Shown piece by piece: positions 1 through 64,000 of a stretch of DNA of 64,000 nucleotides (within the stretch, counting starts at the first letter, position 1; each line of letters starts with the position of its first letter). The stretch covers positions 372,001 through 436,000 of the forward strand of contig NZ_CXOP01000001.1 in assembly GCF_001269345.1 (NCBI RefSeq), written 5' to 3'. The notes under the pieces were generated by a model. That model did not search any database and was not told the origin of the DNA. It worked only from the letters and a program-made list of their open reading frames with translations. A program made the translations under genes and the position numbers. Source of the DNA: Limnohabitans sp. 2KL-27 (GTDB taxonomy: Bacteria > Pseudomonadota > Gammaproteobacteria > Burkholderiales > Burkholderiaceae_C).

Positions 1-1112
1 CAGAACTTGGCATCAATGGCCAACATCAGGGCAGAGATCACCACCGCAGCGCCAATGACCGCACCTTTGAGCAGTGTGGGCAGTTTGCCTTTGGCCACAG
101 CCAGCACGGCGCCCACCAGCACGCAAGCGATCAACACATACATCATCTCGCTGGTGATGGCGCGCAGCATGGAGTAATACGGCGTGAAGTACCACACGGG
201 GGCAATGTGCAAGGGCGTGGTCAAGGGGTCGGCCGGAATGAAGTTGTTGTACTCCAAGAAATAGCCGCCGAACTCAGGCGCGAAGAACACCACCGCGGTA
301 AAAGCCATCAAGAAGATGCTGACCGAGAAGATGTCGTGTACGGTGTAGTAAGGGTGGAAAGGAATGCCGTCCAATGGGTTGCCACGTGCGTCTTTGGGCG
401 CATCGGGTGCCTTGATCTCCACACCGTCGGGGTTGTTGGAGCCCACTTCGTGCAAAGCAATGATGTGGGCAACCACCAAGCCCAAGAGCACCAAAGGCAC
501 GGCAATGACGTGGAAGCTGAAGAAACGGTTCAGGGTGGCATCGCCCACCACGAAGTCGCCACGGATCAGCAAAGCCAAATCAGGGCCCACGAAAGGAATG
601 GCCGAGAACAAGTTCACGATCACCTGAGCACCCCAGTAGGACATCTGGCCCCAAGGCAGCAGGTAACCCATGAAGGCTTCGGCCATCAGGCACAGGAAAA
701 TGGCGCAACCGAAGATCCAGACCAGCTCGCGTGGCTTGCGGTAGCTGCCGTAGATCAAGCCACGGAACATGTGCAGGTAGACCACCACAAAGAAGGCGGA
801 TGCGCCAGTGGAGTGCATGTAGCGGATCAACCAGCCCCAAGGCACATCACGCATGATGTACTCCACCGAAGCGAAGGCCAAAGCGGCATCTGGCTTGTAA
901 TGCATGACCAAGAAAATACCGGTCACGATTTGGATCACGAGGACCAAGAGCGACAGAGCACCGAACACATACCAAAAATTCAAATTTTTGGATGCGTAGT
1001 ATTCGGACAAATGGTCTTTGTAAAGCTTGGACAACGGAAACCGGTTGTCAACCCAATTGAGGAGCTTTTCGCCAGCTGGCGCGTTGGGTGAGATTTCTTT
1101 GAATTGAGCCAT
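1..1112 (-). CDS. petB: Cytochrome b of the bc1 complex (3' part missing)
   Basis: Membrane core of ubiquinol:cytochrome c oxidoreductase, which oxidises quinol and passes electrons via two b hemes. About 370 codons are visible from ATG 1112 and the frame runs off the left edge, so the C-terminus is absent; the family is usually somewhat over 400 residues. Visible support: N-terminal segment with the NFWY motif after residue 45, two membrane helices carrying the paired heme histidines (HSTG...VYLHMFRG and FSFHV...VAHIIALHEVG), and a Qo-site motif reading PVWY instead of the mitochondrial PEWY. It begins 11 nt after the petA stop, so the two are one operon. petC (cytochrome c1) would be expected next, outside the window. 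Confidence 0.95.
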   Translation of the reverse strand, partial: MAQFKEISPNAPAGEKLLNWVDNRFPLSKLYKDHLSEYYASKNLNFWYVFGALSLLVLVIQIVTGIFLVMHYKPDAALAFASVEYIMRDVPWGWLIRYMHSTGASAFFVVVYLHMFRGLIYGSYRKPRELVWIFGCAIFLCLMAEAFMGYLLPWGQMSYWGAQVIVNLFSAIPFVGPDLALLIRGDFVVGDATLNRFFSFHVIAVPLVLLGLVVAHIIALHEVGSNNPDGVEIKAPDAPKDARGNPLDGIPFHPYYTVHDIFSVSIFLMAFTAVVFFAPEFGGYFLEYNNFIPADPLTTPLHIAPVWYFTPYYSMLRAITSEMMYVLIACVLVGAVLAVAKGKLPTLLKGAVIGAAVVISALMLAIDAKF

Positions 1113-1123
1113 GTTGTTCTCCA

Positions 1124-1720
1124 TCAGGCCTTCTTGTCTTCACCAATGATCAACTTGGTGTCCGACAGGTACATGTGCGGAGGCACTTCAAGGTTGTCAG
1201 GCGCAGGCTTGTTCTTGAAGACGCGGCCAGCCAGGTCAAACGTCGAACCATGGCACGCGCACAGGAAACCGCCATTCCAGTCATCGGGCAATGAAGGCTG
1301 GGGGCCTGTGGCAAATTTATCGCCTGGCGAGCAACCCAAGTGGGTGCAAATGCCCACAGCCACCATGATTTCGGGCTTGATGGAGCGGTGTGCGTTTTTG
1401 GCGTATTCGGGGGTGGGGTAAGCGTTACGGTCCGAAGCAGGGTCGGCCAGCTGACCTTCGATTTTCTTGAGGGATTCGAGCTGCTCGGGCGAGCGCTTCA
1501 TGATCCAAACGGGCTTGCCGCGCCATTCAACCGTGAGCTTTTCGCCCGGGTTCAAAGCGGAAATGTCCACTTCTACGGCCGCACCAGCCGCTTTGGCTCG
1601 TTCGGAGGGTTGAAAGCTGCTGACGAAGGGGGTGGCCACAAAGCCAGCGCCTACGGCACCTGCGCAACCGGAGGCAATCAGCCAGGTCCGTTTGCTGCTG
1701 TCGACTGGGGTGTCACTCAT
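1124..1720 (-). CDS. petA: Rieske iron-sulfur subunit of the bc1 complex
   Basis: Carries the 2Fe-2S cluster that moves electrons from quinol to cytochrome c1 on the periplasmic side. It has 198 residues. The cluster ligands are plain: CTHLGC at about 125-130 and CACHGS at about 154-159, which also contain the two disulfide cysteines. The N-terminus is a Tat-type signal/anchor with a Lys-Arg pair (SSKRTWLIASG, about 8-18) rather than twin arginine, followed by a hydrophobic segment; lysine substitution at that place is known in some Rieske proteins. First gene of the petAB operon; a minus-strand TACAAT box lies about 40 nt upstream. Confidence 0.97.
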   Translation of the reverse strand: MSDTPVDSSKRTWLIASGCAGAVGAGFVATPFVSSFQPSERAKAAGAAVEVDISALNPGEKLTVEWRGKPVWIMKRSPEQLESLKKIEGQLADPASDRNAYPTPEYAKNAHRSIKPEIMVAVGICTHLGCSPGDKFATGPQPSLPDDWNGGFLCACHGSTFDLAGRVFKNKPAPDNLEVPPHMYLSDTKLIIGEDKKA

Positions 1721-1759
1721 GGGAATCCTCTAGCGAGTCGTTATCAGGGTCAACCCGAG

Positions 1760-1765
1760 ATTGTA
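1760..1765 (-). promoter_or_regulatory. Candidate -10 box for petAB
   Basis: TACAAT on the minus strand in the 139-bp divergent gap between petA and mscL. It predicts a leader of about 30 nt before the petA ATG. I could not find a well-spaced -35 hexamer, so this is tentative. Confidence 0.35.
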
Positions 1766-1859
1766 GCGGAGTGAAACAAACAACCGACTGACAAGACCCC
1801 TGTTGGCATGATGTTGCGTCACAATCGGTCGCTTCGGTTCAAATTTAGGAGTTATAGAG

Positions 1860-2291
1860 ATGACATTTGCTCAAGAATTAAAATCTTTTGCCGTAAAAGG
1901 CAACGTCATGGACCTGGCCGTCGGCGTCATCATAGGCGGCGCTTTTGGCAAGATCGTCGACTCGGTGGTCGGCGACCTGATCATGCCGCTGGTCAGCCGT
2001 GCTTTCGGCGGGCTGGATTTCTCCAATTACTACCTGGGTCTGGCGGGTCAGGCGGCCGGTTTGTCTTTGGTTGAAGCCAAAAAACTCGGGGCCGTCTTCG
2101 CCTACGGCAGCTTTCTGACGGTGGCGCTGAACTTCGTCCTCCTGGCCTTCATCATCTTTGTGATGATCCGCCAGATGAACCGCCTGACGGCCGCCAAACC
2201 CGAACCAGAGGCGCCGGCGGCAGCGCCCATCACCCCCGAAGACGTTTTGTTGCTGCGCGAAATCCGCGACAGCCTTCAAAACAAAGTTTGA
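1860..2291 (+). CDS. mscL: Large-conductance mechanosensitive channel
   Basis: Inner-membrane pentameric valve that opens on membrane stretch during osmotic down-shock. It has 143 residues, normal for the family. The N-terminal amphipathic helix ([19 protein letters not shown]), the first membrane helix rich in Gly/Ala ([17 protein letters not shown], about 21-37), the second helix near 75-98 and a charged cytoplasmic C-terminal helix ending in [14 protein letters not shown] sequence are all present. An AGGAG ribosome site lies 9 nt before the ATG. It converges on pdxA with only 13 nt between stop codons. Confidence 0.96.
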
Positions 2292-2304
2292 AACGCCCCA
2301 CCGG

Positions 2305-3381
2305 TCAGTGCGCCGCGCTGACCATCTGGCGTGCCATGCGCAGCGCCTGGATCAAGCTGCTGGCATCCGCCACGCCTTGACCGGCCAAGTCCATGGCGGT
2401 CCCGTGGTCCGGGCTGGTCCGGATCAGGGGCAGCCCCAGGGTCACATTGACGCCCTGCTCCACCCCCAAGTACTTGACGGGGATCAGGCCCTGGTCGTGG
2501 TACATGGCGATGACCACATCGAATGCCCGATGGCCATCGGCCCGTTGCCGCGCCCGCATGAACACCGTGTCAGGCGCGTAAGGGCCATGCACATCCAACC
2601 CCTCTTGGCGCGCCAACGCCAGACAGGGCTGAAGAACGTCTATTTCCTCTCGGCCAAACAAGCCACCCTCGCCCGCATGGGGGTTGACACCCGCCACGGC
2701 GATGCGCGGTCTGCGGCCCAGCACAACACGCAATGACGCATCGGTGATGCGCAAGGTCTCGAGCACCCGCTCCAGCGTGACGGCCTCCAGCGCATCGCGC
2801 AGCGACAAATGGATGCTCACCAGCACCGTGCGCAATTCGTCGTTGGCCAGCATCATGCGCACCGGCATTTGGGCCACCGACACACCCAGATGTCTGGCCG
2901 CCTCGGCTTGCAGCAACTCGGTGTGGCCCGGGTACTGGTCATACGGGGCGCCTGCAGCATGCAAAGCTTCTTTGTGCAAAGGCGCGGTGACCAAGGCCGC
3001 CACCTCGCGCCGCAAGGCAGCCCGGGTGGCCCATAGCACCGCTTCACCGGCCAATTGGCCTGCTCGGGCATCGATTTGTCCCCAAGGCAAAACCGGGGCC
3101 ACAGGCACCACCTGCAACACAGGCAAGCAGCGCGGGGGCACCTGCAGGGCTTCTTCGGGCGTCTGAATTTCGCAAACAGGGAAAGTCGGGGTCGCTTGCA
3201 CCAAGGCCATGGCGCGGCGCATCAAGCCGACATCACCCGCCACAAAACAGCCTTGGGTCAAGTCAGGGGCAAGGCACCAGGCCCGCGCCACAATTTCAGG
3301 GCCAATGCCGCATGGGTCGCCCGGGGTGAGGACGATCGGCCGCTCAGTGAGGGGGGGCGACAAGTCGGTCTGGGGTGTCAT
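2305..3381 (-). CDS. pdxA: 4-hydroxythreonine-4-phosphate dehydrogenase
   Basis: NAD-dependent step of the DXP-dependent pyridoxal phosphate pathway, giving the substrate that PdxJ condenses with deoxyxylulose phosphate. I place the start at ATG 3381 (358 residues), because TPGDPCGIGPEI, the conserved family N-terminus, begins about 20 residues later; the frame stays open upstream but that part is the shadow of the neighbouring gene. Other landmarks are VTAPLHKEAL, the metal histidine in YPGHTELL, and the C-terminal MYHDQGLIPVKYLG and RTSPDHGTAMDLAG. It lies 10 nt downstream of the Nif3-like gene, probably co-transcribed. Confidence 0.95.
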   Translation of the reverse strand: MTPQTDLSPPLTERPIVLTPGDPCGIGPEIVARAWCLAPDLTQGCFVAGDVGLMRRAMALVQATPTFPVCEIQTPEEALQVPPRCLPVLQVVPVAPVLPWGQIDARAGQLAGEAVLWATRAALRREVAALVTAPLHKEALHAAGAPYDQYPGHTELLQAEAARHLGVSVAQMPVRMMLANDELRTVLVSIHLSLRDALEAVTLERVLETLRITDASLRVVLGRRPRIAVAGVNPHAGEGGLFGREEIDVLQPCLALARQEGLDVHGPYAPDTVFMRARQRADGHRAFDVVIAMYHDQGLIPVKYLGVEQGVNVTLGLPLIRTSPDHGTAMDLAGQGVADASSLIQALRMARQMVSAAH

Positions 3382-3391
3382 GTGGAGGGCC

Positions 3392-4144
3392 TCAAGCCGG
3401 GTTGTCGATCTCGATGAAACGGTGCTGCAAACCCAGCTCTTGCGCCACACGTGCGGCCAAGGCCGGGGCGCCATAACGCTCGGTGGCGTGGTGGCCGCAG
3501 GCCAGAAAGGCCACGCCAGTTTCACGCGCCAGATGGGCTTGGGGCTCCGAAATTTCACCGGTGATGAAAGCGTCCACGCCCTGAGCAATGGCCGCTTCAA
3601 AATAGCCTTGCGCCCCGCCACTGCACCAAGCCACACGGCGAACCGGCCGATCGCTGCCACCCACGCAAACGACCGACCGTCCAAGCATCGCCGCCACATG
3701 GTCGGCCAAACCTTGGGCACCGGACCAAGTTTGCGTCCCAGTCCCCACAAAACCCAGGTCTTGTTCGCCAAAGCGCCCATCGGCTTGCAGGCCGAGCACG
3801 CGGGCCAGTTGGGCGTTGTTGCCCAGCTCCGGATGGGCATCGAGCGGCAGGTGGTAAGCAAACAGGTGGATGCCATGCGCCAGCAGCAAGCGCAGTCGCT
3901 CGCGCATCCAACCCGTGACGCGCCCATCCTGGCCACGCCAGAACAAGCCGTGGTGCACCACGATGGCGTCGGCTTGGGCGTCAATGGCGGCCTCTATCAA
4001 GGCCCGGCTGGCGGTGACGCCACTGACGAGCAAATGCACATCGCGGTCGCCCTCGACCTGCAAGCCGTTGGGGCCGTGATCGCGGAACTTTTCGGGTTGG
4101 AGCAAGGCGTCGAAGGCCTGGCCCAGAATTTTGGCGTGGGTCAT
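3392..4144 (-). CDS. Nif3-like dinuclear metal-centre protein (YbgI family)
   Basis: Conserved Nif3/YbgI protein of 250 residues. The family forms hexameric toroids with a two-metal site, and its biochemical role is still debated (GTP cyclohydrolase 1 type 2-like). Metal-ligand motifs are visible: NGLQVEG near 24-30, VVHHGLFW around 62-69, YHLPLDAH near 97-104 and GHHATERYG close to the C-terminus (about 216-224). Heads a short minus-strand unit with pdxA and is divergent from the protease gene, with an 81-bp gap. Family assignment is firm; function is not. Confidence 0.88.
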   Translation of the reverse strand: MTHAKILGQAFDALLQPEKFRDHGPNGLQVEGDRDVHLLVSGVTASRALIEAAIDAQADAIVVHHGLFWRGQDGRVTGWMRERLRLLLAHGIHLFAYHLPLDAHPELGNNAQLARVLGLQADGRFGEQDLGFVGTGTQTWSGAQGLADHVAAMLGRSVVCVGGSDRPVRRVAWCSGGAQGYFEAAIAQGVDAFITGEISEPQAHLARETGVAFLACGHHATERYGAPALAARVAQELGLQHRFIEIDNPA

Positions 4145-4225
4145 GGCGAAAGGCTTTCTGTCTGGGTGAGCTATTGTGGCGCAAGGCAGCTGTGCCCCTG
4201 CGTCGAATCAAGCACAATCTGCACC

Positions 4226-5380
4226 ATGAAACGTTACTGGCTTTTATTTTCGCAATGGGTGACGGTCTTGCTGGCCGTGTGGTTTGTGGTGGCCACCTTG
4301 CAGCCCGAGTGGCTGCGCAGCGCCAAGCGTTCGGCCGATGGCATGACTTTGCTGCAAGCCCCCATGGGCGCGCCACTCAGCCGCCCCGCAGGCAGCTTGA
4401 GTGCACCTGCACGCCTGGCCTCACCCGCTGTGGTCAGCATCAACACCAGCAAAGCCAAAAGCCAGAACCCCCATGGCCAGGACCCCTGGTTCCGATTTTT
4501 CTATGGGGAACAAGAAGAACAAAACCCAGCCGGCTTGGGCAGCGGGGTCATCGTCAGCCCAGAAGGCCACATCCTGACCAACAACCATGTCATCGAAGAT
4601 GCGGACGACATCGAGGTGGTGCTGGCCGATGGCCGGCGCGCCGCCGCCAAAGTCATCGGCACCGATCCCGACACCGATCTGGCGCTGCTCAAAATCAGCC
4701 TCGACAAATTGCCTGTGATCGTTTTGGGGCAAACCCAAGAGCTGCAAGTGGGCGATGTGGTGCTGGCCATTGGCAACCCGTTTGGTGTGGGCCAAACCGT
4801 GACTTCGGGCATCGTCAGCGCTTTGGGGCGCAGCCAGTTGGGCATCAACACATTCGAGAACTTCATCCAAACCGACGCCGCCATCAACCCCGGCAACTCG
4901 GGCGGTGCGCTGGTTGATGTGAATGGCCACCTGATGGGCATCAACACCGCCATCTATTCCCGCTCGGGCGGCAGCATGGGCATTGGTTTTGCCATCCCGA
5001 TTTCCACGGCCAAGCAGGTGATGCAGGATCTGCTGAAAAACGGCAAGGTCATCCGGGGCTGGATCGGGGTCGAACCTCAGGACATGTCGGCTGAACTGGC
5101 CGCCAGCTTCGAACTGCCCAAATCCGGCCAGACTTTACCCCTGGGCGTGGTGATCACGGGCGTGCTCAAGAACGGACCCGCCGCTGCCGCAGGCGTTCGT
5201 CCGGGTGATGTGATCGTCAAGGTGGCAGGACAACCCGTGCGCAACGTGTCAGAACTCTTGACCCAAGTGGCTGGCCTCCAACCCGGCGTTCCGGCCGAAG
5301 TCCACATCTGGCGTCGACAAGGCGAAGTCAATTTGCGCTTGACCCCGGCAGAGCGACCTGCCGCCAAGACAAGAAAGTAA
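4226..5380 (+). CDS. Membrane-anchored trypsin-like protease with one PDZ domain (DegS/AlgW/DegQ type)
   Basis: Envelope quality-control protease of 384 residues. ATG 4226 is chosen because it opens directly onto a hydrophobic anchor (about 4-24) and a Pro/Ala-rich linker. The catalytic triad is His121 (TNNHVIED), Asp151 (DPDTDLALLK) and Ser225 (NPGNSGGALVD). A single PDZ domain covers about 280-370. One PDZ plus an uncleaved-looking N-terminal helix suggests the DegS/AlgW branch, whose members cleave anti-sigma factors, but a DegQ-like role is possible. There is no Shine-Dalgarno sequence; a CACAAT box ends 7 nt before the ATG. A terminator follows the gene. Confidence 0.9.
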   Translation: MKRYWLLFSQWVTVLLAVWFVVATLQPEWLRSAKRSADGMTLLQAPMGAPLSRPAGSLSAPARLASPAVVSINTSKAKSQNPHGQDPWFRFFYGEQEEQNPAGLGSGVIVSPEGHILTNNHVIEDADDIEVVLADGRRAAAKVIGTDPDTDLALLKISLDKLPVIVLGQTQELQVGDVVLAIGNPFGVGQTVTSGIVSALGRSQLGINTFENFIQTDAAINPGNSGGALVDVNGHLMGINTAIYSRSGGSMGIGFAIPISTAKQVMQDLLKNGKVIRGWIGVEPQDMSAELAASFELPKSGQTLPLGVVITGVLKNGPAAAAGVRPGDVIVKVAGQPVRNVSELLTQVAGLQPGVPAEVHIWRRQGEVNLRLTPAERPAAKTRK

Positions 5381-5424
5381 GGACGCCCGCAACGCGGCCT
5401 GAGAGATGCACGGTGCACCATGAC

Positions 5425-5453
5425 AAAGAGGCCCGCAGGCCTCTTTTGTTTTG
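5425..5453. terminator. Bidirectional terminator between the protease gene and tatC
   Basis: Perfect 9-bp stem (AAAGAGGCC / GGCCTCTTT) around a CGCA loop, followed by TGTTTT on the plus strand. It lies between two convergent genes and the A-run on the left arm supplies a short U-tract for minus-strand transcripts. Confidence 0.85.
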
Positions 5454-5469
5454 GTGATCCCCAAAACGC

Positions 5470-6258
5470 TCAGGCCGGGGTATCGGGCTCTTGTGGCGCT
5501 TGGGTGTGCTTGATGAAAATTTGTGCGGCCCAAATGCCCAACTCATACAGCAAGCACATGGGGATGGCCAGCGCCAGCTGAGACACCACATCGGGCGGGG
5601 TGACCACGGCCGCGATCACAAAGGCCAAGACCACAAAGTAGCCCCGAAAATCCTTGAGTTTTTGAATGCTGACCACACCCATGCGGGCCAACACCACCAC
5701 GGCCACGGGCACCTCAAACGCCAGACCAAAGGCCAGGAACATCGACAGCACAAAGCTCAGGTAAGCCTCGATGTCAGGCGCAGCGGTGATGCTTTTGGGC
5801 GCAAAGCTTTGGATGAAGCTGAACACCTGGCCAAACACAAAGAAATAACAAAAAGCCACGCCAATGAAAAACAGCAGTGTGCTCGACACCACCAAAGGCA
5901 TGACCAGCTTTTTCTCGTGGCTGTAAAGACCCGGCGCAATGAAGGCCCAGACCTGGTACAAGACCACCGGCAAGGCGATGAGGAACGCGCTCATCAGCAA
6001 GATCTTCAGGGGCACCATGAACGGCGAGATGACCGACGTGGCGATCAAGGTGGCGCCTTTGGGCAAATGCACCACCAAGGGCGCAGCCAGGATGTCGTAC
6101 AAATTGCCTGGGCCCGGGTAAATGGCCAAAGCTGCGGCAGCGACTGCAACAGCAGCCACCGCCCAGATCAAGCGGTCGCGCAGCTCGATCAAGTGCGCCA
6201 CAAAAGGTTGCTCAGAACCTTTGAGTTCGTCGTCGGGCTGGGAGGGGGTATCGGACAT
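5470..6258 (-). CDS. tatC: Sec-independent translocase subunit TatC
   Basis: Polytopic receptor of the twin-arginine translocase, which exports folded proteins across the inner membrane. From ATG 6258 it has 262 residues. The conserved N-terminal cytoplasmic sequence FVAHLIELRDRL, the loop after helix 1, and YQVWAFIAPGLY near helix 2 are clear, with six hydrophobic segments. An in-frame GTG at 6288 would add ten residues and sit 12 nt from tatB; neither start has a good ribosome site, and I prefer the ATG because MSD-type starts precede this charged leader in relatives. Last gene of the tatABC unit. Confidence 0.95.
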   Translation of the reverse strand: MSDTPSQPDDELKGSEQPFVAHLIELRDRLIWAVAAVAVAAAALAIYPGPGNLYDILAAPLVVHLPKGATLIATSVISPFMVPLKILLMSAFLIALPVVLYQVWAFIAPGLYSHEKKLVMPLVVSSTLLFFIGVAFCYFFVFGQVFSFIQSFAPKSITAAPDIEAYLSFVLSMFLAFGLAFEVPVAVVVLARMGVVSIQKLKDFRGYFVVLAFVIAAVVTPPDVVSQLALAIPMCLLYELGIWAAQIFIKHTQAPQEPDTPA

Positions 6259-6300
6259 GGCGGGGTCGGTTGGACGGTGCGCACACAAAGTGCGCGAGCG

Positions 6301-6768
6301 TCACAGGGAATTGAGGGGCTTGGGCCGGTAACGGGCCACGCGTGCAGCACCCGAAAGCGCTTTGGTGCGCACCCCCGAGCGGGCTTTGTACCACTGCGGC
6401 ATCGCGCCACGCTTGAGACGCCAGTTTTTGTCGGGGCGAACGTAATAAGGCGGTGGCGGCTCGATGGCGGGCAGATCGCTGTTCAGCCCAGCTGTGGTCT
6501 CGGACCAGTCCTTTTCAAAATCAGAAGCCGTGGTCTGGACGGTTTGCTCGACATCGCGGGCCGCCGTCTCCATGGTCTCTTTCATTTTTTTGAGCTCTTC
6601 CAGGTCCATCGAGCGGTTGACCTCGGCCTTGACGTCCGACACGTAGCGCTGCGCCTTGCCCAATAAAGTGCCCAAGGTACGGGCCACTTTGGGCAGTTTT
6701 TCGGGGCCGATGACGATCAACGCCACCACCCCAATGAGTGCCATTTTCGAAAAACTTAAATCCAGCAC
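6301..6768 (-). CDS. tatB: Sec-independent translocase subunit TatB
   Basis: Single-span partner of TatC in the signal-peptide receptor. It has 155 residues: short periplasmic N-terminus, membrane helix with the family pattern [19 protein letters not shown] (about 8-26), the amphipathic helix [20 protein letters not shown], and a long charged then Pro/Arg-rich cytoplasmic tail. The Glu in the helix ([19 protein letters not shown]) separates it from TatA. It lies 34 nt downstream of tatA. Confidence 0.93.
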
Positions 6769-6802
6769 AGTGCGGCGCTCGGTCGTTCAAGAATGCACGT
6801 GT

Positions 6803-7045
6803 TCAAGACTTGGTCTTGGCTTCGACGTCGATGGTGGTCTTGTCGGCCTGGGCCGTGGTCGAAGCGGTGACCTGACCGGCCACGGGCGCTGCCTCGTCTT
6901 TGGTGCCGCCCTCTTTCATGCCGTCCTTGAAGCCCTTGACAGCGCCGCCCAGGTCGGAGCCCATGTTCTTGAGCTTTTTGGTGCCGAACACCATGACCAC
7001 GATCAGCAGCACGATCAGCCAGTGCCAAATGGAAAAAGTACCCAT
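6803..7045 (-). CDS. tatA: Sec-independent translocase subunit TatA
   Basis: Pore-forming subunit of the Tat system, 80 residues. It shows the short N-terminus, one membrane helix ([16 protein letters not shown]), the conserved [21 protein letters not shown] hinge and amphipathic helix, and a polar tail. A GGAG ribosome site lies 7 nt before the ATG. Within this window the Rieske protein PetA and the molybdoenzyme MsrP carry Tat-type signals and are likely clients. Confidence 0.95.
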
Positions 7046-7141
7046 GAATATCTCCTAATGATGTTGGGATTCTAAGGGGATCGACACCCGGTATCGGATC
7101 GGCCCTGAGGAAGGAAGGATTTGGGGTGGGAAAGCGCTGTT

Positions 7142-7498
7142 TCAACCCCTGAGCCAGGGGCGCGGCCCGCCCATGACGTGCATGTGCAGGTGGTGCACTT
7201 CTTGCCCGCCCTCGCTGCCGTTGTTCACCACAATGCGGAAACCGCCATCCGGGTAAGGGTTGCAACCCTCTTGCAAAGCCAGCTTGGGGGCCAGGGTCAT
7301 CATGTGCCCCATCAAGGCGGCGTGCTCGGGGGCCAGATGCATCATCGATGGGATGTGCAGCTTGGGGATGATCAAGAAATGGATGGGCGCCCAAGGCGCG
7401 ATGTCGTGGAAGGCGAAGACATGCTCGTCCTCGTGGACTTTGCGCGACGGGATTTTGCCCGCGATGATTTTGCAAAAAAGGCAGTTGTCGTCGGTCAT
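7142..7498 (-). CDS. HIT-family nucleotide-binding protein (HinT-like)
   Basis: Histidine-triad protein of 118 residues, expected to hydrolyse nucleoside phosphoramidates or related adenylates in the cytoplasm. N-terminal CLFCKIIAGKIPS is the usual HinT opening. The catalytic H-x-H-x-H triad is at His103, His105 and His107 (HLHMHVMGG). The gene sits between the his and tat genes, a placement I recognise from Burkholderiales, and reads with them. Confidence 0.93.
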   Translation of the reverse strand: MTDDNCLFCKIIAGKIPSRKVHEDEHVFAFHDIAPWAPIHFLIIPKLHIPSMMHLAPEHAALMGHMMTLAPKLALQEGCNPYPDGGFRIVVNNGSEGGQEVHHLHMHVMGGPRPWLRG

Positions 7499-7526
7499 GG
7501 CTTGGTCGGCTTCAAAGTCAAAAAAA

Positions 7527-7889
7527 TCAGTCGGTCACTGGGCGCTGCCCGTTCAGGCGTACCATGCCCAGCACGATGCGGTACAAAAACCAGATGGAAA
7601 TGGCCACCCAGGCCAGCCAGCCTGGAAAAACAAAAAAAAACCACAGCGGCAAGGTCAGCAGGTACAGCAAAGCCGCCCAGATCACCGTGCGGACACGGTA
7701 GCTGAAATGCGCGCGCTCCCAACCCACTGCATCGCCTTTTTTGACCAGGTCAATGATGAGTGCCACCACCAGCAAGGCCGGGCCCATCTGCGCCCCCGGA
7801 ATCACGGCGCTCACGGCCACGATCAGGTGCAAGATGTAGCTGACCCAGCTGATGGTATGGGTGCTGTCGTCCAGTGCTTGCTCATTCAT
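7527..7889 (-). CDS. Small polytopic membrane protein (DUF4870-like)
   Basis: 120 residues with about three or four hydrophobic segments: near 14-34 (VSYILHLIVAVSAVIPGAQM), 36-50, 68-88 and 90-108. The middle has a short charged loop (DLVKKGDAVGWERAHFSYRVRT). The pattern resembles DUF4870 membrane proteins; no function is known. It lies 3 nt after hisE and 28 nt before the HIT gene, so it is carried in the his-tat transcription unit. Confidence 0.75.
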   Translation of the reverse strand: MNEQALDDSTHTISWVSYILHLIVAVSAVIPGAQMGPALLVVALIIDLVKKGDAVGWERAHFSYRVRTVIWAALLYLLTLPLWFFFVFPGWLAWVAISIWFLYRIVLGMVRLNGQRPVTD

Positions 7890-7892
7890 GGT

Positions 7893-8285
7893 TCATTCCC
7901 CCAGGCGCTCACGTTCCTGCACTTTGCGCAAAGCTTTTTCCTCCAGCCCGCTCAGGCCCTCACGACGGGCCAGTTCGTTGACCACATCCGCTGGCGTCAG
8001 GCCATAGTGGGCCAGTGCGATCATGCTGTGAAACCACAAATCGGCCACCTCGTAGACCAGCTTGGATGCATCGCCGCCGTGGTCCACGTCTTTGGCGGCC
8101 ATCACGGTTTCAGTGGCTTCTTCACCGATCTTCTTCAAAAAAGCGTCTGGGCCCTTGTGCAGCAATCGTGCGACATAACTTTTTTCGGGGTCGCCACCGT
8201 TGATGGCCTTGCGGCTTTCGATGATGGCGGCAAGGCGCGCCAAAGTGTCTTCGGAAGACGGGGCCAAGGTGTCGGTAGAACTCAT
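7893..8285 (-). CDS. hisE: Phosphoribosyl-ATP diphosphatase
   Basis: Second step of histidine synthesis, converting phosphoribosyl-ATP to phosphoribosyl-AMP. From ATG 8285 it has 130 residues. The all-alpha MazG-like motifs are present: [30 protein letters not shown] and [14 protein letters not shown], with the metal-binding Glu/Asp residues. A GTG at 8294 would overlap the hisI stop as GTGA and add three residues; either start is possible. It is a separate gene from hisI, not the fused HisIE of enterics. Confidence 0.95.
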
Positions 8286-8290
8286 CGCGT

Positions 8291-8680
8291 TCACTTGTAA
8301 ATGGTTTCAGGGTCCTTCAGGACCGGGTCAGTCGCCTGCCAGCCATCGGGCTGCAAGCTCTGGAAAAAGCAACTGTGGCGGCCCGTATGGCAAGCGATGC
8401 CCGGCTCGTGCCCCAGCTGTGTGACTTTGAGCAGCACCACATCGTTGTCGCAATCGATGCGGATGTCGTGCACCGTCTGCACATGGCCCGACTCTTCGCC
8501 CTTGAACCACAGCTTGCCACGCGAGCGGCTGAAATACACCGCCCGCTTGAGTTCAGCCGTCTTTTGCAGCGCCTCGCGGTTCATCCAGGCGAACATCAGC
8601 ACGTCGCCACTGCTTTGTTCCTGGGCGATGACCGGCACCAGGCCTTTGTCATCCCATTTGATTTTGTCGAGCCAGTTCAT
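8291..8680 (-). CDS. hisI: Phosphoribosyl-AMP cyclohydrolase
   Basis: Third step of histidine synthesis, opening the adenine ring of phosphoribosyl-AMP with a zinc-dependent active site. It has 129 residues. Key motifs are [26 protein letters not shown], the metal site DCDNDVVL and [13 protein letters not shown] with the zinc cysteines. It is separated from the upstream his genes by the toxin-antitoxin scar, so it probably needs its own promoter or read-through; a TAAGAT box lies 9 nt before the ATG on the minus strand. Confidence 0.95.
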
Positions 8681-8752
8681 AGGGGAGTGATCTTAATCCG
8701 TACGCACTGACCTATCGGCCAAGGCCTTCAAAACTCAGTAATGCAGCCTTGA

Positions 8753-8863
8753 TTAGGCGATTTGCAGCTGATCCCTCTCAACACGATAGACCATGCGGTG
8801 CTCTTCGTTGATGCGGCGTGACCAAAAACCAGAGAGCGCATGCTTCAAAGAATTAGGTTTGCC
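8753..8863 (-). pseudogene. Remnant of a YoeB-type toxin gene
   Basis: A 36-residue in-frame stretch matches the second half of YoeB mRNA interferases, starting at the position equivalent to residue 43 of the E. coli protein: LKHALSGFWSRRINEEHRMVYRV, then a stop. The first half is missing, the stop comes before the C-terminal ACRYHY so the catalytic histidine is lost, and the position of the general base Glu46 reads Asn. The Arg65 equivalent remains. It directly follows the stop codon of the antitoxin gene in the same frame, which suggests a deletion junction. It cannot encode an active toxin. Confidence 0.8.
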
Positions 8864-9178
8864 TCACTGCGCGGAAACAGCCAGAACCACCTTCGGGTTT
8901 GTACGAGCAATTGCAAGTAGCGTGCGCGCTGCACCGCTTGGCTGCTTTCGTCCTTGCTCCCATCCTTGGAGCGTCCGCACGGAGACGCCCAGCAAGTTGG
9001 CGAACTGAGATTGAGACAGGCCAGTGGCCTCTCTTGCTTCTGTGGCCGACGAGATCACAACCTTGCCTTTGCCTGCCTTCATGTCTTGGAGTGACCGAAG
9101 AATCTCAGCACCAATGTCTCGCTTCGCTTCAAACGCAGCGATTTCGGATGAATTCAGCTTCTTAGATTTCGAGGACAC
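8864..9178 (-). CDS. HigA/NadS-type antitoxin with XRE helix-turn-helix
   Basis: Antitoxin and likely repressor of the toxin-antitoxin operon, 104 residues. The start is a GTG at 9178, decided by an AAGGAG site 7 nt upstream located inside the toxin gene; the two genes overlap by 17 nt. The helix-turn-helix covers about 45-95 (GLSQSQFANLLGVSVRTLQGWEQG, then RKQPSGAARTLL). Toxin-before-antitoxin order is typical of higBA systems. Base composition here is less GC-rich than in the flanking his genes, consistent with acquisition. Confidence 0.87.
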   Translation of the reverse strand: MSSKSKKLNSSEIAAFEAKRDIGAEILRSLQDMKAGKGKVVISSATEAREATGLSQSQFANLLGVSVRTLQGWEQGRKQPSGAARTLLAIARTNPKVVLAVSAQ

Positions 9179-9473
9179 GACGAATCTCCTTGAGTGTGGT
9201 GAGTGAGATGTTTTCTGACTCTGACTTCGCATAAAGAGTGAGGAGATAGATCTCGCCAGCTTCGTTTCGAGCGAGGTATACGATCCTGACCCCTCCAGAC
9301 TTACCTGCCCCCTCACGTAGCCATCGAACTTTGCGTACACCGCCTGAGCCGCGAACCACAGCGCCGGCTTCAGGGTTCTGTGCAATGAAAGATGCGAACT
9401 CGGCTCGTTCATCTTCGTCCCAATATCTGGGCCACAGCTTCTGGAAAATGGGGCTTTCGACGACGGTCAGCAT
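9162..9473 (-). CDS. RelE/HigB-type toxin
   Basis: 103-residue protein of the RelE/HigB superfamily, expected to be a ribosome-dependent mRNA endonuclease. Supporting features are length, the VVRGSGGVRKVRW block, the strand pattern GGVRIVYLARNEAGEIYLLTLYAKSESENIS, and the C-terminal helix TTLKEIRRVLEI. It starts at ATG 9473, is upstream of and overlaps the antitoxin gene, and is complete with no visible lesion. It lies inside the interrupted his operon. Confidence 0.87.
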   Translation of the reverse strand: MLTVVESPIFQKLWPRYWDEDERAEFASFIAQNPEAGAVVRGSGGVRKVRWLREGAGKSGGVRIVYLARNEAGEIYLLTLYAKSESENISLTTLKEIRRVLEI

Positions 9474-9578
9474 GCTGCAACTGTACGCCTAAAGCGCATA
9501 GCCGTCAACGGACGTTTCTGTCAGATCGAACGGAAAGCCACGATGCGTTCAAGCGTGTTGACGCAGACCGAACACTGA

Positions 9579-9659
9579 CCAATGGGGGTGCAGTCCAGGC
9601 CGAGGCCTCACCCTCGGGAGATGGGGCTGGCCAATGTGGAAGCGTTTTTGAATGAGCGT
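9579..9659 (+). pseudogene. Fragment of a tyrosine recombinase (integron-integrase-like)
   Basis: Reading plus-strand frame from 9609, 17 residues [17 protein letters not shown] match the conserved end of the N-terminal SAM-like domain of integron/phage-type integrases, where H-P-[RK]-[ED]-M-G-x-x-[ED]-V-[ERx]-A-F-L is a strongly conserved run. The similarity starts abruptly and is cut off exactly at the 3' end of hisF, beyond which the bases belong to hisF. Nothing else of the recombinase remains. Short match, so identification is likely but not certain. Confidence 0.55.
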
Positions 9660-10459
9660 TACAAACGCACGGGAATACCGCGCTCCCGCATCCGCTCTTT
9701 CGCCTGCTGCACCGTGTATTCACCGTAGTGGAAGATGCTCGCCGCCAGCACCGCATCCGCGCCGCCAATGCTCACGCCGTCCGCCAGGTGGTCCAGGTGG
9801 CCCACACCACCGGATGCGATCACGGGCACGCTCACGGCGTCACTCACGGCGCGGGTCAGTTGCAGGTCAAAGCCGCTTTTGGTGCCGTCGCGGTCCATGC
9901 TGGTCAGCAGGATTTCGCCTGCGCCGTATTCGGCCATTTGGGAGGCCCAGGCCACCGCGTCCAGACCCACGTTTTTGCGGCCGCCATGGCTGTACACGTC
10001 CCAGCCGGGGCCCATGGCTAAGCCATTCGCGCCGATGCGCTGCTCGTCTTCCGCGCTGCGGCGCTTGGCGTCGATCGCGACCACGATGCACTGGGCGCCA
10101 TATTTGGCCGAGGCGTCGCGGATGACCTGCGGGTTGGCAATGGCTGCCGAGTTGAAACTGGTTTTGTCTGCGCCGGCGTTGAGCAAGCGGCGCACGTCTT
10201 CCACGGTGCGCACACCACCGCCCACCGTGAGTGGGATGAAGACCTGGCTGGCCACGGCTTCGATGATGTGCAAGATCACATCGCGCCCATCACTGGTGGC
10301 GGTGATGTCCAAAAACGTGAGTTCGTCAGCGCCCTGCTCGTTGTAGCGGGCGGCGATTTCCACCGGGTCTCCGGCGTCGCGCAGTTCGACAAAATTGACG
10401 CCCTTGACCACGCGACCACCGGTCACGTCCAGGCAAGGGATGATGCGTTTGGCGAGCAT
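9659..10459 (-). CDS. hisF: Imidazole glycerol phosphate synthase, cyclase subunit
   Basis: TIM-barrel subunit that uses ammonia from HisH to form imidazole glycerol phosphate and AICAR from PRFAR. It has 266 residues. The two catalytic aspartates are visible: Asp11 in [14 protein letters not shown] and the one in VVAIDAKR near 130. Phosphate-binding loops VGGGVRT and ASGGVGH are intact. Its 3' end abuts the integrase scrap; in relatives hisI follows immediately, here it is about 980 bp away. Confidence 0.97.
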
Positions 10460-10484
10460 GGCGACTTCTCTTATGGGGAATTGT

Positions 10485-11342
10485 TCAGGGATTCAGCACT
10501 TGCAAGCGCTGCCAGCCCGCCCAGCGCCCGCCCGCAGGCAAGGTGATGGGGGTGTAGACCTGCGCAGCTTCGACGCACAGCATGTGGCGCCAGCCGTCAT
10601 CGGGCATGTCGGCCAGGCGCTTGCACAGGTCTTGCGCGGGGTTCCAGACCACGGTGTGGGCCCAGCTGGGGCTCTGGCTGATCTGCAGGGTCTGGTTCAG
10701 CGTCAAGGGATTCGTTGCAGCTTCGTACACGCGGTCAAATTCGGCGGCAAAGCGGAGCATGTCGGCCGCTTGCGCATGGGTGTCGGTGAGCGAATCCCAC
10801 TCCGCTTGACCGCCCAGGCCCTGCAGCGAGGCTTGCGTCACATCGGGCACGGCCAGGTAGGTGTGCAGTGCGCCCGAAAACGCCAAGGGCTGAGCGTCGG
10901 TGTTGTGGATGTTCAGGGTCAGCTGCACAGCGCCTGGGCGCATATCGATTTGCAGCAGCGCTTCAAAGGATTGCGGCCACCACTGGCGGGTCTGGTCCTT
11001 GTCTTTCAAGCGCAGCGTGAGGCGGGCATGGTCATCGGTCAGTTCAGCAGCGTCGGCCTGCCAAGCCACATTGCGGGCAAAGCCGTGTTTGGGCAGGCGC
11101 TCGGCCAGGGGGCCGCGTTGGTTGAACTGCGGAAAGCACACCGGCACACCGCCCCGAATGGCGGCTTGCCCGTCCACACTGCTTTGGGGGCTGAGGTACA
11201 GGCGCTCTTGCCCGCCCGACACCCAGGACAACACATGCGCCCCGTGCAGCGCCACCTGCAAGCGGTCGCCTTGTGGCAGCGTCAACTCGCAAGCGGGCAG
11301 GCCTGCGTACGCGGTGTCGCGACAAGTGGCCTGAGCGCGCAT
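10485..11342 (-). CDS. D-hexose-6-phosphate mutarotase (YeaD-like aldose epimerase)
   Basis: Beta-sandwich enzyme expected to interconvert alpha and beta anomers of hexose 6-phosphates. It has 285 residues. Family landmarks are HGAHVLSW near 33-40, the [12 protein letters not shown] block, [13 protein letters not shown] with the catalytic histidine, and the C-terminal [15 protein letters not shown] and MLCVEAAQV sequences. It is placed between hisA and hisF, 9 nt after hisA and 25 nt before hisF, so it is part of the his transcript although it has no role in histidine synthesis that I know of. Confidence 0.88.
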
Positions 11343-11351
11343 CTGAAAAGG

Positions 11352-12092
11352 TCAGCCGTTGAGTTCGTCGGCGCGTTGCTGCGCCAAGGCGAAGTCGAGG
11401 TCGCCCGAATACACGGCGCGGCCGCAGATCACGCCTTCCACGCCTTCGTCTTCGACAGCGCACAACTGCTCGATGTCGGCCATGTTGGACAGGCCACCCG
11501 AGGCGATCACGGGGATGGTGAGGGCTTGGGCCAGCTTGACGGTGGCGTCGATGTTGATGCCGCTGAGCATGCCGTCGCGGCCGATGTCGGTGTAGATGAT
11601 GGACTCGACGCCCCAGTCTTCGAACTTCTTGGCCAAGTCCACCACTTCGTGGCCGGTGAGCTTGCTCCAGCCGTCGGTGGCCACTTTGCCGTCCTTGGCG
11701 TCCAATCCGACGATGATGTGGCCGCCAAAGGCGGTGCAGGCGTCTTTCAGGAAACCGGGGTTTTTGACGGCAGCGGTGCCGATGATGACGTAGCGCAGGC
11801 CGCTGTCGATGTATTTTTCAATGGTGTCCAGATCGCGGATGCCGCCGCCCAACTGCACCGGGATGTCGTCGCCCACGGCCCTGAGGATGGACTTGATGGC
11901 GCCAAAATTTTGGGGTTTGCCTGCAAAAGCGCCGTTCAGATCCACCAGGTGCAGGCGGCGTGCGCCCTTTTCCAGCCAGGTGCGCGCCATGGCAGCGGGG
12001 TCTTCGCCAAAGGTTGTGGCTTGGTCCATATCGCCCTGTTTGAGGCGAACGCAGTGGCCGTCTTTGAGGTCAATGGCGGGGATCAGAATCAT
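11352..12092 (-). CDS. hisA: ProFAR isomerase
   Basis: TIM-barrel Amadori isomerase, fourth step of the histidine pathway. It has 246 residues. Asp8 in [11 protein letters not shown] and the second catalytic Asp in YTDIGRDG (about 173-180) are present, as are the phosphate loops QLGGGIRD and ASGGL. It follows hisH with a 48-nt gap, the largest within this part of the operon. Confidence 0.96.
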
Positions 12093-12140
12093 GGCGAATT
12101 AAAAGGAGCTGAGGGGCTGAGAAACGGCAGTGAAAACTTC

Positions 12141-12797
12141 TCAAGGCTGCCAGTGGAGGAAATTGCGGAACAGGGCCAGGCCTTGGGCCGCGCTTTTTTC
12201 GGGGTGAAATTGGGTGGCAAAAATGTTGTCACGGGCAATGGCGCAGGCAAAGCGGCCGCCGTAATCGGTCTGGGCCGCGCTGTGCGCCGGGTTGGCCACC
12301 TGGGCGTAGTAGCTGTGCACAAAATAATACCAGCTGCCGTCCTCCACGCCTTGCCACAGGGCGTGCGTTGGGCTGTCTTGCCAGACCTGGTTCCAGCCCA
12401 TTTGTGGCACTTTGTAGCGGGTGCCGTCAGGCTGGATGTGTCCGGCCAGATCGAACTTGACGACCCGCCCGGGGATCAGGCCCAAGCCTGGCGTGTCGCC
12501 CTCGTCGCTGTGGTCCAGCAGCATTTGCATGCCCACGCACACACCAAACAGGGGTTTGGTGGCGGCGGCGTCAAGCACGGCGGCGAGCAGGCCCGAGTCG
12601 CGCAACTCGCGCATGCAGTCGGGCATGGCGCCTTGCCCCGGCAAGACCACGCGGTGCGCATCGCGCACCACTTGCGGGTTCGACGTCACGGTGACCTCGG
12701 CATGGTCCACGCTGGAGGCGGCGTGCATCACCGCCTGCGCCACAGAGCGCAGGTTGCCCATGCCGTAATCGACCACTGCAACGCGGTTGACGCTCAT
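12141..12797 (-). CDS. hisH: Imidazole glycerol phosphate synthase, glutaminase subunit
   Basis: Class I glutamine amidotransferase that supplies ammonia to HisF. From ATG 12797 it has 218 residues. The nucleophile is Cys87 in FGVCVGMQ, the partner histidine and glutamate are in TQFHPEKS near the C-terminus, and the oxyanion loop is LPGQGAM (about 52-58). Starts 2 nt after hisB, with an AAGGGAAG ribosome site within hisB. Confidence 0.96.
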
Positions 12798-12799
12798 GT

Positions 12800-13390
12800 T
12801 CAAAGGCTTCCCTTGGTGGAAGGGATGACCCCCACCGAACGCGGGTCGAGCTCAAGTGCAGCACGCACGGCACGGGCAAAGGCCTTGAAAATGGTTTCAC
12901 ACTGGTGGTGCGCGTTCACGCCCTTGAGGTTATCGATGTGCAAGGTGCACAGCGCGTGGTTCACAAAGCCCTGGAAGAACTCATAAACCAGTTGTGTATC
13001 GAGCGTGCCCAGCGAGCCGGAGGTGAAGTTCACCTCCATGTGCAAACCGGGGCGACCCGAAAAGTCCACCACCACCCGGCTGAGTGCTTCATCGAGCGGC
13101 ACATAGGCGTGGCCATAACGGCGAATGCCCTTCTTGTCACCCAGGGCCTGCGCAAACGCTTGGCCCAAGGTGATGCCAATGTCTTCGACCGTGTGGTGAC
13201 CGTCGATGTGCAGGTCACCTTCGCAGGCGATGTCCAAATCGATCAAGCCGTGACGGGCGATCTGGTCGAGCATGTGGTCCAGAAAACCGATGCCCGAAGC
13301 CAGCTTGGCCTGGCCCGTTCCGTCCAGGTTCAGGGCGACGCGGATGTTCGTCTCAGCGGTTTGGCGTGTGACGGCTGCGGTGCGGTTCAT
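12800..13390 (-). CDS. hisB: Imidazoleglycerol-phosphate dehydratase
   Basis: Manganese enzyme that dehydrates imidazole glycerol phosphate to the acetol phosphate. It has 196 residues and is the single-function dehydratase, without the phosphatase domain found in enteric HisB. Two duplicated metal motifs are visible: [22 protein letters not shown], and the second-half [12 protein letters not shown]. It overlaps hisC by 4 nt (ATGA). Confidence 0.97.
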
Positions 13391-14478
13391 AAAGAAGCTT
13401 TCAGAGCGGCGAGGAGTTGGTCGTTTTCTGCGGCGGTGCCCACCGTCAGGCGCAAGCAGTTGGCCAGCAATGGGTGCATTTTAGAAATGTTCTTGATCAG
13501 CACGCCGTGGGCCTTCAAACCCTCGAAGGTTTGGGCCGCATCGGGCACGCGGGCCAAAATCATGTTGGCCTCGCTCGGAAAGGGGGTCACGCCAGGCAAG
13601 GCGGCCAGCGCAGTCAACAAACGGGTGCGCTGCTCGCGCAGGTCTTTGGCCTGGGCGGCGAACACCTCGGTGTGCTCCAGCGCAAACAAAGCGCATTCGC
13701 AGTTGAGCACACTGATGTTGTAGGGCGGGCGCACTTTGTCGATCTCGGCCACCAACGCTTTGGGGCCGATCATGTAACCCAAACGCACCCCGGCCAAACC
13801 GAATTTGCTGAGCGTGCGCATCAACAGAACATGCGAATGCCGCGCGATACGGTCCGCGTAGCTGCGGCTGGCAAAGGGCTGGTAGGCCTCGTCCATCACC
13901 ACCAGGCCGCCTTGCGCGCCTTGGGCGAGCACGATTTTTTCAATCGTTTCGTCGTTCCAGAGGTTGCCCGTGGGGTTGTTGGGGTAGGCCAAGTAGACGA
14001 TGGAAGGCTTGTGCTGGGCAATGGCGGCCAGCATGGCGGCTTCGTCGAGTTCAAAGTCGACCGTGAGCGGCACACCGTGGAAAGCGAGGCCTTGCAACTG
14101 GGCGCTCATGGCGTACATGACAAAGCCAGGCAAAGGGGACAGGATGCTGGCACCGGGTACGTCGCAGGCCAGCGCCAGCAGCGAGATCAATTCGTCCGAG
14201 CCGTTGCCCAGCATGATGTCAAAGCCTTCGGGCATGCCTGCGTAGGCCGCGAGCGCATGGCGCAAATCGTTCACGCGGCCATCGGGGTAGCGGTTGAGCG
14301 CCAAAGCACCCAAGCGCTCGCCCAAAGCTTTTTGCAGATCAGCGGGCAAACGGTGCGGGTTCTCCATCGCGTCGAGCTTGACCATGCCCACCGAGTCTTG
14401 GATGGCATAGGCGTGCATGGACTGCACATCCTGGCGGATGCGTTGCATCAGTTGGGGGCTCACTGGGGTGGTGCTCAT
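13387..14478 (-). CDS. hisC: Histidinol-phosphate aminotransferase
   Basis: PLP enzyme converting imidazole acetol phosphate and glutamate to histidinol phosphate. It has 363 residues and is a fold-type I aminotransferase: [31 protein letters not shown] and the PLP lysine in [14 protein letters not shown]. It overlaps both neighbours by 4 nt, so it is translationally coupled with hisD and hisB. Confidence 0.96.
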
Positions 14479-15818
14479 TGGGGGTCTCGCATGGGCGGCA
14501 CAGGGTTCAGGCGCAATTCGGCGGCGCGGGCGTGGGCTTGCAGGCCTTCGCCATAGGCCAGCTCAGCGGCAATGCGGCCCAGTGTTTGCGCACCGGCTTC
14601 GCTGACCTCGATCAGGCTGCTGCGCTTTTGAAAGTCGTACACCCCCAAAGGCGAGGAAAAACGCGCCGTGCCACTGGTGGGCAGCACGTGGTTGGGGCCC
14701 GCGCAGTAGTCGCCCAAACTTTCACTGGTGAACGCGCCCAAAAAGATGGCACCTGCGTGGCGCAGCAGCGGCTCCCAGCGGTGCGGGTCGCGGCTCGAGA
14801 CTTCGAGGTGCTCGGGCGCAATGCGGTTACTGATGGCGCAGGCTTCTTCCATGCTGCGTGTCAGGATCAAGGCGCCCCGGTCGTTGAGCGATTTGGCGAT
14901 GATCTCGCGCCGGGGCATGGTGGGCAGCAGGCGATCGATGGCGGCCTGCACTTGCGCAATGTAGGCCGCATCGGGGCACAGCAAAATGCTTTGCGCCAAT
15001 TCATCGTGCTCGGCTTGGCTGAAAAGGTCCATCGCCACCCAGTCGGCAGGCGTGCTGCCGTCGGCCAAGACCAAAATTTCGCTCGGGCCCGCAATCATGT
15101 CAATGCCCACGGTGCCGAACACCCGCTTTTTGGCGCTGGCCACATAGGCGTTGCCCGGGCCGGTGATTTTGTCGACCTTGGGGACGGTGGCAGTGCCGTA
15201 AGCCAAAGCCCCCACCGCTTGCGCGCCGCCCACGGTGAAGGCGCGGCTCACGCCAGCCACACAGGCGGCGGCCAGCACCAAGGGGTTACGCAAGCCTGCT
15301 GGCGTGGGCACCACCATGATGATCTCTTGCACCCCGGCCACATGGGCCGGAATGGCGTTCATGAGCACCGAAGAGGGGTAAGCGGCTTTGCCACCGGGCA
15401 CGTAAATGCCCACGCGGTCCAGCGGTGTGACTTTTTGGCCGAGCAGCGTGCCGTCTGCATCGCGGTAGCTCCAACTCTCGCCAGAGGCTTTTTTCTGAGC
15501 CTCGTGGTATTGGCGGACTCGGGCGGCGGCGGCTTGCAGGGCTTCGCGCTGCGCTGCAGGCAGGCTGTCCAAGGCAGCTTGCAACTCCGCTTGGGTGATC
15601 TCCAAGGCCTTCACATCGGCGGCTTGCAGTCCATCAAAACGCTGGGTGTACGCCAGCACCGCCGCATCGCCACGCTGCTGCACATCGGCCAGGATGTCGG
15701 CCACGCGCTGCTCGATGGCGGCGTCGGTGTCGGCAGACCAATGCAGGCGGGCCGCAAAGGCCGCTTCAAAACCGGCGTCCGCCGTGTTCAGCTGCAGGGG
15801 TTTGGCTGGGAGACCCAT
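14475..15818 (-). CDS. hisD: Histidinol dehydrogenase
   Basis: Zinc enzyme performing the last two oxidations of histidine synthesis with NAD. It has 447 residues. Signature sequences are [57 protein letters not shown] and the zinc/catalytic EHDELAQ and RIAPEHLE. Starts 2 nt after hisG. Confidence 0.97.
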
Positions 15819-15820
15819 GT

Positions 15821-16462
15821 TCAGTCTTTCTTCACGGCACCGGCAAAGGCGTCGATGATGGCGCGGATCGGTGCCTGCTTGAGCTTGAGCGCGGCCTGGT
15901 TCACCACCAGGCGCGAACTGATGTCCATGATGCGCTCGACTTCAACCAAGTGATTGGCCTTGAGTGTGTTGCCCGTGGACACCAAGTCGACGATGGCGTC
16001 GGCCAGGCCCGTGAGGGGCGCCAACTCCATGCTGCCGTAAAGCTTGATCATGTCCACGTGCACGCCCTTGGTGGCAAAAAAGTCGCGCGCAATCGCGGTG
16101 TACTTGGTGGCCACTTTCAGGCGCGAGCCTGTGCGCACCGCACGGGCGTAGTCGTAGTCGGCGCGCACTGCCACGCTCATGCGGCATTTGGCGATGTTCA
16201 GGTCCAGCGGCTGGTACAAGCCCTGCCCGCCGTGTTCGATCAGCGTGTCCAAGCCCGTCACGCCCAGATCGGCGCCTCCGTATTCCACATAAGTGGGCAC
16301 ATCGCTGGCGCGCACCAGCACCACTCGCACGTTCGGCTGGTTGGTGGGCAGGATCAACTTGCGAGATTTCTCGGGGTCCTCGAGCACCTCGATGCCTGCG
16401 GCCAGCAGCAAGGGTAAAGTTTCGTCAAAGATGCGTCCTTTGGACAGGGCCAGCGTGATCAT
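15821..16462 (-). CDS. hisG: ATP phosphoribosyltransferase, short form
   Basis: First and feedback-regulated step of histidine synthesis. At 213 residues it is the short HisG, which lacks the C-terminal regulatory domain and needs the HisZ subunit; hisZ is not in this window. Motifs are [16 protein letters not shown] at the N-terminus, [13 protein letters not shown] and the PRPP loop [12 protein letters not shown]. It overlaps murA by 4 nt, so murA is the gene just upstream in the same transcript. Confidence 0.96.
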
Positions 16463-17724
16463 TTCACCCTTTCGATGTCGGCGCCGAGTGCGCGCAATTT
16501 GGCTTCCATGCGGTCATAACCGCGGTCCAAGTGGTAAATGCGTTCGACGGTGGTTTCGCCATCGGCCACCAAACCGGCAATCACCAAACTGGCCGAAGCC
16601 CGCAAATCGGTGGCCATCACCGTGGCCCCCGAGAGCTTGGGCACGCCCTCAATCACAGACACCTTGCCGTCGATCTGGACGTGCGCGCCCAACCGAACGA
16701 GTTCGTTGACGTGCATGAAACGGTTTTCAAAAATCGTCTCCGTCACCTTGCTCGCGCCCTGCGCGATGCAGTTGAGCGCCATGAACTGGGCCTGCATGTC
16801 GGTCGGAAAGCCTGGGTATTCGGTGGTGCGAAAGCTCTGGGCTTTCAGGCGACCGTCGGCCTTGACGCGGATGAAGTCCACACCCGCTTCGATGGTGGCA
16901 CCGGCATCGCGCAGCTTTTCGATCACGACTTCCAGATGGTCGGCGCGGCCGTGGCGCAACACCACATCGCCGCCCGTGGCAGCCACAGCGCACAAAAAGG
17001 TGCCCGCTTCGATGCGGTCGGCCACCACCTGGTGATGACAACCGTGTAAGCGGTCCACACCCTGAATGCGGATGCGGCGAGTGCCGTGACCCTCGATCTG
17101 CGCGCCCATTTGGATGAGCATCTCGGCCAAATCGGGGATTTCAGGCTCTTGCGCGGCGTTTTCGAGCACCGTCTCACCTTCGGCCAAGGCGGCGGCCATC
17201 AAGAAGTTTTCGGTGCCTGTGACGGTGACCATGTCGGTGGTGATGCGCGCGCCTTTGAGGCGGGTGCGGCCAGCGGGCAAACTGGCCAGCATGTAACCGT
17301 GGTCCACCGTGATCTGCGCTCCCATGGCTTGCAGACCCTTGATGTGCTGGTCCACAGGACGCGAGCCGATGGCGCAGCCACCGGGCAAGGACACCTTGGC
17401 GTGGCCAAATCGGGCCAACAAGGGCCCCAGCGCCAGCACCGAGGCGCGCATGGTTTTCACCAACTCATAGGGCGCTTCAGGGTTGTTCAAAGCCCTCGCG
17501 TCCAGCGTGACGCGACCGTCTTCGTGGTGCTCGGCCGTCACGCCCATGTTGCGGATCAGCTTGAGCATGGTCGAGACGTCTTGCAGGCGCGGCACATTGG
17601 CCAGCGTGACGGGCTCGGCGCTCAGCAATGCGGCGCACAGCTCGGGCAGGGCGGCGTTTTTGGCCCCCGACACCTCGAGCGTGCCTTGCAGGCGGTGGCC
17701 GCCGCGAATTTTCAATTTATCCAT
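16459..17724 (-). CDS. murA: UDP-N-acetylglucosamine 1-carboxyvinyltransferase
   Basis: First committed step of peptidoglycan synthesis: enolpyruvyl transfer from PEP to UDP-GlcNAc in the cytoplasm. It has 421 residues. Lys22 (SGAKNA) and the catalytic cysteine Cys117 in [12 protein letters not shown] are intact, so the enzyme is of the fosfomycin-sensitive Cys type. [13 protein letters not shown] and the C-terminal [14 protein letters not shown] are also typical. Co-transcribed with bolA-like upstream (38-nt gap) and hisG downstream. Confidence 0.97.
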
Positions 17725-17762
17725 GGATCAGGTCGGTGCGTTGCGGCCCGGGGGCCTTCGGT

Positions 17763-18005
17763 TCATTTTGCCTGCGCAGCCCATTCGGCGGGCGTGTAGG
17801 TTTTCATCGACAAGGCGTGCACCTCGTCGGTGTGCATTTTTTGGCCCAGCGTGGCGTACACCCGTTGGTGCCGCGCAATGGGGCGCATGCCATCAAAGGC
17901 GTCGGACACGACCACGGCGCTCCAGTGGCGGCCATCGCCCTCCACCGTGAGGTGGGTGCACGCCAGGCCTGCGGCGATGATGGCTTGAAGTTGCTCAGCG
18001 TTCAT
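17763..18005 (-). CDS. BolA/IbaG-family protein
   Basis: 80-residue BolA-like protein; the family works with monothiol glutaredoxins in Fe-S/iron handling or as transcription factors. The BolA fold is recognised by VEGDGRHWSAVVVSDAFDGMRPIARHQRVYATLG and the terminal EVHALSMKTYTPAEW. The invariant histidine in ARHQRVY is present. Its place directly before murA fits the IbaG (YrbA) subgroup. It begins 7 nt before the stop region of the ABC permease gene, so it belongs to the same run. Confidence 0.9.
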   Translation of the reverse strand: MNAEQLQAIIAAGLACTHLTVEGDGRHWSAVVVSDAFDGMRPIARHQRVYATLGQKMHTDEVHALSMKTYTPAEWAAQAK

Positions 18006-18012
18006 GGGGGTA

Positions 18013-18768
18013 TTAGCTTCGGATTTTGTAGCCGATGCGCAAAAGGTGAAGGGTCAGACCACTGATGGCCGCCAAGGCAGTGCCGACCACGGCCAAACTG
18101 AGCCAGGGGGACACATCACTTTGGCCAAAAAAGCCGTATCGGAAACCATCGATCATGTAGAAAAACGGGTTCAGGTGGCTGAGTTTTTGCCAAAACGGCG
18201 GCAAGGAGTGGATGGAATAGAACACACCCGACAAAAAGGTCATGGGCATGATGATGAAATTTTGAAACGCGGCCATTTGGTCGAATTTTTCAGCCCAGAG
18301 CCCGGCAATCACGCCCAAGGACCCCATCATGGCCGCGCCCATGATGGCAAAGGCCAAAATCCACAACGGGTTCACAAAAGTGATGTTGACCATCCAGCCT
18401 GTGATGACGAACACCCCCAGACCCACCGCCAAACCCCGCACGATCGACGAACCCACATAGGCCACAAACCAGCTGCGGTGCGACAAAGGGGTGAGGAGCA
18501 AAAACACCAAGCTGCCCATGATCTTGCTTTGCACCAGGCTCGACGAGCTGTTGGCAAACGCGTTTTGCAGCACGCCCATCATCATCAGGCCCGGCAGCAA
18601 AAACGAGGTGTAGGCCACCTGGTCGTACACCTTCACATGGTCTTCGAGCACATGGCCAAAAATGAGCATGTACAGCACCGACGTCAGCACGGGCGCCGCC
18701 ACCGTCTGGAAAGCCACCTTCCAAAAACGCAGCACCTCTTTGTACAACAGGGTTTGCCAGCCGGTCAT
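18013..18768 (-). CDS. ABC-2 type permease (YadH-like)
   Basis: Membrane subunit of an ABC exporter, 251 residues from ATG 18768, with six hydrophobic segments. The central conserved sequence is LLPGLMMMGVLQNAFANSSSSLVQSKIMG followed by LLLTPLS, and the C-terminal half has PMTFLSGVFYSIHSLP and LNPFFYMIDGFRYGF, both diagnostic of the ABC-2 family. The frame remains open far upstream but ATG 18768 overlaps the ATPase stop as ATGA. Substrate unknown; the YadGH pair is widely conserved next to mla genes in this group. Confidence 0.92.
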   Translation of the reverse strand: MTGWQTLLYKEVLRFWKVAFQTVAAPVLTSVLYMLIFGHVLEDHVKVYDQVAYTSFLLPGLMMMGVLQNAFANSSSSLVQSKIMGSLVFLLLTPLSHRSWFVAYVGSSIVRGLAVGLGVFVITGWMVNITFVNPLWILAFAIMGAAMMGSLGVIAGLWAEKFDQMAAFQNFIIMPMTFLSGVFYSIHSLPPFWQKLSHLNPFFYMIDGFRYGFFGQSDVSPWLSLAVVGTALAAISGLTLHLLRIGYKIRS

Positions 18769-19700
18769 GCCAGGGCTCCCGAGGCGGTTTGTTTGCGGTT
18801 CATGACTTCCAGGAACACATCTTCCAGATCGGCCTGGCGAATCTCCACATCTTCCACAACCAAGCCCGCCGTGCGCAGGGTGGCCAGATGGTTTTCGATC
18901 TCGACCGCGTTGTGCACCGGCAGCTGCACGATGCGGCCGGTGACGCGGGCGATGGCCGCCACGCCAGGCGGCAAGTCGCCGTCGAGCTTGAAGCGCAGCA
19001 CCTGGCTGGTGGCCGAGCGCAGCAAGTCGGATGTGCGCTCCAGCGCCAGCAACTGCCCGCGCTTGAGCATGGCGATGCGCCCGCACAGGGCTTCGGCTTC
19101 TTCGAGGTAATGGGTGGTGAGCAAGACGGTGTGGCCTTGCTTGTTGAGTTTGGCGATGAACTGCCACAGGGTCTGGCGCAGCTCCACATCCACCCCGGCC
19201 GTGGGCTCGTCGAGCACGATCACACGCGGCTTGTGCACCAAGGCTTGCGCCACCAGCACGCGGCGCTTCATGCCGCCCGAGAGTTGGCGCATGTTGGCGC
19301 CCGCCTTGTCGCTCAGGCCCAGGCTGTCCAGCAATTCATCGATCCAAGCGTCGTTGTGCTTGACGCCAAAATAGCCCGACTGGATGCGCAGTGACTCACG
19401 CACCGTGAAAAAAGGGTCAAACACCAGCTCTTGCGGCACCACGCCCAGCAGGCGGCGGGCAGCGGCGTAATCGGTCTGCACATCGTGGCCATGCACCAGC
19501 ACGCGCCCTGTGGTGGGGCGACTCAGGCCGGCCAGGGTGCTGATCAGGGTGGTTTTGCCCGCGCCATTGGGGCCAAGCAGGCCGAAAAACTCGCCCTCCT
19601 CCACATCGAAGCTGATCTGGTCGAGCGCTTTGAACGCGGCTGCGCCCGCCTGTTTGGCCGGGTAGATCTTGGAGACGGATTGGAATGAGAGCGCTGGCAT
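18765..19700 (-). CDS. ABC transporter ATPase (YadG-like)
   Basis: Cytoplasmic ATPase partner of the ABC-2 permease that follows it, 311 residues. Walker A is GPNGAGKTT (about 43-51), the signature is LSGGMKRR, Walker B is VIVLDEPTAGVD and the switch histidine is in LLTTHYLEEAEAL. The C-terminal extension after about residue 230 resembles the DrrA/YadG type. Substrate not predictable from sequence. Confidence 0.93.
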   Translation of the reverse strand: MPALSFQSVSKIYPAKQAGAAAFKALDQISFDVEEGEFFGLLGPNGAGKTTLISTLAGLSRPTTGRVLVHGHDVQTDYAAARRLLGVVPQELVFDPFFTVRESLRIQSGYFGVKHNDAWIDELLDSLGLSDKAGANMRQLSGGMKRRVLVAQALVHKPRVIVLDEPTAGVDVELRQTLWQFIAKLNKQGHTVLLTTHYLEEAEALCGRIAMLKRGQLLALERTSDLLRSATSQVLRFKLDGDLPPGVAAIARVTGRIVQLPVHNAVEIENHLATLRTAGLVVEDVEIRQADLEDVFLEVMNRKQTASGALA

Positions 19701-19784
19701 GGGAGAAGGCTATTTTAAGTGCTGGCCTGCAGTCACCGGGGACGAGCCTGCAGATCGGCCCCAAAAGCGTTGGCAACCGCTCAC

Positions 19785-20069
19785 TCAGTCGGGCTGGAGC
19801 AGGTCCATCACCCCATACAAACTGGCCAGTTCACGCAAGCGCGGCGTCATGCCCACCACCCGCAAAGCACTGCCTTTGGCAGTCACCGCCCGGCGCAAGC
19901 CCAACAAAACGGCCAGCACCGAAGAGTCGAACTCGGCCAAGGCCGAGGCGTCCAGCGCCACCTCAGGCGGCCAGGCTTGCGGCGATTGGGACCATTGCGA
20001 CGCCCATTGCGCCAGACAAGCATCGGCTTGGTCGTGCAGCAAGGTGGCGGGCAGTTTCAAGGGGGTCAT
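19785..20069 (-). CDS. mlaB: STAS-domain protein of the phospholipid transporter (MlaB)
   Basis: Small cytoplasmic subunit that binds the MlaF ATPase. From ATG 20069 it has 94 residues; a STAS fold is suggested by EVALDASALAEFDSSVLAVLLGLRRA and KGSALRVVGMTPRLRELASLYGV. The residues DSSVL correspond to the loop that carries the regulatory serine/threonine in STAS proteins. Last gene of the mla run; its start is 11 nt past the mlaC stop. Confidence 0.88.
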   Translation of the reverse strand: MTPLKLPATLLHDQADACLAQWASQWSQSPQAWPPEVALDASALAEFDSSVLAVLLGLRRAVTAKGSALRVVGMTPRLRELASLYGVMDLLQPD

Positions 20070-20080
20070 GTCACACCGGA

Positions 20081-20734
20081 TCAAGAGGCTTTGGCGTTGG
20101 ACTTGTTGCGTGCGGCCAAGCTGGCGATCAACGCATCAATGCCACCGGCATTGATCTCTTTGGTGAACTGCGTGCGGTAGTTTTCGATCAACCAGACGCC
20201 CAGGACATTCAGATCAAAGATCATCCAGCCAGCGCCTTCGCCCGGGGTTTTTTCCAATCGGTAGTCGAGTTGGATCGGGTCACCTTTACCGCGCACCTCG
20301 GTGTTGACCACCAGATTTTTGTCTTCTTGGCCGGCACGCAGAGGCTTGACCACCACCACCTGATCGCTGACCTGACTGAGCGCACCCGAGTAGGTGCGGA
20401 CCAGCAAAATCTTGAACTCTTCCTGCAGGCGTTTTTGTTGATCAGGCGTGGCTCTGCGCCAGGCAGGGCCGGTGGCCAGAGCGGTCATGCGACGGAAATT
20501 CACATGTGGCATCAACTTGACATCCACCAACTGGATGATCTTGTTGACCTCGCCGTTGCGCAAGGACTTGTCGGCCTTGATGATGTCCAGGGTCTCGGTG
20601 GTGATGCGTTTGATGAAAGCATCAGGGGCTTCGTCTGCAGCCCAAGCAGGTCCCATGTTGGACAACAAAGCGACGGCAGAGGCCATCACCAGCAGATGGC
20701 GGCGCGACAAAAGCAAGGAAATCATCTTTTTCAT
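20081..20734 (-). CDS. mlaC: Periplasmic phospholipid-binding protein MlaC
   Basis: Soluble carrier that shuttles phospholipids between the outer-membrane MlaA and the inner-membrane MlaFEDB complex. It has 217 residues with a Sec signal (RRHLLVMASAVALLSNMGPAWAAD, cleavage after AWA). The MlaC/Ttg2D fold is recognised from MPHVNFRRMTALATGPAWRRATPDQQKRLQEEFKILL-type sequence and the C-terminal WMIFDLNVLGVWLIENYRTQF. Before its ATG there is no ribosome site but a TATAGT box 6 nt upstream, so an internal promoter is possible. Confidence 0.94.
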   Translation of the reverse strand: MKKMISLLLSRRHLLVMASAVALLSNMGPAWAADEAPDAFIKRITTETLDIIKADKSLRNGEVNKIIQLVDVKLMPHVNFRRMTALATGPAWRRATPDQQKRLQEEFKILLVRTYSGALSQVSDQVVVVKPLRAGQEDKNLVVNTEVRGKGDPIQLDYRLEKTPGEGAGWMIFDLNVLGVWLIENYRTQFTKEINAGGIDALIASLAARNKSNAKAS

Positions 20735-20812
20735 GGGTGCACTATACGGTCAGCAGCCTGGGCTCTTGTGAACAACTGTAACAAGGCACAGGGCCGCTTT
20801 CATGGCCTTGAC

Positions 20813-21544
20813 TCAGGGTTTTCCAGATTCGGTGTAGTCAAAATTGGCTGGGGGATTGCCGTCATGCACGTCGTTCTCACGCTTTTGCAAATAAGCATCC
20901 CGCACGAACGAATAGGGGTCCAGCGCGGCAGCCTTGATGACATCCAACGTCTGCAGCAAACCAGCGCGAACATCCAGCACGCGGGTCACGGACAACACAT
21001 TCCGGGTGGCGGAGTCGTTGAATTGCTGAACCGCATCCCCCTTCATGTCCAAAGGCGTGGCCAAAGTGTCCCGCAAGGTGGAGGGTCCAAAAATGGGCAG
21101 CACCAAGTAAGGTCCGGGCTGGACACCCCAATAGCCCAAGGTCTGACCCAAGTCTTCCTTGCGCTTTTCAAGTCTCATCTCGGTAGCCACATCCAGGACA
21201 CCGCCCAAACCCAAAAATGTGTTCACGGTGATGCGCATGAAGGTTTCAGCCGTGGCCTGTCCTTTCAACTGCAAGGCGCTGTTGGCCATGGACCAGACGT
21301 CGCCGATGTTGCCCAGGAAATTGTGAATCCCTGTGCGAACCGGGCTGGGCAGCACCGTGACATAAGCCTTGGCTGCGGGCTGGATCGCCATGACGTCCAG
21401 CGCATCGTTGAATTGGTAAACACTGCGGTTCATGGTTTCCCATGGATCGCGTGGATCAGGATTTTTGACAGTGGCACAACCTTGCAATATGAGCAAGACG
21501 CAGCCCACCAGCATCAGGCTGATGCGTCGGGTCGAGAAATTCAT
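20813..21544 (-). CDS. mlaA: Outer-membrane lipoprotein MlaA (VacJ)
   Basis: Removes misplaced phospholipid from the outer leaflet and passes it to MlaC. It has 243 residues with a lipoprotein signal whose lipobox is LILQGC (cysteine about 22). The conserved start of the mature region, DPWETMNRSVYQFNDALD, and PVRTGIHNFLGNIGDVWSMANSAL, GVQPGPYLVLPIFGPSTLRD are clear. In enterobacteria mlaA is elsewhere; here it is inserted between mlaD and mlaC. It overlaps mlaD by 4 nt. Confidence 0.95.
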   Translation of the reverse strand: MNFSTRRISLMLVGCVLLILQGCATVKNPDPRDPWETMNRSVYQFNDALDVMAIQPAAKAYVTVLPSPVRTGIHNFLGNIGDVWSMANSALQLKGQATAETFMRITVNTFLGLGGVLDVATEMRLEKRKEDLGQTLGYWGVQPGPYLVLPIFGPSTLRDTLATPLDMKGDAVQQFNDSATRNVLSVTRVLDVRAGLLQTLDVIKAAALDPYSFVRDAYLQKRENDVHDGNPPANFDYTESGKP

Positions 21545-22020
21545 GGCTCTTGACTTTCTGCCGCAGGTTTTTCTGCCTGGCTGTAAAGGAATTGGCTGAT
21601 CAGGTTTTCCAAAATCACCGCCGACTGGGTCGATCCGATCTTGTCGCCTGCCACCAGATTTTTCTCTTCCGCACCTGGCGACATGTCCAGGTACTGCTCA
21701 CCCAGCAAACCGCTGGTGAGGATTTTCAGGGAACTGTCTTGGGGAAAACCATGCTCGGACTGCAAGGCCAGCGTGACTTTGGCCTGAAAGGATTCGCCGT
21801 CGAACTCGATTTTCTTGACCCGTCCGACCACCACCCCGGCACTCTTGACGGCCGCACCGGGCTTGAGCCCCCCGATGTTGTCGAACTTGGCCGTGACCTC
21901 GTAATCCTTGCTGAAACTCCAAGTCAGCAGGTTGGCCGCCTTGAGCGCCAAAAAGAGCACGGCGACAGCACCGAGCAGCACAAACAAACCCACCCACACA
22001 TCATTTTTTGAACGTTGCAT
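21541..22020 (-). CDS. mlaD: MCE-domain protein MlaD
   Basis: Inner-membrane-anchored, hexameric MCE protein forming the periplasmic lipid channel of the Mla complex. It has 159 residues, close to the E. coli protein. One N-terminal helix (VWVGLFVLLGAVAVLFLAL, about 8-26) and an MCE domain with FDNIGGLKPGAAVKSAGVVVGRVKKI followed by LTSGLLGEQYLDMSPG. It starts 10 nt after mlaE. Confidence 0.95.
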   Translation of the reverse strand: MQRSKNDVWVGLFVLLGAVAVLFLALKAANLLTWSFSKDYEVTAKFDNIGGLKPGAAVKSAGVVVGRVKKIEFDGESFQAKVTLALQSEHGFPQDSSLKILTSGLLGEQYLDMSPGAEEKNLVAGDKIGSTQSAVILENLISQFLYSQAEKPAAESQEP

Positions 22021-22030
22021 GCCGTCCTCC

Positions 22031-22813
22031 TCAAATGCTGAACATCATCGCGGTCAGGATGAAGTCCAGTCCCAACACCGACAAAGAAGAAACCACCACG
22101 CTGCGGGTGGTGGCGCTGGCCACACCTTCAGGCGTGGGCTTGGCCACATAGCCTTGCAGCAAGGCGATGAAGGTCACGGCCACGCCAAACACCACGCTTT
22201 TGATGATGCCGTTGCCCACGTCCTTGAACACATCCACGCCGCCTTGCATCTGACTCCAGAACGACCCCGCGTCCACGCCAATCAACAAAACACCCACCAC
22301 ATAGCCACCCACAATCCCCACCGCGCTGAACACGGCCGCGAGCAAGGGCAAAGCGATGATGCCGCCCCAAAAACGCGGCGCCAAAATGCGCTGCACCGGG
22401 TCGACCGCCATCATTTCCAAAGCGGTCAGCTGCTCGCCCGCCCGCATGAGACCGATCTCGGCCGTGAGCGATGCACCGGCACGGCCTGCAAACAACAAAG
22501 CGGCCACCACCGGGCCCAACTCACGCACCAAACTGAGGGCCACGAGCAAACCCAATGCCTCGGCAGAGCCATAACGCTGCAAGGTGTAGTAGCCCTGCAG
22601 ACCCAGCACAAAGCCCACAAACAAGCCCGACACGGTGATGATGGCCAGGGAATAGTTGCCCAGGAAATGCACCTGGTCGCGCACCAAGCCAAAACGCTTG
22701 AGCGCCGCACCCGACATGCCCAGCAACTTGAAAAACAAACGCGCGGCAAAGCCCCAATCGGCCATCAGTTGGCGGGTGGATGCGCCCAAAGCGCCCAGCA
22801 TGGCGGTGATCAT
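22031..22813 (-). CDS. mlaE: Phospholipid ABC transporter permease MlaE
   Basis: Membrane subunit of the Mla ABC transporter, 260 residues, about five or six hydrophobic helices. Characteristic permease sequence RELGPVVAALLFAGRAGASLTAEIGLM and QLTALEMMAVDPVQRILAPRFWGG occur at about 100-150. It overlaps the mlaF stop by 4 nt. Confidence 0.95.
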   Translation of the reverse strand: MITAMLGALGASTRQLMADWGFAARLFFKLLGMSGAALKRFGLVRDQVHFLGNYSLAIITVSGLFVGFVLGLQGYYTLQRYGSAEALGLLVALSLVRELGPVVAALLFAGRAGASLTAEIGLMRAGEQLTALEMMAVDPVQRILAPRFWGGIIALPLLAAVFSAVGIVGGYVVGVLLIGVDAGSFWSQMQGGVDVFKDVGNGIIKSVVFGVAVTFIALLQGYVAKPTPEGVASATTRSVVVSSLSVLGLDFILTAMMFSI

Positions 22814-23628
22814 GCCGACCTCCGGCCATAGTCTTGCGCGGCCGTGGGCGCCGGGTAATGGAACGGCACGGGACCATCGCTGAGCGCATGCACAAACTGG
22901 TGGATCAGCGGGTCGGTGCTGGCCCGCAGCTCCGCTGGTGTCCCCTGAGCTGCCACGCCGCCATTGGCCAGAATGACCACATGGTCGGCGATTTCAAAAG
23001 TTTCGTTGACATCGTGCGACACCACCACGCTGGTGATGCCCAGGCTGTCGTTCAAGCGGCGGATCAGCCGCGCCGCCGTACCCAGCGAGATCGGGTCCAG
23101 ACCGGCAAAGGGCTCGTCGTACATGATCAAGTCGGGGTCGAGGGCAATGGCGCGGGCCAAGGCCACGCGCCGGCTCATGCCACCAGAAATCTCGGAAGGC
23201 CTCATGTCCCTCGCACCGCGCAAGCCCACCGCATCGAGCTTCATCAGCACGATGTCGCGGATCAGGTCTTCGGACAAGTGGGTGTGTTCGCGCAAGGGAA
23301 AGGCCACGTTGTCGAACACACTCATGTCGGTGAACAACGCACCGAACTGGAACAGCATGCCCATGCGACGTCGTGCCGCATACAACTCGGGTTGGCGCAT
23401 GGGGGTGATGTCCTCGCCATCGAACAAGAGCTGCCCATGGCTGGCCCGGATTTGCCCACCAATGAGGCGCAGCACCGTGGTCTTGCCGCCCCCCGATACG
23501 CCCATCAAGGCCGTGACTTGTCCTCGCGGCACATTGAAGCTCAGATGCTTCAAGATGACACGGTCGCCGTACCCGAAAGTCAGGTCGCGCAGTTCAACAA
23601 GTGGCGGTGGTGTGGATGTGGCGTTCAT
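22810..23628 (-). CDS. mlaF: Phospholipid ABC transporter ATPase MlaF
   Basis: Cytoplasmic ATPase powering Mla lipid transport. From ATG 23628 it has 272 residues (a TTG at 23637 would add three). Walker A GVSGGGKTT, signature SGGMSRRVALARA, Walker B LIMYDEPFAGLDP and VVSHDVNETF are intact. First gene of the mlaFEDACB run. There is no ribosome site other than within a perfect palindrome that ends 7 nt upstream of the ATG. Confidence 0.95.
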   Translation of the reverse strand: MNATSTPPPLVELRDLTFGYGDRVILKHLSFNVPRGQVTALMGVSGGGKTTVLRLIGGQIRASHGQLLFDGEDITPMRQPELYAARRRMGMLFQFGALFTDMSVFDNVAFPLREHTHLSEDLIRDIVLMKLDAVGLRGARDMRPSEISGGMSRRVALARAIALDPDLIMYDEPFAGLDPISLGTAARLIRRLNDSLGITSVVVSHDVNETFEIADHVVILANGGVAAQGTPAELRASTDPLIHQFVHALSDGPVPFHYPAPTAAQDYGRRSA

Positions 23629-23634
23629 GAAAGA

Positions 23635-23660
23635 CAAGAGCCGGATGGATCCGGCTCTTG
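23635..23660. repeat. Perfect 26-bp palindrome upstream of mlaF
   Basis: Two 12-bp arms, CAAGAGCCGGAT and ATCCGGCTCTTG, separated by GG. It lies between gltD and mlaF, ending 7 nt before the mlaF ATG. On the minus-strand transcript the hairpin is followed by TCTTTC, a poor U-tract. It could be the gltBD terminator, a hairpin that hides the mlaF ribosome-binding region, or an operator; sequence alone does not decide. Confidence 0.7.
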
Positions 23661-23733
23661 TGGTGCTAACTCACCCGGATCGGCGCTGTGCCGTCCTTCG
23701 GGTTTAAGGGATTTTACCTACAACCGGACCCGC

Positions 23734-25215
23734 TCAGCGTGGCAGATCGCTTTTCCCCATCAAGAATTCGTCCACGGCGCGGGCTGCTTGACGGCCTTCG
23801 CGGATGGCCCACACCACCAAGGACTGACCCCGGCGCATGTCGCCTGCGGCAAAGACCTTGGCCACGTTGGTGGCATAGCCCCCCGTGAAGTCGGTGCTGG
23901 CCTTGGCGTTGCCACGGGCGTCCTTGTCAATGCCAAAGGCGTCGAGCACCGTGGCGACCGGGTTGGTGAAGCCCATGGCCAGCAAGACCATGTCGGCTTT
24001 GTATGCCTTCTCGGTGCCGGGCACTTCAACCATCTTGCCGTCTTTGAACTCGACGTGCACGGTTTTCAGACCGGTGACTTTGCCCTTTTCGCCCATGAAC
24101 TCCTTGGTGGAGATGGCGAACTCGCGCTGGAGCAGACCTTTTTCGGCGCTTTCGTCGTGGCTGGAGCTGGTGCGCAGCTTCATGGGCCAGTAGGGCCAGA
24201 TCATCGCCTTGTTTTCTTTTTCGGGCGGCTCGGGCATCACCTCGAATTGGGTCACGCTCACGGCGCCATGGCGTGTGCTGGTGCCCACGCAGTCGCTGCC
24301 GGTGTCGCCGCCACCGATCACGATGACGTTTTTGCCGTCAGCGCGCAGCTGGCCTTTGAGCTTGTCGCCCGCGTTGACCTTGTTTTGCTGGGGCAGGAAT
24401 TCCATCGCGAAATGGATGCCGTCGAGGTCACGGCCTGGCACAGGCAGGTCACGCGACTGCTCGGAGCCGCCTGTGAGCAGCACCGCGTCAAAGTCTTTTT
24501 GGAGCTGCTCGGCGCTGATGGTTTCCTTGGCCCAGTTGGTGACCTTGGAGTCCTTGGGCCATTCACCCACCAGCACGCTGGTGCGGATCTTCACGCCTTC
24601 GGCTTCGAGCTGCTGCACGCGCCGGTCAATGTGCGTCTTTTCCATCTTGAAGTCGGGGATGCCGTAACGCAGCAAGCCACCCACGCGGTCGTTCTTTTCG
24701 AACAAGGTCACATCGTGGCCGGCGCGTGCCAGCTGCTGTGCGGCAGCCAGGCCAGCGGGGCCCGCGCCAATCACAGCCACGGTCTTGCCGGTCTTGACTT
24801 TGGCAGGGCGGGGCGTGACCCAGCCTTCGGCCCAAGCGCGGTCGATGATGGCGTGCTCGATCGACTTGATGCCGACGGCGTCGTCGTTGAAGTTGACCAC
24901 GCAAGCGGCCTCGCACGGTGCGGGGCAGATGCGGCCGGTGAACTCGGGGAAGTTGTTGGTGCTGTGCAGCACCTCGATCGCGTTCTTCCAGTCGCCTTCA
25001 AACACCAGATTGTTGAAATCGGGAATGATGTTGTTGACCGGGCAGCCGTTGTTGCAAAACGGCGTGCCGCAGTCCATGCAACGCGCTGCTTGTGTTTTCG
25101 ACTGCTCGGGCGTCAGTCCGATCACGAACTCGTTGTAGTTCTTCAAGCGCTCGACCACCGGCTTGTAGCCTTCTTCGATGCGCTCGAATTCCATGAAACC
25201 TGTGATTTTTCCCAT
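23734..25215 (-). CDS. gltD: Glutamate synthase small subunit
   Basis: NADPH-oxidising flavoprotein that feeds electrons to the GltB large subunit for glutamate formation. It has 493 residues. N-terminal cysteine clusters for Fe-S centres are [14 protein letters not shown] and CPAPCEAAC; the FAD site is [15 protein letters not shown] and the NADPH site is [13 protein letters not shown]; the C-terminal [18 protein letters not shown] is typical. It is 29 nt downstream of gltB. Confidence 0.97.
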
Positions 25216-25244
25216 GATGTTTCCTTAGATTCTTGACGTGGGGC

Positions 25245-29939
<4,695 letters not shown>

Positions 29940-30003
29940 GGGCGTTCCTAAGGGTTTTTACGCAGAGCGAGGAGTGTAGTGCACAGCAGCATCCATGCCA
30001 ATC

Positions 30004-30036
30004 TTTTTAATTGGGGTCAGATCCCGATTAATTTAA
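30004..30036 (+). repeat. REP-like element, left copy
   Basis: Contains TTTAATTGGGGTCAGATCCC followed by GATTAA, an imperfect palindrome. The same sequence, inverted and with one base changed, lies on the other side of the transposase gene at 30797-30824. Confidence 0.8.
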
Positions 30037-30054
30037 CCTTTGAACTGACTTTGA

Positions 30055-30073
30055 TTTAATTGGGGACAGATTC
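30055..30073 (+). repeat. Partial REP-like element
   Basis: TTTAATTGGGGACAGATTC: the first half of the REP-like unit with one substitution, running into the stop codon of the transposase gene. It is in the same orientation as the copy 50 bp to its left. Confidence 0.65.
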
Positions 30074-30767
30074 AACCGACTGTCTTTTTGGAAGGTCGCC
30101 CGGCCCTGCCAGGCACCAGGCGCCGGTGGGTGGCTTGCTGCAAGGCCCCCACGAAATCGGCCGACCCCAGCGCCCAGCCCGACAAGGCGCTTTGGGTGAG
30201 TTGGTCCTTTTCGCGCTGCGCCAGACCCGTCTGCACCAGCTCGGCATAGGCGGCCTCACGGGCAAACGGGGTGTTGCCCAAGCCCCAAAACAGGGCATGC
30301 GGCGTCACCCATTTGTCGCTCAACTGCCCAATACAGTGCCTGTGACTGGACCATTTGAAATCGGCAGCTTGCGCCACCATGCCCGCCCTCACCGGGTTCA
30401 GGTCGATGTAGGCCATGCAAGCCAAAAGATAGCGCTCACTCTCGATAAGGTTGCTGCGGTAGCGCCCTTCCCACAGTGTGCCGGTGCGCTGGTGCCGCAA
30501 ATTGAAGTAGCGCACATAGGCCCGTCCCACGGCTTGCATCATCTGCGGCAGGCCCTCGTCGGTTTCGGGCGTGAGCAGCAAATGAAAATGGTTGTCCATG
30601 ACCACGTAAGCATGGATGGCCACCTTGAAAGTTTGCGCATGCTCTTGCCACAGCGACAACAAGCGTTCGCGGTCGGCATCGTCGCGCACGATGGCCTGGC
30701 GGTCGTTGCCGCGTTGGATGACGTGGTGCGGGTAAGCGGCAAGGGTGAGGCGGGGCTGGCGGGCCAT
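30072..30767 (-). CDS. REP-associated tyrosine transposase (RAYT, IS200-like Y1 family)
   Basis: Single-strand DNA endonuclease of the HUH class, 231 residues from ATG 30767. The HUH pair is His60 and His62 in MDNHFHLLL; the YVRYFN and GTLWEGRYRSNLI blocks and the helix RYLLACMAYIDLNPVRAGM are RAYT hallmarks, with Tyr112 and Tyr119 as candidates for the nucleophile. The C-terminus is a basic extension ending GRPSKKTVG. The reading frame is intact, so it may still be functional. Confidence 0.92.
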   Translation of the reverse strand: MARQPRLTLAAYPHHVIQRGNDRQAIVRDDADRERLLSLWQEHAQTFKVAIHAYVVMDNHFHLLLTPETDEGLPQMMQAVGRAYVRYFNLRHQRTGTLWEGRYRSNLIESERYLLACMAYIDLNPVRAGMVAQAADFKWSSHRHCIGQLSDKWVTPHALFWGLGNTPFAREAAYAELVQTGLAQREKDQLTQSALSGWALGSADFVGALQQATHRRLVPGRAGRPSKKTVG

Positions 30768-30796
30768 GGTCAAAATCCCAGAGAGAAGACCGACAG

Positions 30797-30824
30797 TTTA
30801 ATTGGGATCTGACCCCAATTAAAT
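30797..30824 (-). repeat. REP-like element, right copy (inverted)
   Basis: On the minus strand reads ATTTAATTGGGGTCAGATCC then CAATTAAA, matching the left copy over more than 20 bases with a single difference in the second arm. The two arms AATTGGG and CCCAATT can form a hairpin. Confidence 0.8.
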
Positions 30825-30875
30825 CCAAGCGCCCGCGCGACAGCCGGGTGATCCCCGCGCCATTAAGCTTGAGCC

Positions 30876-32234
30876 ATGCACAAGACAACTCTTCGCATGG
30901 GCGCAGGTGCAGGTTATGCCGGTGACCGCATTGCGCCCGCCGTGGGATTGGCGGAAAAGGGCCAACTGGACTATTTGGTGTTCGAGTGCCTGGCCGAGCG
31001 CACGATTGCCTTGGCGCAACTGGAGCGATCCAAAGATCCGGCCGCCGGCTTTGACCCGATGCTGGTGGCCCGCATGCGCGCCGTTCTGCCCACCTGCCTT
31101 AGCCACGGCACCCGCATCCTCAGCAACATGGGTGCGGCCCATCCGCTGCAGGCTGGGCACGCGGTGCTGTCCGTGGCCCGCGAGTTGGGTTTGCACCATG
31201 TCAAAGTGGCGGTGGTGCTCGGTGACGATGTGCTTGCCACCCTCACCCAAAACGGCTTGGGCCTGCCCATACTGGAGAGCACTCAAACGCTGGCCGATCT
31301 GCAGCCCCAGCTGATTTCGGCCAACGCCTATTTGGGGGCCGAAGCCTTGCTGCCCGCGCTGCAAACCGACGCCCAAGTCATCATCACCGGCCGAGTGGCC
31401 GACCCGGCGCTGTTTTTAGCCCCCTTGATGCACCACTTTGGCTGGGCCGCTGACGACTGGGTGCGGCTGGGCAAAGGGGTGCTGGTCGGACATTTGCTGG
31501 AATGCGCGGGGCAGATCACGGGCGGTTACTTTGCCGATCCGGGTTTCAAAGATGTGCCCAATCTGGCCCGGTTGGGCTTTCCTTTGGCCGAAGTCTTCGC
31601 CACGGGTGATGCGGTCATCACCAAAGTGGCGGGCTCTGGCGGTTGCGTGACGGTGCCCACCTGCACCGAGCAGCTGCTGTATGAAATAGAGAACCCAGCA
31701 CGCTACCTGCAGCCCGATGTGGTGGCCGATTTTTCTCAGGTGCAGCTGACGCAGCTGGGCCCAGACCGGGTGCAAGTCACAGGTGGCAACGGCCATGCGC
31801 GCACCGACACGCTCAAGGTCACGCTGGGCTACCGCGACGGCTTCATTGGCGAAGGCCAAATCAGCTACGCCGGGCCGGGTGCGCAGGCGCGGGGCCAATT
31901 GGCGTTGGACTTGGTGCAACAACGGCTGGCCGATGCCGGCTATGGCGAGTTCGAGGGCCGTTACGACCTGATCGGCGTGAACGCGATCTTCGGGGCCTCC
32001 AGCCAAGCACCGTCAGAGCACGCCGAAGTGCGCGCCCGCGTGGCCCTTCGCGTGCCCACCCAACAACACGCCCAGCATGTGGCGCACGAAGTCGAAGCGC
32101 TGTACACCAACGGCCCGGCCGGCGGCGGCGGTGCCACACGCGCAGTGCGCGAAGTGATTGCCGCTGCCGCCGTGCTCATGCCGCGCAGTGCCGTGCACAC
32201 CACCACCGTGCTGCTCAACGCAGAAGGAGACTGA
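30876..32234 (+). CDS. AtuA-family protein (DUF1446)
   Basis: 452 residues matching the acyclic terpene utilisation AtuA family, whose biochemical role is unclear. Typical features are the N-terminal MGAGAGYAGDRI and VFECLAERTIAL, ILSNMGAAHPL, ANAYLGAEALLPAL, TGRVADPALFLAPL, and SGGCVTVPTCTEQLLYEI. It is followed 2 nt later by a small protein equal to the C-terminal domain of longer AtuA proteins, and then by a Bug-type solute-binding protein, which suggests uptake and breakdown of a carboxylate. No other atu genes are visible. Confidence 0.85.
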   Translation: MHKTTLRMGAGAGYAGDRIAPAVGLAEKGQLDYLVFECLAERTIALAQLERSKDPAAGFDPMLVARMRAVLPTCLSHGTRILSNMGAAHPLQAGHAVLSVARELGLHHVKVAVVLGDDVLATLTQNGLGLPILESTQTLADLQPQLISANAYLGAEALLPALQTDAQVIITGRVADPALFLAPLMHHFGWAADDWVRLGKGVLVGHLLECAGQITGGYFADPGFKDVPNLARLGFPLAEVFATGDAVITKVAGSGGCVTVPTCTEQLLYEIENPARYLQPDVVADFSQVQLTQLGPDRVQVTGGNGHARTDTLKVTLGYRDGFIGEGQISYAGPGAQARGQLALDLVQQRLADAGYGEFEGRYDLIGVNAIFGASSQAPSEHAEVRARVALRVPTQQHAQHVAHEVEALYTNGPAGGGGATRAVREVIAAAAVLMPRSAVHTTTVLLNAEGD

Positions 32235-32235
32235 C

Positions 32236-32538
32236 ATGCTGCTTCGCGACATCGCCCACACCCGCACCGGTGACAAAGGCAACCGGTCCACCTTGTCGGT
32301 CATCGCCTACAACAAAAAAGACTTTGCCCTGCTGGAACAACACCTGAGCGCCGAACGCGTGCAAGCCCACTTTGCAGGCACCGTGCACGGCCCGGTAGAA
32401 CGCTACGCGCTGCCTCAACTGGGCGCGCTCAACTTTGTCATGCACAACGCGCTGGGCGGCGGCGTCACCCGTTCGCTGGCCTTGGACGCCCACGGGAAAT
32501 GCCTGAGTGCGCACCTGCTGTCATTTGTGATGGAATGA
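32236..32538 (+). CDS. AtuA-related small protein
   Basis: 100 residues corresponding to the C-terminal domain found fused in some AtuA-family proteins: LLRDIAHTRTGDKGNRSTLSVIAYN at the N-terminus and LGALNFVMHNALGGGVTRSLALD toward the end. The start ATG 32236 has an AAGGAG ribosome site. It is translationally close-coupled to the AtuA gene upstream, so the two likely form one complex. Confidence 0.85.
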   Translation: MLLRDIAHTRTGDKGNRSTLSVIAYNKKDFALLEQHLSAERVQAHFAGTVHGPVERYALPQLGALNFVMHNALGGGVTRSLALDAHGKCLSAHLLSFVME

Positions 32539-32561
32539 TTTTTTTACCCACTGGAGACCCC

Positions 32562-33536
32562 ATGAAACGTTTGCGCATCGCCTCTTTGTTGTCTGCCGCT
32601 TTGGGCCTCGGTCTTGTGGCCTCCCAGGCCCTTGCACAGGCCTACCCCAACAAACCCATCAAGGCCGTGGTGCCCTTTGCCGCTGGCAGCGCCACCGACC
32701 AAATTGGCCGCGCTTTTGCACAAAAAATGTCTGAAGTTCTGGGCCAGCCCGTGGTGGTGGACAACCGCGCCGGCGTCAACGGCATGCTCGGCGCCGACGC
32801 AGTGGCCAAATCGGCCCCGGACGGCTACACCATCCTGATCGGCACCAACAGCACCAACGCGGCGCTCAAGAGCCTGATGAAAAAGCTGCCCTATGACCAG
32901 GACACCGCCTTTGCACCTGTGGCCTACATGGGCTCGGTGCCGCTGATCGTGGCCGTGAACAACGACGTGCCCGCCAAAACGCTCAAAGAGTTTGTGGACC
33001 TGACCAAATCCAAGCCCACACAAATCACCTTTGCCAGCGCCAGCACTTCGCAATTGGTGTCGAGCGAAATGCTCTCCAGCATGGCCGGCATCCAGATGAC
33101 CAACGTGCCCTACAAAAGCGGCCCCGCGGCCATGACCGACCTGATTGGCGGCCAGGTGAACATGTTCACCGCCGACTTTGCTGTGATGCTGCCTCAGGTC
33201 AAGGCCGGGAAAATTCGTGGCCTGGCCGTCACCTCAACCCAGCGCTCCAAAGCCATCCCCGAGCTGCCCACCGTGAACGAAGCTCTGGGCCTGAAAGACT
33301 ATGAACTGATCGCCTACTTTGCGGTCTTTGCCCCGGCTGGCACACCCGCCGACATCGTCAGCAAACTCAACGCCGCTGTGAACGCCGCGGCCACCGACAA
33401 GACCATCCTGGAGCGCTTCTCCGCCTTGGGCTTTGAAACTGCTCCCGCTTCGCCCGAGGCTCTGGCACAGCGCTCCAAAGCCGAAACCGCCAAATGGGCC
33501 AAGGCCATTCGCGACGCGAAGATTGAGCCGCAATAA
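32562..33536 (+). CDS. Bug-family periplasmic solute-binding protein
   Basis: Extracytoplasmic receptor of the tripartite tricarboxylate transporter class, a family greatly expanded in Burkholderiales. It has 324 residues. Sec signal MKRLRIASLLSAALGLGL...ALAQA (cleavage near 26), then YPNKPIKAVVPFAAGSATDQIGRAF and the ligand loop motifs VVDNRAGVNGMLG and DGYTILIGTNS. GGAG ribosome site 8 nt upstream. No TctA/TctB membrane genes are nearby, so it is an orphan binding protein, common for the family. Ligand unknown. Confidence 0.93.
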   Translation: MKRLRIASLLSAALGLGLVASQALAQAYPNKPIKAVVPFAAGSATDQIGRAFAQKMSEVLGQPVVVDNRAGVNGMLGADAVAKSAPDGYTILIGTNSTNAALKSLMKKLPYDQDTAFAPVAYMGSVPLIVAVNNDVPAKTLKEFVDLTKSKPTQITFASASTSQLVSSEMLSSMAGIQMTNVPYKSGPAAMTDLIGGQVNMFTADFAVMLPQVKAGKIRGLAVTSTQRSKAIPELPTVNEALGLKDYELIAYFAVFAPAGTPADIVSKLNAAVNAAATDKTILERFSALGFETAPASPEALAQRSKAETAKWAKAIRDAKIEPQ

Positions 33537-33556
33537 GGCGTTTGGTGTCTGCTGAG

Positions 33557-33585
33557 CGCCAGGTCAGACCGATTCTGATCTGGCG
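33557..33585. repeat. Hairpin between convergent genes
   Basis: Arms CGCCAGGTCAGA and TCTGATCTGGCG (one mismatch) around CCGAT. It covers the last bases of the methyltransferase gene and lies 20 nt after the Bug gene stop. No T-tract follows on either strand, so a terminator role is only possible. Confidence 0.4.
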
Positions 33586-34442
33586 ACCAGCGGGTACCGA
33601 CTGCCCATCAGCGCCTCCACCCCAAACTCCTGCAGCAGCGCCAGCAGGCGCTCCCCGGAGGCGCGTTTCTTCTGGCCGGTGCACTTGGCCAGGATCAGCT
33701 CGTTTTTCATGGAATGCTCCCAGCCCACCAGCTCGGTGACCGTCACCTGGTAGCCTTGTGCTTCCAGGTACAGGCAGCGCAGCACGTTGGTGAGCTGGCT
33801 GCCCACTTCGCGGGTGTGCAAGGGGTGACGCCACAGCTCAGCCAAAGGCGTGCGCTGCAAATTCAGCGCCTTGTTCTGGTTGAGCGCCCGGGCCAATTCG
33901 GCTTGGCAGCAAGGCACCAACACCATGTATTGGGCTTTCTTTTGCAGGCCGAAGGCGATGGCGTCATCGGTGGCGGTGTCGCAGGCGTGCAAGGCCGTCA
34001 CCACGTCGATCTGCGCAGGCAACTCATCACTTTGCGTCGATTCGGCCACGCTCACGTTCAAAAAGCGCATGCGCTCAAAACCCAGTTTTTGGGCCAGCGC
34101 TTGGGACGATTCCACCAGCTCGCTGCGTGTCTCGATGCCATAGATCGTGCCTTGGCCCAGCGCCTTGAAAAACAGGTCGTAAATGATGAAACCCAGATAC
34201 GACTTGCCTGCGCCGTGGTCGGCCAGCGTGGGGCCGGTTTCGCTGACGGGCAACTCTTTGAGCAGTTTTTCGATGAACTGGAACAGGTGGTAGACCTGCT
34301 TGAGCTTGCGGCGAGAGTCTTGGTTGAGTTTGCCTTCGCGGGTCAGGATGTGCAGCTGCTTGAGCAACTCAATAGACTGGCCGGGGCGCACTTCGGGCGG
34401 CAGCTGCGATGCGGCGTTGTCGGTGGCCGTGCGCTTTTTCAT
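33564..34442 (-). CDS. SAM-dependent methyltransferase of unknown substrate
   Basis: 292-residue Rossmann-type methyltransferase. The SAM motif I is LADHGAGKSYLGFIIYDL (about 75-92), motif IV region reads VVTALHACDTATDDAIAFG and a conserved VLVPCCQAELAR follows, a pattern shared with Methyltransf_32/GSTCD- and TRM13-like enzymes, many of which act on RNA. It overlaps the DUF1415 gene by 4 nt. Substrate cannot be inferred from sequence. Confidence 0.8.
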   Translation of the reverse strand: MKKRTATDNAASQLPPEVRPGQSIELLKQLHILTREGKLNQDSRRKLKQVYHLFQFIEKLLKELPVSETGPTLADHGAGKSYLGFIIYDLFFKALGQGTIYGIETRSELVESSQALAQKLGFERMRFLNVSVAESTQSDELPAQIDVVTALHACDTATDDAIAFGLQKKAQYMVLVPCCQAELARALNQNKALNLQRTPLAELWRHPLHTREVGSQLTNVLRCLYLEAQGYQVTVTELVGWEHSMKNELILAKCTGQKKRASGERLLALLQEFGVEALMGSRYPLVARSESV

Positions 34443-34993
34443 GGGGTTGGACCCACATCCAGCTTTTTCCAGCCTTCAACGCCCAGCTTGTCCATGGTCT
34501 CTATGTTGGTCTCGTAAATCATTTCGGCCTCTGGAAAAGCCTCCACCGCCCGGTCGATGCTCTCCTCGCGCAGCAGGTGCAGCGTGGGGTAAGGCGAGCG
34601 GTTGGTGAAATTGCCGATGTCGTCCGGCTCGGTGTCGGCAAACTGAAACTGCGGGTGAAAACTCGCGACCTGGAACACGCCTTCCATGTCGAGTTCTTGC
34701 AGCACGGCATCGGCTTCGTCGAGAAAGTCGTTGAACTCCAGAAAATCCTGCAGCATCTGCGGCACGATCAAGAGCACGGTCTCGCGCTCTTCCGCGCTCA
34801 TGCCCGCCAGCGCCTGCAGCTGCTCAATCAGCTCATCGCGCAAGCCTTCGAGGCCCTTGGCCTCGCTCAGCACGTAATGGATCTGGCCCTTGACATGCGG
34901 GGCTTTGGCAAAGGGGCACAGGTTCAGGCCGATCACGGCGCGTTCGAGCCAACGCACGGTATCGGCAATTTCGGGGGTGTTCATATCGGTCAT
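34439..34993 (-). CDS. DUF1415 family protein
   Basis: 184 residues from ATG 34993. Conserved family sequence: VIGLNLCPFAKAP near the N-terminus (with the Cys-Pro-Phe motif), LIVPQMLQDFLEFNDFLD in the middle, and FHPQFQFADTEPDDIGNFTNRSPYPTLHLLRE-type sequence near 120-150. Function unknown. It overlaps the MFS gene stop and the methyltransferase start by 4 nt each, so the three genes are one unit. Confidence 0.85.
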   Translation of the reverse strand: MTDMNTPEIADTVRWLERAVIGLNLCPFAKAPHVKGQIHYVLSEAKGLEGLRDELIEQLQALAGMSAEERETVLLIVPQMLQDFLEFNDFLDEADAVLQELDMEGVFQVASFHPQFQFADTEPDDIGNFTNRSPYPTLHLLREESIDRAVEAFPEAEMIYETNIETMDKLGVEGWKKLDVGPTP

Positions 34994-36183
34994 GGGCGAG
35001 ATTGTGCCTGCGAGGTCAAGCGTCCGGCCATCCAAGCCAGCACCGCCCCCACTGCACAACAACCCACCGTGATCAGCGGCGTGAGTTGCCAGCCCCCCGC
35101 ACGCGCGGCCACAGCCGCCACCACGGGTGGGCCCACAAACTGGCCCAGGGCAGACAGCTGCTGGACCCAGCCGACGGTGGTGGTCACTTGTGCTTCACCC
35201 GGGGCCAGACGCACCGCCAGACTGAACAGCGTGCCCGGCACCAAGCCGCCCATGCCCGAAAACAGCAGCACCCCAGCAAAGCGCAGCCAGGGCAGGGTGT
35301 CGGTGAAGGGTGCAAAGGCCAAGGTGCTGCCCAGCGCCATGGCGCCAAAGCCCAGCCACAGCGTGGCGCGGGGTGCCCAGCCGCGCTGCAGCAAGCGGCC
35401 CGACGCCAGGTTGCCCAACACGTTGACCGCCGCCGCCAAAGCCGTGAGCACCCCCAGCAGCACACCGCTCACGCCAGCGGCGGTGTAAATGGATGGCAAA
35501 AAACCCACCACGGCCAACCACTGGCCCGAATACATGCCAAAGGTCAGTGCCACCAGCCAAGGTCCGGGGGCGCTCAGGGTGCGGCGCAGGCGCTGGCCGG
35601 CTGCTGGCCCAGTTGCGCCAGCGTAGGCACTCGGGTCGTCGGGCACACTGCGCCACAACCACGCGGCCATGCCCAGCGACAGGGCGGCAAACACCGCCCA
35701 CCAAGCGCTCCAGCCCCAGGCCGGGATGAACAGTGGCCCGACCAGCAAAGCCAATGCCGTGCCCGTGGGCATGTACGCGCCCCACACGCCCAGCATGCCG
35801 GGCAGCTGAGCGGGCAGCACCAAGCGGCGGATCAAGGCCGGTGCAGGCAGGGCCACCAGCAAAAAACCCAGGCCTTCGACGGCCCGCAGCGCCAGCAAGG
35901 TGGTGACGGATGTGGCGAATGCGCCCAAGCCACTGGCCAGCGCCAGCAGACACAGGCCGCGCACCATGCTGCGCTTCAGGCCCAGGCCATCGGCCAGCAG
36001 TCCCATGAACACCGCCAGGCTCATGCCGGCAAGTTGCACCATGGACAAGAGGAAACCGGACTGCACCAGCGTCAGACCCAGCTCGGCCTGCAGCACGGGC
36101 AAGGCGGGCGGCAGTTTGCCCACCTGCAAGGCCGCCACGCCGCCAGCGAGAACGACCAGCCAAGCGGCGCGATGGGCAGTCAC
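34990..36183 (-). CDS. Major facilitator superfamily transporter (CynX/NimT type)
   Basis: Twelve-helix inner-membrane carrier, 397 residues, GTG start overlapping the dgt stop as GTGA. The MFS loop 2-3 motif is GLLADGLGLKRSMVRG (about 61-76) and the equivalent second-half loop lies near LASGRLLQRGW. Substrate unknown; the protein is Ala/Leu-rich with no extra domain. Confidence 0.87.
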   Translation of the reverse strand: MTAHRAAWLVVLAGGVAALQVGKLPPALPVLQAELGLTLVQSGFLLSMVQLAGMSLAVFMGLLADGLGLKRSMVRGLCLLALASGLGAFATSVTTLLALRAVEGLGFLLVALPAPALIRRLVLPAQLPGMLGVWGAYMPTGTALALLVGPLFIPAWGWSAWWAVFAALSLGMAAWLWRSVPDDPSAYAGATGPAAGQRLRRTLSAPGPWLVALTFGMYSGQWLAVVGFLPSIYTAAGVSGVLLGVLTALAAAVNVLGNLASGRLLQRGWAPRATLWLGFGAMALGSTLAFAPFTDTLPWLRFAGVLLFSGMGGLVPGTLFSLAVRLAPGEAQVTTTVGWVQQLSALGQFVGPPVVAAVAARAGGWQLTPLITVGCCAVGAVLAWMAGRLTSQAQSRP

Positions 36184-37361
36184 AACAACTTGTGCCCTGT
36201 CAGGCGTTCGTGTTCGCGCAGAGCGAAGCGGTCGGTCATGCCGGCGATGTAGTCGGCCACCGAGCGGTGCAGGTCCGCGTTGGTGGCGAAGTCGGCGGAC
36301 ATCTCAGTGGGCTGGGCCACATAAGCGGCAAACAACTCGCGCACCACCTGCTGCGCTTGACCGGTGGTGTGCATGACCTGCGGGTGGCGGTAGAGCTGCG
36401 CGAACAAAAATCTTTTGAGTTCGCTGCTGCGCGCCTTCATCCCGGCGCTGAAAGCCACCAGCGGGCCGGCCAGGCGGGCTTGCTCCAGCGTGCACACGCC
36501 CGCATCGGCCACGGCCTGGCGGGTGGTGTCGATCACGTCATACACCTGGTCGCTGAGCATGCGGCGTATGGTTTCGTACAGAACACGGCGCGGTTTTTCA
36601 GTCAAGCGCGGGTGCTCGGCCAGTGTCTGCTGGTGGTAGTGCGCAAACAACTCCACCTGCAGCAGTTGCTCGATGCTGATCAGTCCCGAGCGCACACCAT
36701 CGTCGATGTCGTGCGCGTTGTAGGCAATGGCGTCGGCCAGGTTGCACAACTGGGCCTCCAGGCTGGGTTGGGTGCGGTCGATGAAGCGCCGCCCTACCCC
36801 ACCGGGCTCGGTCTGCTCCAGATGCTCGGCATTCGTGCGGGAGCAATGTTTGAGCACGCCCTCGCGGGTTTCAAAGCTCAGGTTCAGGCCGTCAAACGCG
36901 GGGTAGCGCTCTTCGAGTTGGTCGACCACGCGCAGGCTTTGCAGGTTGTGCTCAAAGCCGCCGTGCTCGGCCATGCATTCGTTGAGCGTGTCTTGGCCTG
37001 CGTGTCCGAAAGGGGTATGGCCCAAATCGTGCGCCAGCGCCACGGCTTCAACCAAGTCTTCATTGAGCCCCAACGCCCGGGCAATGGAGCGGCCCAGTTG
37101 CGCGACTTCGAGCGAATGGGTCAGCCGCGTGCGAAACAGATCGCCTTCGTGGTTCAGGAACACCTGGGTCTTGTAGACCAGCCGCCGAAAGGCGGTGGAG
37201 TGCACGATGCGGTCTCGGTCCCGCTGAAACGCGTTGCGTGTGGGCGCTGGCGCCTCAGGATGCCGCCGGCCACGGCTTTGGGCTGGATCACTGGCCAGAT
37301 GGGACAGACTGCCCTGATCCTTCGCACACAAAGCCGCTTCGAGGTGTGAATCAAGGCGCAT
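36180..37361 (-). CDS. dgt: Deoxyguanosinetriphosphate triphosphohydrolase-like protein
   Basis: HD-domain enzyme cleaving dGTP or other dNTPs to nucleoside and triphosphate. From ATG 37361 it has 393 residues. HD metal ligands are His in RTRLTHSLEVAQLGR, the HD pair in ALAHDLGHTPFGHAG and the later Asp in LADAIAYNAHDIDDG. The N-terminal RDRDRIVHSTAFRRLVYKTQVF is diagnostic. A TTG start at 37370 that overlaps the aroB stop is a possible alternative. Confidence 0.93.
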   Translation of the reverse strand: MRLDSHLEAALCAKDQGSLSHLASDPAQSRGRRHPEAPAPTRNAFQRDRDRIVHSTAFRRLVYKTQVFLNHEGDLFRTRLTHSLEVAQLGRSIARALGLNEDLVEAVALAHDLGHTPFGHAGQDTLNECMAEHGGFEHNLQSLRVVDQLEERYPAFDGLNLSFETREGVLKHCSRTNAEHLEQTEPGGVGRRFIDRTQPSLEAQLCNLADAIAYNAHDIDDGVRSGLISIEQLLQVELFAHYHQQTLAEHPRLTEKPRRVLYETIRRMLSDQVYDVIDTTRQAVADAGVCTLEQARLAGPLVAFSAGMKARSSELKRFLFAQLYRHPQVMHTTGQAQQVVRELFAAYVAQPTEMSADFATNADLHRSVADYIAGMTDRFALREHERLTGHKLL

Positions 37362-37366
37362 CGGCG

Positions 37367-38479
37367 TCAAGCGCAGCAGGCCTCGATCACCTCGCGCACC
37401 ATCGCGTCGGGCGCGCCGCAGACCGTCGCCTTGCCGGGGCCGTCGATCACCACAAACTGGATGTCGCCGCCAATGGCTTTTTTATCGAGGCGCATGTGTT
37501 CGATGTAATGGCCCGCGTTGTCGAGCGCGTCAATGACCGGGCCGCGCACCGGCAGGCCCGCACGCGCGATCAAGGCCCGCACGCGCGCCACAAAAGCGGC
37601 GTCCACCTTGCCCAAGCGCAGGGACAGTTCTGCCGCCATGACCATGCCGCAGCCCACGGCCTCGCCGTGCAGCCAGACGCCAAAGCCCAGGCCCGCCTCG
37701 ATGGCGTGGCCAAAGGTGTGGCCGAAATTCAAGATGGCACGCAGACCCGCCTCACGCTCGTCCTGGCCCACGACCCAGGCCTTGATCTCGCAGCTGCGTT
37801 GCACGGCATGGGCCAGCGCGGCTGGCTCTTGCGCCATGAGCGCATCGATGTTGGCCTCGATCCAGTCCAAAAAGGCCATGTCGGCAATCGGCCCGTATTT
37901 GATGACCTCGGCCAGGCCCGCGCTCAGCTCGCGGGGGGGCAAAGTGGCCAAGGTGTCCAGATCGCAGACCACGCGCACCGGCTGGTAAAACGCACCGATC
38001 ATGTTTTTGCCCAACGGGTGGTTGATGGCGGTTTTGCCGCCCACCGACGAGTCGACCTGCGAGAGCAAGGTGGTCGGCACCTGCACAAAGGGCACGCCGC
38101 GCATGTAACTGGCGGCGGCAAAGCCGGTCATGTCGCCCACCACACCGCCACCCAAGGCAAAAAGCACCGTCTTGCGGTCACAGCCTTGGCCTAGGAGCGC
38201 GTCAAAAATCAGGTTGAGGGTTGGCCAGTCCTTGTGCGCTTCGCCATCGGGCAAGACGACGGTGTGCACCTGTTTGTAATGGGGCGCAATGGCGCTGCGC
38301 AAAGCGGCCTCGTACAGCGGGGCAATCGTGTCGTTGGTCACGATCATGGCCGTTTGCGCCTTGGGCAGACCAGCCCAAGTGCCCGGGTGGCTGAGCAGGC
38401 CCTGGCCAATCTGGATGTTGTAACTGCGGTCGTCCAGAGAAATGGCGACCGTTTGGAGGGGAGATATGGACTCGGACAT
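37367..38479 (-). CDS. aroB: 3-dehydroquinate synthase
   Basis: Second shikimate-pathway enzyme, NAD and zinc dependent. It has 370 residues from ATG 38479. Key motifs: [38 protein letters not shown], the metal residues in EVIKYG and the later [12 protein letters not shown] and [13 protein letters not shown]. It follows aroK by 39 nt, as in many proteobacteria. Confidence 0.97.
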
Positions 38480-38518
38480 AGCCCCCAAGTGTAGGGGCAC
38501 TGGGGGCATCTGAGCGTT

Positions 38519-39049
38519 TCAGGGCTTGTGTGCGGGCAGGTGGCCGGCCAGTTCCAGCTGCATGATGATCATGTTGACCAAGGTGGCCACCGAGGGGCGG
38601 CCGGTTTCAATGACAAAGTGGGCCGCGTCCCGGTACAGCGGGTCTCGCGCATCGAACAGAGCCCGCAAGCGGCTCAGGGGGTCGTCCACCTGCAGCAAAG
38701 GACGTGCCGTGTCATGGCGCACACGGCGAAACACGTCTTCGGGAGTCGAGCGCAGGTAGATCACATGACCGCGTTCGTGCAAATGACGGCGATTGGTTTC
38801 GCGCAAGACCGCCCCGCCGCCTGTGGCGATCACCCCCTCATGGGTTTGGGTCAACTCATCGAGCACCTGTTGTTCCACGTCGCGAAAACTGTCTTCTCCT
38901 TCGCGTGCAAAAAACTCCCGGATCGAGCAGCCCAACTGGTGCTCGATCACATGGTCAGAATCGACAAAAGGCAACCCCAAGCGGCGGGCCAATTGCCTGC
39001 CAATGGTGGTTTTGCCCGAGCCCGGTAGGCCCACGAAGATGATGCTCAA
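38519..39049 (-). CDS. aroK: Shikimate kinase
   Basis: P-loop kinase phosphorylating shikimate. I choose the TTG at 39049 (176 residues), which makes the protein begin right at the first strand [20 protein letters not shown]; no ATG exists in frame upstream of the P-loop. Other in-frame starts (GTG 39085, TTG 39091) would add 12 or 14 residues that match nothing expected. Motifs: Walker [10 protein letters not shown], shikimate-binding [17 protein letters not shown] and the lid around RPLLQVDDP. Confidence 0.92.
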
Positions 39050-39186
39050 GAAGGTCTCACACTGGAAAATGGGGCAGGGCCTCACGCGCAAGGGGCCTGC
39101 ATTTCAGAGCTTGCAAGTGTATTCGACCGGCTTGGTCTGGCCTGAAGCCTGCAGCGCTGGGGGCCAAGACCCGCAGACCTTGGGCT

Positions 39187-40617
39187 TCAGGGAGGCAGTG
39201 TGGCCGGACCATCGGCCACCACGCGGGGTGTGAGGAAAATCAGCAACTCGCTTTTGCGCCGGCTCTGGTCCCGGTTTTTAAAGAGCCAGCCCAAGCCGGG
39301 CACATCGCCCAGACCCGGGACTTTGGCATCGTCATGGCGGTTGGTTTCTTCGAAAATGCCCCCCAGCACCACGGTGCCGCCATCTTCTACGCGCACCTGG
39401 GTCTTCACATGCTTGGTGTTGATGGCATAACCCGCCGGGGTGATTTGACCCACGCTGTCGCGGTTCACGTCCACATCGAGCACGACCGAACCATCGGGCG
39501 TGATCTGAGGCGTCACCTCCAATTTGAGGTTGGCCTTTCTGAACGAAATCGCGGTCACGCCATTGCCCAGGGCTGTTTGGTAAGGCAACTCGGTGCCCTG
39601 CTCGATCAAGGCCTTGGTCTGGTCGGCTGTCACCACGCGGGGGCGCGACACCACCTTGCCCAACCCTGCGGCCTCCAAAGCCGAAATCTCGACGTTGATG
39701 AAACGGTCGGCCGCCGCGTTGAACAGCGAGACGGCAAACGTGGCCGGGGCGTTGAGGGTTTGGCCCGCAGAGCCGGCAGGCAAGTTGACCTGGTTGCCGG
39801 ACACTGTCCCGGCGGCTTTGGGCTGGTTGCTGGCGCCCACGGCCAGCGTGTTGGAGCGCCCTTGGACCTGCATGGGGATCGCCAGACCGGTGCCCAAGCG
39901 CACCCCGAGCGACTGGCCAAACTGGTCATCGGCTTCCACGATGCGGGCCTCGATCAGGATCTGACGCACCGGCACATCCAGTTGCGCCAGCATTTTTTGA
40001 AGGTCCAGCACCCGAGCGGGCAGATCCGAGATGAACAGCTGGTTGGTGCGGGGTTCAGCCAGCACACTGCCTCGCGCACTCAACCAGCGCCCCCCTGCGC
40101 TGCCGACCGCACCGCCCTGCAGACGCTGGGCCACCTCGGTCGCTCGGGCATATTGCAAACGCAAGGCCAGCATCTGCAGCGGGCTGACAGCCTCCAAAGC
40201 GGCTTGGGCATCGAGCTGCTTTTTTTCGCGCATGGCCCATTCGCCCTGAGGCGCGATCCACATCACACGGCCCTCCTGGCGCGACACCAACCCCTTGGAC
40301 TGCAACACGATGTTCAAAGCCTGCTGCCACGGCACCTCGCTCAAACGCACGCTCACCGGTCCGCGCACGCTGTCGGTGGGCACCAGATTGAGGCCCGAAA
40401 AGTCGGCAAACACCTGCAACACGGCTTGGATGTCGATGTTCTGAAAATTCAGGCTGATCGGTTTGTCTTGGGCAACGGTCACCGGGACTGCCTGGGCTGC
40501 GCTCAGCACAGATTCGCTTGCGGCGCTGTCATGGTGCAGTGCCACCGCCAGCTCCGCACTGCAAGCGCATGCCAGCCACACCACCATGTCGCGTCCGATT
40601 TTTTGGAAATGCTTCAT
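39187..40617 (-). CDS. Short PilQ/HofQ/ComE-type outer-membrane secretin
   Basis: Outer-membrane channel of a type IV pilus or DNA-uptake system, 476 residues with an N-terminal signal region (about 8-26). An STN domain covers about 50-105 (NFQNIDIQAVLQVFADFSGLNL), an N1-like region about 145-215, and the secretin barrel about 240-470 with the hallmark VPGLGDVPGLGWLF. Classical PilQ of related bacteria is around 700 residues with AMIN domains; these are absent here, so the length matches HofQ and ComE. It overlaps the upstream gene by 4 nt. Confidence 0.9.
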   Translation of the reverse strand: MKHFQKIGRDMVVWLACACSAELAVALHHDSAASESVLSAAQAVPVTVAQDKPISLNFQNIDIQAVLQVFADFSGLNLVPTDSVRGPVSVRLSEVPWQQALNIVLQSKGLVSRQEGRVMWIAPQGEWAMREKKQLDAQAALEAVSPLQMLALRLQYARATEVAQRLQGGAVGSAGGRWLSARGSVLAEPRTNQLFISDLPARVLDLQKMLAQLDVPVRQILIEARIVEADDQFGQSLGVRLGTGLAIPMQVQGRSNTLAVGASNQPKAAGTVSGNQVNLPAGSAGQTLNAPATFAVSLFNAAADRFINVEISALEAAGLGKVVSRPRVVTADQTKALIEQGTELPYQTALGNGVTAISFRKANLKLEVTPQITPDGSVVLDVDVNRDSVGQITPAGYAINTKHVKTQVRVEDGGTVVLGGIFEETNRHDDAKVPGLGDVPGLGWLFKNRDQSRRKSELLIFLTPRVVADGPATLPP

Positions 40618-41732
40618 CGTTTTTCACTCCCCATGCTGAGGCCTTCTGTGGCGGGGCTCATCCCCTCAAGTTGGATCACGGGTTCTTGCGCCAAACGCAA
40701 GCTCACGCCGCCCTCGTGGATGGCAACCACCCGATGACCCTCTTGGGTGACACGTTGCCCCCGGCTGACTTTGACCCAATGGGTGCCCGCCGACAGGATG
40801 GCCTGCCGATCGCCGCCTTGTTGCCACAGCCCCACCCAACGCACGCGAGCCAGTGGCCAGTGGCGCGGGTCTGGTGGCAAATCCTTCTGGGCTGCGGCGG
40901 TGTCCGATGGGTCTGTTGCCGCTGCGCCAGTGGCTTGCGCCCCTTCTTGCGCACGGGTGGCCACGCCCGTTGAGGCCCCGCCAGAAGCCGCGTCCGCAGT
41001 GAACAGTGCAGGCCCCGAACGAGGTCGGGCCGCCCCCGGCGAGGGCACCATCCAGGCCGTTTGCAGTGCCTGTTCGCCAGCGCCCTCATCACGCGGGTTA
41101 GCCCCTACCGTGGCTTCGCCTTCGCTCGGACGCATCCAGATGCGCATCACCACATCGATCTGAACTTCTGCCGCTTGGGGCAGTGCCACCACACTGATGC
41201 GGTCCACCGTGCACAACGGCCCTGTCTCGGTGCAGGCCATCCATGCCCTGGTCCAGTCCTCGAAACGACCTTGCACTCGCATGGCTGCAGCCTGATGGGT
41301 CAATTTGAAGCGCGGATCGCCACCCCCGCTGGAGGACTTGGGCCAGGCGGCCAACGCTGTCGCCACGGGGCGCAAAGATTGCAAGCGCAAACCGTGCGTG
41401 GCCAACACCTGCTGCCAATCGGTCCAGATTTGCCCTTGCCGCGTCACGGCCGGCAAACTGGCCAGTCGGCGCTGCAGATCGCTTGCGAGCGCCTGCTGTG
41501 GCGGCTTGACTTCGGCTACCGTCAAAGCGGCCCACTGCTGCGCCAAACGGGCCACCGCTTGTTCAGCCTGCGCATGCTGGTGGCGCACTTCGGGCTGCGC
41601 CGTCAGCAGGAGCAGCAGGCCCAGCAAGCACCCGAACAGGGCAGGCGCCAAACGACGCCACCATCGCGCGGCCAGGCGCTGCAGATGGGGCCAGCGCATG
41701 GCCCCCGACGGCATGCTGAGCCAGGGGTTCAT
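40614..41732 (-). CDS. PilO-PilP fusion protein of the pilus/competence assembly platform
   Basis: A 372-residue protein in the place where two genes (pilO/hofO and pilP/hofP) are expected. The N-terminal part is PilO-like: short cytoplasmic leader, one membrane helix (about 29-45), coiled-coil with Ala/Gln residues (48-80) and a periplasmic region to about 195. A linker of about 90 residues rich in Ala, Gly, Pro and Thr follows. The C-terminus (about 292-356) is a PilP-like beta domain: LARVRWVGLWQQGG, ILSAGTHWVKVSRGQRV, EGHRVVAIHEGGVSL. There is no lipobox, so the PilP domain is anchored by the PilO helix. The frame is continuous and overlaps both neighbours by 4 nt. Confidence 0.82.
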   Translation of the reverse strand: MNPWLSMPSGAMRWPHLQRLAARWWRRLAPALFGCLLGLLLLLTAQPEVRHQHAQAEQAVARLAQQWAALTVAEVKPPQQALASDLQRRLASLPAVTRQGQIWTDWQQVLATHGLRLQSLRPVATALAAWPKSSSGGGDPRFKLTHQAAAMRVQGRFEDWTRAWMACTETGPLCTVDRISVVALPQAAEVQIDVVMRIWMRPSEGEATVGANPRDEGAGEQALQTAWMVPSPGAARPRSGPALFTADAASGGASTGVATRAQEGAQATGAAATDPSDTAAAQKDLPPDPRHWPLARVRWVGLWQQGGDRQAILSAGTHWVKVSRGQRVTQEGHRVVAIHEGGVSLRLAQEPVIQLEGMSPATEGLSMGSEKR

Positions 41733-42310
41733 GGCGGGGCTCCTGTCTCGCGCAAAGGCGGCGCAGGCCACACCCCTTGCGCATGCGGCCAGGGGGCTTG
41801 CCAGACAACGTGCAACTCACCTGCAGGCCCGGCCGTCAGGCTCGTCAAGGTCAAGGGCTGAGGCCACTGCGCAGACAAGCTTTGCCGGACTTCAGACACC
41901 GCGTCGATGCGTTGCACCGTGCCATGCAACTCGATTTTTTCTGCGTCTGACTGCAAACGCTGCAAGCTCAGGCCCCGGTCTTGGGCTTCTTGTTGCAAGC
42001 TCTCGTGCAGGCTCACCCAGACCTGCTGGTGCTCCGCAATCTTTTGGAGTTGACCCGCTTGCTCGGCTTGCCCGCTCAGCCGCATTTGCTCACGTGCGGC
42101 GGCCTGGGCCTGCTGCTGGCGTGCGCGCACCGCTTGCTGCCAACGGGTTTGCTCATGTTGCAGCCGCTGCGTCTCGATCGCCAAGCCATGCTGCCAACCC
42201 CAGGCCAGCAAGGTGCCCACCACCAGCCCGGCCAGGCTGCTCCAGACGCGGTGAAAGACCCTTTGCTGCCGGGCCAAGCCCGGGTGGTTGAGCAAATTCA
42301 GCGAGCGCAT
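41729..42310 (-). CDS. PilN/HofN-like assembly protein
   Basis: 193-residue bitopic inner-membrane protein. The family start is LNLLNHPGLARQQR (here NLLNH rather than INLLP), one membrane helix at about 24-42 and a long coiled-coil (about 45-105, rich in Gln, Glu, Arg, Ala) follow, then a small periplasmic domain. The start ATG shares its A with the TGA of pilM (TGATG), so the two are translationally coupled. Confidence 0.83.
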   Translation of the reverse strand: MRSLNLLNHPGLARQQRVFHRVWSSLAGLVVGTLLAWGWQHGLAIETQRLQHEQTRWQQAVRARQQQAQAAAREQMRLSGQAEQAGQLQKIAEHQQVWVSLHESLQQEAQDRGLSLQRLQSDAEKIELHGTVQRIDAVSEVRQSLSAQWPQPLTLTSLTAGPAGELHVVWQAPWPHAQGVWPAPPLRETGAPP

Positions 42311-43080
42311 CACAACCACGCTTTCAGGGCCAGGCCGGCTGCCACCAAACGAGGACCGCCAGGAGTGGACATCACCTGCCGCACAGCTTCCTCGATGGCG
42401 GCATCGGAGTCGGCCAGCACGCGGTCTTGTGTGGGTTCTGACAACGCAGGCCCTTCGCCCGGGGCATCCAGTCGAAATTGCCAGTCTTGTGGCGCCTGTG
42501 TCATCAAACTGGCCACGCCCCCACGCAAAGCCCGCGCACCCCGGTGCGCGGCCTGCAGTTCGGACTCCACAGCGGCCAGCCGCCACCCTGCTGCGCGGGT
42601 GCAACTTTTGAAGGCCGCCATCCGGGCTTGGGCGCAGCCCATCCAATGCACGCGCTGGACCAAGCCATCGGTCAAAGGTGCGGGTTCAAAATCAAAGTTC
42701 ACTGCATCGGGCTCGAGCTGCAAAGCTTGGGCCACTTCCAGCTGCACCTCGTACCGCCAGTCTTCTTCGGGCAAGTCGGCCGGAAAATCGATGACGCCTT
42801 CTTGAAGGTGCGCCAATGGCAAGGCCAGGTTGAGCCGATGACGCGCCCGACCGCCCGACCGCCCATGCTGGCGCAATTGTTGGCTCAGCCCACTCAGGTC
42901 GCCAGCCTCCAAGTCTGGGGGGGCAGGCAATGCCACCAGGATCTGGACTTTGGCCAGGTGATGGATGGGCCGCGACAAGCCGCCCAGGACCCAGGCACCG
43001 TCACCTTGCGGGGCCAAGCCCCAGGCATGGCGCACCGATCCTTGTGCCCACCGCCGCCACCACCGCGCCAATGCCTGCAT
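42310..43080 (-). CDS. PilM/HofM-like cytoplasmic protein (short, divergent)
   Basis: 256 residues, first gene of the cluster. Actin-like PilM proteins are about 350 residues with clear ATP motifs; here the N-terminal nucleotide-binding sequence is not recognisable and the length equals HofM/ComA. Supporting features are the LPEEDWRYEVQLEVAQALQLEPDAVNFDFEP region, which corresponds to the PilM block that precedes the second half, position directly upstream of pilN, and divergence from mrcA. Identification depends mostly on context. Confidence 0.7.
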   Translation of the reverse strand: MQALARWWRRWAQGSVRHAWGLAPQGDGAWVLGGLSRPIHHLAKVQILVALPAPPDLEAGDLSGLSQQLRQHGRSGGRARHRLNLALPLAHLQEGVIDFPADLPEEDWRYEVQLEVAQALQLEPDAVNFDFEPAPLTDGLVQRVHWMGCAQARMAAFKSCTRAAGWRLAAVESELQAAHRGARALRGGVASLMTQAPQDWQFRLDAPGEGPALSEPTQDRVLADSDAAIEEAVRQVMSTPGGPRLVAAGLALKAWL

Positions 43081-43192
43081 GTCGAGCCTCCCTGAAAACG
43101 GCCTTTAAGGTCATCGCAGAAAGGTTTTGTAACATGAATTGGCCGAGTGGGCAATTTTTTGAAAACCAAAGATTTCAATACATCTTCAGATT

Positions 43193-43223
43193 TTTCCTTT
43201 GCTCGGACCAGGATTTTTATAAT
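43193..43223 (+). promoter_or_regulatory. Candidate promoter of mrcA
   Basis: Perfect TATAAT at 43218-43223 in an AT-rich patch, with only a weak -35 (TTTCCT-like, about 43193-43198). It lies about 44 nt before the chosen mrcA ATG in the 186-bp divergent gap between pilM and mrcA. Confidence 0.55.
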
Positions 43224-43266
43224 GGCCGTCAGCCCGCGCCTTGTTGGCTGCCCCAACAGCCCACTT

Positions 43267-45654
43267 ATGCCCTCCAAAGACAACGCCTCTGCAGAAAAAC
43301 AAAGCGCTCCAGCGCAGGCCACGGGCTCCGCCCTCCTGTCATGGGCATTGAAACTGGTGGCCTGGGCCGTGGGCTTGGCTGCTGCCGGGCTGGCGTCCAT
43401 CTTGCTGGTGGTGAGTGTGGCCATGGTCATCGCCTACCCCAACCTGCCTGACATTTCTGACCTGGCCGATTACAAACCCAAGTTGCCGCTGCGTGTCTTC
43501 ACCGAAGACGGGCAGTTGATGGGTGAGTTCGGGGAGGAGCGCCGCAACCTCACCCCCATTGAAGACATTCCCAAAGTCATGAAGGATGCGGTCTTGTCCA
43601 TCGAAGACAACCGCTTTTACCAGCACGGCGGCGTGGACTATCTGGGCATCTTGCGTGCGGGCATTGCCAACATGGGCCGCATGAAAAGCCAAGGGGCCTC
43701 GACCATCACCATGCAGGTCGCTCGCAATGTGTACCTGTCGTCCGAAAAAACCTACACCCGCAAGATTTATGAAATCTTGCTGACCTACAAACTCGAGCAC
43801 CTGTTGACCAAGGACCAGATCCTTGAGATTTACATGAACCAGATTTTTCTGGGCAACCGGGCCTATGGTTTTGCCTCGGCCGCGGAAACATATTTCGGCA
43901 AGCCGCTCAAGGAGATCAGCATTGCCGAAGCGGCCATGCTGGCGGGGCTGCCCAAAGCACCCTCGGCTTACAACCCGATCAGCAACCCCAAACGCGCCCG
44001 CTCACGCCAGCTCTACATCATCGAGCGGATGGAAGACAACAAGTACATCACCGCGGCCCAGGCCAAAGCGGCCAAGACCGAGCCGCTCAAGCTGCGCTCG
44101 GCCGCTGACAAAAAAATCCTGCACGCGGAATATGTGGCAGAAACCGTGCGGCAAATGGTCTTTGCCCAATATGGCCAGGAGACCTACACGCGTGGCCTGA
44201 ACGTTTACACCACCGTGCAATCGACCGAGCAGATGGCCGCCTACAAGGCCTTGCGCCAAGGCATCATGGATTTCGAGCGCCGCCAGATTTACCGTGGCCC
44301 CGAGAAGTTCATCGACCTGCCGGCAGACCCCAAAAAGATGGAAGACGCCATCGATGACGCGCTCGAAGAGCACCCGGACAACGGCGATGTGCTGTCGGCC
44401 GTGGTGCTGGAAGCATCGCCGCGCAAAGTGGTTGTGATTCGCCAAAACGGCGAGCAAATCACCCTCTCGGGCGATGGCCTCAAACCGGCGCAATCGGGCC
44501 TGTCCGATAAAACACCCCCCGCCAAACAAGTGCGCAAAGGCGCCCTGATCCGCATCACCCAAACCCCCAAAGGGCAGTGGGAAATCACCCAACTGCCCGA
44601 GGTCGAAGGCGCTTTGGTGGCCATCACACCCCAAACGGGCGCGATCCGAGCTTTGGTGGGTGGCTTTGACTTTGCCAAAAACAAGTTCAACCATGTGACG
44701 CAGGCTTGGCGTCAGCCGGGCTCCAGCTTCAAGCCTTTCATTTATTCGGCCGCGCTTGAAAAAGGCTTCACGCCCGCCACCGTGGTCAACGACTCGCCTT
44801 TGTTCTTTGACAGCGCCGTCACCGGCGGCCAGCCCTGGGAACCCAAAAACTACGATGGCAAGTTCGACGGCCCCATGAGCCTGCGCACAGGCTTGGCCAA
44901 GTCCAAGAACATGGTGTCCATTCGCGTGTTGCAGGCCGTGGGCCCAAGACCGGCGCAGGAGTGGGTCACCCGCTTCGGTTTTGACGAGGACAAGCACCCG
45001 GCCTTTTTGACGATGGCGCTGGGTGCGGGTTCGGTCACCCCCATGCAGATGGCCACCGGTTATGCGGTGTTTGCCAACGGTGGCTACAAAGTTCAGCCCC
45101 ACCTGATCACGCGCATCTCGGACTACAAAGACCGGGTGCTGGTGGACAGCCCCGCAGTGGTGCAAATGAGCGACACCACGGCCATACCACCGCGCAATGC
45201 CTTTGTCATGACCAGTTTGCTGCAAGAGGTCACGCGTTCGGGCACCGCCGCTCGCGCTCAAGGCACTTTGCGTCGGCCCGACATCTACGGCAAAACCGGC
45301 ACGACCAACGATGCGATGGACGCCTGGTTTGCAGGCTACCAGCCCAGCTTGGCTGCCGTGGTCTGGATCGGCTACGACACACCGCGCAAACTGGGTGACC
45401 GCGAAACAGGCGGTGGCTTGAGCTTGCCCGTTTGGATCAGCTTCATGGAAACCGCTTTGCGTGGCATTCCGGTCTCGGAGCCACCCGTGCCCGAAGGTTT
45501 GGTGAATGTGGGGGGTGATTGGATGTACACAGAATACGCCCGTGGGGGCGGGATCAGCACCTTGGGCACAGGCACCGATGGCGCAGGCAAAAATCCCAAC
45601 GGCACCCCCCCGGGCGAAGAACGCAACCGGATACTGGATTTGTTCAGAAATTGA
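43267..45654 (+). CDS. mrcA: Class A penicillin-binding protein 1A
   Basis: Bifunctional peptidoglycan glycosyltransferase/transpeptidase of the inner membrane, 795 residues. One N-terminal membrane helix (about 28-52), glycosyltransferase motifs SIEDNRFYQHGGVD and QGASTITMQVARN, then the transpeptidase with SSFK (in PGSSFKPFIY), SKN (in LAKSKNMVS) and KTGTTND. ATG 43267 is chosen because the only earlier ATG (43222) overlaps the TATAAT box. Divergent from the secretin cluster, as in enterobacteria. Confidence 0.95.
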   Translation: MPSKDNASAEKQSAPAQATGSALLSWALKLVAWAVGLAAAGLASILLVVSVAMVIAYPNLPDISDLADYKPKLPLRVFTEDGQLMGEFGEERRNLTPIEDIPKVMKDAVLSIEDNRFYQHGGVDYLGILRAGIANMGRMKSQGASTITMQVARNVYLSSEKTYTRKIYEILLTYKLEHLLTKDQILEIYMNQIFLGNRAYGFASAAETYFGKPLKEISIAEAAMLAGLPKAPSAYNPISNPKRARSRQLYIIERMEDNKYITAAQAKAAKTEPLKLRSAADKKILHAEYVAETVRQMVFAQYGQETYTRGLNVYTTVQSTEQMAAYKALRQGIMDFERRQIYRGPEKFIDLPADPKKMEDAIDDALEEHPDNGDVLSAVVLEASPRKVVVIRQNGEQITLSGDGLKPAQSGLSDKTPPAKQVRKGALIRITQTPKGQWEITQLPEVEGALVAITPQTGAIRALVGGFDFAKNKFNHVTQAWRQPGSSFKPFIYSAALEKGFTPATVVNDSPLFFDSAVTGGQPWEPKNYDGKFDGPMSLRTGLAKSKNMVSIRVLQAVGPRPAQEWVTRFGFDEDKHPAFLTMALGAGSVTPMQMATGYAVFANGGYKVQPHLITRISDYKDRVLVDSPAVVQMSDTTAIPPRNAFVMTSLLQEVTRSGTAARAQGTLRRPDIYGKTGTTNDAMDAWFAGYQPSLAAVVWIGYDTPRKLGDRETGGGLSLPVWISFMETALRGIPVSEPPVPEGLVNVGGDWMYTEYARGGGISTLGTGTDGAGKNPNGTPPGEERNRILDLFRN

Positions 45655-45708
45655 AGCGCGCCCCCAAAACCACGGCCACCTTGTCCCCAGGTGAGCGGGG
45701 TTTGAAGC

Positions 45709-45736
45709 TCAGGCCTTGAACGTCAGGCCTTGAATG
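45709..45736. repeat. 14-bp tandem duplication at the 3' end of cyaY
   Basis: TCAGGCCTTGAACG is followed by TCAGGCCTTGAATG. The second copy supplies the cyaY stop codon and last residues; the first lies just outside the gene. Confidence 0.7.
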
Positions 45737-46052
45737 CCAGGTTTTGGCCCGCCTGTTCTGACGCATAGCGCGACAGGCTCTCCCAGAACTCTCCCTGGCC
45801 TTTGGTGTCCATCCAGTGCGATCCATCGAACTTGTAATGAAAGCCGCCACAGCGGGCGGCCAACCACACCTCGTGCAGGGGCTTTTGCAGGTTGATCACG
45901 ATCTGGCTGCGGTTGGGAAAGGTGAGTGTGACCATGCCGCCCACGCGCTGGTTGTCGATGTCGGCGTCGGTGTCGTCGTTCAGACGGTCACTGCTGATCT
46001 CTACGCCCGCCAGCAGGCGTTCAGCTTGGTCCAGAAATTCAAGGTCGGTCAT
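45723..46052 (-). CDS. cyaY: Iron donor protein CyaY (bacterial frataxin)
   Basis: Frataxin homologue that binds iron and regulates Fe-S cluster assembly. It has 109 residues. The acidic first helix ([31 protein letters not shown]) and the beta sheet with [28 protein letters not shown], then [15 protein letters not shown] are clear. It is divergent from lptM with 12 nt between start codons and converges on mrcA. Confidence 0.95.
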
Positions 46053-46064
46053 TACAATCGCTGC

Positions 46065-46358
46065 ATGTTGAAGGTCTTGAAGATTCTAGTCACGGCGCAT
46101 GCCCTTGTCGGCGGTGCGGCGATGTTGAGCGCATGCGGCCAAAAAGGCGGCCTGTTTTTGCCCAACACCCCCGAGTCTGCCGGGCGAGCCACCTTGCACG
46201 AAACGCTGAAACTCTGGCCCACCCAAACTGCCCCCGCTCAAGTCCCAGGGCCAGCAGGCCAGACGGCACACAACCCTGCGCTCAGCGCGGCACCCCCACC
46301 ATCCCCCGCCAACGGCACTGTGAATGCGCCCACGGCCCCCAAGCCCACCCCACCATGA
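46065..46358 (+). CDS. lptM: Small LPS-translocon lipoprotein (LptM/YifL-like)
   Basis: 97-residue lipoprotein: hydrophobic leader, lipobox LSAC with cysteine at about 24, then [10 protein letters not shown], the sequence that defines LptM, which helps LptD assemble in the outer membrane. The rest is a Pro/Ala/Thr-rich low-complexity tail. The divergent cyaY / overlapping lysA context is conserved in proteobacteria. No ribosome site; TACAAT ends 6 nt before the ATG, so the mRNA may be leaderless. It overlaps lysA as ATGA. Confidence 0.85.
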
Positions 46359-47641
46359 ACGCACCCGCCACCCTCCAAGGCCTGCCCGGCCAGCCCCACA
46401 TCGCCTATGCGGGCGATCAGCTGCACGTGGAGGGCTTGCCCCTGTCAGCACTGGCCCGCGAACACGGCACTCCCCTGTTCGTCTATTCCAAAGCCGCCAT
46501 GCTGTCGGCCTTGGCCGCCTACCAGCGCGGCTTTGCCGGACGGCAGGCGCAAATTTGCTACGCCATGAAAGCCAACTCCAGCCTGGCCATCTTGCAGGTG
46601 TTTGCCGATGCCGGTTGCGGCTTTGACATCGTCTCGGGCGGTGAACTGGCCCGCGTTCTGGCAGCCGGTGGCGACCCGGCCAAGGTGATTTTTTCGGGCG
46701 TGGGCAAGACCCGCCATGAGATGAAACAAGCGCTGCAAGTGGGCATCGGTTGCTTCAATGTGGAAAGCGAAGCCGAACTCGATGTGCTCAGCGACGTGGC
46801 CTTAGGTCTGGGTCGGGTGGCCCCGGTCAGCCTGCGCGTGAACCCCAACGTGGACCCCAAAACCCACCCTTACATCTCGACCGGCCTGAAGGGCAACAAA
46901 TTCGGCATCGCCCACGAAGACGCGCTGCGCGCCTACCGCCACGCGGCCAGCTTGCCGGGCTTGAAGGTGGTGGGCATCGACTGCCACATCGGCTCGCAAA
47001 TCACCGACAGCACCCCCTATCTGGACGCCATGGACCGCGTGCTGGACCTGGTGGCCGAGGTCGAGTCCGCCGGCATCCCCATCCACCACATCGACTTTGG
47101 TGGGGGCTTGGGCATCAACTACAACGGCGACACCCCACCCGAGGCCGACGCGCTGTGGGCGCAACTGCTGGCCAAGCTCGATGCGCGTGGTTACGGCCAG
47201 CGCCAGCTGATGATCGAGCCCGGCCGCTCACTGGTGGGCAATGCGGGCGTGTGCCTGACCGAGGTGCTGTATCTGAAGCCGGGCGAACAAAAGAATTTCT
47301 GCATCGTCGATGCCGCCATGAACGACCTGCCTCGCCCCGCCATGTACCAGGCCTTCCACCAGATCGTGCCGGTTTCGCCAAGTTCAGGCCAAGCCGCGGT
47401 GTATGACGTGGTGGGCCCCGTGTGCGAGAGCGGCGACTGGATTGGTCGCGACCGCCAACTGCAGGTAGCAGCCGGTGACGTGCTGGCCGTGCTGTCGGCA
47501 GGGGCTTACTGCATGAGCATGGCCAGCAACTACAACACCCGAGGCCGCGCCGCCGAAATCCTGGTCGATGGCACAAACGCCCATCTGATCCGCCAACGTG
47601 AATCGGCGTTCGACACCTTTGCACTGGAGCAGCTGGTCTGA
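46355..47641 (+). CDS. lysA: Diaminopimelate decarboxylase
   Basis: PLP-dependent last step of lysine synthesis. From ATG 46355 it has 428 residues. PLP lysine Lys72 in CYAMKANSS, RVNPNVDPKTHPYISTG, KFGI, HIGSQI, FGGGLGINY, EPGRSLVG and GPVCESGDW with the catalytic cysteine are all present. Coupled to lptM by a 4-nt overlap. Confidence 0.97.
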   Translation: MNAPATLQGLPGQPHIAYAGDQLHVEGLPLSALAREHGTPLFVYSKAAMLSALAAYQRGFAGRQAQICYAMKANSSLAILQVFADAGCGFDIVSGGELARVLAAGGDPAKVIFSGVGKTRHEMKQALQVGIGCFNVESEAELDVLSDVALGLGRVAPVSLRVNPNVDPKTHPYISTGLKGNKFGIAHEDALRAYRHAASLPGLKVVGIDCHIGSQITDSTPYLDAMDRVLDLVAEVESAGIPIHHIDFGGGLGINYNGDTPPEADALWAQLLAKLDARGYGQRQLMIEPGRSLVGNAGVCLTEVLYLKPGEQKNFCIVDAAMNDLPRPAMYQAFHQIVPVSPSSGQAAVYDVVGPVCESGDWIGRDRQLQVAAGDVLAVLSAGAYCMSMASNYNTRGRAAEILVDGTNAHLIRQRESAFDTFALEQLV

Positions 47642-47688
47642 AAAGCTCTGTGCAGCCCCAAGCGGCTGCACAGGCTTGGAATGCGCCC

Positions 47689-48288
47689 TCAGGGCCGCCG
47701 TGCTGCCCGCCACATGCGCCAGCCCAACAAGCCCCCCAAGATGCCCGCATACACCCACACCTCGGCAAAATCCTGTTTGCCCGCCCGCATCCACCAAAAG
47801 TGCAGCACGGCCAGCGCAGCCACCGCATAAACACTCCGGTGCAACACTTGCCAGCGCCGGCCACCCAGCCAGCGCACGGCCCGGTTGAAAGACGTGGCGG
47901 CCAGCGCCAGCAGGATCACGAAAGCACTGAACCCCAACCAGATGAACGGGCGTTTGAAGAGGTCTTGCAAGGTGTCGGCCAGGTCAAAGCCCATGTCAAA
48001 CCAGGCGTAGCTCAGCAGGTGCAAGCTGGCATAGCCAAACACCAGCAAGCCCAGCATGCGCCGAAAGCGCAGCAACTCTGGCCAGCCCAGCCAAGAGCGC
48101 AAAGGGCTCACCGCCAGCACCACACACAGGCTGCGCAGGGTCCAGTCGCCGGTGGCGCGGATCAGGGCTTCGGTGGGGTTGGGACCCAACTGGTCCTGCA
48201 GGGTTTGCGCCAGCAACCCAGCCAAAGGCATGCAGCCGAGCACCAACAATGCCCACCAGGCGCCGGGATGACGCAAGGCCGCCCTCAT
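47689..48288 (-). CDS. msrQ: Heme-binding membrane subunit MsrQ
   Basis: Inner-membrane b-type cytochrome that passes quinol electrons to MsrP for repair of oxidised methionines in periplasmic proteins. From ATG 48288 it has 199 residues (GTG 48312 is an alternative). It is a ferric-reductase-like protein with about six helices; heme histidines are in GYASLHLLSYAWFD and WQVLHRSVYAVAALAVLHFWW. 31 nt downstream of msrP. Confidence 0.93.
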   Translation of the reverse strand: MRAALRHPGAWWALLVLGCMPLAGLLAQTLQDQLGPNPTEALIRATGDWTLRSLCVVLAVSPLRSWLGWPELLRFRRMLGLLVFGYASLHLLSYAWFDMGFDLADTLQDLFKRPFIWLGFSAFVILLALAATSFNRAVRWLGGRRWQVLHRSVYAVAALAVLHFWWMRAGKQDFAEVWVYAGILGGLLGWRMWRAARRP

Positions 48289-48319
48289 GCCCTCAAGTCT
48301 TTGGCCCACCACAACACCA

Positions 48320-49315
<996 letters not shown>

Positions 49316-49376
49316 GGCGAGGACCCCTTGTCGTCAACGATGACCAGATTGTGATCTTTTCAATTCGCCCGTGTCC

Positions 49377-49394
49377 CAACATGCCCATGTTGGA
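49377..49394. promoter_or_regulatory. Palindrome upstream of msrP, possible operator
   Basis: CCAACATG and CATGTTGG with a CC spacer, about 62 nt upstream of the msrP ATG inside the 150-bp gap between msrP and ccsB. Position and symmetry suit a dimeric regulator, but no known consensus was recognised. Confidence 0.35.
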
Positions 49395-49465
49395 CCTCTG
49401 CCTCGGGCATGGTCAACGGTGGGGGGCCACCGGCCCTGACGGGCACGCCTGCCCGGGCGGGTCCT

Positions 49466-50776
49466 TTACAAGGTGCCGTAGCTGTGCAGGCCGCTCAGGA
49501 ACATGTTGACCCCCAAGAAGGCAAAGGTCGTGATGCCCAGGCCCACCAGCGCCCACCAGGCCGCCACGGTGCCGCGCAGACCCTTCATCAGGCGCATGTG
49601 CAGCCAGGCGGCGTAGTTCAGCCAAACAATCAAGGCCCATGTCTCTTTCGGGTCCCAGCTCCAGTAGCCGCCCCAGGCCTCGGCTGCCCACAAGGCACCC
49701 AGCACGGTGGCGATGGTGAAGAAGGCAAAACCCACGGCGATGGACTTGTACATCACATCGTCCAGGATTTCAAAAGACGGCAAACGCTCGGCAATGCGGC
49801 GACGGCCGGCCAGAATGCCCGCAACGATCAATGCTGAAATGCCGAAGTACACCATCCAATAAGCACCGCCCTCATCGGTCGGCGCCTTGCGGAACACCAC
49901 CGGCTCAAAGCACAACACGATGCCCAGCAGCCACAAGGGCGCCAGCTTGTACCAACGGGTCTCGGTTGCTTGTTGTTTGATCAGGTAGGCAAAGGCAACC
50001 ATCGCGGCCAAGGCAAAAGTGCCGTAACCAATGAAGTTGGCCGGAACGTGGATCTTCATCCACCAGCTCTTGAGGGCGGGCACCAGAGGCTGGATTTCAT
50101 GCGCCTCACGCACCAGCGTGTACCAAAGCAAAAAGCCCACCGCCGCGCTGACCACCAGCATCACAAATGCACCCAAAGCACGTGTTTTGTACTGGGCTTC
50201 GTAGTACAGGTAAAAAGCCGTGGTCATCCAGCAAAACATGATGAACACTTCATACAAGTTGCTCACCGGGATGTGACCAATGTCCGGGCCCAACTGGTGG
50301 CTTTCGTACCACCGCACCAAGGTGCCGATCAAGGCCAAGCCCACCGCCACCCAGGCCATGCGCGAGCCCAAAGACTCCATCGCGTCGGCCTGACCACGCA
50401 TGAACACACCCGCCCAATAAAAGGCCGTGCTGATGAAAAGCAGCACGCTCATCCACAGGATGGCCGACTGGCTGGAGAGGAAATATTTCAGCAGGAACAC
50501 CTGCTCGGACCGGGCCAGATCGCCTTGGTAGAGGTAAATGGCCAGCAACGACAGGCCCGTGACCACCAGCATCAAGGTGCGCAGCGGCCGCCAGAACCAC
50601 GCCAGCCAAATCACAGCCGGCAAGCTGCCGATCAGGATGGCCTGCTCGTACACATCCATCGCGTGCTGATAACGGGTGAAGGCGAACACCGTGCCCAACA
50701 GCGCCAACAGGGCAAAACCCCAGTCGATGGCCGTGCGGCTGGAAAAATAGCCCGGATTCAAAGTGACAGTCGTCAT
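49466..50776 (-). CDS. ccsB: System II cytochrome c maturation protein CcsB (CcsA/ResC type)
   Basis: Heme-handling membrane protein that, with ResB, exports heme and ligates it to apocytochromes c. It has 436 residues with about eight helices. The tryptophan-rich heme motif is WGGYWSWDPKETWALIVW (about 370-387). The external histidines typical of the family lie in the loops before and after it. It overlaps resB by 4 nt. Confidence 0.93.
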   Translation of the reverse strand: MTTVTLNPGYFSSRTAIDWGFALLALLGTVFAFTRYQHAMDVYEQAILIGSLPAVIWLAWFWRPLRTLMLVVTGLSLLAIYLYQGDLARSEQVFLLKYFLSSQSAILWMSVLLFISTAFYWAGVFMRGQADAMESLGSRMAWVAVGLALIGTLVRWYESHQLGPDIGHIPVSNLYEVFIMFCWMTTAFYLYYEAQYKTRALGAFVMLVVSAAVGFLLWYTLVREAHEIQPLVPALKSWWMKIHVPANFIGYGTFALAAMVAFAYLIKQQATETRWYKLAPLWLLGIVLCFEPVVFRKAPTDEGGAYWMVYFGISALIVAGILAGRRRIAERLPSFEILDDVMYKSIAVGFAFFTIATVLGALWAAEAWGGYWSWDPKETWALIVWLNYAAWLHMRLMKGLRGTVAAWWALVGLGITTFAFLGVNMFLSGLHSYGTL

Positions 50777-52899
50777 GGTGTTTTCTCGGAGCGGCCCAGC
50801 AAGCGGGCACTCAGTTGTTCAAATTCACGGTCCACGTCCATGGTCTTGCGGTTGGACGACAAGGCCACGCTCGCCTGGGCGCCTTCGCCCTGAGGCGACA
50901 GCCAAACCCACAAACGGCGATCTCGAACATACAGCATTGCAAAAATACCCAGGATCAAAAGGGCACAGCCCAGGTAAACGATGGACTGGCCTGGGGCCCT
51001 GGCCACCTGGAACACGCTGGCTTGCACCTGTTTGAAGTCCTTGAGCAAAAACGTCATCGGTGCGGGGTAAAACGGCGCATCGGACAGGGCCAGCACGGCT
51101 TGCGACATGAAGCCCTGCACCTTGTCGGCAGGCAAAGGCTTGGCACCCGCTTGCTCGCGGGCCACGGTGTCCAGCTCCAGCAAGGTGCCGTTCAAAATGC
51201 GCACAAACATTTCGCCTGCGCGGGGGCGTTCGGCCTCGGGCACATTGGCTTCCAGAAAATCCGCCAAGGCCTGCAGGCCGGCCACCTTCTTGCCCTTGAC
51301 CTCTTCTTGGCCCGCAAACAAGCCCAAAGCACGCTCGGCCGAATCGGCCAGCTGCTGGGTCAACTCGGGGCGCTTCGGGTCCACCGCCTTTCGGGCGTAA
51401 CGTTGAACCGCACGCTCGCGCAGAGCGGGCGTTTCCAGCGCGGCGCGCAATCGGATGAAGCCGGTCAACTCGCCGTTTTCATCGGCCGGAGGGCGCAGGT
51501 AGCGGTAAGGCTCGCTGGGCGTCTCGCGCATGCCCAGCAAGAACACCGGCACACCATCGCCCGCATCCACGGGCAGCATGTAGTTGTTGTACTCACGCGC
51601 CTGGCCGGCCGCGTCGCGCAGCTTGTAACTCACACTCGGGCCCACATTGCGCAGTTCTTTGGTCTTGGTGGTCTTGTGGCCCGCGCCCAAACGCTCATCG
51701 ATGGCGCTGCGCAAATCCACCTTGCGCACATCCACCGCCGAGCCCTCGGGACCTGCGCCACCGGACATGTTTTCCACGTTGATCACGCGCAAGCCGGTGA
51801 ACTCGAGGCTCATTTTTTCGTTGCCATTGCTCAGGTCGGTGCTGCCGCCAATGGTGCCGTCCACCTCAAAGGACTGGGTGGCTGCCGACATGGGCACGGC
51901 CTGCAGCTTGACGCTGGAGCCGCCGTCGTCAAAGCTGGACTGGTAAATGTTGATGCCCTTGAAGCTGGCCGGGTGGTTCACCTCGACCCGCGCTTCACGC
52001 TTCTCGCCTGTGGCCTTGTCGTGGATGACGATGTCGCTGGCAAACAGCTTGGGCATGCCGGTCGAGTAGTACTCGACGATGAACTTTTTCAGCTCAATGA
52101 CAAAGGGCAGGTCTTGCAGCAAGATGCCGTTGGACTGATTCAGGATGGCGGTGCCCGAGGCCGTGTCTTCGGCCACCAGCAAATTGCCCCGGAAGGCCGG
52201 GTTGCGCTCGGACAAACGGTGCTGCGCAGGCACATCGGCGATCAGGCCGCCGCCGTTGTAAATTTCCTTGCCGCCAAACCACATCTGGGCACGCACCGCC
52301 AAGTCGCCGTCGAGCAAACCGCCCACACACACCAGCACGATGGCCGAGTGCGCCGCGATGTAACCGATTTTGTTGGCCGCGCCTGCCTTGGCCGCCAGCA
52401 TCCAGCCTTTGCCGGCCGGGGTATCGCGCTCTTGCAGCTTGACCTTCCAGCCCCCCGTGGCCAGCAGAGCGCCCAGGCGCTTGGCAGCCGCCTCGGGCGC
52501 TTCGTTCAAATGGCCTTCGGCCTTATGGTGAAAGGCCTTGAGGCTTTGCTCGCGGATGTTTTCCTTGTAGTTCTTCAGGTCCACCAGGATCTTGGGCGTG
52601 TTGCGGGCGATGCACAAACTGGTGCTGAGCACCAAGAACGCCAGGATCAACAAGAACCACCAGGCGCTGTAGACGGTGTTGAGCTTGAGGGTGGCAAACA
52701 ACTCGGCCCAAAACGGCCCGAACTGGTTGATGTAGTTGTTGGTGGGCTCGTTTTGCTTGAGCACCGTGCCGATCACAGAAGCGATGCAAATGATCGTCAG
52801 CAAAGAAATCGCAAACCGCATGGACGACAGCAACTCGATCACGGCCTGCCCTCGGGGCGAGCCGCGCTCGGATTCAGGGCTGGATGCAACAGTCGTCAT
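50773..52899 (-). CDS. resB: Cytochrome c maturation protein ResB
   Basis: Partner of CcsB in heme delivery, 708 residues from ATG 52899. Membrane helices near 28-48, 75-95 and 165-185, a large periplasmic domain, and a final helix at about 645-665 (IVYLGCALLILGIFAMLYV). The N-terminal SMRFAISLLTIICIASVIGTVLKQNEP is typical. Upstream open frame codes for an implausible extension. Its expected substrates are the c4-type cytochrome just upstream and cytochrome c1 of the bc1 complex. Confidence 0.93.
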   Translation of the reverse strand: MTTVASSPESERGSPRGQAVIELLSSMRFAISLLTIICIASVIGTVLKQNEPTNNYINQFGPFWAELFATLKLNTVYSAWWFLLILAFLVLSTSLCIARNTPKILVDLKNYKENIREQSLKAFHHKAEGHLNEAPEAAAKRLGALLATGGWKVKLQERDTPAGKGWMLAAKAGAANKIGYIAAHSAIVLVCVGGLLDGDLAVRAQMWFGGKEIYNGGGLIADVPAQHRLSERNPAFRGNLLVAEDTASGTAILNQSNGILLQDLPFVIELKKFIVEYYSTGMPKLFASDIVIHDKATGEKREARVEVNHPASFKGINIYQSSFDDGGSSVKLQAVPMSAATQSFEVDGTIGGSTDLSNGNEKMSLEFTGLRVINVENMSGGAGPEGSAVDVRKVDLRSAIDERLGAGHKTTKTKELRNVGPSVSYKLRDAAGQAREYNNYMLPVDAGDGVPVFLLGMRETPSEPYRYLRPPADENGELTGFIRLRAALETPALRERAVQRYARKAVDPKRPELTQQLADSAERALGLFAGQEEVKGKKVAGLQALADFLEANVPEAERPRAGEMFVRILNGTLLELDTVAREQAGAKPLPADKVQGFMSQAVLALSDAPFYPAPMTFLLKDFKQVQASVFQVARAPGQSIVYLGCALLILGIFAMLYVRDRRLWVWLSPQGEGAQASVALSSNRKTMDVDREFEQLSARLLGRSEKTP

Positions 52900-52944
52900 G
52901 GGGTGTTCAGAAAAAAATCCAACAAAAGGGATGGGGCAAAAGAA

Positions 52945-52995
52945 TGGCGGGACACAGCCCGCCAGAAACACGCAAGGCCGGGAGAACCGGCCTTG
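52945..52995 (-). terminator. Two hairpins between the cytochrome c gene and resB
   Basis: Stem TGGCGGG/CCCGCCA at 52945-52964, followed on the minus strand by TTCTTTTG, looks like a terminator for the cytochrome gene. A second 9-bp stem, CAAGGCCGG/CCGGCCTTG, at 52973-52995 lies just before it in transcription order. The first lies about 150 nt past the cytochrome stop. Confidence 0.6.
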
Positions 52996-53110
52996 GATTG
53001 CGTCATATCAGCCGATGCTGAATTGTGCCGCAGAGCGATGTGACTGGGCTGTAATCCCCCTGAAACCAGCAGGACAAGGCGAACACACCGAGCCGCAGCC
53101 CGGCCAGGTT

Positions 53111-53743
53111 TCAGCGCAAACCAGCGATGTAGTCGGAGACGGCCTTGATTTCGCGGTCGTTCATTTTGGCAGCGACCTGGGTCATTTGCAGGTTGTTCTT
53201 GCGAACGCCTTCACGGAACTGGACCAGCTGGGCAGCGGTGTAGTCGGCATGTTGGCCCGACAGACGGGGGTATTGCGAAGGCATGCCTGCGCCATTGGGC
53301 GAGTGGCAGCTGGCGCAAGCGGCGATCTGGCGGTCAGGAATGCCACCGCGGTAGATGCGCTCGCCCCAGGCCACCGTGTCTTTTTCCTTGGCAAAGCCGG
53401 GCTTGGCTTGCTTGGAAGCCAGCCAGTAGCTGATGTTGCGCATGTCTTCGTTGCTCAGGCCTGCCACCATGCCGCTCATCACGGCATTGGCGCGCTTGCC
53501 CGATTTGAATTCCTGCAGTTGCTTGAGCAGGTATTCAGGGTGTTGCTGGGCCAGCTTGGGGTTGACGGGGGTGCCTGAATTGCCATCAGCGGCGTGGCAA
53601 GCCACACAGGCCGCGGTGTAAATGGCCTCGCCTTTGGCCAGGTCGGGTTTGGCGGCTTGTGGCGCAGGGCCAGCAGCCATGGCAGAGCCTGCCACCAAAG
53701 CGGCCGACAGGGCGGTGATCAAGAGAGAGGAAATCGACTTCAT
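53111..53743 (-). CDS. Diheme c4-type cytochrome c
   Basis: Periplasmic electron carrier with two heme c groups, 210 residues from ATG 53743. Sec signal KSISSLLITALSAALVAGSAMAAG. Heme sites are CVACH at about 49-53 and CASCH at about 146-150, with a methionine ligand candidate after each (MSGMV and LQMTQVAAKM). Two similar domains indicate the c4 family. It lies divergent from engB and upstream of resB-ccsB, a conserved arrangement in Burkholderiales. Confidence 0.93.
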   Translation of the reverse strand: MKSISSLLITALSAALVAGSAMAAGPAPQAAKPDLAKGEAIYTAACVACHAADGNSGTPVNPKLAQQHPEYLLKQLQEFKSGKRANAVMSGMVAGLSNEDMRNISYWLASKQAKPGFAKEKDTVAWGERIYRGGIPDRQIAACASCHSPNGAGMPSQYPRLSGQHADYTAAQLVQFREGVRKNNLQMTQVAAKMNDREIKAVSDYIAGLR

Positions 53744-53758
53744 GGCGTGATCCAAGAG

Positions 53759-53786
53759 TTGGCGCAAAACCCAAGGATTCTACAAT
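53759..53786 (+). promoter_or_regulatory. Candidate engB promoter
   Basis: TTGGCG (53759-53764), 16-bp spacer, TACAAT (53781-53786). The predicted transcript starts about 38 nt before the engB ATG and its leader contains a small hairpin, CGTCAG/CTGACG, at 53795-53810. Confidence 0.6.
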
Positions 53787-53830
53787 GAGGTCCGCGTCAG
53801 TTTCCTGACGACCCAAGGTATCCCTGATTT

Positions 53831-54610
53831 ATGAGCTCCCGCCCCCACGTTCGCGTTCCTGCCAGCCCACCCAAAGCGCCGAGCGCCAGCCCGGTCGTGG
53901 CCAACGCATCGCCAACGGCCCCCGCCGCCGTCACGCCCATGGGCTGGATGCACACCGCCCGTTTTTTGACCACCGCCGCGCAACTGCACCACTTGCCCGC
54001 GATGGACACCCCCGAAATCGCCTTTGTGGGGCGCTCCAACGCGGGCAAATCCACTTGCATCAACACCCTGACGCAAAAAAAGCAGCTGGCCTTTGCCTCC
54101 AAAAAGCCCGGCCGCACCCAGCACATCAACTTGTTTGCCTTGGGCAAGCAGGGCATCACCGACGCGGTGTTGGCCGATTTGCCCGGCTACGGCTACGCCG
54201 CTGTGGCCAAGATGGACAAGCTGCGCTGGCAGCAGGTCATGGCCAACTACCTGGTCAGCCGCGACAACCTGACCGGCATCGTCATGATGTGCGACCCCCG
54301 CCATGGCCTGACCGAGCTCGATGACATCCTGCTCGAAGTGATCCGCCCCCGGGTGGAACAAGGCCTGAAATTCCTGATCATCCTGACCAAGGCCGACAAG
54401 CTCACCCGCGCCGAGCAGGCCAAGGCCTTGTCGATTGCGCGACTGCAAGCCGGGGGCGGCGAGGTGAAACTCTTTTCGGCCCTGAAAAAGCAAGGCGTGG
54501 ACGAGGTGGCCCAACTGCTGTGGGACTGGACGCACCCTGCTGGCGGGGCAAAGGCTGCGGCACCAGCCGCCGAGCCGCCCGAAGACGAACCCGAAGCCCT
54601 GGACGAGTGA
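53831..54610 (+). CDS. engB: Ribosome biogenesis GTPase EngB (YsxC/YihA)
   Basis: GTPase needed for large ribosomal subunit assembly. It has 259 residues, longer than the usual 200 or so because of a low-complexity Pro/Ala-rich N-terminus (first 38 residues) and an acidic Ala/Pro/Glu tail. G1 GRSNAGKST, G3 DLPGYGYA, G4 TKADKL and the switch GRTQHIN are intact. TACAAT promoter upstream. Confidence 0.95.
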   Translation: MSSRPHVRVPASPPKAPSASPVVANASPTAPAAVTPMGWMHTARFLTTAAQLHHLPAMDTPEIAFVGRSNAGKSTCINTLTQKKQLAFASKKPGRTQHINLFALGKQGITDAVLADLPGYGYAAVAKMDKLRWQQVMANYLVSRDNLTGIVMMCDPRHGLTELDDILLEVIRPRVEQGLKFLIILTKADKLTRAEQAKALSIARLQAGGGEVKLFSALKKQGVDEVAQLLWDWTHPAGGAKAAAPAAEPPEDEPEALDE

Positions 54611-54661
54611 GTCTGCGCTGACTTCAGACACGGACCACCGCCCATCAAGGAGTGAGCCGCC

Positions 54662-55639
54662 GTGCATCCCGACATCCAGACCTGGCAGCAAGCGCTGCCC
54701 CACGGCATCACCTTGAGCTGCCGCGCCAGCGGCGAGCCCGGCCGACCCGTGCTGATGTTTTTGCACGGCTTTCCGGAAGGGGCCTGGGTCTGGGACCCTT
54801 TGCTGCTGCATTTTTCCCGGCCCGAAAACGGCGGCTACCGCTGTGTGGCCCCCAACCTGCGCGGCTTCGAGCGCTCCAGCGCCCCCGAAGACGTCAAGGC
54901 CTACCGCGCCAAACACCTGGTGCAGGACATCGTGGCCCTGATCGACAGCGAATGCAGCGCCTGCCAACACAGCCAACCCTTGGCCGCCCTGATTGCCCAC
55001 GACTGGGGCGGCGCGGTGGCCTGGAGTTTGGCCAACCAGCACCCACAACGGATAGGCCAGTTGGTCATCATCAACTCGCCCCACCCTGGCCCCTTCCTGC
55101 GGGCCTTGCAACACGACGCGGCGCAACAAGCGGCCAGCGCTTACATGAATTTTTTGGTGCAGCCCGAGGCGGCCGCGCAGTTGGCCGCCCACGACTTCGA
55201 GCGCCTGTTCGGCTTTTTGACGGGCCAAGACACCTCGTTGCCATCGCTCACCTCACCGACAGCAGACAACCGGGCCCACTGGCTCACACCCGCCGTGAAG
55301 GCCACATACCGAGAGGTCTGGCAGCACGGCCTGCAAGGCGGCCTCAACTACTACCGCGCATCGCCCCTGCGCCCGGCCACGGCCGCCGACCCGGGGGCCA
55401 GCGCCGTGCAAATCCCGCCCGAGGCGCTGCGCATCGAGGTGCCCACCTTGGTGCTTTGGGCCCAGGACGATGTGGCCTTGCTGCCTTGCCTGACCGAAGG
55501 GCTGGACGCACACGTCCCCGCGCTGACACTGGTGCCGATTGAAAAGGCCACGCACTGGGTGGTGCATGAGCAGCCCGCACGGGTGATTCAGGAAATCGCC
55601 GCTTTTCTGCAGCCCATGGGCGACAGGTCGGTTCAATAA
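54662..55639 (+). CDS. Alpha/beta hydrolase, epoxide hydrolase-like
   Basis: 325-residue hydrolase with a GTG start preceded by an AAGGAG site. The HGFPEG oxyanion motif (about 37-42) and nucleophile elbow AHDWGGAVAW, with Asp as nucleophile, point to the epoxide hydrolase/haloalkane dehalogenase group. The late acid is in LVLWAQDDVALLP and the histidine in KATHWVVHEQP. A cap domain lies between. Its last 7 nt overlap the convergent acyltransferase gene. Substrate unknown. Confidence 0.87.
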   Translation: MHPDIQTWQQALPHGITLSCRASGEPGRPVLMFLHGFPEGAWVWDPLLLHFSRPENGGYRCVAPNLRGFERSSAPEDVKAYRAKHLVQDIVALIDSECSACQHSQPLAALIAHDWGGAVAWSLANQHPQRIGQLVIINSPHPGPFLRALQHDAAQQAASAYMNFLVQPEAAAQLAAHDFERLFGFLTGQDTSLPSLTSPTADNRAHWLTPAVKATYREVWQHGLQGGLNYYRASPLRPATAADPGASAVQIPPEALRIEVPTLVLWAQDDVALLPCLTEGLDAHVPALTLVPIEKATHWVVHEQPARVIQEIAAFLQPMGDRSVQ

Positions 55640-56499
55640 AAACCGGTTTCGCCCTCGGGCCGGGTCTTGAAGCGTTTGTGCACCCAGTAATACTGCTCGG
55701 GCATGGTCAGGACCCACTCGGCCAGCAGACGGTTCATGCGGACCGTGTCTTGAACCAGGTCAGCACTGGGGAAGCCTTCGAGCGCGGCATGCACCTCGAT
55801 GTCGTAACCCTGCGGCGTCATGCGGGTCACCACAGGCACGACCCGCGCCCCGACCACCCTTGACAAGCGCGACAGCGACGGCACGGTGGCGGCTTTTTCA
55901 ACCCCCATGAACGGCACAAAAATCGACTCACCCCGCCCGAAATCCATGTCAGGCGACAGGTGCAAGGGCTCGCCTTTTTTGATGCCCGCCAAAATCTGGC
56001 GCATGCCCTGGTGCCGGAAATACGGCCGCACATTGCCCGAGCGCTCACGCCCCTGGCGCACCCAGGACTCGACGGCCGGACGCGACTGCCCCACAAAAAT
56101 AAAGGCCACAGGCCCTGGCACCTCGAAGGACACCGCCAGGCCCCCCGCATCCAGCCCGACAAAATGCGGGGCAAACATCACCAAAGGCCCCGGCTGCTGC
56201 AAAGCTTGCACGTCCCCCACCCAGCGCAGGCGTTGCCGCACCAGTGCCTCGGGCGCATGCCAAAGCCAGGCACGGTCCATGACCGACTGACCAAAGGCCA
56301 CAAAGTGTCGGTAGGCCAAGGCCTCACGCTCGGCTGCGGACCACTCGGGCAGGCACTGCTGCAAATTGACCCGCACAATGCTTCGGCGCTTGCCTGCCAG
56401 ATGCCACAGCAGCCAGCCCAAGCCATGGCCTGCGGCCCTCACCCAAGGCAAAGGCAGGGGCGCAAACAGGCGCAAAACAGCGATCAGCAAATTCACCAT
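55633..56499 (-). CDS. LpxL/HtrB-family acyltransferase, second of a pair
   Basis: Inner-membrane acyltransferase of the lipid A biosynthesis family, 288 residues. N-terminal membrane anchor (LLIAVLRLFAPLPLPWV), the catalytic HX4D-like motif APHFVGLDAGG near 110-120, and C-terminal MPEQYYWVHKRFKTRP. It is the downstream member of a two-gene unit with another acyltransferase, 16 nt apart; between them they may add the two secondary acyl chains. Confidence 0.88.
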   Translation of the reverse strand: MVNLLIAVLRLFAPLPLPWVRAAGHGLGWLLWHLAGKRRSIVRVNLQQCLPEWSAAEREALAYRHFVAFGQSVMDRAWLWHAPEALVRQRLRWVGDVQALQQPGPLVMFAPHFVGLDAGGLAVSFEVPGPVAFIFVGQSRPAVESWVRQGRERSGNVRPYFRHQGMRQILAGIKKGEPLHLSPDMDFGRGESIFVPFMGVEKAATVPSLSRLSRVVGARVVPVVTRMTPQGYDIEVHAALEGFPSADLVQDTVRMNRLLAEWVLTMPEQYYWVHKRFKTRPEGETGFY

Positions 56500-56515
56500 G
56501 GTTTTGGGGGTCCGC

Positions 56516-57343
56516 TCAGGCCTGACGGGGGGGTTTGTAGCGGGCGTAACCCCACACGTATTGCGAAGGGCACTGCAAGATCAGCGACTCCATGGCCTGG
56601 TTGATCTGCACCACGGCAGTGTCCAAATCATCGGACAGGGCATGCCCCAGCGCCTGGGTGTGCAAACGGTACCCCCGCCCCCAAGACAAACGCTCGCCCC
56701 AAATCAGCACCACCCGGGCGCTGGTTTGCAAGGCCAAACGGGCGGCCAAGGTCATGGTGTAGGCGGGTTGGCCAAAAAACGGCGCCCACTGCCCCATGCC
56801 CTCGGGCGGCACCTGATCGGGCAACAAGCCCACAGCCCGCCCCGCACGCAAGGCCTTGATCATGTGCCGCACACCCGACAAAGTGGTCGGCACCGCCTCC
56901 AAGCCAGGCCGCTGGCGTGCCAAAGTCATGACCTCGCCCAGACCCGCATGCCGGGCGGGGCGGTACAGCACCGTCAAAGGACCGTGTGCGGCCGAAAAGC
57001 GCAAGGCCAGCGCTTGGGCCGTGATTTCAAAACAGCCCATGTGTGGGGTCAAAAACAGCACCCCTTGACCCGAGGCATAAGCCTCCACAGCGGCGCGGTC
57101 GTCGGCCCAGGCCAGTGCAGGTGTGCGGCCCAGCCACAAACGGGGCAACTCGGCCGACATGCGGCCAGCCTGCCCCACGGCCCGCCACACCCCCCCCCAG
57201 CCCAGGCCAGCTTGGCGCGCGTTGTGCAAAAACCGGCCTCTGTAGCGCCCAGACAAACACCAAGCCAGCCAGCCCCCCGCGCTGCCCAGCAGGTGCAGGG
57301 CCCACAAAGGCCAATGGGAAAAAAAACGAAACCAACGCAGCAT
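56516..57343 (-). CDS. LpxL/HtrB-family acyltransferase, first of a pair
   Basis: 275 residues from ATG 57343. Hydrophobic N-terminus (FFSHWPLWALHLLGSAGGWLAW), catalytic TPHMGCFEI (H-x4-E in place of H-x4-D) at about 110-118, DQVPPEGMG and the C-terminal CPSQYVWGYARYKPP. It is clearly paralogous to the next gene but divergent. The two genes form a transcription unit reading away from the 227-bp gap that precedes the helix-turn-helix gene. Confidence 0.87.
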   Translation of the reverse strand: MLRWFRFFSHWPLWALHLLGSAGGWLAWCLSGRYRGRFLHNARQAGLGWGGVWRAVGQAGRMSAELPRLWLGRTPALAWADDRAAVEAYASGQGVLFLTPHMGCFEITAQALALRFSAAHGPLTVLYRPARHAGLGEVMTLARQRPGLEAVPTTLSGVRHMIKALRAGRAVGLLPDQVPPEGMGQWAPFFGQPAYTMTLAARLALQTSARVVLIWGERLSWGRGYRLHTQALGHALSDDLDTAVVQINQAMESLILQCPSQYVWGYARYKPPRQA

Positions 57344-57570
57344 AGGGCGTGATTTTGCCCTGAACCGGGTGCAGCTTGGCCGGTCCAGCTTCACGGGGCT
57401 CAGGCAAGCAACCGCCTTGCACCACGCGGGCCCGGGCGGCGCTCTACCTGTTTTCGGTCCGCCGCACTACCGGTTCACGCCAAACGCAAGTCACACAGCG
57501 GGGCCTACCATGACGACAGCGCCCGGAAAACGCCCATTCCACCCTATTCAGTGCAAACAAGGAATTCAGC
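57344..57570. other. Intergenic region between divergent genes
   Basis: 227 bp between the acyltransferase pair (minus) and the helix-turn-helix gene (plus). It must hold both promoters. No clear -35/-10 pair, riboswitch or repeat was recognised; the last bases contain AAGGA before the ATG at 57571. Confidence 0.5.
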
Positions 57571-58155
57571 ATGAAAAACAACCAGATCAACCCGAACTAT
57601 TTCAGCACCAGCCAAGCGGCCAAAATGCTGGGCCTGTCGGTCGGCACCATCCAGCGCATGGTTGAAAACGGGGTTTTCAAGGCATTTGTCACCCAAGGCG
57701 GGCACCGACGCATCCTGTCCTCTTCCCTGAACCAATACTGCAAACAAAAAGGCTTTCCGGGCCTGGAGACGGCATCCGACACGCCCTTGGTGTGTGTGCT
57801 GCACGACGACCAACATGTGGCCAGCGCCCTGGAAAAAATGACCCATTGGGAGCAAGTCAAGGTCATCACCCACCCGCTGGACTTGATGGGCATTCACCAG
57901 GCCGTGGGGGTCTTTTTCATCGATGCGCGCATTCCCTGGCTGCACACAGCCCCGCTGCACCTGCAGGACAATTTGATGCAAAACGCCCACATCGTCGTCT
58001 ACAACAGCGGCCTGCTGCCCCCCAGCAGTCCCTTGCACCTGGCTCGAAATCTCAACCTCTTCGAAGGCGACATCAGCACCGACTTGGTCTATGGCTACAT
58101 GCTCGGCACGGCTCAGGCCAGCGGCGTGGACACGCCCCGCCCAGTCCACCAGTAA
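57571..58155 (+). CDS. MerR/excisionase-type helix-turn-helix protein with receiver-like C-terminus
   Basis: 194 residues. The N-terminal third (about 10-60) is an excisionase/MerR-like helix-turn-helix: YFSTSQAAKMLGLSVGTIQRMVENG followed by the wing GGHRRILSSSL. The remainder (about 70-185) has a response-regulator-like pattern: strand LVCVLHDDQ with an acidic pair, strand VFFIDARIPWL with an aspartate where phosphorylation would occur, and strand HIVVYNSGLL with a Ser. I cannot assign a known family to this half. It is transcribed toward groESL, whose promoter starts 16 nt after its stop. Confidence 0.7.
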   Translation: MKNNQINPNYFSTSQAAKMLGLSVGTIQRMVENGVFKAFVTQGGHRRILSSSLNQYCKQKGFPGLETASDTPLVCVLHDDQHVASALEKMTHWEQVKVITHPLDLMGIHQAVGVFFIDARIPWLHTAPLHLQDNLMQNAHIVVYNSGLLPPSSPLHLARNLNLFEGDISTDLVYGYMLGTAQASGVDTPRPVHQ

Positions 58156-58170
58156 AAAAACACCCGGGTC

Positions 58171-58198
58171 TTGAAAAGGCTTCAAATGCCCTTATGAT
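58171..58198 (+). promoter_or_regulatory. groESL promoter
   Basis: TTGAAA (58171-58176), 16-bp spacer, TATGAT (58193-58198), a good sigma-70 promoter. The preceding C and the CCCTTAT before the -10 also resemble a sigma-32 heat-shock promoter (CTTGAAA ... CCCCATNT), so dual recognition is plausible. Confidence 0.75.
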
Positions 58199-58224
58199 TA
58201 GCACTCGATGGAGTTGAGTGCTAA
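58198..58224 (+). promoter_or_regulatory. CIRCE operator (HrcA-binding site)
   Basis: Exact TTAGCACTC-N9-GAGTGCTAA, the full consensus CIRCE inverted repeat. It starts at the last base of the -10 box, so HrcA would block initiation of groESL. hrcA itself is not in the window. Confidence 0.97.
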
Positions 58225-58307
58225 CAGCACCCCTCTCCTCAGATTTCAGCAGCACCCTAGACCGGTGCTTTTGTTTTTCAACCCTTGTTTCAAATCCAGG
58301 AGATTCC

Positions 58308-58595
58308 ATGAAACTGCGTCCTTTGGGCGATCGCGTGATCGTCAAGCGTATCGAAAGCGAAACCAAAACAGCCTCGGGCATCGTGATCCCCGATTCCGCT
58401 GCAGAAAAGCCCGATCAAGGTGAAGTCTTGGCCGTCGGCCCTGGCAAAACCAACGACAAAGGCGAGACCAAAGCCCTGAGCGTCAAAGTCGGCGACCGCG
58501 TGTTGTTCGGCAAGTACAGCGGCCAGACCGTCAAGGTCGGCGGCGACGAGCTGTTGGTCATGAAAGAAGAAGACCTGTTCGCGGTCGTCGAGTAA
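58308..58595 (+). CDS. groES: Co-chaperonin GroES
   Basis: Heptameric lid of the GroEL folding chamber, 95 residues. Motifs: [16 protein letters not shown], the mobile loop [30 protein letters not shown] and the terminal [18 protein letters not shown] site 6 nt before the ATG. It has an 83-nt leader after CIRCE. Confidence 0.98.
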
Positions 58596-58599
58596 TTAA

Positions 58600-60270
<1,671 letters not shown>

Positions 60271-60315
60271 ATGCCCCGTCTGTCACCCCGGGCTTGACCT
60301 GGGGTCCATGACCTC

Positions 60316-60351
60316 AAAGCCCCGCAAGGTTCACGCCTTGCGGGGCTTTTT
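60316..60351 (+). terminator. groESL terminator (copy 1 of an identical pair)
   Basis: Perfect 14-bp stem (AAAGCCCCGCAAGG with its complement) around a TTCACG loop and a T5 run. The same 34 bases recur at 61908-61941. Confidence 0.93.
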
Positions 60352-60397
60352 CATGCGCCCGCCCTGCACGCAACTCTGAACGATTTATGATCCGGGC

Positions 60398-60760
60398 ATG
60401 CGTTACGGGTCATGGCTTGGCATTGTGGTGATTTTGCTCAAACTGAGTCTGGGCTCGGTCATGGCTTTGCCTGTCAGCCCGCACGCCCAGGGTCTGGTCC
60501 AGCCCGTCTGCCACGGCCAAGTGATCCCCGACGGATCCATCACGTCGCACGAGAGCCCCACGGCGCAGCAAACCACCGACGCCCCTGTCACCCAATTCCT
60601 GAATGCGGGCGGTGCGGACTGCCACCCCTGCTGCGCCACAGGACTGGGAGGAGTGAAGACCTTGGCACTGCTGCCCGCACCTGCTGCGCGCCCGCAGGCC
60701 CTCACGCGCCACTGGCTCAGCGCGAGCCTGCGACCCGATTTGCGTCCGCCCATCGGCTGA
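60398..60760 (+). CDS. Small Cys/His-containing secreted protein (DUF2946-like)
   Basis: 120 residues: hydrophobic N-terminal segment (about 6-24), polar region with Cys38 (PVCHG), and a cluster DCHPCC with cysteines 75, 78 and 79. Size, leader and CxxC next to His resemble DUF2946 proteins, which occur with copper genes; that fits the membrane-cupredoxin gene downstream. I could not confirm the family. No ribosome site; TATGAT ends 6 nt before the ATG. Confidence 0.6.
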   Translation: MRYGSWLGIVVILLKLSLGSVMALPVSPHAQGLVQPVCHGQVIPDGSITSHESPTAQQTTDAPVTQFLNAGGADCHPCCATGLGGVKTLALLPAPAARPQALTRHWLSASLRPDLRPPIG

Positions 60761-60853
60761 GCCCTCCTCCTTTGAACCTTCGTTCCGCGCTGGCTGGGCC
60801 AACGCGGCAAATTGGTATGGACGCGACGGCCAAGGCCGCGCAGGGATGAACGC

Positions 60854-61849
60854 ATGACTTCTTCTTTTCAACAACACCACGGGGCGATGCTGCTCAAGTA
60901 TTCGGGCATCAGCTTCATTTCGGGGGCCGTGAACCACGGCTTTTTCAGCGGCACACGCTCTTTATGGACCGCGGCCATGGGCATCGTGCTGTTTGTGCTG
61001 GGGGCTTGGTTGGAGCACCGGCTGAACCCGCCATCCAAGGACACCCCGAGCTCGGGTTTGCTGCAGACCTTGGTGCTGGGCACTTGGCTGTCGATCGGCC
61101 TGGGCTTTTTCACCGGCGGATTGCAGCACTTTCCGGACTCGCCCGCGCGCAGCGCCTGGGTGGTGCCGCTGGGCTTTTTCATCTCGGTACTGGCTCTGGG
61201 CCTGAGTGCGCCCCGCCACTGGCCGCGCGCGGCCACTGTGTATGTGCTGGTGGTCGGTTTGGCCGTTACCGCAGGCAGTTGGGGCGCTTGGCAATGGTTC
61301 GAGCGCCACCCCGACTGGGCGGCCACGGGCCACAGCCATGGCGAGAACTCTTCGGCAGACGACCACCATGGCCCCGCGAGCCATGCCGGACCCATCGCCC
61401 AAGTGGTCAGCCGCAGCATCACGGTGAACATGGACGACCAGATGCGCTTCACGCCCAGCCAAATTGACGTGCAAGCCGGTGAAACCATCCGGTTCGTCGT
61501 GCGCAACACGGGTCAAACAACCCACGAAATGGTGCTGGGCAGTGAGGAGGACATCCGTGTGCACGCTGCAGCGATGAAACAAGCCTCTGCCGCAGGTCCA
61601 GCACCCCATGAGGGACAAAGTCATGCCCCGGGACATGACCACGGGACCGGCATCGCCATCAGCGTGGCCGCAGGACAGATCGGTGAACTGGTGGTGACTT
61701 TCCCCAAGGCCATGACCTTGCAAATGGCTTGCTTGATCCCCGGGCATTACGAAGCAGGTATGCGCGGAACGATCACCGTGGGCGCCGAGGGGAAGGCCCC
61801 AGCAGCACCGGAGGCCGCCAAGCACGACCACCGCACGCACCCACACTGA
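60854..61849 (+). CDS. Membrane protein fused to a cupredoxin domain
   Basis: 331 residues. The first half has about four hydrophobic helices (near 12-32, 38-54, 68-90, 100-120, 127-147). After a His/Asp-rich linker (158-177) a blue-copper domain covers about 186-312: FTPSQIDVQAGETIRFVVRN and MACLIPGHYEAGMRGTITV. Type 1 ligands are visible as His224 (TTHEM), Cys293, His298 and Met303. A second His-rich insert (about 240-263) lies inside the domain. Periplasmic copper binding or oxidation tied to a membrane module is inferred. It is 93 nt after the Cys-rich gene and ends before a terminator. Confidence 0.82.
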   Translation: MTSSFQQHHGAMLLKYSGISFISGAVNHGFFSGTRSLWTAAMGIVLFVLGAWLEHRLNPPSKDTPSSGLLQTLVLGTWLSIGLGFFTGGLQHFPDSPARSAWVVPLGFFISVLALGLSAPRHWPRAATVYVLVVGLAVTAGSWGAWQWFERHPDWAATGHSHGENSSADDHHGPASHAGPIAQVVSRSITVNMDDQMRFTPSQIDVQAGETIRFVVRNTGQTTHEMVLGSEEDIRVHAAAMKQASAAGPAPHEGQSHAPGHDHGTGIAISVAAGQIGELVVTFPKAMTLQMACLIPGHYEAGMRGTITVGAEGKAPAAPEAAKHDHRTHPH

Positions 61850-61907
61850 GCCCCAAGCTCAATCCCTTGGCCAGTCCGGCCCACCAGTCAGGTGCGCCAG
61901 ATGTTCA

Positions 61908-61943
61908 AAAGCCCCGCAAGGTTCACGCCTTGCGGGGCTTTGT
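61908..61943. terminator. Terminator (copy 2 of an identical pair)
   Basis: The same 34-bp hairpin as at 60316-60349, base for base. It is placed between two convergent genes and has A4 on its left and TTTG on its right, so it can work both ways. Confidence 0.9.
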
Positions 61944-61989
61944 TGGGTCTGAACGCGCTGATGAAGTCCGTGCGTTGGACTTCAGCCCC

Positions 61990-62508
61990 TTAAAAATCGC
62001 GGCCCAAGGTCAGTCGAACGGCCTCCAGTCCATGGTTAGGGTCTTTGTAGCCCCCATTGCTGATGTGCAGCAAGCCCACCCCCAATTTGGTCTTTTCATT
62101 GAGGCGGTACATGATGTCAAAAGTGGTTCTGAAGTTGAAATTGCCACTCAGTGACCGCACACGGTCTTCACCTTTGATGACCGAATAGGAGGGGTAAATG
62201 AACAAAGTCATGTCAAAGCCTTTGACATCGATGGTTTTACCGATGCCAGGTCCGAACATGTAGGTGCCTTGGCCATTGAGCATGCCCGAGACGCCATACC
62301 TCAAACCATAAAAACTCGTGGGCTTGGACTGGTAGGCAACATCCACCACACTCTTGGCCTTGGACAAAGAAAGGTCCCACTCTTTGTTGTGCACATCGGT
62401 CATGTACGACACCGTGACGGTCTCTTTGTTGACGGTGGTGGGTTCTGGCACCGCCGCAAACCAAGCGGATCCCAAAATGACGCCAATGGCGGCTGCGCTG
62501 TCAAACAT
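61990..62508 (-). CDS. PagL-type lipid A 3-O-deacylase
   Basis: 172-residue protein ending in an aromatic residue, as expected of an outer-membrane beta-barrel. The C-terminal HISNGGYKDPNHGLE has His148, Ser150 and Glu162, the same +2 and +14 spacing as the PagL catalytic triad (His126, Ser128, Glu140), and the flanking Asn is also conserved. The N-terminal 22 residues are hydrophobic and could be a signal peptide, though with no basic start. The AGGA ribosome site is 9 nt upstream, in an AT-rich region. Expected to remove a 3-O acyl chain from lipid A. Confidence 0.7.
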   Translation of the reverse strand: MFDSAAAIGVILGSAWFAAVPEPTTVNKETVTVSYMTDVHNKEWDLSLSKAKSVVDVAYQSKPTSFYGLRYGVSGMLNGQGTYMFGPGIGKTIDVKGFDMTLFIYPSYSVIKGEDRVRSLSGNFNFRTTFDIMYRLNEKTKLGVGLLHISNGGYKDPNHGLEAVRLTLGRDF

Positions 62509-62784
62509 GTGTCAATTCCTTTGATGGTTTTATTAATTGAAATATTAATATCAACAATTATCCTCCACCTACGAGGATCCACCCAAGCGCCCACTGGTTG
62601 AATGCGATTGAAAGCAACCATGCCATTGAGTGGGGGACAAACCGCAGCCACTGAGCATCACTCTGGCACGGTGGTCTCAAGCCTTGGCAGCGTGGGGTGG
62701 GCGTGGGGTGGCGTACCGGCGAGGGCTTAAGAAGAAAGCACGGGGGTGGCCGTTAGCCCCTGCCCCAACTCGGCGGCGACAGGC
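62509..62784. other. Gap with AT-rich promoter region
   Basis: 276 bp between the PagL-like gene and pgi, both on the minus strand. Bases 62521-62567 are unusually AT-rich (ATTAAT repeats) and probably hold the promoter of the PagL-like gene. The rest is GC-rich with no recognised gene; a good terminator for pgi was not found. Confidence 0.5.
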
Positions 62785-64000
62785 TCAGCGAAGACGCTGG
62801 AGGAGTGCGGCGGTCGAAGCATCCAGCCCGGCGTTGTCGCCTGAGGCCATGCGCGCATGGATGTCTTGGGCCAAGACCTTGCCCAGCTCCACCCCCCACT
62901 GGTCAAAGCTGTTGATGCCCCAAACCGAGCCACTCACGAACACGCGGTGCTCTTGTAGCGCGATCAATGCCCCCAGACTGGCGGGCGTGAGTTCGTCCAA
63001 GAGCAAAAAGGTGCTGGGCCGGTTGCCTGGAAAGTGCTTGTGCCCCCCCTCGTCGGCCTTCCCCAGCATCAGGGCCTGGGCTTGGGCGATCACGTTGGCC
63101 AGCAGCCACTCGTGGTGGTCTTTCAGACGGTGCGTGGGTTTTTTCACGGCGATGAATTCAACGGGCACCACATCCGTGCCCTGGTGCAGCATCTGGAAAT
63201 AGGCGTGCTGGCCGTTGGTGCCCGGCTCGCCCCACAACACCGGTGAAGTGCCAAAGGGCAGCGCATGGCCGTTGCGGTCCACGCGCTTGCCGTTGCTTTC
63301 CATCTCCAGCTGCTGCAGGTATGCAGGCAACCGGCGCAAGGCGCTGTGGTAAGGCGCAATCGAGCGGCTGGTGTAATTCAGGAAATTGCGGTACCAAACG
63401 TCCAGCAAACCCAAACGCACCGGCAGGTTCTGCGCCAGCGGAGCGCTCTGGAAGTGCTGGTCCATCGCGTGGGCACCCGCCAGAAAATCCCGAAAGCCCT
63501 GCGCCCCGATGGCGATGGCCACCGGCAACCCGATCGCCGACCAGACCGAATAGCGGCCGCCCACCCAATCCCAAAAACCGAAAGTGGTGGTGATCCCCCA
63601 TGCCGCAGCAGCTGCCACATTCGTGGTCAGCGCGGCAAAGTGGCGCGCCACATCGGTGCCGCCTTGGGCTTCAAACCAGGCCAGCGCCGAGCGGGCGTTG
63701 GTCAGGGTCTCGACGGTGGTGAAGGTTTTGGAAGCGATCAGGAACAGCGTGTTCTCGGCCTTGAGCCCTTGGAGCACCGCTGCCAATTCGTGGCCGTCCA
63801 CGTTCGACACAAAGTGAAAGCGCTTGCCCGGGATCGCGACATCCTGCAAGGCCAGCACCGCCATCTGCGGCCCCAGGTCCGAACCACCGATGCCGATGTT
63901 CACCACGTCGGTGATCTGTGCATCCGCGCGCACCTGCTCGGCGTAGGCCAGCATGGGCTTCAAGGTGGCGTGCACCCGGGCCAAGGGTTCGGCCAAAGCG
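62785..64000 (-). CDS. pgi: Glucose-6-phosphate isomerase (5' part missing)
   Basis: Interconverts glucose 6-phosphate and fructose 6-phosphate. About 405 codons are visible and the frame is open at the right edge, so over 100 N-terminal residues are outside. Family motifs: DVVNIGIGGSDLGPQMAV, SKTFTTVETLTNARSAL, the catalytic Glu in PVLWGEPGTNGQHAYFQMLHQGT, and VFVSGSVWGINSFDQWGVELGK. The stop comes just after LLQRLR, so the C-terminus is slightly short compared with relatives. Confidence 0.96.
   Translation of the reverse strand, partial: ALAEPLARVHATLKPMLAYAEQVRADAQITDVVNIGIGGSDLGPQMAVLALQDVAIPGKRFHFVSNVDGHELAAVLQGLKAENTLFLIASKTFTTVETLTNARSALAWFEAQGGTDVARHFAALTTNVAAAAAWGITTTFGFWDWVGGRYSVWSAIGLPVAIAIGAQGFRDFLAGAHAMDQHFQSAPLAQNLPVRLGLLDVWYRNFLNYTSRSIAPYHSALRRLPAYLQQLEMESNGKRVDRNGHALPFGTSPVLWGEPGTNGQHAYFQMLHQGTDVVPVEFIAVKKPTHRLKDHHEWLLANVIAQAQALMLGKADEGGHKHFPGNRPSTFLLLDELTPASLGALIALQEHRVFVSGSVWGINSFDQWGVELGKVLAQDIHARMASGDNAGLDASTAALLQRLR

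Follow-up and report, generated by a model that had tools for sequence, protein, structure and literature searches.

We analyzed a window of 64,000 nucleotides from Limnohabitans sp. 2KL-27, whose source assembly (2.97 Mb) is nearly complete. The window carries a type IV pilus locus on the minus strand, with a divergent penicillin-binding protein gene (mrcA type) upstream. The features are listed below, with the parts of the fusion protein placed under its gene.

42310..43080, minus strand: pilM, short, 256 aa (PilM_2 E 0.0028 and 17.1 bits against a cut-off of 27; position is the other basis for the name)
41729..42313, minus strand: pilN, 194 aa (no hit reached a family cut-off; identified from its place in the locus and an N-terminal LNLL motif)
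40614..41732, minus strand: pilO-pilP fusion gene, 372 aa (open reading frame, profile comparison and predicted structure)
41520..41693, minus strand: residues 14-71, transmembrane helix, positively charged on its N-terminal side, and the beginning of a periplasmic coiled coil (predicted helices 14-45 and 47-71; presumed topology)
41127..41453, minus strand: residues 94-202, PilO ferredoxin-like core
40878..41120, minus strand: residues 205-285, cysteine-free linker rich in Ala, Gly, Ser and Pro, of low model confidence (pLDDT <50 at 217-224 and 233-281)
40659..40871, minus strand: residues 288-358, PilP beta domain (GspC HR-like)
39187..40617, minus strand: pilQ secretin, short, 476 aa (TIGR02515 448 bits; STN and Secretin_N over cut-off)
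38519..39091, minus strand: aroK, shikimate kinase
37367..38509, minus strand: aroB, 3-dehydroquinate synthase

The pilM stop overlaps the pilN start region (GTGATG), the ATG of the fusion gene overlaps the pilN stop (ATGA), and the fusion stop overlaps the pilQ start (ATGA). An alternative GTG start 13 codons upstream would give a protein of 385 aa; the ATG was preferred because it overlaps the pilN stop. The LNLL motif near the N terminus of the 194-aa frame is one that we take to mark pilN. The PilQ in the window keeps its secretin domain, its N0 model reached 24.8 bits against a cut-off of 27, and no AMIN domain match was found in its 476 residues.

The sequence-only reading had claimed that PilO and PilP are joined in one frame and had called for a check for a read error. 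The frame is indeed single and intact, running uninterrupted between pilN and pilQ from 41732 to 40614, and full-length relatives were found in Limnohabitans isolates and in metagenome-assembled genomes (MAGs). Among the homologues, 74 of 82 span at least 91% of the query in local alignment, and 15, from isolates as well as MAGs, are 65-69% identical across the full query. The carriers are L. parvus, L. planktonicus, Limnohabitans sp., and MAGs assigned to Comamonadaceae, Burkholderiaceae or Burkholderiales. A search with the single sequence found a match in 22 of the 36 own-genus genomes (the source genome included) and in none of the 24 same-order genomes. When six of the 14 unmatched own-genus genomes were read (G001, G006, G012, G020, G031 and G035), all had one long frame flanked by pilN and pilQ, in which the C-terminal half was PilP-like (hhalign E=3.3e-5) and the N-terminal half resembled PilO weakly (E=0.013). 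G033, which gave only a weak match in the single-sequence search, also has one long frame between pilN and pilQ.

That a sequencing or assembly error merged two genes is thus close to inconceivable. For the gene in the window, nothing was found that favors an error; elsewhere, one match piece in G013 carries an in-frame TGA, and the same gene is free of stops in the profile search, as a single 312-aa frame. Besides the 15 full-query homologues, the gene structure itself speaks against a merger. The PilP lipobox is gone, whereas loss of a stop alone would have left it in place. In the 48 genomes in which both canonical halves were listed (25 from the class survey and 23 from the family survey), pilO and pilP never share a frame, and in 46 of them the offset is that of an ATGA overlap. 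Since the frames differ, fusion would need a frame-changing indel; loss of the stop would not be enough.

We then compared the two halves of the 372-aa protein with known families. The predicted N-terminal half has the single transmembrane helix, coiled coil and ferredoxin-like core of PilO, and the predicted C-terminal half is an HR-like beta-sandwich domain whose fold matches PilP, so that the earlier assignment of both halves, including the structural match proposed for the PilP beta domain, held up in profile comparison and structure prediction. In profile-profile comparison the PilO half gave E 1.2e-6, and the PilP half a probability of only 23%. By curated family cut-offs (Pfam and NCBIfam) the fusion protein passes none, and both halves were nearly missed: PF04350 (PilO) did not match the window protein at E up to 10, and PF04351 (PilP) gave it 13.1 bits, under the cut-off of 25.6. 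Among 37 relatives, E 0.1 was reached by six with PF04350 (best 0.0048) and by 20 with PF04351 (best 1.2e-4). Pfam searches of the source genome for PilP and PilO gave no match; the same searches matched 0 of 14 and 2 of 14 control genomes, respectively, and so carry little weight by themselves, although the PilP model matched in 279 of 299 family genomes.

The 37 relatives form alignment A1, drawn from 83 proteins with P0081 left out for its unrelated N-terminal half. Their median identity to the window protein is 67% in the PilP domain, 53% in the PilO core and 20% in the linker. A second alignment (A2), in which one fusion was combined with canonical halves, came out with the halves interleaved and was set aside. 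In the PilO core, Cys174 is kept in 35 of the 37 relatives and, by eye, Cys167 in many of them; a periplasmic disulfide between the two is possible.

The HR-like domain and the PilO fold also occur in type II secretion system (T2SS) proteins, and a GspC/GspM-type protein would be the alternative identity. This is very improbable: the best PilO and PilP chains among the structure matches outscore the best PulM and GspC chains, and the gene sits in the pil-aroKB locus, while the T2SS locus lies elsewhere in the genome. That separate locus (C1:463-474 kb, L132) encodes proteins with pseudopilin leaders together with gspK, gspL, gspD, gspE and gspF, and its GspL is a classic PilM-PilN-type fusion.

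The canonical PilP of the GTDB family is a lipoprotein. In the 37 relatives of the fusion, the linker is 46-118 residues long and rich in Ala, Gly, Ser, Leu and Pro, and not one of the 37 has a cysteine in it. There is therefore no lipobox in the linker, and, as long as the linker is uncut, the PilO helix would be the sole membrane attachment of the PilP domain. The N-terminal arm of PilP has changed as well. The WM-containing arm motif is present in 20 of 20 canonical PilP proteins and in one of 20 fusions (G081); the [DE]PF arm motif is likewise present in 20 of 20 canonical proteins, and a PF-like motif is left in some fusions. In P. aeruginosa, according to passages of a published study, the unstructured N-terminal arm of PilP binds PilN-PilO (PMC5805733), and two-hybrid contacts of PilO with PilP and of PilP with PilQ are described in part of a report on M. 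xanthus (PMC3724824).

The fusion could instead be a precursor. A periplasmic protease would cut the Ala/Gly-rich linker to release PilO and a soluble, unlipidated PilP, and the 1:1 tether would not last. The length of the linker, its lack of predicted structure and its variation among the relatives are compatible with such processing. On the other hand, no conserved cut site is visible by eye in alignment A1, and the released PilP would have neither a membrane anchor nor the arm motif; we consider cleavage unlikely. The tethering of the secretin-contacting domain by the PilO helix, as first proposed, is accordingly supported as long as the linker stays intact. The companion claim of a fixed 1:1 ratio of PilO to PilP stands for synthesis, which follows from the single frame; assembly at that ratio is presumed.

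For the intact fusion, we propose that the PilO helix and coil would pair with PilN in the inner membrane, with the helix substituting for the PilP lipid anchor. The linker would tether the PilP domain, standing in for the canonical N-terminal arm that grips PilN-PilO, and the PilP domain would dock on N0 of PilQ, the short secretin. A single polypeptide, made at a PilO:PilP ratio of 1:1, would in this way bridge the inner membrane and the secretin. Plausibly, the covalent link replaces both the anchor and the arm of PilP.

A survey of the fusion in the Comamonadaceae had also been suggested. The fusion is not family-wide; of the 399 genomes surveyed from the GTDB family, at least 16, spread over five genera, carry it. 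The fusion profile (A3) matched 382 of these genomes, and in 16 there was one match covering nearly the whole profile (E <=4e-39), which we scored as fused. These were 6 of 6 own-genus genomes, 4 of 5 in g105, 4 of 4 in g148, 1 of 5 in g62 (G096) and 1 of 2 in g47 (G081). A3 itself derives from fusions in those five genera and the matches listed reach down to about E 1e-19, so that some fusions may be missed and the counts are lower bounds. No A3 match was found in 17 of the 399 family genomes, several of them incomplete; G438 (g105) is among the 17. In the class survey, A3 matched 281 of 369 genomes and was spanned only in the source genome. A fusion of the kind in P. putida did not appear among these 369 genomes; the sample may lack one or the profile may miss it. 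Canonical PilP was over cut-off in 278 of 299 family genomes and in none of the four own-genus genomes among them.

The fusion in G081 identifies itself by both Pfam families, PilO (E=2.2e-26) and PilP (E=3.2e-27) being over cut-off in one 403-aa protein. The PilP half is over the Pfam cut-off in three g105 proteins and in G096, and in g148 it gave an hhalign E of 1.2e-8; across the lineages compared, the own genus included, the hhalign E values of the PilP half run from 3.3e-5 to 6e-24. For the PilO half they are 0.0016 in g105, 0.0036 in g62, 1.2e-4 in g148 and 0.013 in the divergent own-genus half. Since the PilO half is weak by sequence outside G081, its identity there leans on position. 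The NCBI label of the g148 fusion from Comamonadaceae bacterium M7527 is 'pilus assembly protein PilP'. Two kinds of candidate were rejected: the pil-like loci of G088 and G294 (g54) were read by eye as T2SS gspL-M-N-D, and the single matches in G097 and G209, which fall within a 924-aa and a 1275-aa frame, were put down to chance. Separately, G150 (g116, L103) and G085 and G211 (g51, L091 and L092) have a separate but highly divergent PilP whose scores are poor with the canonical profile and improve with the fusion profile; these could possibly be intermediate stages.

To follow the fused and separate states independently of the fusion protein, we used a tree of PilQ with 44 rows (24 fused and 20 separate). 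The rows came from 16 loci of the own genus, from 11 of the 20 canonical loci at about half length, and from the other loci that were read, with G088 and G294 excluded. For the canonical PilO alignment rows, the final 230 residues of each open frame were taken, some beginning slightly before the likely start, and one of the 20 loci contributed no PilO row. On the PilQ tree the label needs five changes (four to five over bootstraps), three of the five forced by starred branches, and holding all fused rows together was rejected (AU p 3e-13). Judged from these sequences, the fusion arose more than once in the GTDB family. The clearest pairs are G081 (fused) and G208 (separate) in g47, and G096 (fused) and G219 (separate) in g62. 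Six rows carry long-branch flags, including G182, G184 and G081, the fused member of the g47 pair. Gains of the fusion, rather than splits, are the simpler reading, because most of the family has separate genes; the PilQ tree itself gives no direction.

In some fused loci PilM and PilN are also joined: all three g105 loci read (L099, L100 and L101) and two of three in g148 (L053 and L102). These loci encode only PilMN, PilOP and PilQ, which amounts to an alignment complex of two proteins. A single 411-aa protein exceeds the cut-offs of the PilM and the PilN Pfam families in G139 and G242; the PilMN proteins of G317 and of the two g148 loci fall short of both and come closest to PilN. The PilM part in g148 has no Pfam match and was identified by position. 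The top structure match of the g105 PilMN model is PilM (5eq6); the C-terminal half of the model is poor, and no PilN chain is among the 50 structure matches listed for it. The g105 PilMN has 207 homologues in the protein database.

We next considered the rest of the pilus machine. The source genome has a pilB-pilC-pilD-coaE-zapD row. PilB (407 aa, frame maximum 413; C1:358684-359907, L131:6685-7908) matches TIGR02538 at positions 171-563 with 628 bits, under the cut-off of 676, and as the match starts at position 171, the N-terminal domains appear to be missing. PilC, a GspF-family protein below every model cut-off, was named by position, and PilD by Peptidase_A24. ComEC is present. Seven pilin-type leaders are over cut-off, four of them adjoining the T2SS genes. 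Only two T2SSE ATPases are over the Pfam cut-off, PilB and the GspE of the T2SS, and no PilT/PilU was found at E 1e-80 in the family survey, an absence borne out when all 46 candidates in the genome were scored.

The shortage of PilT/PilU extends to other fused genomes. In the own genus, G034 and G321 have no PilT/PilU-family match, and G013, G384 and G442 have one each. In the family survey, which scored five candidates per genome, all 16 fused genomes had at most one match (seven with none and nine with one), as did 35 of the 383 others (29 with one and six with none). Fisher's test gave 5e-16 with relatedness ignored, and the five genera are the better unit. Two observations tell against a direct connection: some genomes with separate genes likewise have zero or one PilT/PilU match (for example G208, G219 and, in g51, G085, G211 and G292), and nine fused genomes retain one such ATPase. 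Given the separate genes with few matches, loss of PilT/PilU may precede fusion, or both may have a common cause.

One alternative is decay of the pilus locus, with the fusion as a neutral stage before its loss. In its favor, PilM, PilQ and PilB are short, the source genome has no PilT/PilU match, and 17 family genomes, several of them incomplete, are free of a profile match. However, the PilP half is the best-conserved segment of the protein, the fusion is one open frame at the own-genus loci read, and the genome has ComEC, pilin-type leaders and genes of the PilB, PilC and PilD types, which makes decay improbable. We favor instead, with a probability of about 0.87, the reading that this PilO-PilP fusion is functional and belongs to the alignment complex of the type IVa pilus, and that such fusions arose repeatedly in lineages of the family with a reduced pilus; the evidence is comparative and from predicted structures. 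More tentatively, and at clearly less than even odds, PilMNOP may have been condensed repeatedly and convergently to PilM, PilN and PilOP, and then in some lineages to PilMN and PilOP. This condensation would go with loss of PilT/PilU and could mark the point at which a twitching pilus that cycles fast gave way to one that retracts slowly or not at all, perhaps serving DNA uptake, and that no longer needs its alignment subunits to exchange. The association makes it possible to test whether subunit exchange serves retraction. The natural fusions also fix PilO:PilP, and PilM:PilN where fused, at 1:1 as made, suggest that the lipid anchor and the PilNO-binding arm of PilP are dispensable, and offer pre-linked proteins for structural work.

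The sequence-only reading knew of no described case, but PilO-PilP fusions are in print. A passage of Korotkov et al. 2011 (PMC3169554) mentions 'a few cases', for example Pseudomonas putida Q88CU9, possibly implying a 1:1 ratio. In the sections seen of a 2019 superfamily survey (PMC6668835), fissions are discussed and a PilO-PilP fusion was not found. Searches of the open-access PMC literature gave no account of the Limnohabitans case, repeated origins, both fusions together, the five-genus spread or the association with few PilT/PilU. The P. putida protein, as described in that passage, also holds PilO and PilP in one type IV pilus polypeptide, and the same 1:1 inference was published for it; it belongs to another lineage, and the likeness is by description, not by sequence. 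With the canonical type IVa pilus of P. aeruginosa, N. meningitidis and most of the GTDB family, the fusion shares folds, locus order and neighbors, but there PilO and PilP are two proteins, the second of them a lipoprotein whose arm contains WM. The T2SS offers a helix-anchored HR domain docking on the secretin N0 domain in GspC (PulC/OutC) and a PilO fold in GspM, but these are two proteins, and the structure matches here favor PilO/PilP. PulL/EpsL is described as a PilM-PilN fusion in excerpts of two papers (PMC10191384 and PMC6325625), and part of another describes a PilM-PilN fusion in C. difficile (PMC6916266). These are natural joinings of alignment-complex partners comparable to the PilMN of g105 and g148. 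Unlike those described cases, g105 and two g148 genomes join both pairs in one pilus locus. The fusion is thus of a known kind, to which the analysis adds conservation throughout the genus, convergent origins, loci with both fusions and an association with a low number of retraction-type ATPases.
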